From Candidatus Woesearchaeota archaeon (GTDB taxonomy: Archaea; Nanobdellota; Nanobdellia; SCGC-AAA011-G17; PNOQ01), in contig JABJPM010000022.1 in assembly GCA_018663865.1 (NCBI GenBank), forward strand, positions 1 to 33,621: 33,621 nucleotides of DNA. The letters run 5' to 3'. The notes beneath the pieces were generated by a model that saw only the letters and a list, made by a program, of their open reading frames with translations, had not been told where the DNA came from and made no database searches. How positions within the stretch are numbered: position 1 is the stretch's first letter; every line of letters begins with the position of its first letter. Made by a program: the position numbers and the translations under genes. Shown here one piece after another: positions 1-33,621 of this stretch.

Positions 1-324
1 GTTGATGAAATTGAATCTTATTGGAGATTTAGTTATTTGCCAAATGAAATAGATTTTGAATTCAATTCTGAAAAATTTAATATTTATTCTATGAATGAGT
101 TGTCTAAACCATATGAAAATAAAATAAAATTAATTATGTTATATTCCGGGACAGAAGTCGAAGTTTTAAATGAAAAAGATTGTAATGGGGAAATTCAATT
201 ATTAGTATTAAATCATTCATATAATGATGTAATAATTAATGAAGAAGAAAATTGCATGTTGGTAAATGGAAACATTAATAAATTAGTGGATGGTTTAACT
301 TATAAAATATTTGGAGTGATTTAA
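1..324 (+). CDS. hypothetical protein, 5' truncated by window edge
   Basis: Frame is open from base 1 (VDEIESYWRFSYLPNEIDF...) to TAA at 322-324; the track's start at 37 is an internal TTG. C-terminus ...LTYKIFGVI resembles that of the next ORF. Confidence 0.6.
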   Translation, partial: VDEIESYWRFSYLPNEIDFEFNSEKFNIYSMNELSKPYENKIKLIMLYSGTEVEVLNEKDCNGEIQLLVLNHSYNDVIINEEENCMLVNGNINKLVDGLTYKIFGVI

Positions 325-326
325 AG

Positions 327-956
327 ATGGATAATAGATATTTATGGGGATTAATATTAGTGGGGATATTTGCTTTATCTTTCGGATATAGCTATTTAAA
401 TGAAGAAGAATCAATTGCTAGAAATTATGTTTATATGGGTGATTTAGATACATATGAAATCAAAGTTTCAGAAGAAGGAGATCATTTTTTGAATTGGTCG
501 ATAGTATACAATCTTGGGGGAATTCATCAGAAAAAACCATATCTAACTCCTTATCCTTATGGCCCAAATGAATTGTTAAATATTGAAATGTATCCATTCA
601 GAGATATTTTCCAGAGTGCTAAACAAGTTTATATAACAAGGGACGTTTATTTAGATGAAAAAACAGATTCTGAAATTGTTGTTTCTTTGTTAAGTATTGA
701 TAGATTAGTTGATAAATTTAAAACTGATTCTATATTAGCTTCAATTGAAGATAATGAAAGATCTAGACAATTAAATTTACCAGTTATGACTTGTGATGAT
801 GCTAATGAAAATAGAATGGTAATTTGGTTAAAAGAAGGTAGTGAAAATAAAATATATCGTGAAAATGATTATTGTGTTGTTGGAGAATTTATTGAAGGGG
901 ATGATCCAAATAAAGTTGCTACTAAAATTGCATATCACATAATCGGAGTAATGTAA
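327..956 (+). CDS. hypothetical membrane-anchored (probably extracytoplasmic) protein
   Basis: 209 aa, N-terminal hydrophobic segment (LWGLILVGIFALSFGYSYL), C-terminal Cys-containing domain ending AYHIIGVM; starts 2 nt after the previous stop. Confidence 0.7.
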   Translation: MDNRYLWGLILVGIFALSFGYSYLNEEESIARNYVYMGDLDTYEIKVSEEGDHFLNWSIVYNLGGIHQKKPYLTPYPYGPNELLNIEMYPFRDIFQSAKQVYITRDVYLDEKTDSEIVVSLLSIDRLVDKFKTDSILASIEDNERSRQLNLPVMTCDDANENRMVIWLKEGSENKIYRENDYCVVGEFIEGDDPNKVATKIAYHIIGVM

Positions 957-1016
957 AGGTTTAGGCTTGCCAAACACCAACAAATCATTTTTAAATATTC
1001 GTGATTTTTATATTTT

Positions 1017-1652
1017 ATGGATAGTTTGAAATTTGCGTTTTATCTTGGATTGCTAGTTGGTGACGGATCTTTATCTAATCGAAATAATGGTAATGGGTAT
1101 CCGACTTATTCAGTTAGATTTTTTAATACCAATAAAGAATTTGTAGATTTATTTTATAATTTACACCTTGATTTATTTGATGAGGCGGGCAAGATTTCCC
1201 ACAGGGATAGAAAAAATAAAAAAAGATTATATGAATTTAATATGTATTCTAGATTAACTTTTGATTATTTAGTTAATGTTGTCGGGATTCCTAGCGGAAA
1301 AAAATCTGATATAGTAAGAATTCCTAATCTGATTTTATCAAATGAGGATATTATTGGAAAATATTTCTTTTTTGGTTTATTATTATCTGATGGCGGGATA
1401 AATAAGAATAAATCGATTGGATTTCATATGGCAAGTAAGGGCTTGCTTGATGATCTAAATAAATTAATTTTTCAAATTTGGAAATTTAATTTGACTGTTA
1501 AATCTATCGTACAAAAAAATAAATATTATTCATATCAGTTAAATTTAAAAACTAATGAGGGCAACACGATATTAAAAGATATATGCCGAGATCGCATAAC
1601 CTGGTATTGCACCGATTCAGAAGAGTTAATACTCCTGAAGTGTAAGCCTTGA
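1017..1652 (+). CDS. LAGLIDADG family homing endonuclease
   Basis: Two LAGLIDADG-type motifs, FYLGLLVGDGSL and FFFGLLLSDGGI, about 110 aa apart; TATA-like TTTAAATA about 24 nt upstream of ATG. The last ~22 codons overlap the tRNA-like gene. Confidence 0.8.
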   Translation: MDSLKFAFYLGLLVGDGSLSNRNNGNGYPTYSVRFFNTNKEFVDLFYNLHLDLFDEAGKISHRDRKNKKRLYEFNMYSRLTFDYLVNVVGIPSGKKSDIVRIPNLILSNEDIIGKYFFFGLLLSDGGINKNKSIGFHMASKGLLDDLNKLIFQIWKFNLTVKSIVQKNKYYSYQLNLKTNEGNTILKDICRDRITWYCTDSEELILLKCKP

Positions 1653-1718
1653 AAACAAGATAAATATCAGGTGAGCCGGGCCCGAAAGGGCATCTGGGTT
1701 CAAATCCCAGTCTCGGCG
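1585..1718 (+). tRNA. tRNA-like gene, isotype unresolved; possibly a class II tRNA with an intron or insertion in the anticodon region
   Basis: 7-bp acceptor GCCGAGA(1585-1591)/TCTCGGC(1711-1717) plus G1718; T-arm CTGGG-TTCAAAT-CCCAG (1694-1710); D-arm-like GCATAACCTGGTATTGC (1594-1610); GCCC-GAAA-GGGC hairpin (1680-1691) in the variable-arm position. 134 nt is about 45-50 nt longer than a mature class II tRNA. Confidence 0.6.
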
Positions 1719-1720
1719 TT

Positions 1721-1993
1721 TTATAATCCAAAAGTTTTTTCAAAATCTTTCATTTCTCTTATTTTTTGTGTGAAATTGAAACCTTTGTCTGTCATTAATA
1801 AATAATTAGATTTTTTCTCTATTGTTTTTTCTATAAATTCTTTTTCTAAGAGTTCTTCTAAATATGAATTCATTTGATTATAGGAAAGATTTGCCTTATA
1901 CATTAAATGGGTTGGTTTTATCCTTCCGTTTTTGTTTTGAATTGACATCATGATGTCATGAATGATGTCCGTTCTAGATCTTTTTCTTTCCAT
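1721..1993 (-). CDS. winged helix-turn-helix transcriptional regulator-like protein
   Basis: 90 aa: small basic N-terminus, helix-rich [20 protein letters not shown] and wing-like [11 protein letters not shown], typical of small archaeal wHTH proteins. Confidence 0.7.
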
Positions 1994-2663
1994 TTTTTTG
2001 AATGTGTGTTATGATTAGTAATAATAGTGCATATCCGCCCAGTTGAATTATTTCTCCAGCCAGATAGAATAGTTTTCCAAATGTTGTAAATATAAAAAAT
2101 ATTTGACTTGCAGAAATTATCGAAAAACTTAATGCAAGTAATTTTGTGTTTATGAATAAATTTTCTGAATACTTTTTCCAGTAAAACGCGGAAATAGATA
2201 TTAAGAATATTAATGATGTCAAATGAAATATGTAATAATTTGAATTACTGAAGTAAGTGGATATCAGTATAAAATAACTCATTAAGAAAATATTGGAAGA
2301 TGTTTGTTTTCCTTGGTATAATTTGTATAATAGATATAATCCTATTAAATTGAAAAATGCAAATATGGTGAATGTTAGGTTTGAGAATATATTGTACTCT
2401 CTTATTATTTGCAAGGTTTGTATGCCTATTTGCGGATTTATTAAGTCATCATAAAACATTGCCACATTTGTTAATAATTTGAATAAGAATGATAGTGCAA
2501 TGAATGAAAATGATATGGATAAATATAATGATTTTTTGTTTTTGTTCAATTTATAATATTTCAAACTAACTAATCCAATTAAAAATAGTACTATGAAACT
2601 GAATAAGTCTATCACTAATGATGGAAATTGAAACCAATCTAGTGTATGTTTTAAATATATCAT
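1974..2663 (-). CDS. polytopic membrane protein, unknown function
   Basis: 229 aa, about seven hydrophobic segments; 3' end overlaps the start of the wHTH gene by 20 nt. Confidence 0.7.
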
Positions 2664-2702
2664 AAAATAAGGACTAAAAATTGGTTTAAAAATCTTTTGA
2701 AA

Positions 2703-4172
2703 TTAGCTAATTTCGAATATTTCTTTAATTTCTGTCTTTGCATAGTTTAATTTTTCTTTATTTTCTGCATATATTGTAAGAATTGTTTCTCTTTTGTTTA
2801 CTTTCTCTTTTAATTTTTTATGTAAATAAACTCCTGCGCCTTTATTTCCTGGCGCTCCAGCTAATCTAGCTAATGTTGCGATTTTCCTATTATCGATGCT
2901 TTTAATTTTTCCTTTTTTAGGAGCTTTAACATTATACGTATATTCTCCCAAGGGAATATTTTCTGGAAGGATATTTGGATTTCCTTTTTGGGCTTTTATT
3001 ATTTCTTTAAATTTTTTATATGCTTGCCCACTATTCAATATGTTTTTTGCGGATATTTTTGTATTTGTTAGTTTGAAAATTTTGTCTGCCATCATTAATG
3101 CTTTTTTCTCCAAATCTTTTGGGGCATTTTCTTCCCTTCTTAATATTCTTAAAACATCTATCGCTTCGAGTGCTGGTCCAACTCCGTTTCCAATTGGTTC
3201 ATCTGCTGGAGTGATTATCACCTTTGTTTTTATTTTAAGAATTTTGGATATTTTTTCAAATCTTTTTTTTAAATGTCTTGCTTCTTTTTTTGTTTGAACC
3301 TTTGCATTTTTACCCAATGGGATATCTAACAATAAATGTGTTGCTCCGACTGCATGTTTTTTTGCTAATATTGAAGCAATCATTAATCCTGCAGGATCTA
3401 ATCTTAATGGATGTCTTATTTTAATTAATTTTGAATCTGCTCCTGTTACTTCCATACCTTCATTCCAGACTAAACAGGCATTTGTTTTTTTAATAATTTT
3501 TTTCATTTGTTCTGTACTGAAACTAATTTTGGATAGTACTTCCATTGTATCTGCCGTTCCAGCTGGACTTGTTATTGATCTGGATGAAGTTTTTGGCATT
3601 GTAATTCCTGCTGCTGCAATTATTGGAGCGATGATCATTGAAGTTCTGTTGTTTGGCACCCCCCCAATACAATGTTTGTCTGCAATTATTTTTTTATTTA
3701 ATTTTAATTTTTTCCCTTCTTTCAAAGTTGCTTTAGTTAAGTGTTCTACTTCTTTGTCTGTCAATTTATTGTTGTAGCATGCTGCAACAAAATATGCAAT
3801 TTCGACTTCTAGAAGTTCATTTGATCGTAAATCATTCATTATTAGATTGATTTCTCTTTTTGATAATTCTTTTCCTTCTAATTTATTTTTTATTGCTCTT
3901 ACCGATTTCGGAGTTTCAGAAGGAAATACTTTTATTTTGTTTTTAGTATTTAATTTAAAATAAGTTTCATTGAATAGTCCAATTTTACCTTTTGGTATAT
4001 TTGAAGAGACATCTAATAATGCATATATGGTTTTGTTTTTATTCACTATTTTTAATCTATCAAATGCATGTATTTTTAATTCATTTGCATCTTTTTCATT
4101 TAATACTACAATCAATGGTCCCCCTGAGGACACATTTAATTTTTTAGGAATTAGCTGCATTCTCTTCCTCAT
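2703..4172 (-). CDS. deoA: AMP phosphorylase (thymidine phosphorylase family)
   Basis: 489 aa with KHCIGGVPNNRTSMIIAPIIAAAGITMPKTSSRSITSPAGTADTMEVL and the archaeal N-terminal extension; RuBisCO and R15P isomerase homologues are nearby. Confidence 0.92.
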   Translation of the reverse strand: MRKRMQLIPKKLNVSSGGPLIVVLNEKDANELKIHAFDRLKIVNKNKTIYALLDVSSNIPKGKIGLFNETYFKLNTKNKIKVFPSETPKSVRAIKNKLEGKELSKREINLIMNDLRSNELLEVEIAYFVAACYNNKLTDKEVEHLTKATLKEGKKLKLNKKIIADKHCIGGVPNNRTSMIIAPIIAAAGITMPKTSSRSITSPAGTADTMEVLSKISFSTEQMKKIIKKTNACLVWNEGMEVTGADSKLIKIRHPLRLDPAGLMIASILAKKHAVGATHLLLDIPLGKNAKVQTKKEARHLKKRFEKISKILKIKTKVIITPADEPIGNGVGPALEAIDVLRILRREENAPKDLEKKALMMADKIFKLTNTKISAKNILNSGQAYKKFKEIIKAQKGNPNILPENIPLGEYTYNVKAPKKGKIKSIDNRKIATLARLAGAPGNKGAGVYLHKKLKEKVNKRETILTIYAENKEKLNYAKTEIKEIFEIS

Positions 4173-5160
4173 AAATTCTGTATATTACAAATAAGATAGA
4201 AAGGATTAGTGGCCCGACAATTATTCCAGGCAAGCCCATGAGATTTATTCCTCCAAGGACTCCCAGTAGAATTACTATTGGATTTATGTTTGATTTCATC
4301 CCCATAAGTTTTGGTTTAACTAAATTATCCAAATAAGATATGAATGCAAACGAATATATGAATAATAATATTGCCCCGGTAAAGTTTCCCATAACTGCTA
4401 AATAGATTGCTGCCGGAACATAGACTGTTGCTGGCCCAACTATCGGGAAATATGCTGCTAGGACGATTACAAAGGCCCAAATAAGTGGGTTTGGTATGTT
4501 AAAGAGATAAAACCCTATGAATGCAATAATTCCTTCTAATATGGCGACTATGAGTATTCCAGAAAGTAAACCCCTAATAACACCATTTATTTCATTGAAT
4601 AGTTTTTGTTCTACATTATCTTGGATTGGCAAGAATTTTTTCAATTTTCTTACGAATTTTTTCCCATCTTTTAATAGGAAGAATAATGTGAAGAAGAATA
4701 TGAAGAAATTTAAGAATCCCTTTACTAATTTTTCTAATAGGTTTGCACTAGAAATTATAAAAAAGTTTGAAATTCCTTGTAATGAATCTCTCATGTGCCT
4801 TTCAAAATTTATATTTAATCCTGTGTATTTGTTTATGTTTTCAGAAAATTCGGTTAATTCAATTGCGTTTGCTGAATTGTAAATGTTTATTGTCTCTTCT
4901 AAAAATCTACTTGCAAAGAAAATTAAGGGTATTACGACTAGTAGAATTATTAATGCAATTACTATTATACTTGATAGACTTTTTTTATGTGTTTTTTTAT
5001 GTAATCTTTTATATAGTGGATGTGCTGCAACTGCAATTACTGCCGCACCTAGTAATGGTGCGATGAATGGTGCAATTATTTTGTATGATGTGTAGAGTAG
5101 CAATAGGATTAATGCCACCACAATAAAATTAGAATATTTTGAGAAATTGAATTTTTCCAT
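4144..5160 (-). CDS. AI-2E family transporter / PerM-like permease
   Basis: 338 aa, multi-TM, LIWAFVIVLAAYFPIVGPATVYVPAAIY and C-terminal GVLGGINLMGLPGIIVGPLILSI typical of the family. Confidence 0.85.
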   Translation of the reverse strand: MEKFNFSKYSNFIVVALILLLLYTSYKIIAPFIAPLLGAAVIAVAAHPLYKRLHKKTHKKSLSSIIVIALIILLVVIPLIFFASRFLEETINIYNSANAIELTEFSENINKYTGLNINFERHMRDSLQGISNFFIISSANLLEKLVKGFLNFFIFFFTLFFLLKDGKKFVRKLKKFLPIQDNVEQKLFNEINGVIRGLLSGILIVAILEGIIAFIGFYLFNIPNPLIWAFVIVLAAYFPIVGPATVYVPAAIYLAVMGNFTGAILLFIYSFAFISYLDNLVKPKLMGMKSNINPIVILLGVLGGINLMGLPGIIVGPLILSILFVIYRIYEEENAANS

Positions 5161-5181
5161 AGTGTTTTTTATTGGTTATTC

Positions 5182-5189
5182 TTTATAAA
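5182..5189 (-). promoter_or_regulatory. TATA box TTTATAAA for the AI-2E family transporter gene
   Basis: Centre is 25.5 nt from the first base of ATG (5160), the leaderless spacing seen repeatedly in this window. Confidence 0.5.
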
Positions 5190-5197
5190 TATATTTA

Positions 5198-6493
5198 TTA
5201 CTTTAAGTTGAATTTATCAAATGCCTGTTCCAATTCCCTATGTGTTTTGGCATATTTTTTTAGAGGTATTTTTTTCATGGTTGCTTCAATTGCTTGCCTC
5301 ATTGATCTTGCACCAGCTTTTGTTCCATTCGGATGTCCGTGAACTCCTCCGCCCGCTTGGATCACAATATTTGTACCCATAGTTTTTACAATGTTTGGAA
5401 TGTCCAATGGTGATACTCCTCCGGATGCAACTGCTAATACTGGTTTAGTTTTGTACCAATCTTGTTCCAATCTATTTAGTCTAGGATTTGCTTTGATTTT
5501 TTGTTGTTCTATTTCTTCTTCTATTGATAATTCTTCTTTTGCTGAACCATACATTTTTCCTATTCCTGCGGTCCCAATATGTAGTTGATCTGTTCCTAAT
5601 AATCTTGATATTTTTGCTAAAGCTAGCATGGATATTCCGTGTTCTGGATTTCTGGTCAATGCACCATGCATTGCCCTATGCCCGTGAATGGCTAGTTTCA
5701 ATTTGTTTGTAACTTTTCTCATTGATGCCAAAGCACTCCACCCAACTGTTAGGATATCAATCATTACAAATTCCCCTCCATTTTTTTTAACATATTCTGC
5801 TCTTTTTTTCATTTCTTCATATTCCGCAGTTATATTTGGAAGATAGATTTTTTTCTCGCCAGTTTCTTTTTCAGCTTTATTTCTTGCTTTGAGAGTTAAT
5901 TTTATTCTTTTGTAAAAATTATTAAATTCCATTGATGTTAAATTTTCATCATCTTTCACAACATCTAACCCGCCTGCCCAGGATTCGTAAGCTACCTTTG
6001 CATGTTGTTTTTCTGTTAATCCAACCTTTGGTTTTACAATCGTACCAATCAGGGGTCTATTTTTTACCTTGGTTATTTTTCTAACTCCCTTTATCCCATA
6101 TTTTGGGCCAGGAAATGATTTTACAATACTTTCTGGAAATGTAATATCTTGTAGTTTTAATTTTTCTGCCTCTTTCATTCCGAATATGTTTCCAGCAATT
6201 GAAGATAAAATTCCAGACATGTTATTTTTTTCAAATAATTTTTCAGGATAGGCAATTCTCACTATGTTTTCTTTTTTATTTATGTAGAAAGCATGTGGTT
6301 TTAGTTTTTTGGCAATTGTTGGATTCATTGTTGAAATTTTTGTCCAAGTTCCAATTGATGATTCCCCTGCTAGAAGTTCACAAATCCTTTCTAGTGAAAC
6401 TCCCTTTATTGGTTTTACTCTATATTCGACAATTAGATCAGTTTTTTTTGGTTTATACTTTTTATCAACAAATTCACAATTTCCATAAATCAT
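5198..6493 (-). CDS. rbcL: ribulose-1,5-bisphosphate carboxylase, archaeal form III type
   Basis: 431 aa; LAGESSIGTWT, IGTIVKPKVGL, GGLDVVKDDEN, HGHRAMHGALTRN, HIGTAGIGKMYG, ASGGVSPLDIP and QAGGGVHGHPNGTKAGA all match RuBisCO active-site blocks. Confidence 0.94.
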   Translation of the reverse strand: MIYGNCEFVDKKYKPKKTDLIVEYRVKPIKGVSLERICELLAGESSIGTWTKISTMNPTIAKKLKPHAFYINKKENIVRIAYPEKLFEKNNMSGILSSIAGNIFGMKEAEKLKLQDITFPESIVKSFPGPKYGIKGVRKITKVKNRPLIGTIVKPKVGLTEKQHAKVAYESWAGGLDVVKDDENLTSMEFNNFYKRIKLTLKARNKAEKETGEKKIYLPNITAEYEEMKKRAEYVKKNGGEFVMIDILTVGWSALASMRKVTNKLKLAIHGHRAMHGALTRNPEHGISMLALAKISRLLGTDQLHIGTAGIGKMYGSAKEELSIEEEIEQQKIKANPRLNRLEQDWYKTKPVLAVASGGVSPLDIPNIVKTMGTNIVIQAGGGVHGHPNGTKAGARSMRQAIEATMKKIPLKKYAKTHRELEQAFDKFNLK

Positions 6494-7134
6494 TTTTGTA
6501 CCTCTTTTATTAATTTTGGTAATTCTTTAATATCTTTAATTATTACATTAGCATTATTTAAAGTTTTCCAGGTTTGTTTCGGTCCAGTTTTTATTATTAT
6601 TGATTTTACTTTGGCCGCTTTTGCAGTTTTTATATCTTGCACTGTATCCCCTACCATGAATTTTACTTTTTTCTTTAATTTTTTTTCTACTTTGTAGATT
6701 TCATCTGGAAATGGTTTTGCCCTTTTTACTTCATCATCTCCAATTATCAATTTGAAAAGTTTTTTGTCTATTTTTGTTTGTTTCAAAATTAATTCTATTT
6801 TTTTATGAGAATTATTGCTTAGGAGGCACAAAGTATATTTTTTGCTTAAATTGGTTAATATTCTTTTTGTATTTTTGAATGGTTTTATGAGATCTATTTT
6901 TTCATTTCTGATTTCTTCGAAATCTTTTTTTATTTTATTTATTTCTTTTTGTTTTAATTCAGGATATAAAGTTTTTATTTGTGTTGTAAGATTTAGCCCC
7001 CAAACTGAGTATAATTCTTTGTTGGTTACTTTTATTCCATTTTTTTTGAATGCTAATTTTTCTGATTTCTTTATCCATGCCTCGGTATCAACTAATGTCC
7101 CATCTAAATCAAAACAAACTATCATTTTATCCAA
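6490..7134 (-). CDS. HAD superfamily phosphatase (phosphoglycolate phosphatase-like)
   Basis: FDLDGTLVDTEAW, LCLLSNNS and VGDTVQDIKTAKAAKVKSI motifs; 4-nt overlap with rbcL start and 13-nt overlap with e2b2 end. Confidence 0.85.
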   Translation of the reverse strand: MDKMIVCFDLDGTLVDTEAWIKKSEKLAFKKNGIKVTNKELYSVWGLNLTTQIKTLYPELKQKEINKIKKDFEEIRNEKIDLIKPFKNTKRILTNLSKKYTLCLLSNNSHKKIELILKQTKIDKKLFKLIIGDDEVKRAKPFPDEIYKVEKKLKKKVKFMVGDTVQDIKTAKAAKVKSIIIKTGPKQTWKTLNNANVIIKDIKELPKLIKEVQK

Positions 7135-7919
7135 GAATATTCTTTTTTTACCTTATTTACAAATTTCTTTGGTTTTAATACGCCCAATTCTGAAACAATT
7201 CCTTTAATATTTTTGTTTGGAATTATATCAAATGCTGGATTTTTTATTGTAATATTTTTATTTGCTACATCCCATATTTCCTTTGAATCTCTGTTTTCAA
7301 TTTTCAATTTTTTTGAAGAGTATTTCCAAGAATTTGTTATTATGAATAATGGAGTTTTGTGTTTTTTTGCAAGTTCTGAAATTGCATAACTTCCAATTTT
7401 ATTGTAAACATTCCCTTCCGAATTTATATAATCTGCACCCAGCAGGATTATATTCGAATTCTTTATCGCATCTTCTGCAGCAGAATCAACATAGTGGTTT
7501 ACTTTTATTCCCATTTTTGCAAGTTCATTTGCAGTTTTTCTTCCCTGGTATAAGGGTCGGGTTTCAGTATTATTTACTGAAAATTTTACATTTACTAGCT
7601 TTAATGCCCCAATTACTGTTGAAGAATGGCAATGCGTGAAAATTTTTGAATTTTTTTTGATCAATTTTGATGCAATGTTTTCAACTCGTTTATCCATGTT
7701 TCTTAGATAATTGTATGATATTTTTGGGTTTTCAACTTCTTTTGCATATTTAATTGCATTTTGTAAACATGGTTCTGTTGGCCTTGTTTTAAGAATTAAT
7801 TTTATCGATTTATAATCTGGTTTTAATTGCATTGCTTTTAATCCATTTAGTGCAATGTTTGTTGCGCCTTGGATTTTTAAGGATTTTATGTCTTTTATTA
7901 TCTTATTAAATTCGTCCAT
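7122..7919 (-). CDS. ribose-1,5-bisphosphate isomerase (e2b2/eIF2B-like)
   Basis: 265 aa; THCHSSTVIGAL, ETRPLYQGRKTANELAKMGI, VDSAAEDAI and LLGADYINSEGNVYNKIGSYAISELAKKHKTPLFI of the eIF2B/R15P isomerase family; co-located with rbcL and deoA. Confidence 0.88.
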   Translation of the reverse strand: MDEFNKIIKDIKSLKIQGATNIALNGLKAMQLKPDYKSIKLILKTRPTEPCLQNAIKYAKEVENPKISYNYLRNMDKRVENIASKLIKKNSKIFTHCHSSTVIGALKLVNVKFSVNNTETRPLYQGRKTANELAKMGIKVNHYVDSAAEDAIKNSNIILLGADYINSEGNVYNKIGSYAISELAKKHKTPLFIITNSWKYSSKKLKIENRDSKEIWDVANKNITIKNPAFDIIPNKNIKGIVSELGVLKPKKFVNKVKKEYSWIK

Positions 7920-7940
7920 TAGTTATTTTTTATTTTTTAA

Positions 7941-7948
7941 TTATATAA
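7941..7948 (-). promoter_or_regulatory. TATA box TTATATAA for the e2b2-HAD-rbcL operon
   Basis: Centre is 25.5 nt from the e2b2 ATG (7919). Confidence 0.5.
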
Positions 7949-7958
7949 GGTTTACCAT

Positions 7959-8813
7959 CTAATCTTCATCTATTATTGATCTTCCTTTCAATTCTTTCCA
8001 ATCTTGATCGGGTCTAACTTCCAAGTTTGTTTTCCAGGCACCTTCTAAAACATTTGGTTCAATGTGTTTTTCTTTTGAAAAATGAATCATTGCTTGCATG
8101 TCTTTCGGGAAGCAACTTCCCCCAAAACCAAATTTCCCATCTGGTCCAGGAACTTGAATATGTGATTTTCCAACTCTTTCGTCTTTTGTGAACCCTTCAA
8201 TTGCCGTTTCCCAATTCACTTCAGATTCATTGGCAATTAATTTCATTTCATTCATAAATGAAACTTTTGTTGCAAGAAAGCAATTATTCATATATTTTAT
8301 AAATTCTGCAGTTTCATAATTTGTTTGAATTACCGGCAGATCATCTCCGAATCTTTCTTTGAACAATTTTGCAATTTTGTTTGTGTGATCTTTATTTCCT
8401 CCTAAAATTACTCTTGATTGATTTATAAAATCTGAATTTGCATTTTTTTCAGTTAAAAATTCTGGATTAAATACTATATTCAAATTGGGAAATGATTTTT
8501 GTATTTCATTTGTTGTTCCAGGGGTCACAGTGGATCTTATTAAAACAATATTATCTTTTCTTTTATTGATTTTATTTATTTCTTCTAGGGCTGAATAAAT
8601 TATATCTAGGTGGATTGATCCATCTTTATTTGATGGTGTTGGGACTGATAAGAAAATATAATCTGATTCATTAATTGTCTCATTTAAACTATGCGTGGAT
8701 TTTGTCTTGTCTTTATCATAAATTCTAATTTCTGCATTCCAACCAGATTTTTCTGAAAATCCATACTCTACTGCCGACCCAACAAACCCTCTCCCAATTA
8801 TCCCTATTTTCAT
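7959..8813 (-). CDS. UDP-glucose/GDP-mannose dehydrogenase family protein, short form
   Basis: GIIGRGFVGSAV Rossmann motif, FLSVPTP, STVTPGTT, NPEFLTEKNA, FGFGGSCFPKDMQAM (catalytic Cys), NLEVRPDQ; ends at 284 aa without a recognisable C-terminal UDP-binding domain. Confidence 0.88.
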   Translation of the reverse strand: MKIGIIGRGFVGSAVEYGFSEKSGWNAEIRIYDKDKTKSTHSLNETINESDYIFLSVPTPSNKDGSIHLDIIYSALEEINKINKRKDNIVLIRSTVTPGTTNEIQKSFPNLNIVFNPEFLTEKNANSDFINQSRVILGGNKDHTNKIAKLFKERFGDDLPVIQTNYETAEFIKYMNNCFLATKVSFMNEMKLIANESEVNWETAIEGFTKDERVGKSHIQVPGPDGKFGFGGSCFPKDMQAMIHFSKEKHIEPNVLEGAWKTNLEVRPDQDWKELKGRSIIDED

Positions 8814-8850
8814 TTTATAAAATTAGTGTTGAATCGTTTATATATTTTAT

Positions 8851-8868
8851 TAAATTGAATTCAATTTA
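8851..8868. promoter_or_regulatory. 18-bp perfect palindrome TAAATTGAATTCAATTTA between divergent promoters
   Basis: Self-complementary; flanked by TTTATATA (8837-8844, for the minus-strand gene) and TATATAAA (8877-8884, for the plus-strand gene). Confidence 0.55.
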
Positions 8869-8906
8869 CCAAAAAGTATATAAATTTGAGAGCAAGTTTT
8901 TTAATT

Positions 8907-9746
8907 ATGACTTTAGAATCAATCATTAGTCCATTTAGTGCAGTAGATAAGCCAGGCCATATGTTCTTTACAGGAATTATTTATGCTAGTTTGGCAGTTT
9001 TGCTTAGTAATTGGGTTTTCAAAGATTCTGAAAGTTTAATAATGGTTTTTTTGACTGTTTTGGCAGCTGTGCCAATAATGTATACTACCATGAAAATGGA
9101 GGAAAATGTTACAGTCAAATTAAAGGATGAAATCTCTATTTTGAAAAGGCATGCGAAGGTCATTAAATATCTTACTTGCCTATTCTTGGGATTTGTAGTC
9201 GCATATACTTTCTGGTTTGTTGTTTTGCCATGGGAAATAACCGAACCTTTGTTTTCTACACAAATACATACCATTCAAGGGATTAATGGTAAATTAACTG
9301 GAGATGCAATTTCTGGTGCATCAATTAGTCAAGGAAGTGTTTTCTTTAAAATATTTTTGAATAATTTTAAGGTTTTATTGTTTGCATTGTTTTTTTCATT
9401 TTTTTATGGGGCGGGAGCAATATTCATTTTAACTTGGAATGCTTCTGTAATCGCTGCGGCAGCAGGAGGGTTTATTCAAAAAGCAGTTTTGGCTGGAACC
9501 CATATGGCTGGTGCTGTGCCTTTAGCATTTTTGAGGTATGCTATTCATGGTATCCCCGAAATAGTTGCTTATTTTGTCGCAGGGTTGGCAGGAGGCATAA
9601 TTTCTGTAGCAATGATTAATGGTGATTTAGAGGGGGACAAGTATCGTAAGATAGTGTTGGATGTTGTGGATCTTTGTTTAATCGCACTTGTTATTTTGAT
9701 AATCGCGGCGTTGTTAGAAGTGTTTGTTACGCCAGTGTTTTTTTAG
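8907..9746 (+). CDS. stage II sporulation protein M (SpoIIM/DUF95) family membrane protein
   Basis: Multi-TM with FFKIFLNNFKVLLFALFFSFFYGAGAIFILTWNASVIAAAAG and HGIPEIVAYFVAGLAGG. The track start 8886 is TTG; ATG 8907 is 26.5 nt from TATATAAA, so preferred. Confidence 0.85.
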   Translation: MTLESIISPFSAVDKPGHMFFTGIIYASLAVLLSNWVFKDSESLIMVFLTVLAAVPIMYTTMKMEENVTVKLKDEISILKRHAKVIKYLTCLFLGFVVAYTFWFVVLPWEITEPLFSTQIHTIQGINGKLTGDAISGASISQGSVFFKIFLNNFKVLLFALFFSFFYGAGAIFILTWNASVIAAAAGGFIQKAVLAGTHMAGAVPLAFLRYAIHGIPEIVAYFVAGLAGGIISVAMINGDLEGDKYRKIVLDVVDLCLIALVILIIAALLEVFVTPVFF

Positions 9747-9763
9747 ATTGGATTTTAATAAGG

Positions 9764-9771
9764 TTTATAAG
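9764..9771 (+). promoter_or_regulatory. TATA box TTTATAAG for the flippase gene
   Basis: Centre is 25.5 nt from the ATG at 9793. Confidence 0.45.
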
Positions 9772-9792
9772 TTGAAATTTTGAGATTAATTC

Positions 9793-11277
9793 ATGTCTAG
9801 AGAAAGAAAATTATTATTTGATGCCTCATTGGTTTTTGTAATGGGGCTTTTGGCGGCCATCTTCGGCTATTTAATTAGGGTTATCCTTTCTAGACAACTT
9901 TCCCTTGAAGAGTTTGGTTTATTTTATGCAGTATTCACGTTTGTAAGTTTTTTTATTGTTTTTAGAGATTTTGGACTTGGTCAGGCTTTAGCTAAATTTA
10001 TCCCCCAATTTTTGGTAAAAAAAGAATATGGTAAAATTAAAGCATCTATTAAATTTGCTTTTTTTATAAATTTATTTATGGGCATGATTTTTGCTACATT
10101 TTTCATAATATTTTCTGATTATTTGGCAATAAATTATTTTAAAAATGAATTGGCAAAATCACTATTAATAATATTATCTGCATATTTTGTCCTATATGCA
10201 ATTTATAGGCTTATTATTTTAATTTTTTTAGGTTTTCAAAAAAGTAAAATATATTCTCTAAATTTATTTTTTATAAATTTTTTTGTCTTTATAGGAATTC
10301 TTATTTTCAAAAAATTTGGAGTGTTAAATCCTGCAATTTCCTATTTATTTGCTGGATTAATGGGGATTATTTTTGGTTTCATTTTATTATTTAAATCTTT
10401 TTCATATTTTAAATATGTTGAAAATAATTCATATGAATTAAAACTTAAATTGTTTTACTATGGATTTCCGATTTTGCTTGCTTCCATTGGCGCGACATTC
10501 ATTGGACAAATTGATACCCTATTATTAATCAAATTTAGGACACTTCCGGAGGTCGGAATCTATAATGTTGTTTTGCCAACAGCCATGCTTTTGATAACGT
10601 TTGGAAGTGCACTAGCAATGGCGATGCTACCCTTTGTTTCAGAGTATTGGGAAAAGAAAAAATTTAAAGAATTATCAAATATTCTTTTAGATATTTATAA
10701 AAAATCATTCATTATAATTGCGCCAATTGGGCTAACTTTATTTATTTTTTCTGATCTTATTCTTAAAGTTTTATTTGGCGAATCTTTCATTTCCGGTTCG
10801 ATTGCACTTAAAATATTATGCATTGGTTCCATATTTTTTTCTGTTGCTGTAATTAATAATAATGTTCTCGCTGCGATTGGTAAACCAAAAGAAGTAACAA
10901 AACTTATTTTATTTGCAGCATTACTTAATTTAATTATTAATTTAATTTTGATTCCCCAATATGGGATTATTGGTGCAGCATTGGCAACTAGCGCATCTTA
11001 TTTTGTTGTTTTGATATTATCTACGTATTTAGTCAATCAATCTGTTAAACTAAAAATTCCAATTTTAGATTGGATTAAAATATTTTTTGCTGGAGTGGCA
11101 TTTACATTATTAGTTAATTTATTTAAAAATATTTTAGAAATGAATGTTTTATTAGAAACTACTGTTGTTTTAATCATTGGATTAATTGGTTATTTTTTAA
11201 TTTTAAAAATTATTGGGATTGATGTTTTTGGTTTATTTAGATTAATGCGACCTGATTTTATAAATCACAAGATATAA
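9793..11277 (+). CDS. polysaccharide/oligosaccharide flippase (Wzx-like, MOP superfamily)
   Basis: 494 aa, about 14 TM segments; N-terminal GYLIRVILSRQLSLEEFGLFYAVFTFVSFFIVFRDFGLGQALAKFIPQ is classic polysaccharide biosynthesis protein. Confidence 0.9.
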   Translation: MSRERKLLFDASLVFVMGLLAAIFGYLIRVILSRQLSLEEFGLFYAVFTFVSFFIVFRDFGLGQALAKFIPQFLVKKEYGKIKASIKFAFFINLFMGMIFATFFIIFSDYLAINYFKNELAKSLLIILSAYFVLYAIYRLIILIFLGFQKSKIYSLNLFFINFFVFIGILIFKKFGVLNPAISYLFAGLMGIIFGFILLFKSFSYFKYVENNSYELKLKLFYYGFPILLASIGATFIGQIDTLLLIKFRTLPEVGIYNVVLPTAMLLITFGSALAMAMLPFVSEYWEKKKFKELSNILLDIYKKSFIIIAPIGLTLFIFSDLILKVLFGESFISGSIALKILCIGSIFFSVAVINNNVLAAIGKPKEVTKLILFAALLNLIINLILIPQYGIIGAALATSASYFVVLILSTYLVNQSVKLKIPILDWIKIFFAGVAFTLLVNLFKNILEMNVLLETTVVLIIGLIGYFLILKIIGIDVFGLFRLMRPDFINHKI

Positions 11278-11378
11278 AAAAGCAAATTAACACTATTTTA
11301 TATTGATAATTTTGAAACTAATATCATTTTTATCAATTATGCATGAATATCTAACAAAATTTTGGTAAGGTTTAATAT

Positions 11379-12332
11379 ATGAAAATAAAAGAATTCAAAG
11401 GCGGTTCTTTGAGTAGTACTGCCCTGCACGAAGAAGACGGCAAATTATTTGTCAGAAAAGAAATTTCAATAATCAAAAATAGGGAATATGGTTTCCAAAG
11501 ATGGTATTCTCAACTCAAAAGAATTCAAAGATATAATGTCTTATTTCCAGGGTCATATCCTGAAATATTAGATTTTGGGATAAAGGGGGATCGTGCATTT
11601 ATGGATATTGAATATATCGAATCTGCCGACTCCGGAATAGAATTTTTAAAAAAAGTAAAAACATTTGATGAAGTAAAACTTTTTTTTAATGAATTGATAT
11701 CAGTCATGGATAAAATTCACGAAACAAAAATAAAATCCTCTAAAAACCCCATTAAATTATATTTTCAGGAAGAAGTAAAACAAAAAATAATTGATTGTAA
11801 ATCAAACTTATTTTTAAACCATTACAAAAAACAAAAAATTGTTTTTAACAATATCACCATAGATGCCCTTTCAACACAATTAAATGAATATGGGAAAATG
11901 TTCGAATCATTCTATACAAACCCTATTGAAACATTTTCTCATGGAAATTTAACATTAGAAAATTTAGTATACAATCCAGATACAAATAAAATCACGCTTA
12001 TTGATGTTTATGAAGAAAATATCATAGATTCAAAATATGCTGATTATTCCCAGATATTACAATCTTGCAATTCTAATTATGAGCTATACAATGAATCAGA
12101 TAATCCAGATTTAATTTCTATTCCTTTTGGATTGAAAAGTTTTAAAAAATTATTCAATGAATATTTAAACAATCAATTGTCGAAGGAGGAATTAATATTT
12201 ACAAAATTGTTGGAAATTTCACAATTTATTAGAATGTTGCCCTTTAAAGATGAGATTGCTCCAAAAAAAACTATCTTCTTTTATAATTTGGCATCATATC
12301 GCCTACACGAATTGATTGGTGAGTTAAAATGA
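11379..12332 (+). CDS. aminoglycoside phosphotransferase/choline kinase-like protein
   Basis: GKLFVRKEI (ATP Lys-like), HGNLTLENLVYN catalytic-loop position, ITLIDVYEEN metal-binding-like motif. Confidence 0.65.
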   Translation: MKIKEFKGGSLSSTALHEEDGKLFVRKEISIIKNREYGFQRWYSQLKRIQRYNVLFPGSYPEILDFGIKGDRAFMDIEYIESADSGIEFLKKVKTFDEVKLFFNELISVMDKIHETKIKSSKNPIKLYFQEEVKQKIIDCKSNLFLNHYKKQKIVFNNITIDALSTQLNEYGKMFESFYTNPIETFSHGNLTLENLVYNPDTNKITLIDVYEENIIDSKYADYSQILQSCNSNYELYNESDNPDLISIPFGLKSFKKLFNEYLNNQLSKEELIFTKLLEISQFIRMLPFKDEIAPKKTIFFYNLASYRLHELIGELK

Positions 12333-13456
12333 ATGAATGGAATATTAATACTAGCCTTCCGATCGATTATACAATAAAAATTTCTAATGATCTTTTTTCG
12401 GTCAATAATAATGATTTACTTCAAACTGGAGAAAAAAAAGAAAACATGCGTAGATTGATAGTCATCGATAAAAACGTATATGAATTATATTCTAAAAAAA
12501 TTTTAAATTATTTTAATCATTATGATGTTAAATGTTCTATTGTTTTATTGGAGGGTGGCGAACAAAATAAAAATTTAGATGCTTTGATGTATTTGTTGAG
12601 CGAAATTGAAAAATTTGGATTGCTGAGGCGAGGAGAACCAATAATAGCAATTGGAGGGGGAGTTGTTTTGGATATCGTCGGCCAAGCCGCGAGCATGTTT
12701 AGAAGGGGGGTGCCCTACATACGTATTCCAACAACACTACTGGGAATTGTTGATGTGAGTGTTGCTGCAAAAACAGGAATAAATTTTTTAGAACGTAGGA
12801 ATAGGATTGGGTCCTATTATCCTCCGATTGCAGTCTATTTAGATAAAATTTTCATAAAAACTCAAAACTCTCTTGAAATTTCTTCTGGAATGGGAGAAAT
12901 ATTAAAAATGGCAATTGTTAAAGATAATAAATTATTTGAACTTTTGGAAACTTATGGCGAAGAATTATTAGAAACAAAATTCCAACATGAAATATCCGAT
13001 GAAGTAATTGAAAGATCAATAATTGGCATGATTGAAGAATTGGAAATCAATTTATGGGAAAAAAATTTAAAACGTTTGGTCGATTTTGGACATTCGTTTA
13101 GTCCGATTATCGAAATGAGGTCAATTAATACTGAGAATCCTTTAACGCATGGTCAAGCGGTAACTTTGGATGTATTATATTCTTGTTTAATTTCAAAATC
13201 TAGGGGTATGTTATCTTCTGAAGAAGTTAAACGGATATTTGCAACAACTAAAAGGTTAAAGTTACCCCTTTATCATCCTCTTTTTGGCAACTCAATTTTA
13301 TTAAAAGAATCTTTATCAGATACTATGAAACATAGGAATGGAAAACAAAATTTACCCATCCCCGTAAGAATCGGAAAATCAATATTCATTAATGATTTTA
13401 AATATGAAGAGCTTATTCAGATATGCGAACAACTAAAAGAAAAAAATGAAAAATAA
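12329..13456 (+). CDS. sugar phosphate cyclase: sedoheptulose-7-phosphate cyclase / 2-epi-5-epi-valiolone synthase-like (3-dehydroquinate synthase superfamily)
   Basis: GGGVVLDIVGQAASMFRRGVPYIRIPTTLLGIVDVSVAAKTGINF, RNRIGSYYPP, GMGEILKMAIVKDNKLFELLE, VDFGHSFSPIIEM, THGQAVTLD, HRNGKQNLPIPVRIGKSIFINDF. GHSFSPIIEM replaces the DHQS-type GHTFGHAIE. Confidence 0.87.
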   Translation: MNEWNINTSLPIDYTIKISNDLFSVNNNDLLQTGEKKENMRRLIVIDKNVYELYSKKILNYFNHYDVKCSIVLLEGGEQNKNLDALMYLLSEIEKFGLLRRGEPIIAIGGGVVLDIVGQAASMFRRGVPYIRIPTTLLGIVDVSVAAKTGINFLERRNRIGSYYPPIAVYLDKIFIKTQNSLEISSGMGEILKMAIVKDNKLFELLETYGEELLETKFQHEISDEVIERSIIGMIEELEINLWEKNLKRLVDFGHSFSPIIEMRSINTENPLTHGQAVTLDVLYSCLISKSRGMLSSEEVKRIFATTKRLKLPLYHPLFGNSILLKESLSDTMKHRNGKQNLPIPVRIGKSIFINDFKYEELIQICEQLKEKNEK

Positions 13457-14123
13457 AATAATAGTAATCACGGGCAGTAGCAGCGGATTGGGATCAACGT
13501 TAGTGAAAGATTTGTGTGTTAAACATCAAGTAATAGGGTTATCAAGGAATAACAATGAATTTAATGAACAATTAAGTAATTTTAAATATATTAAAACAGA
13601 TATAAGCAATTCTATGGATGTGAAAAATGCATTTGAACAAATAAATTATCAATTTGGAAAAATAGATATTTTAATTAATAATGCGGGAATATTCATCACA
13701 AAATCATTTGACAAATGTGAAGTTAAAGAAATAGATGATATAATTGATACAAATTTAAAGGGGCCCCTATACTGTATTTTAGAAACATTGAAAATAATGA
13801 AAGCTGGTCGCATAATTAATATCAGTTCAGTATCCGGAAATAACGCAATTGCTGATCAAACAATTTATTCTGCTTCGAAGTTTGGTCTGAATGGATTTTC
13901 AGATGCATTGGGCCAGGAAGTCCAAAATAAAAAAATAAATATTACTACCATTTGCCCAGGGGGAATGGATACTCCCCTTTGGAATGAAAAAAATCCCTAT
14001 GTTGGAAATGGAAAAATTTTAAATACTAGTGAGGTTAGTGAATTAATACAATATGTAATAAAATTACCAGATCATATTGTATTAAAAAAAATAACATTAT
14101 TTCCGAAAAATGAATGGCATTAA
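13446..14123 (+). CDS. short-chain dehydrogenase/reductase
   Basis: TGSSSGLG, NNAG, NISSVSG, YSASKFG and CPGGMDT SDR motifs; 11-nt overlap with the cyclase. Confidence 0.9.
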   Translation: MKNKIIVITGSSSGLGSTLVKDLCVKHQVIGLSRNNNEFNEQLSNFKYIKTDISNSMDVKNAFEQINYQFGKIDILINNAGIFITKSFDKCEVKEIDDIIDTNLKGPLYCILETLKIMKAGRIINISSVSGNNAIADQTIYSASKFGLNGFSDALGQEVQNKKINITTICPGGMDTPLWNEKNPYVGNGKILNTSEVSELIQYVIKLPDHIVLKKITLFPKNEWH

Positions 14124-14832
14124 ATTAAATTTGATTCTCACAATGGCTGGCACTTATGCTAGATTTACCAAGGAGGGATATAAAATACCAAAATATTTAC
14201 TCCCATGGGGATCAACAACAATTATTACAGAACTTCTTAATGAGTTTACAAAAACAAATATAATTGATAATATTTTTTTAATTGCTAATAGGGAGGATAT
14301 GGATTATGCTCCCCATCTACAAAAAACATTAAAACATTTTAATATCCCCAAAGAAAATTTGGTCTATATTGATACCACTGCTGGACAAGCCGAAACTGCA
14401 GCAATTGCAATAAAAAAATTTAAAACAAAATTAAAAGACGATCCTTTTCTGATTCATAATATTGATACCTTATTGTATAATCGAGATTTTAATCAAATTA
14501 AAAAAAGTTTAGAAAAAAATGATGGATACATAGATATTTTTGAATCTAGTAATCCGGCATATTGTTATTTATTATCTAATGATGCAAATGAAGTTTATGA
14601 AATTGCTGAAAAAATTTTAATTTCTGATATGGCATCATCTGGGCTATATGGATTTACAAATTCAAAAATATTTTTGGACAATTTTGATAATGAAATTTTT
14701 ATTAGTGAGATATATAAAAAAATAATTAAATCTGGGAAAATTTTATCTGGAATATTGTATGATGAATCCTCCACAGTTGTTTTGGGAACTCCCGTTGAAT
14801 ATGTTAATAAAACAAATTTATTAATTAAATAA
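14110..14832 (+). CDS. sugar/cyclitol-phosphate nucleotidyltransferase-like
   Basis: LILTMAGTYARFTKEGYKIPKYLLPWG (divergent G-x-G-x-R-F...PK signature) and HNIDTLLY; 14-nt overlap with the SDR. Confidence 0.78.
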   Translation: MNGIKLNLILTMAGTYARFTKEGYKIPKYLLPWGSTTIITELLNEFTKTNIIDNIFLIANREDMDYAPHLQKTLKHFNIPKENLVYIDTTAGQAETAAIAIKKFKTKLKDDPFLIHNIDTLLYNRDFNQIKKSLEKNDGYIDIFESSNPAYCYLLSNDANEVYEIAEKILISDMASSGLYGFTNSKIFLDNFDNEIFISEIYKKIIKSGKILSGILYDESSTVVLGTPVEYVNKTNLLIK

Positions 14833-14836
14833 TAAA

Positions 14837-15994
14837 ATGGTAAAAATAGGCATTGCAATAAGTTTATATGATAAATTTGAAGAGCTTTCATTATTAATAG
14901 ACATAATTAGATCCAATTGGAACGGAGAATATGTAATCTCGGTGTGTTGTAATCATCCAGATGGAAAGAAAAAAATACAAAATTTAGATATAGATTGTTA
15001 TTCTCAGGGAGAAGATATAAATTTTTCTAAATCGCTTACCGATTTTCAAAAAAAAATTAATTTAAATGGCCGAGTTTTAGATTCGATTAAAAAATCATGT
15101 TTAGGCGCGATTAATCATGGGGCAGATTATGTTATGCATTTGCATACAGATGCTTGGCCACTTAATGAACAATCTTTGTTGAATTTGGTTGATGATATGA
15201 AAAAATTCAAAAAAGGAATTGGATATCGTGGAATGGGGTTATCAAAATATAGGCCAGATTGTCCGCTGGGCCATGTGGATGATATGTTTCTTTTGTTTAA
15301 TTCTGAATTTGTAAAAAAAATTAATTTTTTCAATTTCAATCCATTATCCATTTTACCTAATCGATTAAGTATTCATGGCGCCATTTCGTCTCTATTGGTT
15401 GCTAAAGCTGGAATAGAGAATCTTTATTTTTATGAAGATCACACAAACCTTCTTTTTTGGGATGGTGAAAAACATAACCCCCTTTTTGAGAGGGCTAAAC
15501 CGACAATGTATGATTTAAAATATAAATTTTTACATGTGCACTCCCAATCTTTCATTAATGATTATTCAAGAAATATCCAGGCAATGTATCTTTTTGAAAA
15601 TGGAATTACAAATGGAAAATATATTTCAATTTTTTTAGATAAATATTTGATTAATAAGGATATATTGTTAGAGGAAATATCAAATTATGAAAATAAATTA
15701 TATCTAAAATTGAGATTTTGGGGATTTCCCATTATTAAATTTGGCAGATTTGGAAGGGATTTCAATAAAATGAAAATTTATTTAAATTCTTCATTCAGAA
15801 TCAAATTAATTTATTGGTTTAGGGTTAATATTATGTCTATGTGGGAAGAAACAATAAAGAAATGGTTTGGATTTGAATTATCCCCAAATTATTCTGTTTG
15901 GCCAGAATCTTTAAATGATCTTTATTTTAAAAATTTAAATCAATCTGATTATCCAGAATTTTTAATTTGGTGGAAAAAAAGTAATTCTGAATGA
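14837..15994 (+). CDS. putative glycosyltransferase-like protein, divergent
   Basis: IGIAISLYDKFEELSLLIDIIRSNW N-terminus and DYVMHLHTDAWPL acidic motif resembling a GT-A D-x-D-like site; 4 nt after the nucleotidyltransferase. Confidence 0.5.
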   Translation: MVKIGIAISLYDKFEELSLLIDIIRSNWNGEYVISVCCNHPDGKKKIQNLDIDCYSQGEDINFSKSLTDFQKKINLNGRVLDSIKKSCLGAINHGADYVMHLHTDAWPLNEQSLLNLVDDMKKFKKGIGYRGMGLSKYRPDCPLGHVDDMFLLFNSEFVKKINFFNFNPLSILPNRLSIHGAISSLLVAKAGIENLYFYEDHTNLLFWDGEKHNPLFERAKPTMYDLKYKFLHVHSQSFINDYSRNIQAMYLFENGITNGKYISIFLDKYLINKDILLEEISNYENKLYLKLRFWGFPIIKFGRFGRDFNKMKIYLNSSFRIKLIYWFRVNIMSMWEETIKKWFGFELSPNYSVWPESLNDLYFKNLNQSDYPEFLIWWKKSNSE

Positions 15995-16011
15995 AGAATT
16001 TAAATAAATAT

Positions 16012-17511
16012 TTAATTTAATTTAAATAATTTTTCTTTGTATTTTCTTAATTCTAATTCTGCATATTGGTATGCCTCTGTTTCTTTTTCACCAATTAATG
16101 TAATTTCAAAATGTTTAGTAATTTCAATTAATACTTTTTTTTCTGGATCTATTGAAAAACCCTCGCCAGTTGAATAAATTGGGATCTCCCCATTGGAATA
16201 ATTTTTTAATCTTCGTATAAATGCGTTTATTTCTTCACTATCCCCCGATCTTGGGTGAGATAATGTTGTTCTATTTCCATAATATTCTATGAAAAAACCA
16301 AGATCATTAGTAATTATTATTGCATTTTCTTCTGTTTGTTCATTAATCCATAATGCAAATTCTTCTGGCCCTGAATAATTATGTCTATGGTTGATTATTG
16401 GGTAAGCAGTAGAAAACATTAAAATTATTAAAATTAAAATGGATAATATTCCCAATATTTTATTTTTATTATAAATGTGTCTTGCCCCAATTGCTATTAG
16501 GAGTGATAGGGCGGGCAACAGAATTATAAAAAATCTTGCCTGCGGCATTAATATATTTCCAAAATATATTAATGATGGGAGTATCCATAACATTAAAAAG
16601 ATAAATAATTTTTTTTGTTTTTTTATGCAGATGATTGTCCCAAGTATCAACAAAATTAATCCCCATGCGGTGATGGATTGATATAAATAATTTAAACTTA
16701 TTTTTAAACTTGGTGAAATTAATCCTTGCCAACCTACTGCGACATTTTGTTCTATCAATAATGATTCTAAATAATTTAATAATCCTCCAACTTCCTTTAT
16801 TTTATTATAAAATAGTGAATACCAAGTGCCTATCGAAGAAATTGAAAAATATATTAAATTTTTCAATTTTAATTTATCTTTTTTTATTGAAAATCCATCA
16901 CCCATTTTTTTAGGATTTAAATATAACAAAAGCATTGGTAAAATTAAAAACACATTCAAAATTCTTATCGCAACTGAAAGGCCAAAGAAAACTCCGGAGA
17001 GGATAATTGGCCAAGTTTTTTTTAGTTTATTGTATGAAAAAATAAGATACATTGAAGTCAATATAAAAAATAATGCAATGGCATGTGTTTTCGGATATGT
17101 CGTCACAGATAAAAAAATGGCATTAAAACAAAGTATTAATGCTGCAGAAATACTTATAAATTTATCTTTTGTAATTGTTTTTGAAATTAAATATAACAAA
17201 ACAATTGATAATCCTGTTGTTAAAAATGTAGCAAAAAAATACGATGTTTCCGCAGATGTAGTTCCAGTAATTAAATTTTCTAACCAATAAAAAAGAAATA
17301 CAAATATGATCATTCCTGGCGCCCCATATGCATATGAATATTGCAATTTTCCAGTAATCAATGTTTGTTCAATCATCAATACATCTTTGAGTGAATCCCA
17401 ATGAAATACACTCCCATTTTTAAATAAAATTCTGATTATTATTGTTATTAAAAATAATGTTAAGAGTATGTAAACTTCTTTATCAATTTTTTTTAATAAA
17501 TCAAATTTCAT
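16012..17511 (-). CDS. polytopic GT-C/GT39-like (PMT/ArnT-type) glycosyltransferase
   Basis: 499 aa, about 12 TM, FHWDSLKDVLM in first loop, C-terminal soluble region. Confidence 0.75.
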   Translation of the reverse strand: MKFDLLKKIDKEVYILLTLFLITIIIRILFKNGSVFHWDSLKDVLMIEQTLITGKLQYSYAYGAPGMIIFVFLFYWLENLITGTTSAETSYFFATFLTTGLSIVLLYLISKTITKDKFISISAALILCFNAIFLSVTTYPKTHAIALFFILTSMYLIFSYNKLKKTWPIILSGVFFGLSVAIRILNVFLILPMLLLYLNPKKMGDGFSIKKDKLKLKNLIYFSISSIGTWYSLFYNKIKEVGGLLNYLESLLIEQNVAVGWQGLISPSLKISLNYLYQSITAWGLILLILGTIICIKKQKKLFIFLMLWILPSLIYFGNILMPQARFFIILLPALSLLIAIGARHIYNKNKILGILSILILIILMFSTAYPIINHRHNYSGPEEFALWINEQTEENAIIITNDLGFFIEYYGNRTTLSHPRSGDSEEINAFIRRLKNYSNGEIPIYSTGEGFSIDPEKKVLIEITKHFEITLIGEKETEAYQYAELELRKYKEKLFKLN

Positions 17512-17535
17512 CTCATATTTAGAATAATAAATATC

Positions 17536-17543
17536 TTTATAAA
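17536..17543. promoter_or_regulatory. shared palindromic TATA element TTTATAAA
   Basis: Centre is 25.5 nt from ATG 17565 (+) and 28 nt from ATG 17511 (-). Confidence 0.5.
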
Positions 17544-17564
17544 TATTTCTTGTGTCTTTTTGAT

Positions 17565-17957
17565 ATGATTAAAAAAAGATTACCCAAACCAATCTTATAT
17601 ATCCTTTGTGCAGGAATTGCCACTTTGATCGATATTGGATTACTTTTTATATTTACTGAATTTTTTAAAATAATGTATCTATTTTCTGCTACGTTGTCAT
17701 ATACTAGTGGAATCGCAGTCAATTATGGGCTGAATAGGAAAATAACATTTAAAAATAAAAGTAGAAAAATATTCAAACAGTTTATGTTATTTGTTTTTGT
17801 ATCCCTGGTTGGACTCATATTTACACTCTTATTTATTGCCTTATTCGTTGAAATACTGAATATTTGGTATATTTTTGCTAAATTAATGACCATTGCATTA
17901 GTTTTTATTTGGAGTTATAATGCAAATAATAAGTTAACTTTCAAAATTTTTAATTAA
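17565..17957 (+). CDS. GtrA family membrane protein
   Basis: 4 TM; LYILCAGIATLIDIGLLFIFTEF and GIAVNYGLNRKITFKN; track start 17550 is non-ATG, ATG 17565 preferred. Confidence 0.85.
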   Translation: MIKKRLPKPILYILCAGIATLIDIGLLFIFTEFFKIMYLFSATLSYTSGIAVNYGLNRKITFKNKSRKIFKQFMLFVFVSLVGLIFTLLFIALFVEILNIWYIFAKLMTIALVFIWSYNANNKLTFKIFN

Positions 17958-18672
17958 TCATTCTTAAAGATATTCTCATTCTAAGTTTTATCAGATCTCG
18001 AATATATTTATATGCAGTATCAATGATATTCACTCTTGAATCTGTGTCCTCTACCCAAGTTACGGGGATTTCATGAATCTTTAAACCTTTTTTTTCTGCA
18101 ATCGTCAATAATTCTGTATCAAAAAACCATTCATTATCTTTTAAATTTGGCAATAACTTTTGAAATGTTTGTTTATTAATTGCCTTAAATCCGCATTGGG
18201 CATCAGAATATTTTGTCCAAAGAATTAATTTAACTAATATGTTATATGTTCTCGAAATCAATTCTCTTTTGAATCCTCGTTTTGTTTTAGAATCTTTGGA
18301 AAGCCTTGTTCCCGTGCTAATGTGAAATCCTTTGTTTGCAATTGCATCTATCATTGAGGGAAATGCACATAATTCCGTAGAAAGGTCAACATCCATATAA
18401 CTGATAATATCAGAATCACTCATGTTCCATGCCTTTTTTAATGCCCGCCCCCTGCCCTTTTTCATTAATTTTATTGCTCTGACCTGGGAATGATCCTTGC
18501 TTAATTTTTTTGCAATTTCAAAAGTATTGTCTGTTGATCCATTATCCACGATAGTGATATGGTAATTGTATTGTTTCATATTTTTTTGTAAAAAATCTCT
18601 AAGAGTATTGATAGAAGTTTCCAAAATTTTTTCTTCGTTTAAACATGGAATGATGATATCTATATTTTTCAT
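17950..18672 (-). CDS. GT2 glycosyltransferase, dolichyl-phosphate glucose/mannose synthase-like
   Basis: IDIIIPCLNEEKILE, VDNGSTDNT, YMDVDLSTEL, DAQCGFKAI, VTWVEDTDSRV. Confidence 0.9.
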   Translation of the reverse strand: MKNIDIIIPCLNEEKILETSINTLRDFLQKNMKQYNYHITIVDNGSTDNTFEIAKKLSKDHSQVRAIKLMKKGRGRALKKAWNMSDSDIISYMDVDLSTELCAFPSMIDAIANKGFHISTGTRLSKDSKTKRGFKRELISRTYNILVKLILWTKYSDAQCGFKAINKQTFQKLLPNLKDNEWFFDTELLTIAEKKGLKIHEIPVTWVEDTDSRVNIIDTAYKYIRDLIKLRMRISLRMIN

Positions 18673-18693
18673 AATATGGAGAATTTAATAATA

Positions 18694-18701
18694 TTTATAA
18701 A
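18694..18701. promoter_or_regulatory. shared palindromic TATA element TTTATAAA
   Basis: Centre is 25.5 nt from both ATG 18672 (-) and ATG 18723 (+). Confidence 0.55.
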
Positions 18702-18722
18702 TCTTATTAAATGAGTATATTT

Positions 18723-19814
18723 ATGAAATTTTATGAAATTTTATTAAAAACGTCTGAAAAATATTTAAAAATGCAAAATTCGGATGGTTCTTTTAAATCT
18801 GGACACAATGGCCCGTGGATGGATAGAGAAAGCAACGTTAGAAATACTGCCCACATCTCTTTAATTTTGTTTAGAACTTATGAAATTGGAAATAATATGG
18901 AGTTTTTAAATGCGTCGAAAAGGGCGTGTGAATTTTTGCTGATGGATAAAAATAGGCCATATAAAAAAAATGTTCTCTCTAGGTATTCCGGAGATTCCAC
19001 GAATGGGATCATTGGGCCTGCATGGGCAATAGAGCCCTTAATTTATATCGGAAATAGACTTCAAGAGCCAAGATATTTGGATTTTGCCGAAGAAATTGTT
19101 TTGTTACATAAATTTAATAGAAAAAGAAAATTATGGCATATTTCGAATCTTAATGGTTCAGTTGGAAAAATAGATGAGACTTTCAATCATCAACTTTGGT
19201 TTGCTTATGTTGCATTAACAATTGGAAATATAAAAAATAATAAAATCATTTTAAATTATTGTAATGAATTTTTTAATGGCCTTGAAAATAATTTAACTTT
19301 CTTAGAAAAAGGATTAATTGAGCATACATTTAGGAGGAAGGGATTCAAATATATAATTAAAAAAAGATTGATTGATTTATATGAATTAATTAAAGGAAAT
19401 GTCAATACAACTTTTAAAAGATCGAGGGGATATTTGGGTTTTAATTTGCAGGGATTTGCATTAGCATATTATTTTAATCCAGAAATGAAATTTTGGAGTA
19501 AAATAAATAAAAAAATAATGGATTCAATGGATTATGCAATGGCGCATTATCCAATGGATTTAATGAGTGGGGATGAATCTTATGGGTGGGCATATAATCC
19601 AACAGGGATAGAGATTGCATTCGCTCTACAATGCTTTAATAAGATTCCAAAAGAAAAGGAGATTATTAAATGGTTAAATGTACAATTAAATAATTATTAT
19701 GATTTTGGTGCATCAATGATGGCTAAAAATACTTGTGATCCAGTCACTTCTTCTGCAAGATTTTATGAATCGATTTTCTTGGATAATTATGATGTTTTTT
19801 TAAATAATAAATAA
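18723..19814 (+). CDS. alpha/alpha-toroid (six-hairpin glycosidase/lyase-like) protein, cytoplasmic
   Basis: NSDGSFKSGHNGPW, NTAHISLILFRTYEI, FNHQLWFAYVALTI, GYLGFNLQGFALAYYF, GWAYNPTGIEIAFAL; no signal peptide. TATA spacing favours ATG 18723 over 18711. Confidence 0.6.
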   Translation: MKFYEILLKTSEKYLKMQNSDGSFKSGHNGPWMDRESNVRNTAHISLILFRTYEIGNNMEFLNASKRACEFLLMDKNRPYKKNVLSRYSGDSTNGIIGPAWAIEPLIYIGNRLQEPRYLDFAEEIVLLHKFNRKRKLWHISNLNGSVGKIDETFNHQLWFAYVALTIGNIKNNKIILNYCNEFFNGLENNLTFLEKGLIEHTFRRKGFKYIIKKRLIDLYELIKGNVNTTFKRSRGYLGFNLQGFALAYYFNPEMKFWSKINKKIMDSMDYAMAHYPMDLMSGDESYGWAYNPTGIEIAFALQCFNKIPKEKEIIKWLNVQLNNYYDFGASMMAKNTCDPVTSSARFYESIFLDNYDVFLNNK

Positions 19815-20622
19815 ATTTGTAAATATCTGGTCCAATAATTTTTCCCAGCGTGAATAGCAAATAAAGTGCAATGTATCTTATCTGAAAATATATTCTATCT
19901 TTTATTGGTAAATTTTTATATCTCATTTTATGTTTTTTAAAAAATTGTTTCAATCCTTCTGTTTTCTTATTAAAATTAGATGAAATTCTTTCTTTTTCTG
20001 ACTCAATTTTATTTATCAAAACTTCATCAACAAAATCAAAATTACAATGCTCTGATAGTCTGAGGTACAGGTCATATTCCTGATTGGATACTAATGATGT
20101 ATCAAAACCATTAATTTTTTTTAATGCTCCTTTTTTTATAATTATCGAAGATGTTTCAGATATGCAAAATGAATGCAATAATTTTTTATAAATATCCCCT
20201 CTATTTCTATGCCTTATTTTTCTAATTTTAACTCCACGCTCATCATAAACATCATATATGCAATATACTGCACAAATAGATTCATCCAATTTGAATTTTT
20301 CCATTTGCTTCTTCAATTTATTCTTTAACCAAATATCATCATCATCTAAAAATGCGATGTAACTACCATTGGATCTTTCAATTCCAATGTTCCTTGCTTT
20401 TCCCCCACCTTCTGAACCATTTGTATGCAAATAGATTATTCTTTTATCATTTAGTTTTTTTATTAAATTTTCATTTTCTATTTTATTTGCTTCATTATTA
20501 CTGTCATCGATTATTATAATTTCCATATTTCCATATTTTTGATTCATTACAGACGCCAATGCACGACTTAACATTTTTGGTCGATTATGTGTAGGGATTA
20601 TTATGCTTACTAATTTATTCAT
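19744..20622 (-). CDS. GT2 glycosyltransferase
   Basis: VSIIIPTHNRPKMLSRALASVMNQ, IIDDSN, GGGKARNIGIE, AFLDDDDIW. Confidence 0.92.
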   Translation of the reverse strand: MNKLVSIIIPTHNRPKMLSRALASVMNQKYGNMEIIIIDDSNNEANKIENENLIKKLNDKRIIYLHTNGSEGGGKARNIGIERSNGSYIAFLDDDDIWLKNKLKKQMEKFKLDESICAVYCIYDVYDERGVKIRKIRHRNRGDIYKKLLHSFCISETSSIIIKKGALKKINGFDTSLVSNQEYDLYLRLSEHCNFDFVDEVLINKIESEKERISSNFNKKTEGLKQFFKKHKMRYKNLPIKDRIYFQIRYIALYLLFTLGKIIGPDIYKFIYYLKKHHNYPRKSIHKILQKK

Positions 20623-22447
20623 TTTTATCTATGTACTCCCGATACCATAACTCTATATTTAATAGGCACCATAATTTATTAGCATTCCAAAAATCTGATT
20701 TTTTCAATAATTTTTCTATATATTTTTTTTTATAGATCTCTCTCTTTAATGCCCTTTCATCGAGCAATATTTCCTTAAAATATGTATCTAGCCCCTGCTC
20801 TAACCATGGTCCTAATGGCGTGGGAAATCCTCTTTTTTCCTGATTATATATTATGTCTGGAATGATCCCTCGCATACTATCTTTTATTACACTTTTTAAT
20901 TTATTATTTTTCAATTTTTGCTGTATTGGGATTGAATTTGCAAATTCAATTAATTCTGTATCACACATTGGCATTCTAGCTTCTATTGAATGTGCCATTC
21001 CCATTTTGTCTTCTGCAATAAAGAGGGAAGGCAAATAAGTTTTCAGGTAGATATATTGTAATTTTTCTATATCATTCAATTCACTTTTATTTTTAAATAT
21101 TTCAAATATTCTTTTTTTCGGATTGTAGTTTTTTGTTTTATTTAAAAATTCAGTAGTTAATAATTTCTTCTTCTCTCTTTCGGGAAATATTATTGCTATT
21201 CCTGAACTTATTTCTGGATAGATCGCCGGCAGAAATAAATAATAAAGTATATTCAATCTTTTTTTATCGTTTAATATCTTAAATATAATTTTTGGCCAGT
21301 TTAATGGATTCCGCATTTGTTTTTTATATAGTTTTGCTTGAAATACAGGGTATCCTGCAAATAATTCGTCACCCGCATGCCCAGTTAGAACTACTTTTAC
21401 ATGTTTTGATACCAATTTTGAAAGGTGATATTGGGATATTACTGGAATTCCTACTTTTGGTTCATCCATATGATAAATCATTTTTTTAATATTCTTCAAG
21501 AAATCTTTTTTTGTTACCTCCACTTCATAATTTTTAGCATTAATTTGTTGCGCCACTTTTTTTGCAGCGGGAGTCTCATCATATTCTCCCTTAATGTCAA
21601 ATTTACAAGTAAATGTATTTATTGGATTTTTATTATATTTTGAAGCTATTGTTGTTACACTCCCAGAATCAAATCCTCCGCTAAGGTAGGTTCCCACTGG
21701 AACATCGGAGACCATATGTCTTTTCACACTTTCCTGGAATATTTTTTTGAATTCATCTATTGTTTCATCATATGTTCTTTTTTTATAATTGAATTCCGGC
21801 TCCCAGTATTTTTCTATTTTTACAGTTTCATTTTCACAGATTATGTGGTGCCCTGGCAATAATATTTTTATTCCTTCGAAAAAAGTTTTGTCATCTAAAA
21901 TGTTTTGAAAAGTTAAATATTCTGTAATTGCGTAATTATTTGGAATTCGTTTGATATTGTGTTGTAATATTGCCTTAATTTCACTTGCAAAAATAAATTT
22001 ATCATCTTTATAATAATAATAAAGTGGTTTCATCCCCAATCTATCTCTCGCTAAAAAAAGAGAGTTTTTAGTTTTATTATATATTGCAAATGCAAACATA
22101 CCATTTAATTTTTTTAATATTTCTTCCCCGTATTCTTCATACCCATGCAAGATGCATTCGGTGTCTGTATTTGTTGAAAATCTATGGCCTTTTTCTTTCA
22201 GTTTTTTTGTCAATTTTTTATAATTATATATTTCACCATTGAATATTATGCAAACGGTCTTATCTTCATTCCATATCGGATTTTTCCCCTTTTTGGATAA
22301 ATCAATTATACTCAACCTATTGTGGCCTAAAGAAATATTTTCTGTGATGTATGTTCCTCGATCATCTGGCCCACGATGATTTATTGAATCTAACATATTA
22401 GTTAATATTTTTTCATTTTTCCAATTAAAACCGCTAATTCCACACAT
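20615..22447 (-). CDS. asnB: glutamine-hydrolysing asparagine synthetase family amidotransferase
   Basis: MCGISGF (nucleophile Cys), NHRGPDDRG, HNRLSIIDLS, FNGEIYNY, YLSGGFDSGSV PP-loop; 610 aa. Confidence 0.93.
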   Translation of the reverse strand: MCGISGFNWKNEKILTNMLDSINHRGPDDRGTYITENISLGHNRLSIIDLSKKGKNPIWNEDKTVCIIFNGEIYNYKKLTKKLKEKGHRFSTNTDTECILHGYEEYGEEILKKLNGMFAFAIYNKTKNSLFLARDRLGMKPLYYYYKDDKFIFASEIKAILQHNIKRIPNNYAITEYLTFQNILDDKTFFEGIKILLPGHHIICENETVKIEKYWEPEFNYKKRTYDETIDEFKKIFQESVKRHMVSDVPVGTYLSGGFDSGSVTTIASKYNKNPINTFTCKFDIKGEYDETPAAKKVAQQINAKNYEVEVTKKDFLKNIKKMIYHMDEPKVGIPVISQYHLSKLVSKHVKVVLTGHAGDELFAGYPVFQAKLYKKQMRNPLNWPKIIFKILNDKKRLNILYYLFLPAIYPEISSGIAIIFPEREKKKLLTTEFLNKTKNYNPKKRIFEIFKNKSELNDIEKLQYIYLKTYLPSLFIAEDKMGMAHSIEARMPMCDTELIEFANSIPIQQKLKNNKLKSVIKDSMRGIIPDIIYNQEKRGFPTPLGPWLEQGLDTYFKEILLDERALKREIYKKKYIEKLLKKSDFWNANKLWCLLNIELWYREYIDKNE

Positions 22448-22468
22448 ATTTTTGATTTATTAATTTAA

Positions 22469-22476
22469 TTTATAAT
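22469..22476 (-). promoter_or_regulatory. TATA-like element (ATTATAAA on the minus strand) for the asnB-like gene
   Basis: Centre is 25.5 nt from ATG 22447. Confidence 0.4.
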
Positions 22477-22545
22477 ACTTTTGCAATTTAATATTTTTAT
22501 AAGATAAATCGAAATGTTTTTAATTGACTATTTTTTCATTATTCT

Positions 22546-23472
22546 ATGGTAAAACCAAATTTATTTATTGTCGGGGCCCCAAAATCTGGCACTTCAGCAC
22601 TATACCGTTTTTTAAAACAACATCCAGATATTTTTATGCCGAAATACAAGGAACCTCATTTCTTCAGTAAAGATCTCCAGAAAGAAAGTGATATTTTTCA
22701 TGGTTTTTTAAAACATTATCCCTTCAGGAGTGAAGATCAGTATCTTTCTTTATTTTCTGGAGCAAAGGATGAAAAAATAATTGGTGATGCATCCACTCAT
22801 GCATTATTTTCCAATGTTGCAGCTAAAGAGATTTATAATTTTAATCCAGAATCTAAAATTATTATAATGTTGAGGGAGCCAATAGAATATTTATATTCCC
22901 TCCATTCACAACTATATAAACACCTCGATGAAAATGTGGATGATTTTAAAAAGGCATTACAATTAGAAAAATTTAGAAAAAATGGCGAAGGCATCCCAAA
23001 AACTGCAGAATTTCCTTCAAAACTGCATTACTCCGATTGGGCTAAATTTGATGTTCAGTTGAGTAGATATTTAAAAATTTTCAATAAAAATAAAATTAAG
23101 ATTATAATTTTTGATGATTTTAAGTCAGATAATCTAAAAATTTGTAAAGAAATATTTTCTTTTTTAGGTATAGATGATTCTTTTATTCCAGAAATTTCAA
23201 TAGTACATTCAAATAAAATATTAAAACATCGAAAATTTATGGGATTTATAAAAAATCCAGCGGTATTCAAAATTATGAAAATTATTCCTCGAAAATACTA
23301 TTCTGCCATTGGCAGAAAATTTCATGATGCACTATACAAGAAACAAAAAAGAAACCCCTTGAATGATTCTTTTTCCAATGAATTGAAAAAAATATATAAA
23401 CCAATTGTTGAAAATTTATCTGTAATGATAAATAGGGATTTAATATCCTTGTGGAAATATAATGAAATTTAA
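22546..23472 (+). CDS. PAPS-dependent sulfotransferase
   Basis: FIVGAPKSGTSALYRFLKQHPDIFMP 5'-PSB loop, KEPHFFS, KIIIMLREPIEYLYSLH 3'-phosphate-binding region. Confidence 0.88.
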   Translation: MVKPNLFIVGAPKSGTSALYRFLKQHPDIFMPKYKEPHFFSKDLQKESDIFHGFLKHYPFRSEDQYLSLFSGAKDEKIIGDASTHALFSNVAAKEIYNFNPESKIIIMLREPIEYLYSLHSQLYKHLDENVDDFKKALQLEKFRKNGEGIPKTAEFPSKLHYSDWAKFDVQLSRYLKIFNKNKIKIIIFDDFKSDNLKICKEIFSFLGIDDSFIPEISIVHSNKILKHRKFMGFIKNPAVFKIMKIIPRKYYSAIGRKFHDALYKKQKRNPLNDSFSNELKKIYKPIVENLSVMINRDLISLWKYNEI

Positions 23473-23474
23473 TT

Positions 23475-24473
23475 TCATAATCCTTTTATTATTCCCAAAG
23501 TATAACTTAGATGTTGTAAGGGGATTATCCATAAACTTTTTATTGCATTAAGTTTTTTAAATGATGTCCCAATTTTTATTGCTGTCAAGGTTATTGCTAT
23601 AGGGTACAATCCCAATCCAATTATTGCAAACTTTAAAAATAATTCATTAATCAAAGACAAAATTATTGAAATCAAGATTGAACTAAAATAAATCAATGGT
23701 AAAAAACCATACCATCTTTTTTTTATAAATTGAATTTTGTTTTTTTGTTTTTTTAAGATTTTTGAACTCGCTTCACCATATTTAAAAAATTTCCTAAGTT
23801 GTTTTTTTAATGAATCTGGCCTATGGTGCAATACTATTGCATTTGGATTAATGAAAAATCTTCCCCCTTTTTGATGTAATCTGTGGTTAAACTCTCCATC
23901 TTGGCCAACAATCAATGATTCATCTTGCTTGTTTCCTTCCCATGCTTTCTTTTTATATAATGCATTGCAATTAGGAATGGAATTCACCTCTGTTATTTGT
24001 TTTAATATTTTTGTTTGTGCAGTTCCGCCAGCACCCAAGAGGGTTTTTTCTATTTCTGCAAATAATCTTGAAGTTTTCGAATCTGTTTTTGGTATTGGAT
24101 TTATTCCCCCAACACAAATTGTATTTTCTGGAGAATGGTCCATTGTATTTACCAATATTTTTAGCCAATTTTTATCCACTATGCAGTCCCCATCTGTGAA
24201 TGCATAATATTCTGTATCTTTTTCTGATTCTTTAAATCCCCTATTTCTATTTGCAGCAGAACCATTTTTTGTATTTTGAATTAATTTTATTGCATCCTGT
24301 GTTAACGAAAATTGCTCAACTTTTTTATATGTGTCATCATTTGTTTTAGAATCCACTACAACTATTATTTTATAATTTTTATAATCTAAATCAACTAAAC
24401 TGTGTAAAAGGAATTTAATATTCTTTTCTTCATTATATGCGGGAACTATTATAGTTATCTTAGGTTCTATCAT
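23475..24473 (-). CDS. GT2 glycosyltransferase with C-terminal TM segments
   Basis: ITIIVPAYNEEKNIKFLLHSL, AANRNRGFKES, FTDGDCIVDKNW; three hydrophobic C-terminal stretches. Confidence 0.9.
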   Translation of the reverse strand: MIEPKITIIVPAYNEEKNIKFLLHSLVDLDYKNYKIIVVVDSKTNDDTYKKVEQFSLTQDAIKLIQNTKNGSAANRNRGFKESEKDTEYYAFTDGDCIVDKNWLKILVNTMDHSPENTICVGGINPIPKTDSKTSRLFAEIEKTLLGAGGTAQTKILKQITEVNSIPNCNALYKKKAWEGNKQDESLIVGQDGEFNHRLHQKGGRFFINPNAIVLHHRPDSLKKQLRKFFKYGEASSKILKKQKNKIQFIKKRWYGFLPLIYFSSILISIILSLINELFLKFAIIGLGLYPIAITLTAIKIGTSFKKLNAIKSLWIIPLQHLSYTLGIIKGL

Positions 24474-24789
24474 CTTTTATTGCAATTGTCCTTACTATTT
24501 TAGTAATTTTTCTTTCAGTTTCTTCTATTTTCATGTATAATCTAAATATCATGTATGATAATAGAATTATTAATCCATATAGTCCTGCTTGCGTAGCACT
24601 TTCTATACCAATAAATAAGAAAAAGCTATCTATTAATCCTGGAAATAGTGCAACAAAAATTATTATTATCCAGAAAATTCCCCAGAATGGAGCTTCAAGT
24701 TTATCCAAATTCTTATGTTTTATGTTTGTAAACACTCTGCTTAATGCAAAGATGCTAAATATCATTATTATTATTTGTATTGTGTCCAT
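24460..24789 (-). CDS. DUF2304 family small membrane protein
   Basis: 109 aa: three TM segments with FWGIFWIIIIFVALFPGLID and charged C-terminal RLYMKIEETERKITKIVR; adjacent to GT2 as usual for the family. Confidence 0.8.
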   Translation of the reverse strand: MDTIQIIIMIFSIFALSRVFTNIKHKNLDKLEAPFWGIFWIIIIFVALFPGLIDSFFLFIGIESATQAGLYGLIILLSYMIFRLYMKIEETERKITKIVRTIAIKDDRT

Positions 24790-24790
24790 T

Positions 24791-25720
24791 TTATCTCTCC
24801 AACATTATATCGCCATATTTCGATTTTGTTATTTTTTTCATTCCCTCTTTAAAAGAGGTTTTTTTAATTTCAAATTTGTCCCACCATGGGAACATTTCGA
24901 ATTCATCTCCAGATGTTAAAGATAAAACTTGATCTTTTGTAAATTCTTTTTTTCTCAGAATGAAATTGTAAGTTCTTAATAACAATATGAATGTTTTGAT
25001 TGGAATTTTCATAATTAATCTTGTCATTTTTTTTGATTTTAAGATTGTTTTTACCATGTCAATAAAATCTATTGAATCTCCGTTTATTGGATAAATTTTA
25101 TTTTTTGGTTTTTTTTCAATTAATTTTTTTATAATTTTCGCATAATCTTCAACATAAACTGGTTGCCTCGGATGTTTGCCATTTCCAGGTATGGGGAAAA
25201 TTGGACTAAACTTCATGAATTTTATCAACCATCCAACATTTTTATTATCAAATGGCCCATACATCATGGAGGGCCTAAGAGAAACATAGTTTATTCCGCT
25301 TTTTGTCACTATCTCCTCCCCTTCTTTTTTACTTTTTGCATAATTGTCCAATCTGATTGAGATTACTGCTGCCGAACTAGTATGAATTATATATTTAACA
25401 TTAAATTTTTTCATTGCATCAATTATATTTTTTGTTGCGGTTATGTTGTTGTTTTTAAATGGCATATAATCTGTTGCAGAAATTTGGGCATTTAGTTGAA
25501 TGATGGTATCTGCATTTTCAAAAGTTTCTTCCCATTTTGTTTTTTTTGATAAATCTGAATAAACGATCTTAATTTTTGGATGTATTTTTTTTAATAATTC
25601 CAAATTATTTTTATGTTTATCTATAACTACTAATTCATATTCATTTTTCAAAAATGGAACTAAATTATGGCCCACAAATCCGGCCCCACCACAAATGACA
25701 ATTTTCTTCTTTTTATTCAT
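24791..25720 (-). CDS. NAD-dependent epimerase/dehydratase (extended SDR)
   Basis: VICGGAGFVGHNLVPFL, SSAAVISIRLDNYAKSKKEGE, SLRPSMMYGP; YxxxK present as YAKSK. Confidence 0.88.
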   Translation of the reverse strand: MNKKKKIVICGGAGFVGHNLVPFLKNEYELVVIDKHKNNLELLKKIHPKIKIVYSDLSKKTKWEETFENADTIIQLNAQISATDYMPFKNNNITATKNIIDAMKKFNVKYIIHTSSAAVISIRLDNYAKSKKEGEEIVTKSGINYVSLRPSMMYGPFDNKNVGWLIKFMKFSPIFPIPGNGKHPRQPVYVEDYAKIIKKLIEKKPKNKIYPINGDSIDFIDMVKTILKSKKMTRLIMKIPIKTFILLLRTYNFILRKKEFTKDQVLSLTSGDEFEMFPWWDKFEIKKTSFKEGMKKITKSKYGDIMLER

Positions 25721-25766
25721 ATTAGATAAATTCCTATTTTACTTATAAAACTTTGCGTGTTTGATC

Positions 25767-26438
25767 CTATCGTCTTAAAATAAATTTTATTATCATTTTT
25801 ATTCCATTTTTTATGCTCTGCCCACTATGTTTTTTTTCAAGAGAGTGGGTGGAATAAATAACTTCGATTGGAACTTCTTTGAATGATAATTTTTTATTAT
25901 GTATTTCTCCAATAATTTCACTACAAAATTCATATCTATCGAAAGTTACATTGATCTTTCTTATTGCATTTTTATTGAATATTTTAAATCCACTCTGTGA
26001 ATCCCTGACAAATAATCCGAAAAATAATTTTGTGATCAAACTTCCTATGAAATTAGCTATCCTCCTCTGAATTGGCATATTTTCCAAATTTCCAATCATT
26101 CTTGAACCAATTACCACATCATATTTGTCTGCATAATTTAGTAATTTTTTAATATCTTTTGGATTATGTTGGCCATCTGAATCCATGAAAATCGCATAAT
26201 CATAGTTATTTATTTTTGCATAGGTTAAACCAGTGCTTGTTGCCGCACCTGCCCCACGATTGATTATGTGCCCCAATACCCTTGCCCCAGCTTTTTTTGC
26301 AGATTTAACAGTTTCATCTGTTGACCCATCATCTATTATCAGGATATCTTGGAATCCAACTTTTTTAATTTGATTTATAACTTTTGTGATGATTTTTCCT
26401 TCGTTATATGCTGGCAAAATTATTAATATTTTTGTCAT
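25767..26438 (-). CDS. GT2 glycosyltransferase, dolichyl-phosphate mannose synthase-like
   Basis: ILIILPAYNEGKIITKVI, IIDDGSTDET, NRGAGAATSTGL, FMDSDGQHNP, DSQSGFKIF; ATG 26438 preferred over the track start 26483 by TATA spacing. Confidence 0.9.
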   Translation of the reverse strand: MTKILIILPAYNEGKIITKVINQIKKVGFQDILIIDDGSTDETVKSAKKAGARVLGHIINRGAGAATSTGLTYAKINNYDYAIFMDSDGQHNPKDIKKLLNYADKYDVVIGSRMIGNLENMPIQRRIANFIGSLITKLFFGLFVRDSQSGFKIFNKNAIRKINVTFDRYEFCSEIIGEIHNKKLSFKEVPIEVIYSTHSLEKKHSGQSIKNGIKMIIKFILRR

Positions 26439-26459
26439 AATTATTAGATTTGAGTAAGC

Positions 26460-26465
26460 TTTAAA
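26460..26465. promoter_or_regulatory. shared palindromic TATA core TTTAAA
   Basis: Centre is 26.5 nt from ATG 26489 (+) and 24.5 nt from ATG 26438 (-). Confidence 0.4.
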
Positions 26466-26488
26466 TATCTTGTGGGATTCCAATAAAT

Positions 26489-28138
26489 ATGGCCGAAAAT
26501 GATAATTCAGAAGTGCAAATCAATTTTAATAGTATAAAAAAGAATTGGTATGTTTATGTTTTATTGGCTATATTATTATTCGCTTTCGTTTTGAGAGTTT
26601 ATCATGTTGATTATCCGGTCGTAGGATACCATAATTGGAAAGAAACGCATTATTTGACTGAGGCAAGAAATTTTGCTGAGGATGGATTTTTTGCCCATGG
26701 ATTTTTTATTCCTGCGGTGGATTTCCCCCATCTAATTGGAGAATATTCTAATTCTTTTGGGGCGCATACGGACCCATTCCCAATATCTTCTATTTTGATT
26801 TCAATTCTTTTTATGCTATTTGGGGCAAGTTTATTTCTTGCTAGATTTATGATGATCTCATTAAGTTTGGGAACTGTAATATTATTGGCGTTAATTGTAA
26901 AAAAATTATTTAAAAGAAATGACTTATCTTTGATTGTAGCGTTTGTTGCGGCCATTAATCCACTTTTTATATTTTTTGGTAGGCAGGTCCAGGATATTAA
27001 TCCAGCTATGTTTTTAGGATTATTATCTATATTTACATATTTAAAATGGAGAGAAAATAAAAAAACCAAATTGTTGGTATTAGTTGCTATTTTTATGGCA
27101 TTTTCCATAATGGTTAAATATAGTTTTGCTTTGTTTGCAGTTCCAATATTTTTCACATTCCCATTTAAAAAAATAAAAAAATATTTTAAACAAGTTGTTT
27201 TGGCATTAATTTCATTTTTGATCCCATTATTTTCATGGATTTTTTATAGTAGGATCAAATCTGAAGAATTAGATACCAAGCTTGCAGCATCTTATTATGA
27301 TCTTTCTAAGGTTTTTGATTTAGAATTTTGGAATATAATGAAATCCTATGCTGCAGATAATTATACTCTGATTGGAGTTTTATTTGCATTAATCGGATTT
27401 TCTTTATTTTTTTATTTGTATAAAAAGAAATTTTCTTATAATTTCATTTTATGGTATCTTCTGGGGGCGATCCCTTGGTTTTTTGTAATGGCTGATAAAA
27501 TGTCTGGTCACAATTATCATCAATACCCAATCGCGCCGCTGGTAATATTTTTCATATCCTTTAGTTTTTTAGTAATTGCTACAAATATTGCTAAATTTTT
27601 GAAAAAAAGAAATATAAAATGGATCGGAGTATTGATTTTGATGATTGTTTTATTCATCCCCTCTTTAGAATCAAAGGACAGGATGTTTGATGTGCAGTTT
27701 GTTGGATTGGATCTTGCTGGAGACTACATTAATGCTCATTCTCTAGAAGAGGAAAGAATATTTTTCCCAGGACATCAAAGTTATGGCGTTTTATGGCATG
27801 CAGATCGAATGGGATTTGCAGAAATTCCTAATGAAGAAAATATAAAATTTGGAGAGGAAGAAAGAAATGTTACTTGGATTTTCCTATATCAGTGGGGACT
27901 AAATACTCTTAATGAACCGCAATGGGGATATATTTCTAATAACTATGGTCTAGAGCAATTCGCATTTCAATTAAATGCCGATAAAAGTCCAAAGCTCGTT
28001 TATTTGTTGTTGAAAAAAGGTGGATCCTTCAATATGGATGATTTAAATTTATTTCTTCAAGATAATGATAAAGTACAAACGAAATATTATGAATCAACAA
28101 AAGGCAATATACCTCTAATGTACTATTCGGTTAATTAA
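26489..28138 (+). CDS. polytopic GT39/ArnT-like glycosyltransferase
   Basis: 549 aa, about 11 TM; VLRVYHVDYPVVGYHNWKETHYLTEARNFAEDGFF matches the first-loop region of PMT/ArnT-type proteins. Confidence 0.78.
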   Translation: MAENDNSEVQINFNSIKKNWYVYVLLAILLFAFVLRVYHVDYPVVGYHNWKETHYLTEARNFAEDGFFAHGFFIPAVDFPHLIGEYSNSFGAHTDPFPISSILISILFMLFGASLFLARFMMISLSLGTVILLALIVKKLFKRNDLSLIVAFVAAINPLFIFFGRQVQDINPAMFLGLLSIFTYLKWRENKKTKLLVLVAIFMAFSIMVKYSFALFAVPIFFTFPFKKIKKYFKQVVLALISFLIPLFSWIFYSRIKSEELDTKLAASYYDLSKVFDLEFWNIMKSYAADNYTLIGVLFALIGFSLFFYLYKKKFSYNFILWYLLGAIPWFFVMADKMSGHNYHQYPIAPLVIFFISFSFLVIATNIAKFLKKRNIKWIGVLILMIVLFIPSLESKDRMFDVQFVGLDLAGDYINAHSLEEERIFFPGHQSYGVLWHADRMGFAEIPNEENIKFGEEERNVTWIFLYQWGLNTLNEPQWGYISNNYGLEQFAFQLNADKSPKLVYLLLKKGGSFNMDDLNLFLQDNDKVQTKYYESTKGNIPLMYYSVN

Positions 28139-29020
28139 TTTTATTTTTGAGGTGAATACTATCATTAATAATTCTGAAATTACTGTTAATATCCTAAATA
28201 TAATTGGTACCAGTATTGCAATTGGCTGTGGAAATTGGGACGCAAGTAATATCGTCATGGTTCCTTCTCGTACTCCAATTCCCCCCGGGGTTAAAAAACT
28301 AATATATCCAATTACCCATGAAACTGCAAAAATTCCCGAAATATTTAAAATTGAAAAGTAACTTATTTCTGGAAAAATTGATTTTATTGTTAATAATAAC
28401 GAGGTGCCAATAATTATCCAACTTATGCCATATAAAATTAATATTATAATTAATGATGTCCAGGGAATATTTATATTTATTTTTCCTTTCAGTTTCCCCT
28501 TTTTTATTAAAATTTTATTTATTAAGTTATTAAACTTTTCCGACCTTAAAATAATTAAACATGCCAACAATATTAATAATACTGCAGGGGCATTCATTTT
28601 TACTATGCCTGGACTAAAAAGTAAAAATATGGCTATTGCTGAAGCCATCATAGATAGTGTTTCAATAACTAAACTAGTTAATGTTGTTGTTTTTGGAATT
28701 CCGACTTTTTTTGAAAAGTAGGCCCTTCCAAGAAAATGCCATATTTTTCCAGGAGTATACCTTCCAATTTCTGAAATGGATCTTATTTTTATTGCTTTTT
28801 TTATACTTATTTCATATCCGAGATTTTTTATTATAATCTTCCAGATTATTGAATGGATCACATAAAATATTAAAAGTAAACCCAATGATAAAATTATTGG
28901 AAATAAATTAAAATTTTCCACACTTTGAATAAATTCTTGCCAGTTATCAAATAAATTTTTCAATAAAAAATATGAAATTATTGTGATTACTGCAATGCTT
29001 AATAATCCTTTAGATTTCAT
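28115..29020 (-). CDS. lysylphosphatidylglycerol synthase TM-region family (flippase-like/AglD-like) membrane protein
   Basis: 301 aa multi-TM; YTPGKIWHFLGRAYFSKKVGIP and GYISFLTPGGIGVREGTM. Confidence 0.87.
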   Translation of the reverse strand: MKSKGLLSIAVITIISYFLLKNLFDNWQEFIQSVENFNLFPIILSLGLLLIFYVIHSIIWKIIIKNLGYEISIKKAIKIRSISEIGRYTPGKIWHFLGRAYFSKKVGIPKTTTLTSLVIETLSMMASAIAIFLLFSPGIVKMNAPAVLLILLACLIILRSEKFNNLINKILIKKGKLKGKININIPWTSLIIILILYGISWIIIGTSLLLTIKSIFPEISYFSILNISGIFAVSWVIGYISFLTPGGIGVREGTMTILLASQFPQPIAILVPIIFRILTVISELLMIVFTSKIKLINRIVH

Positions 29021-29721
29021 TTTTGAGCAACCACTATTAATCCTATTCCCCAGGGTAATTTATTAAATAAATTATCTACTTTGAATATATTTGCTAAATA
29101 TTTTGAATGTTTTTTAATTTTAATGTTTTTTAATTTTTCATTTTTTAATGTTTTTAGATATATTTGCCTATGATAAAATCTTGTTAGTGGAAATCCCCAA
29201 TAATGGATGTCTATTATTTTAAATCCATTCATCTTTAATAATTCCATTAACCGTTCTTTTGTATATCTTCTTTTATGTCCTGCCCATTCATCACTTTTAT
29301 CCCATAATTTGGGATTTGCTGGAACACTTAAAAATAATTTCCCATTTTCATTTAGTGTCCGATGAAATTCTTTTATTGCAGTCCCATCATCTTCAATATG
29401 TTCTAACACTTCTGAACAAATTATCCCATCAAAGGTGTTATTTTTGAAATTTAAATTGGTTATATCTCCGCGTTCTAATTTTATATTTGGAGATTGTATT
29501 TTTTTTGAAGTATATTCTATAAATTTTTGAGATAAATCAATTCCAACAATTTTATACTTGCCCTTTGATAATCTTAATGAAAGACTCCCATTTCCGAATC
29601 CAGCATCCAAAATTAATCCTTTTTTTAATTTTTTATTTATTTGATTTAATAATATTGATTCTCGATAATAATGTCGTGGTCCAAAATATTCAGGTTCCGA
29701 TCCCCATTCTGTTTCTTCCAT
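29017..29721 (-). CDS. class I SAM-dependent methyltransferase
   Basis: LILDAGFGNGSLSLRLS, GIDLSQKFIEY, FDGIICSEVLEHIEDDG. Confidence 0.9.
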   Translation of the reverse strand: MEETEWGSEPEYFGPRHYYRESILLNQINKKLKKGLILDAGFGNGSLSLRLSKGKYKIVGIDLSQKFIEYTSKKIQSPNIKLERGDITNLNFKNNTFDGIICSEVLEHIEDDGTAIKEFHRTLNENGKLFLSVPANPKLWDKSDEWAGHKRRYTKERLMELLKMNGFKIIDIHYWGFPLTRFYHRQIYLKTLKNEKLKNIKIKKHSKYLANIFKVDNLFNKLPWGIGLIVVAQK

Positions 29722-29722
29722 T

Positions 29723-30871
29723 TTAAATAATATTTTTTGTTTTTTTACCTATTGCAGATATTGAATATTTTTCTTTATAAAGGTTATACCCGTTTTGCGA
29801 TATTTCATCAGATAATGTTTTATTTTTAATCAATATATTTATTTTATTTACTAACTCTTTAACACTTCCTTGTTTACAAAAAATTGAATTTTTATTATCT
29901 ACGAACGATCCTTCTATACTTGCGAGACTATCGGAGATTATTACTGGTTTTTTCATAGCAATCATTTGAAAGGTTTTATTTGGTATAACCCTTCCTGCTT
30001 TTGCGCCCAAACCGAAGTGTCCGCCTAAACAAATATCAGATTTATTTATTTCTTGTGGTAATTCATTGTAGGGAATCCAATCAATAAATTTTATATTATT
30101 TATTTTTAATTTTTCATATAATTCTAATATTTTTTTGTGGGTTTGCCCCTTACCAATAATTGTAAATTTTATTTTTGGATTCTCATTAAATATTTTCGCA
30201 GTTTTTAAAATATATTCTACTCCATGGATTGGAGTGAATTTACCATAGAATAATATGTTGATTTCATTATTGTCTTTTTTCTCCAATGGTTTGAAAATAT
30301 CGTCATCTGCCCCAACAGGAACAACTCTTAATTTTTTTTTATTTACTTTCAGTTCTTTTTTAAAATATCTCGCATGTTCGGGCGTATCAAGAATTACGAT
30401 GTTCGCTAGTTTACAAGATAACTGATCTAGCATCATAGTTAATTTTGCAGGAATTGATTTTTTTTTGAATAATTTTCTGTCTAAAACTATTGTATCGTAC
30501 ATTGAAATCATTGGGTTAAATATTATTTTTTTTCTTGGTGCAAGTAATCTTATCAGAATCATATCAAATTGACCCGGATATCCAACAATTATTGTATTAC
30601 TTTTTTTGGATTTTTTATATTTTTTTATTAATTCATTATATCCTTTTAATAAATTTAGAATTATTTTAGTTTTTGATTTGAAAAATTTTCCAGTTTTATC
30701 TTCGGATTTTTCCCATAATGCCTGATGACATTCTATAACCTCCACATTATTCCTTTGCAGGCCTTTTATCATTATCCTGTTTCGAGGGTAATTTTTTTCA
30801 TATGTGCCGAAATACATTACTGCATTATTGGAAACCTGATTTTTTTCTGACTTCATAGTTTTTTGTATCAT
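29723..30871 (-). CDS. GT4 family glycosyltransferase
   Basis: GT-B-like; VPVGADDDIFKPL, NILFYGKFTPIHGVEYILKTAKIF, FTIIGKG, NKTFQMIAMKKPVIISD. Confidence 0.9.
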   Translation of the reverse strand: MIQKTMKSEKNQVSNNAVMYFGTYEKNYPRNRIMIKGLQRNNVEVIECHQALWEKSEDKTGKFFKSKTKIILNLLKGYNELIKKYKKSKKSNTIIVGYPGQFDMILIRLLAPRKKIIFNPMISMYDTIVLDRKLFKKKSIPAKLTMMLDQLSCKLANIVILDTPEHARYFKKELKVNKKKLRVVPVGADDDIFKPLEKKDNNEINILFYGKFTPIHGVEYILKTAKIFNENPKIKFTIIGKGQTHKKILELYEKLKINNIKFIDWIPYNELPQEINKSDICLGGHFGLGAKAGRVIPNKTFQMIAMKKPVIISDSLASIEGSFVDNKNSIFCKQGSVKELVNKINILIKNKTLSDEISQNGYNLYKEKYSISAIGKKTKNII

Positions 30872-31751
30872 TCTTTTTTATTATCATTTCTCCAAGCAAT
30901 CCAAGTGAAATTAGTTGAAGTCCCATTAACATCATCACAAATCCAAATATTATAAGACTTATGTGCTCCAAAAATGAATGATTTAAGATAATTTTCAGAT
31001 ATAATGCGATCAATTCCATTATTATTCCTGTTGAACCAGATAGTAATCCTAAACTGCCAAAAAAATGCAATGGCCTATTTGAATAATTTGTTAAAAATTT
31101 TATTGTTATGAAATCAAATAATCCTCGAAATAACCTCATAAATCCATACTTACTTTTGCCATGAATTCTCCTATGGTGTTTAACTCTGATTTCTCCCACC
31201 CGAAATCCTTTTGCTGTTGCTAAAGCAGGTATATATCTGTGCATGTCCCCATATAATTTGAGACTTTTCGCAGTTTCTGATCTATATGCTTTGAATCCAC
31301 AATTCATATCGTGAATTTTTACTCCTGTTGCCTTTCTTGTAACATAATTTGCCAATTTTGAAGGTATTGTTTTTGTTATTGGATCGTTTCTTTTGAATTT
31401 CCATCCACTAACTAGGTCATAATGTTTTATTGCTTCTAAAAATCTTGGAATTTCTCTTGGATCATCCTGCAAATCGCCATCCATTGTGAAAATTATTTCC
31501 CCTATTGCCTCTTTAAATCCTAAATCTAAAGCATATGCCTTTCCAAAATTTCTCCTAAATTCGATTAATTTTATGTTCTTATTGATTAATTTTGTTATTT
31601 CAGAAATTGTTTTATCTGTACTGCCATCATCTATGAATATTATTTCATATGATTTTTTTAACTTTTCTAATACTTGAATTAATCTTTGATGAAGTATTGC
31701 TATATTTTTTTCTTCATTCAAAACTGGAATTATTATTGATAAATCTACCAT
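30825..31751 (-). CDS. GT2 glycosyltransferase, GtrB/DPM-like with two C-terminal TMs
   Basis: LSIIIPVLNEEKNIAILHQRL, IDDGSTDKT, NFGKAYALDLGF, TMDGDLQDDP, MNCGFKAYR. ATG 31751 preceded by SD-like GGAGGG; the track's 31763 start is TTG. Confidence 0.92.
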   Translation of the reverse strand: MVDLSIIIPVLNEEKNIAILHQRLIQVLEKLKKSYEIIFIDDGSTDKTISEITKLINKNIKLIEFRRNFGKAYALDLGFKEAIGEIIFTMDGDLQDDPREIPRFLEAIKHYDLVSGWKFKRNDPITKTIPSKLANYVTRKATGVKIHDMNCGFKAYRSETAKSLKLYGDMHRYIPALATAKGFRVGEIRVKHHRRIHGKSKYGFMRLFRGLFDFITIKFLTNYSNRPLHFFGSLGLLSGSTGIIMELIALYLKIILNHSFLEHISLIIFGFVMMLMGLQLISLGLLGEMIIKKNDTKNYEVRKKSGFQ

Positions 31752-33621
31752 TTTACCCTCCAAGTATAAATATTGAAATTATTCACGCCTTTCTCATGAT
31801 TAAATAATTCAAAGTGATCTAAGTTTTCACCATTAAAGAAAAATAATTCTGTAAACATGCTCCCTAGTAATGCGGGATGCATTAATCTCGCCATTGACTT
31901 TGTTGAATCATATGCTACCGAGATTTCATTACTTCCTTCAGTTGAGCTATAAATTTGATTATCGATTCTAAATGATTGTAATTTTACTTGACCTTCTTTC
32001 GTATTTACATATGCTTGATTATTTTCAATTATAATGCCATTTTCACAGATTATTGTACTATTCTGTGTTTGACATCTCCCTGTTTGTGAATAAGATGGAT
32101 AGGGTGCAATCCAGGCATTTGCTTCTCTTTCAGACAAACCATTTAATTGTCTATAAATTGATTGAGATTCTTCTTCTGAATAATTTAATTCTTCTTGCAA
32201 TTTTTGTAAGGCATTATCTTTTGTATTTGATTTTACAATATTATATGCTAATGCTTTTTCAAAATCCCATGATCCAAAATGAGCCCAAACTCCTGCTTTC
32301 GAAACCATATCTTCAGAAGTTATGAAATAATTTTCTGGAGGGTTGCAAAACATTTTTTCTGTGATTAACTCTGGATTATCAGTATATTTTTTTAGTATAT
32401 TTTCTGCTTGATCCTCCTCCAATAGTATTTCATCAATTATTTGTTTTGTTAATAATGGATTCTCTGTTTCTTCAAGCAATAGATCGTATGCATCATTTGC
32501 CCCACAATCTAACATCCTTAATATTGCTATTGCTTCTTCTTCATTATCTGTTAAAAGGACTTTCCCTATCCAGTGTGCTGGAGGGCTATTTTGTGATGCG
32601 CCATCAAATGTTACAGGCCTATCTGCAATTGCTTTAAACCAATGTCCAAAATCCCACCATGAATTAACTATAGCATTTTCTGGAGTTTCCTGTTCAATTT
32701 TTGTTAGGGTGTCATACCATGCATCACTCATTTGTGGAACTTCATTAAGTGCAGTCCGGTGAGTATCTTTTATTGGTGAGATAAACATTACAACCAATAA
32801 TATAATTAAAATTATACTAACGAATTTTTTATTTAATTCTAAACTTTTTGATAATTTATTTGTTACAAAATTATATGTTTTTCCAGCAAGAATGCCAATG
32901 GCTATTACATAGACTGGAACTAGGAACATTGAAAATCTTAACCCACTTAAAGATCCGAATAGAGTTCCCAGGAACCAAATTCCCAAAAACATACCATACT
33001 TTATATCAAATTGTTTTTTATCTTTTTTTATAAAGAAAATTGATATTGAAATGATTACTAAAATTGCTAGTAATGGGCCGCCTAGTGTGGAAATAACTTT
33101 TGTTAAGGATGTATCTCCTAATTCTGCAACAGTGGTATATACATTTGGCCATAATGTTTCTTTTGCAGCAGATTTTAAGAAAAGTATGCTTATTGGGCCT
33201 TTCAGTATGTCTAACATTGCCCCAAATCCTTTGAATATTATTACTGAAATTATTGTTGATAATGTGTATGCTACAAATGTTGCAAGAACATTTTTCATTT
33301 TTAATGTTTTGTGGAAATATTTTTTATGTACAAATATTAAGTATATTAAATATGCAATCATTGAAGCAATTATGAAATCAAAAATATACCACCATCCTTC
33401 CCAAGCAAAAGCAAATATCCCTGTTAGTAATCCTGCTAACCCAGCATAGATATATTTTTTGTGAATTTCTTTATGCCTCAAAACAAATGATTCTAAGAAC
33501 AACCATGATATCATCAATGGGAAAAAAATGTTATAAACGTCAGTATCTGAAAATCCGGCAGGAGTTCTCCCTAAAAATACTGGGCTGATTGCCAATAATG
33601 TTGCGGCAACTAATCCTCCGA
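31745..33621 (-). CDS. aglB: archaeal oligosaccharyltransferase AglB/STT3 family, N-terminus truncated by window edge
   Basis: SRT-like GRTPAGFSDTDVYN, NSWWDFGHWFKAIADRPVTFDGASQ (WWDxG), multi-TM then soluble domain; the frame stays open through 33621. Confidence 0.92.
   Translation of the reverse strand, partial: GGLVAATLLAISPVFLGRTPAGFSDTDVYNIFFPLMISWLFLESFVLRHKEIHKKYIYAGLAGLLTGIFAFAWEGWWYIFDFIIASMIAYLIYLIFVHKKYFHKTLKMKNVLATFVAYTLSTIISVIIFKGFGAMLDILKGPISILFLKSAAKETLWPNVYTTVAELGDTSLTKVISTLGGPLLAILVIISISIFFIKKDKKQFDIKYGMFLGIWFLGTLFGSLSGLRFSMFLVPVYVIAIGILAGKTYNFVTNKLSKSLELNKKFVSIILIILLVVMFISPIKDTHRTALNEVPQMSDAWYDTLTKIEQETPENAIVNSWWDFGHWFKAIADRPVTFDGASQNSPPAHWIGKVLLTDNEEEAIAILRMLDCGANDAYDLLLEETENPLLTKQIIDEILLEEDQAENILKKYTDNPELITEKMFCNPPENYFITSEDMVSKAGVWAHFGSWDFEKALAYNIVKSNTKDNALQKLQEELNYSEEESQSIYRQLNGLSEREANAWIAPYPSYSQTGRCQTQNSTIICENGIIIENNQAYVNTKEGQVKLQSFRIDNQIYSSTEGSNEISVAYDSTKSMARLMHPALLGSMFTELFFFNGENLDHFELFNHEKGVNNFNIYTWRVKW

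Follow-up and report, generated by a model that had tools for sequence, protein, structure and literature searches.

What a tight run of five genes makes in a Candidatus Woesearchaeota archaeon, and where those genes came from, is the question raised by the locus described here. The window (the whole stretch analysed, 33,621 nucleotides of contig JABJPM010000022.1) contains five + strand open reading frames at 11379–15994, the ends of which overlap or nearly touch: consecutive genes overlap by 4, 11 and 14 bp, and a 4-bp gap then precedes the fifth gene. These coordinates match those of an earlier sequence-only reading, which proposed an operon for an NDP-activated C7-cyclitol. The genes are listed below with a flippase-like gene, given as context only, which ends 101 bp before the kinase gene on the same strand; the fourth and fifth genes are assigned by remote similarity.

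9793..11277, + strand: polysaccharide flippase-like gene, upstream context (Polysacc_synt, E 1.4e-24)
11379..12332, + strand: APH-fold kinase-like protein, cassette gene 1 (317 aa; weak Choline_kinase match)
12329..13456, + strand: EEVS-like sedoheptulose 7-phosphate (S7P) cyclase (375 aa; DHQ_synthase N- and C-terminal domains)
13446..14123, + strand: short-chain dehydrogenase/reductase, SDR (225 aa; adh_short, E 3e-47)
14110..14832, + strand: sugar-1-phosphate nucleotidyltransferase-like protein, NTase (240 aa; NCBIfam NTP-transferase, PDB 4evw)
14837..15994, + strand: putative glycosyltransferase-like protein with an HLHTDAW motif, archaeal add-on (385 aa)

A sigma-70 promoter scan stayed at chance level; the sigma-70 model is inapplicable to archaea.

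Class of the cyclase

Among solved structures, the cyclase matches ValA best (PDB 4p53, E 9.5e-85), followed by DDGS (5tpr, 2.6e-60) and DHQS (8e-39 or weaker). Its identity to the cellular EEVS found reaches about 42% at most. We compared six ValA positions that we take to be discriminating, a choice partly based on work on ValA; the residue states were read from our own alignments. In these, EEVS have the signature ELDHHH, DDGS EEAHHT, EboD EIDHHH and DHQS EVNHH plus a variable residue. The window cyclase has ELDHHH, the EEVS state, at the following aligned positions:

12896..12898, + strand: E190, ValA E213, metal ligand
13040..13042, + strand: L238, ValA L267 (EEVS have Leu, DDGS Glu, DHQS Val/Ile and EboD Ile)
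13082..13093, + strand: D252-F-G-H255, ValA D281...H284 (at position 281, EEVS have Asp, DDGS Ala and DHQS Asn; the His is a metal ligand)
13148..13150, + strand: H274, ValA H300, metal ligand
13331..13333, + strand: H335, ValA H360 (EEVS have His, DDGS Thr)

Thus, at ValA positions 267, 281 and 360 the window has L/D/H where DDGS have E/A/T, and it differs from DHQS both in Asp281 (Asn in DHQS) and in a KHR motif in place of DKK. A data-derived set of columns, at which five EEVS share one residue that the class compared lacks, gave the EEVS residue at 12 of 12 columns against DHQS, 19 of 21 against EboD and 11 of 14 against DDGS. In the tree, the cyclase falls inside the EEVS/DDGS clade, and full support separates it from both DHQS and EboD; because DDGS are nested in the same clade as EEVS, the tree alone cannot separate these two. 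Judged by these sequence comparisons, the cyclase is EEVS-like, and neither a shikimate DHQ synthase nor a DDGS. The EEVS/DDGS-like assignment of the sequence-only reading is upheld, and the grouping with DHQS that it had named as refuting did not appear when 12329–13456 was placed phylogenetically. The Pfam and NCBIfam domain names of the cyclase (DHQ_synthase and aroB) would make it a genuine 3-dehydroquinate synthase, a reading that we consider next to negligible, given an aroB score of 214 bits against a cut-off of 305, the missing DHQS signature and a position outside the DHQS clade. No second DHQ_synthase-family gene was found in the archaeal assembly.

A four-gene cassette in viruses

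Cyclases 46–60% identical to that of the window are encoded on 80 IMG/VR virus contigs, from phages not in culture, with ELDHHH in 80/80. These loci contain the cyclase (80), the SDR (78), the kinase (77) and the NTase (74). Kinase, cyclase and SDR abut in that order wherever the contig is long enough, the kinase or SDR being missing only at contig ends, and the NTase is nearly always present; in four loci (L097, L098, L106 and L145) the sole NTase found is distant and non-adjacent. The four nearest viral relatives (L066–L069) have the order KIN-CYC-SDR-NTP, which is the window's own. Conversely, a search led by the kinase found the cyclase adjacent in 80/80 loci, and kinase orthologues beside viral cyclases are 32–49% identical. 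An S7P cyclase is therefore linked to genes which, by family, would provide reduction, phosphorylation and activation, as in C7-cyclitol clusters. The sequence-only reading was to fall if the five genes never co-occurred elsewhere; kinase, cyclase, SDR and NTase do recur together on these contigs, beyond chance, and the fifth gene was not found in any of them. In distribution, the cassette is not archaeal: phages carry its relatives, and the archaeon has the look of a recipient.

The SDR carries S128, Y141 and K145 with a TGxxxGxG motif, and the S, Y and K together with N103 are at least 90% conserved across 79 cassette SDRs. The NTase matches 4evw, and with the family profile it reaches E 2.7e-33; R18, P27-K28 and D119 are kept in 90% or more of the 75 rows compared.

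In 68 of the 80 viral cyclases a KV pair is found, as in DDGS, where EEVS and the window have KT. This leaves some room for a cyclase that uses S7P and forms another product (for instance 2-epi-valiolone, a ring of the gadusol type or a new compound), the remaining pathway being similar. Function is not strictly bound to clade in this superfamily, and a confirmed EVS would be called DHQS by its tree position (PMC5133447). We nevertheless consider another product unlikely, as the window and all 80 viral cyclases keep L267, D281 and H360, which separate EEVS from DDGS, in a comparison with EEVS, DDGS, EboD and DHQS that included no characterised EVS.

These counts depend on the search used. An EEVS profile retrieved 110 relatives from the viral contigs, where a single-sequence scan had returned nothing, a limit of sensitivity; on genome contigs, a single-sequence scan with shallow coverage of bacterial genomes gave only a DHQS-like locus. 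The same limit may hide cellular relatives. Among GenBank phages, cyclase matches reached only about 24–32% and no close cassette kinase was found; gp311 of phage G is a distant relative.

A kinase-like protein with an altered motif

The AlphaFold model of the first protein (pLDDT 94.4) predicts an APH/choline kinase-like fold: in Foldseek, its best PDB matches are aminoglycoside phosphotransferases (E 9e-8 to 4h05, TM about 0.5–0.6 in the best rows). The protein lacks the catalytic Asp of the canonical HGD motif, Asn taking its place:

11940..11948, + strand: codons of H188-G189-N190, HGN replacing the canonical catalytic HGD

HGN was read in 76 of 78 rows of a first kinase set, the other two being one LGN and one uncovered, and in 80/80 of a second. 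HGD is kept in 8/8 cyclase-less relatives examined. With HGN so strictly tied to the cyclase, the protein lends itself to tests of whether kinase chemistry has been altered or abandoned. The protein could be a scaffold or binding partner and no kinase, the cyclitol being activated otherwise or not at all; it is the split between HGN in every readable cyclase-linked member but one and HGD in the eight cyclase-less relatives that recommends this view. Even so, we rate it as rather improbable. The glycine-rich K7-S10, K27, N195 and D209 are conserved in the cassette family, and a phosphorylating step is expected in the pathway, because the cyclase should remove the phosphate that comes with the sugar, while the NTase depends on a phosphate ester.

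Proposed pathway and supply of substrate

We propose that the first four genes probably form a transferable cassette that makes a nucleotide-activated C7-cyclitol, and that in the archaeon this cassette has been joined to a glycosyltransferase-like protein. The EEVS-type cyclase would convert S7P to 2-epi-5-epi-valiolone with loss of phosphate, after which the SDR would reduce the ring ketone, the APH-like protein would phosphorylate the cyclitol and the NTase would join the cyclitol phosphate to a nucleotide. In the archaeon, the fifth protein may then place the cyclitol onto a glycan made by the polysaccharide locus around it, a role that other transferases adjoining the cassette would fill in phages. 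Going by the neighbourhood, the acceptor may be a glycan, a lipid or a secreted molecule. In the C7-cyclitol pathways known so far, C7 is phosphorylated, and epimerisation and dehydration take place as well (PMC7081202); the cassette has no gene for either of these last two steps.

The idea of an NDP-activated cyclitol operon thus gains an EEVS-like cyclase tied to kinase, SDR and NTase, and is weakened by a kinase without the catalytic Asp and by the lack of a detected S7P-forming enzyme. Neither transketolase (PF02779) nor transaldolase (PF00923) was found in the archaeal assembly, which is 93% complete. Likewise, no transaldolase that might serve as a phage-borne source was found in 24 cassette contigs. 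PF02779 is present in 48/104 genomes of the order and in two of the eight other genomes of the family. If the cell is unable to make S7P, the archaeal substrate might be another phosphorylated ketose, or a partner cell might supply S7P or the product, as the missing PF02779 and PF00923 and the six family genomes in which PF02779 was not found would allow. We think this decidedly improbable, given that all six EEVS positions examined are retained, that part of the genome is missing from the assembly and that two family genomes do have PF02779.

Origin of the archaeal copy

The archaeal cyclase is nested within viral diversity, and a clade of the viral rows minus the window was rejected (p-AU 0.0098). 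The cyclase is absent from the 8 other genomes of the archaeal family, no EEVS type occurs among the typed archaeal matches, and a kinase search of a phylum sample gave no further archaeal copy. Most likely, the four genes reached the archaeon from a virus, or archaeon and viruses both drew on an unseen donor. Since the nearest relatives are viral, the operon might also be a provirus that escaped recognition, or phage DNA wrongly placed in an archaeal contig by assembly or binning. This we hold to be very improbable: the flanks carry genes for type III Rubisco and an AMP phosphorylase-like protein besides glycan genes, the Pfam matches showed no phage hallmark, an archaeal-type gene begins 4 bp past the NTase, and the GC content and codon fit of the operon lie inside the range of the other window genes.

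That gene, the fifth, has no Pfam or PDB match, and its single-sequence model (pLDDT 36) is too poor to use. Orthologues are 48–55% identical in three genomes (G381, G125 and G279) and 30% in a fourth (G045). In another family of the order to which the archaeon belongs, orthologues are situated close to NTase-kinase fusions. No match was found in the virus cassette loci of the cyclase-led and kinase-led sets. The fifth gene is best read as a separate archaeal add-on, a resident glycosyltransferase-like protein to which a mobile cassette was probably joined. The sequence-only reading had counted it in the operon; its glycosyltransferase activity is putative.

The known settings of EEVS chemistry are bacterial natural products and gadusol in animals; in the open-licence literature searched, phages and archaea are absent from that record, and no paper was found joining either to an S7P cyclase or a valiolone pathway. 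Tentatively, and at somewhat less than even confidence, we suggest that a widespread and so far undescribed set of large phages has its own pathway for a nucleotide-activated carbocyclic sugar mimic, decorating host-surface, virion or other glycans and using a kinase without the usual Asp, and that a DPANN-type archaeon adopted it for a surface glycan. If true, this would be the first C7-cyclitol pathway in viruses or archaea in the searchable literature. The tight four-gene linkage across many phage genomes suggests sugar mimics as a phage decoration strategy, and the cassette offers a minimal route to activated carbasugars.

Relation to known systems

The ValA/AcbC-type EEVS of C7N-aminocyclitol clusters (validamycin, acarbose) share the cyclase signature, clade and fold family, and there too the cyclase adjoins kinase and dehydrogenase genes. 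The acarbose route needs kinase, epimerase, dehydratase and reductase steps (PMC7081202). The bacterial EEVS loci examined carry ROK kinases with aminotransferases or other enzymes, whereas the cassette has one SDR, one NTase and, as its only kinase-like gene, one of APH fold, with no ROK.

In T4-like phages, RB69 ORF53_52c and Thanatos TH1_060 are NTase-phosphotransferase proteins proposed to act in making an activated pentose for DNA. They too combine NTase-like and APH-fold kinase domains, and RB69ORF052c structurally matches the cassette kinase; unlike the cassette, each is a single fusion protein, reported with neither cyclase nor SDR and associated with modified cytosine DNA. Glycosylation of hydroxymethylated phage DNA was considered as a role for the cassette and found no support: PF00303 (thymidylate synthase/hydroxymethylase family) has no match in 20/24 cassette contigs, possibly fragments, and the four matches may be thymidylate synthase.

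Modules of HAD phosphatase, NTase and APH kinase, found in capsule loci and in phages (Pseudochrobactrum, Legionella, phage G, S-CBWM1), share the kinase and NTase neighbours, but an HAD phosphatase replaces cyclase and SDR, and HGD is kept. EboD of the ebo operon, for which S7P is the proposed substrate (PMC5133447), belongs to the sugar phosphate cyclase superfamily and shares D281 and H360 with the window cyclase, but forms a separate clade (100/100), has Ile at 267 and is flanked by other ebo genes. DDGS of the mycosporine pathway, within the same clade as EEVS, differ in their EEAHHT signature and in their O-methyltransferase and ATP-grasp-like neighbours.

The five-gene unit

The five genes occupy a single strand of the window, and the spacing of their ORFs (overlaps of 4, 11 and 14 bp, then a 4-bp gap) bears out the same-strand, overlapping or near-touching arrangement described in the sequence-only reading:

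11379-12332 (+), kinase-like gene (KIN)
12329-13456 (+), sugar phosphate cyclase (CYC)
13446-14123 (+), SDR
14110-14832 (+), NTase (NTP in gene orders)
14837-15994 (+), fifth, glycosyltransferase-like gene

Sequence comparisons indicate a real, conserved cassette, the class and linkage of which are well supported and the function of which we infer. The archaeal assembly comprises 594,504 bp in 31 contigs and is 93% complete; genomes of the same order are small. Together with the type III Rubisco and AMP-phosphorylase-like genes of the window, this small size points to a probable DPANN-type archaeon.

Class of the cyclase

Pfam and NCBIfam label the window cyclase a DHQ synthase, an assignment contradicted by its aroB score (214 bits, under the cut-off of 305), its residue signature and its tree position away from DHQS. 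Among solved structures, ValA (an EEVS) ranks first (9.5e-85), followed by DDGS (2.6e-60) and DHQS (8e-39 or weaker). At six ValA positions (including 267, 281 and 360) the window cyclase reads ELDHHH, the state of the EEVS references, the class of which, ValA apart, comes from the record annotation 'sedoheptulose 7-phosphate cyclase' and not from biochemistry; DDGS reads EEAHHT, EboD EIDHHH and DHQS EVNHH plus a variable residue. The class comparison covered EEVS, DDGS, DHQS and EboD, in a set without a characterised EVS. A data-driven test, run against three rival groups with two EEVS sets, used columns that are constant in five EEVS and not shared by the rival: the window cyclase matched EEVS at 12/12 (versus DHQS), 19/21 (EboD) and 11/14 (DDGS) columns, and with a four-EEVS set at 21/26, 31/41 and 22/33, respectively, which is weaker, the direction being unchanged.

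In the first tree, the window cyclase groups with EEVS and DDGS (support 99/93), apart from EboD, 29 archaeal DHQS-like rows, a Clostridiales row and Salmonella AroB. A second tree with different rows again places it in the EEVS/DDGS clade, outside DHQS, in agreement with the EEVS/DDGS-like cyclase initially proposed. DDGS is nested in the clade holding EEVS in the first tree, and thus the split between the two rests on residues, not on the tree.

Cyclase matches were found in none of the eight other genomes of the archaeal family, in only three others among 104 order genomes (28-32% identity; class unassigned) and in 33 others among 380 phylum genomes. Of these 33, 29 were compared and 28 carry the DHQS signature. 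By these comparisons, the window gene is an outlier among archaea. The remaining archaeal cyclase (L030) is divergent, reads EHAHHC and fits none of the classes compared. In a related archaeon (L029), a DHQS-like domain lies within an 862-aa ORF, possibly a fusion. A Streptomyces plasmid 'sedoheptulose 7-phosphate cyclase' (L038:7917-9143) has Arg at the ValA H360 position and adjoins cupin and aminotransferase genes.

A cassette shared with viruses

Single-sequence scans had been without success; a profile scan of IMG/VR, with an alignment of six EEVS-type proteins as query, brought out 110 viral relatives, of which 80 were kept. Their cyclases are 46-60% identical to the window cyclase, above the best cellular EEVS found (42%), and all 80 carry ELDHHH. 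ORFs called on these contigs and compared by BLAST with the window's five genes, with near-identical contigs counted separately, gave CYC in 80 loci, SDR in 78, KIN in 77 and NTase in 74 (distant, at 23-24%, and non-adjacent in L097, L098, L106 and L145), members being absent only at contig ends. The fifth gene was found in 0/80, so that in these loci the proposed co-occurrence is seen for kinase, cyclase, SDR and NTase and not for the fifth gene. Gene order is NTP-KIN-CYC-SDR in 68 loci and KIN-CYC-SDR-NTP in four, the remainder being incomplete, with median gaps of -4 bp. A kinase-led search recovered 80 loci, the cyclase being present in every one; its query was independent of the cyclase-led one, and the samples overlap, many contigs being common to both. 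At L097:9841-13889, two large proteins directly follow the viral cassette, the first starting, by eye, like a NodU/CmcH carbamoyltransferase.

Judged by gene content, the cassette-bearing contigs are viral. Cassette neighbours include a DnaB-like helicase, a phage cytidyltransferase and phrog_455, and, in single loci, a phage clamp loader (L069), a topoisomerase II large subunit (L088) and a head maturation protease (L084); the 394-kb L066 contig encodes a translation initiation factor and tRNA-His guanylyltransferase. For L067 and L068, with no phage hallmark seen in the flank, viral status follows IMG/VR. In 50,697 GenBank phage records, neither the cassette cyclase nor the cassette kinase had a close relative.

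The AlphaFold model of the kinase (45 sequences; pLDDT 94.4) matches aminoglycoside phosphotransferases in Foldseek (TM about 0.5-0.6) and, among viral models, phage G gp311 (TM 0.78) and RB69ORF052c. Its catalytic motif is HGN (H188-G189-N190) instead of HGD, as in 76/78 kinase rows (one LGN, one uncovered) and 80/80 of a second set; in the eight relatives examined that lack a cyclase, HGD is kept throughout. HGN is thus strongly correlated with cyclase linkage.

Origin of the window cassette

The second tree joins the window cyclase to L066-L069 (100/98), inside a viral clade (100/100). A clade of the 22 viral rows without the window was rejected (p-AU 0.0098), for a group chosen after viewing the tree, against which the test's own note cautions. 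These four nearest relatives share the window's KIN-CYC-SDR-NTP order. Nesting and gene order together favour transfer from a virus or from a shared unseen donor, the direction being unproven and cellular donors inadequately sampled.

Proposed pathway

By established DHQS-type chemistry, the cyclase is predicted to expel the phosphate of the sugar. A kinase would therefore be required ahead of activation, and in cyclase-less modules a HAD phosphatase occupies the place of the cyclase. These two points suggest a scheme in which the cyclase would convert S7P to 2-epi-5-epi-valiolone (EEV) with phosphate loss, followed by reduction of EEV, phosphorylation, NDP activation and transfer; whether reduction or phosphorylation comes first, where the phosphate is placed and which nucleotide is used are guesses. 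More steps are involved in making acarbose (PMC7081202). We also considered that the cassette may serve phage DNA modification, as described for RB69 (PMC6024577) and Thanatos (PMC12838424); 20/24 viral contigs carry no thymidylate synthase/hydroxymethylase-family gene, absence being unprovable from fragments.

As for S7P supply, neither transketolase nor transaldolase was found in the 93% complete archaeal assembly, nor transaldolase in the 24 viral contigs searched. Since 48/104 order genomes, two of them in the window's family, have a transketolase domain, the absence here may reflect an assembly gap or true dependence on a partner.

The fifth gene and a proposed resident glycan system

Searches of Pfam and PDB, a profile search included, gave no match for the fifth gene, and its putative enzyme class comes from context and an HLHTDAW motif. 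Three genomes from a second family of the same order have orthologues at 48-55% identity; a further orthologue, at 30%, belongs to a different order. Near the orthologues of the three genomes are NTase-APH kinase fusions, accompanied, depending on the locus, by HAD or inositol-phosphatase-like proteins, an AroE-like enzyme or SDR, and GatZ-like and cupin proteins; no cyclase match was found in these three genomes. The viral-type cassette thus seems to have been plugged into the archaeon's resident glycan system. In L061 (same order; no cyclase match found in its genome), an operon at 2305-7693 runs AroE-like, HAD, NTase-APH fusion, GatZ-like, cupin and fifth-gene orthologue.

Other genes in the window

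A type III Rubisco gene and an AMP/thymidine phosphorylase-like gene cluster at 2703-7919 with HAD and ribose-1,5-bisphosphate isomerase-like genes, the isomerase and AMP_phos models scoring under their cut-offs. A 284-aa NDP-sugar dehydrogenase lies at 7959-8813, its N-terminal part and central domain matched and its C-terminal domain unmatched, and an ORF for a LAGLIDADG-type endonuclease at 1017-1652.

What the first reader, a model, noticed from the sequence alone, without database searches (positions are those of the whole stretch)
12329..13456. Sugar phosphate cyclase carries EEVS/DDGS-type rather than DHQS-type signatures
The protein has DFGHSFSPIIEM where DHQS normally has a GHTFGHAIE-like two-His motif, plus RRGVPYIRIPTTLLGIVDVSVAAKTGINF and HRNGKQNLPIPVRIGKSIFINDF, which I recognise from memory as S7P-cyclase-like. 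No aro genes are in the window. The substrate could come from non-oxidative pentose phosphate chemistry.
Basis: partly seen in the sequence, partly recalled or inferred. Interest (0 to 1): 0.72.

Follow-up and report, generated by a model that had tools for sequence, protein, structure and literature searches.

The report
Phage-related cyclitol cassette in tiny archaeon
A small archaeon carries an enzyme of the type that turns a seven-carbon sugar phosphate into a carbocyclic "pseudo-sugar"; it is not the shikimate enzyme it is usually annotated as, and it sits in a four-gene cassette whose closest known relatives lie in uncultured T4-like and giant bacteriophages.

Summary
The 375-aa ORF at 12329-13456 is a sugar phosphate cyclase of the sedoheptulose-7-phosphate (S7P) branch. 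[quoted passage not shown] DHQS-specific residues are replaced, the two EEVS-versus-DDGS residues are EEVS-type, and an AU test rejects grouping it with DHQS.

The larger finding lies outside the coordinates. The gene is the second of an overlapping four-gene operon: kinase-like, cyclase, SDR reductase, nucleotidyltransferase. The operon follows a conserved flippase, at a slot where relatives hold other sugar-biosynthesis genes. The closest relatives found are viral: 72 contigs encode the cyclase at 44-58% identity, nearly all with the same kinase-like and SDR genes and mostly the nucleotidyltransferase. Seven of 24 records checked carry the T4 major capsid protein; the closest is a 394-kb contig with a tail-sheath gene. 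No GenBank phage carries it. Most likely the cassette makes a nucleotide-activated C7-cyclitol for a surface glycan. Product, step order and substrate source are inferred.

The parts
12329..13456 (+). EEVS-type sugar phosphate cyclase, 375 aa
11379..12332 (+). kinase-like protein with aminoglycoside-phosphotransferase fold; catalytic motif HGN instead of HGD in the whole family; 4-base overlap with the cyclase
   Evidence: AF2 pLDDT 93, Foldseek best hits are APH enzymes; HGN in 66 of 67 rows; weak Pfam Choline_kinase hit below cut-off
13446..14123 (+). short-chain dehydrogenase/reductase; 11-base overlap with the cyclase
   Evidence: Pfam adh_short 3e-47; present beside the cyclase in all 72 viral loci
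14110..14832 (+). sugar-1-phosphate-type nucleotidyltransferase; 14-base overlap with the SDR
   Evidence: NCBIfam Arch_glmU 2e-10, below cut-off; PDB 4evw 2e-16; homologue in 50 of 72 viral loci, mostly 35-41% identical and adjacent, 52% in L055
14837..15994 (+). uncharacterised 385-aa protein, last gene of the same-strand run; a glycosyltransferase is a guess
   Evidence: ORF; no Pfam or NCBIfam hit; no match in the viral loci
9793..11277 (+). polysaccharide flippase (Wzx/MATE-like), upstream of the operon
   Evidence: Pfam Polysacc_synt 1.4e-24; next to SpoIIM in several relatives, 59% identical in the same genus
8886..9746 (+). SpoIIM-family membrane protein; conserved anchor showing the contig is chromosomal
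   Evidence: 71% identical in the same genus, found in 20 of 21 genomes including its own

Best explanation
The ORF encodes an EEVS-type cyclase: NAD- and metal-dependent, taking S7P (or a close ketoheptose phosphate), eliminating phosphate and closing the ring by aldol addition to give 2-epi-5-epi-valiolone or an epimer. It is the second gene of a kinase-like / cyclase / SDR / nucleotidyltransferase cassette that, by analogy with the acarbose and validamycin pathways, reduces the ketone, phosphorylates the cyclitol and loads it onto a nucleotide. Glycosyltransferases and the flippase next door then build it into a surface glycan. The same cassette is carried by uncultured T4-like and jumbo myophages, so the archaeon and the phages share it by horizontal transfer. 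Shown: residues, phylogeny, folds, operon, cassette conservation, phage hallmark genes, genomic slot. Inferred: product, step order, activated form, glycan role, transfer direction.
For: ValA is the top solved relative by sequence, profile (398 bits) and fold (TM 0.91). Fingerprint: the metal and general catalytic positions are kept, DHQS-only positions are lost, EEVS D, P and H are kept in the window and in all 25 non-redundant viral rows. AU test rejects a window+DHQS clade (p 1e-193) and window+bacterial EEVS without the viral rows (p 5e-4). Overlapping ORFs. 72 viral loci with the cyclase; kinase-like in 69, SDR in 72, NTase in 50. Gp23 capsid in 7 of 24 records at 1e-144 to 1e-131, large terminase over the family cut-off in 6, tail sheath in the 394-kb contig. 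The flippase-downstream slot holds other sugar-biosynthesis genes in relatives. Acarbose precedent for cyclase, cyclitol kinase and cyclitol nucleotidyltransferase: PMC9200736.
Against: No S7P source was found in this genome. The kinase-like protein has Asn where the catalytic Asp of APH enzymes sits, so phosphorylation is uncertain. EEVS activity is not known to have been measured for any member of this clade, and the 14 published EEVS fingerprint sites could not all be tested because the paper is not held. The fifth gene, the possible user of the product, has no recognisable family.
Confidence: 0.68

Rival explanations
1. It is a divergent 3-dehydroquinate synthase acting in aromatic biosynthesis.
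For: Pfam and NCBIfam call it DHQS-like; DHQS proteins do occur in other genomes of the phylum.
Against: DHQS positions K250, R264, N268 and H275 are all replaced; window+DHQS clade rejected at p 1e-193; aroB score below cut-off; no EPSP synthase in the genome; operon partners are not aro genes.
Confidence: 0.02
2. It is an S7P-type cyclase whose product is used free or as a small molecule (a gadusol-, mycosporine- or antibiotic-like metabolite) rather than in a surface glycan.
For: Most characterised EEVS and DDGS enzymes feed natural products; rhizobial and Streptomyces plasmid homologues lie in gene clusters with ROK kinases, dehydrogenases and transport genes.
Against: No methyltransferase or ATP-grasp partner in the operon; the partner is a nucleotidyltransferase; the operon follows a flippase, among glycosyltransferases and an AglB-like gene, in a slot that holds other sugar genes in relatives.
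Confidence: 0.12
3. The clade has moved to another substrate, for example a ketose phosphate not made by transketolase; a RuBisCO-like protein in one phage subclade would help to make it.
For: No transketolase, transaldolase or DeoC-type aldolase profile hit in the genome; 17 viral loci carry a RuBisCO-like protein directly upstream of the cassette.
Against: The EEVS pocket residues tested are intact; S7P could come from a host cell or from genes in the roughly 7% of the genome not assembled; the RuBisCO-like gene is absent from the window operon and from most viral loci.
Confidence: 0.16
4. The gene is an assembly or binning artefact: phage DNA mixed into an archaeal genome.
For: Closest relatives found are viral, and none of 60 relatives has the gene.
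Against: The same 33.6-kb contig holds the RuBisCO III/AMP-pathway block and SpoIIM-flippase in the same order as in genus and family relatives, the cassette directly follows the flippase, and GC shows no break.
Confidence: 0.02

Closest known systems
ValA / AcbC, 2-epi-5-epi-valiolone synthases (ValA: PDB 4P53)
   Same: Same fold (TM 0.91), about 39% identity, same D, P and H at the positions that separate EEVS from DDGS and DHQS
   Different: Forms a separate well-supported clade with viral proteins; host is a tiny archaeon; linked to a surface-glycan locus rather than an antibiotic cluster; activity not measured
Acarbose/validamycin cyclitol activation (AcbU kinase, AcbR/ValB nucleotidyltransferase)
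   Same: Works alike: cyclase plus kinase plus nucleotidyltransferase plus dehydrogenase
   Different: Kinase-like protein is APH-fold with HGN; nucleotidyltransferase is a short GlmU/IspD-like type, whereas AcbR and ValB resemble glucose-1-phosphate adenylyltransferases (PMC9200736); no epimerase or phosphatase seen in the operon
Desmethyl-4-deoxygadusol synthase (PDB 5TPR)
   Same: Same S7P branch, 34% identity
   Different: Has A and T where this protein has D and H; no O-methyltransferase partner here
EboD of the ebo cluster
   Same: Another sugar phosphate cyclase outside DHQS
   Different: Keeps His at the H275 position, falls outside the S7P clade, and no ebo genes were seen here
3-dehydroquinate synthase AroB
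   Same: Superfamily, metal and NAD-site residues
   Different: The DHQS-only substrate positions K250, R264, N268 and H275 are replaced

Membership tests
[quoted passage not shown]
   E190, H255, H274, D142, K148, N158, K193 invariant across all families compared; fold best to ValA
[quoted passage not shown]
   D252 and H335, as in ValA (D, H); DDGS A, T. That these are the published two sites is from memory.
[quoted passage not shown] 2014 identical to ValA | not tested
   Site list not available; existence of the list from PMC4426668
[quoted passage not shown]
   S7P-cyclase clade 99/97, DHQS and EboD outside; DDGS lies in the same clade, so this does not separate EEVS from DDGS
[quoted passage not shown]
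   Needs an assay
3-dehydroquinate synthase | K250, R264, N268, H275 substrate-binding residues | tested here: not met
   M, K, D, P
3-dehydroquinate synthase | NCBIfam aroB cut-off and presence of other aro genes | tested here: not met
   214 of 305 bits; no EPSP synthase
Desmethyl-4-deoxygadusol synthase | A and T at the two fingerprint sites; O-methyltransferase neighbour | tested here: not met
   D and H; neighbours are kinase-like, SDR, NTase
EboD | ebo neighbours and EboD clade | tested here: not met
   no ebo-like neighbour among the window ORFs scanned
APH-type small-molecule kinase (11379-12332) | Catalytic HGD motif | tested here: not met
   HGN in 66 of 67 rows; APH fold, invariant Lys27 and Asp209 kept

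The most novel reading that the evidence does not exclude
T4-like and jumbo phages, and at least one tiny archaeon, carry a dedicated cassette that makes a nucleotide-activated C7 pseudo-sugar to decorate virions or cell-surface glycans, giving a polymer that ordinary glycosidases may not cut; the archaeon does so without a pentose phosphate pathway, from host-derived or unconventional ketose phosphate.
Probability: 0.35. Interest if true: 0.85.

Novelty: new variant of a known kind. Interest (0 to 1): 0.7.

Why it matters
Pseudo-sugar (C7-cyclitol) chemistry is known mainly from bacterial antibiotics and from animal and microbial sunscreens. A four-gene cassette shared by uncultured T4-like and jumbo phages and a DPANN-type archaeon would be a new home, and probably a new use, for it: surface glycans. 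It also means that '3-dehydroquinate synthase' calls in viral gene lists can be wrong. The cassette is small enough to test directly with purified enzymes and S7P.

Tried and rejected
The genome-contig scan with the single protein used poorly conserved peptides and found only an ordinary DHQS (L003), so bacterial genomes outside plasmids were not properly searched. All other hits in the phylum that were aligned are ordinary DHQS with GHTxGH motifs. Plasmid homologues are 42% identical at best and lack this cassette. Plasmid matches to the kinase-like protein are GAK-system phosphotransferases at 22-24% and unrelated in context. INPHARED phages hold no cassette member. Paper searches found no report of a phage or archaeal EEVS; prasinoviruses are reported to carry a 'dehydroquinate synthase', not examined here. 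The outright claim that the archaeon took the cassette from a phage was dropped: a tree with the window outside the viral clade is not rejected (p 0.058).

Full report
Observation. The ORF 12329-13456 is real and belongs to the DHQS-like sugar phosphate cyclases. It scores below NCBI's aroB cut-off, 214 against 305 bits. Against all solved structures the order is ValA 4P53 (288 bits), DDGS 5TPR (208), then DHQS (137 and less). With a family profile the order is the same (398, 326, 264 bits). The AlphaFold2 model (pLDDT 89) matches 4P53 best, TM 0.91, then 5TPR.

Residues. On an alignment of the window protein with 25 non-redundant viral, 4 EEVS-type, 2 DDGS-type, 4 EboD and 8 DHQS sequences, the metal and general catalytic positions are invariant. 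The positions that are K, R, N and H in all eight DHQS are M234, K248, D252 and P259 here. M, D and P are shared by the window, all 25 viral rows and all four EEVS-type rows. D252 and H335 are the two sites where DDGS has A and T. The DHQS numbering used (K250, R264, N268, H275) and the pairing of these sites with the published fingerprint rest on memory; the residues themselves are computed. The eLife paper on zebrafish EEVS confirms that a 14-site fingerprint and two EEVS/DDGS sites exist (PMC4426668), but the list itself was not available.

Phylogeny. The protein falls in the S7P-cyclase clade, away from DHQS and EboD. A window+DHQS clade is rejected at p 1e-193.

Genome. The window is one contig of a 595-kb, 93% complete genome with type III RuBisCO, an AMP-phosphorylase-like gene and a ribose-1,5-bisphosphate-isomerase-like gene. 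A DPANN-type archaeon is inferred from size and gene content. This is its only DHQS-family gene. Profiles for transketolase, transaldolase, EPSP synthase and DeoC-type aldolases find nothing, while they ring in 10 to 14 of 14 control genomes. Transketolase is also missing from both other genomes of the genus and from four of the six other family members searched, so its absence is unlikely to be an assembly gap. Transketolase and transaldolase are reported from only about 22-42% of DPANN genomes (PMC8407392). None of 60 relatives encodes the cyclase. Among 371 genomes of the phylum (the window's own included) 26 others have a hit at E<=1e-30; the 24 aligned have the ordinary GHTxGH motif.

Operon and slot. 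Kinase-like 11379-12332, cyclase 12329-13456, SDR 13446-14123 and NTase 14110-14832 overlap by 4, 11 and 14 bases. A fifth gene, 14837-15994, follows. Upstream lie a flippase and a SpoIIM-family gene. In the family the block RuBisCO III - HAD - R15P isomerase / SpoIIM - flippase is largely kept. Beyond the flippase the same-genus genome has a UDP-GlcNAc 2-epimerase, a DegT aminotransferase and a Polysacc_synt_2 gene, and another relative has UDP-sugar dehydrogenase and epimerase genes. The cassette therefore occupies a slot for sugar-precursor genes. GC shows no break across the contig.

Viral relatives. A profile scan of IMG/VR returned 72 loci whose cyclase is 44-58% identical to the window protein, against at most 42% for any plasmid, PDB or GenBank phage sequence found. 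The kinase-like gene is found in 69, the SDR in 72, the NTase in 50; the loci without a kinase hit start at a contig edge. The order is mostly NTase-kinase-cyclase-SDR. The window order, kinase-cyclase-SDR-NTase, occurs in L055 (48/58/52/52% identity) and L056. Window, L055 and L056 form a clade (98/95) within the viral clade (100/100), although a tree with the window outside is not rejected (p 0.058). Of 24 records checked, 7 carry the T4 Gp23 capsid protein and 6 a large terminase over the family cut-off. The 394-kb record of L055 carries a tail-sheath gene. No GenBank phage holds the kinase-like protein or this cyclase clade.

Kinase-like protein. AlphaFold2 pLDDT 93; nearest solved folds are aminoglycoside phosphotransferases and methylthioribose kinase. 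The catalytic motif is HGN in 66 of 67 rows, not HGD. The ATP-site lysine and the second Asp are conserved. Either the family uses an unusual active site or this is not a conventional kinase.

How it works. By the precedent of acarbose, where a cyclase, cyclitol kinases and a cyclitol nucleotidyltransferase make GDP-valienol from S7P (PMC9200736), the cassette most likely makes an NDP-cyclitol that enters a glycan. The fold, residues, operon and conservation are shown; the chemistry is inferred. The missing S7P source is the main weak point: the archaeon may take S7P from a host cell, or the clade may use another ketose phosphate.

Limits. Bacterial genomes could not be scanned with the conserved profile, so 'viral' may partly be a sampling effect; the donor and the direction of transfer are open. 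The reference set for the tree is small, and ValA, DDGS and DHQS structure sequences were taken from printed alignments, so their ends are cut.

Noticed in passing
L063 1940-3058, L106 1796-3034, L109 1919-3058, L120 1922-3040 and 13 more viral loci: A RuBisCO-like protein lies directly upstream of the kinase-cyclase-SDR genes in 17 viral loci. It keeps the KPK and K-x-D-E motifs but lacks the loop-6 lysine region, so an isomerase/enolase-type RuBisCO-like protein is likelier than a carboxylase.
   Followed up: partly
window 11379-12332 and viral homologues: APH-fold family with Asn in place of the catalytic Asp, conserved across phages and the archaeon.
   Followed up: partly
window 7959-8813: UDP-glucose/GDP-mannose dehydrogenase-like ORF of 284 aa matched only by the N-terminal (from profile position 61) and central domains; C-terminal UDP-binding domain not matched.
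   Followed up: no
window 22546-23472: Sulfotransferase-family gene (Pfam Sulfotransfer_1, 1.1e-14) among the glycan genes.
   Followed up: no
L055 8119-8871: tRNA-His guanylyltransferase (Thg1, 5e-21) close to the cassette on the 394-kb phage contig.
   Followed up: no
L047 (G154:C7) and L038: NTP-transferase, APH-like and NTase domains fused or adjacent in capsule-type loci of a related archaeon and a Citrobacter plasmid; in the archaeon the APH motif is HGD.
   Followed up: no
window 1017-1652: ORF that by eye resembles a LAGLIDADG homing-endonuclease-type protein near the left end of the contig; not tested.
   Followed up: no
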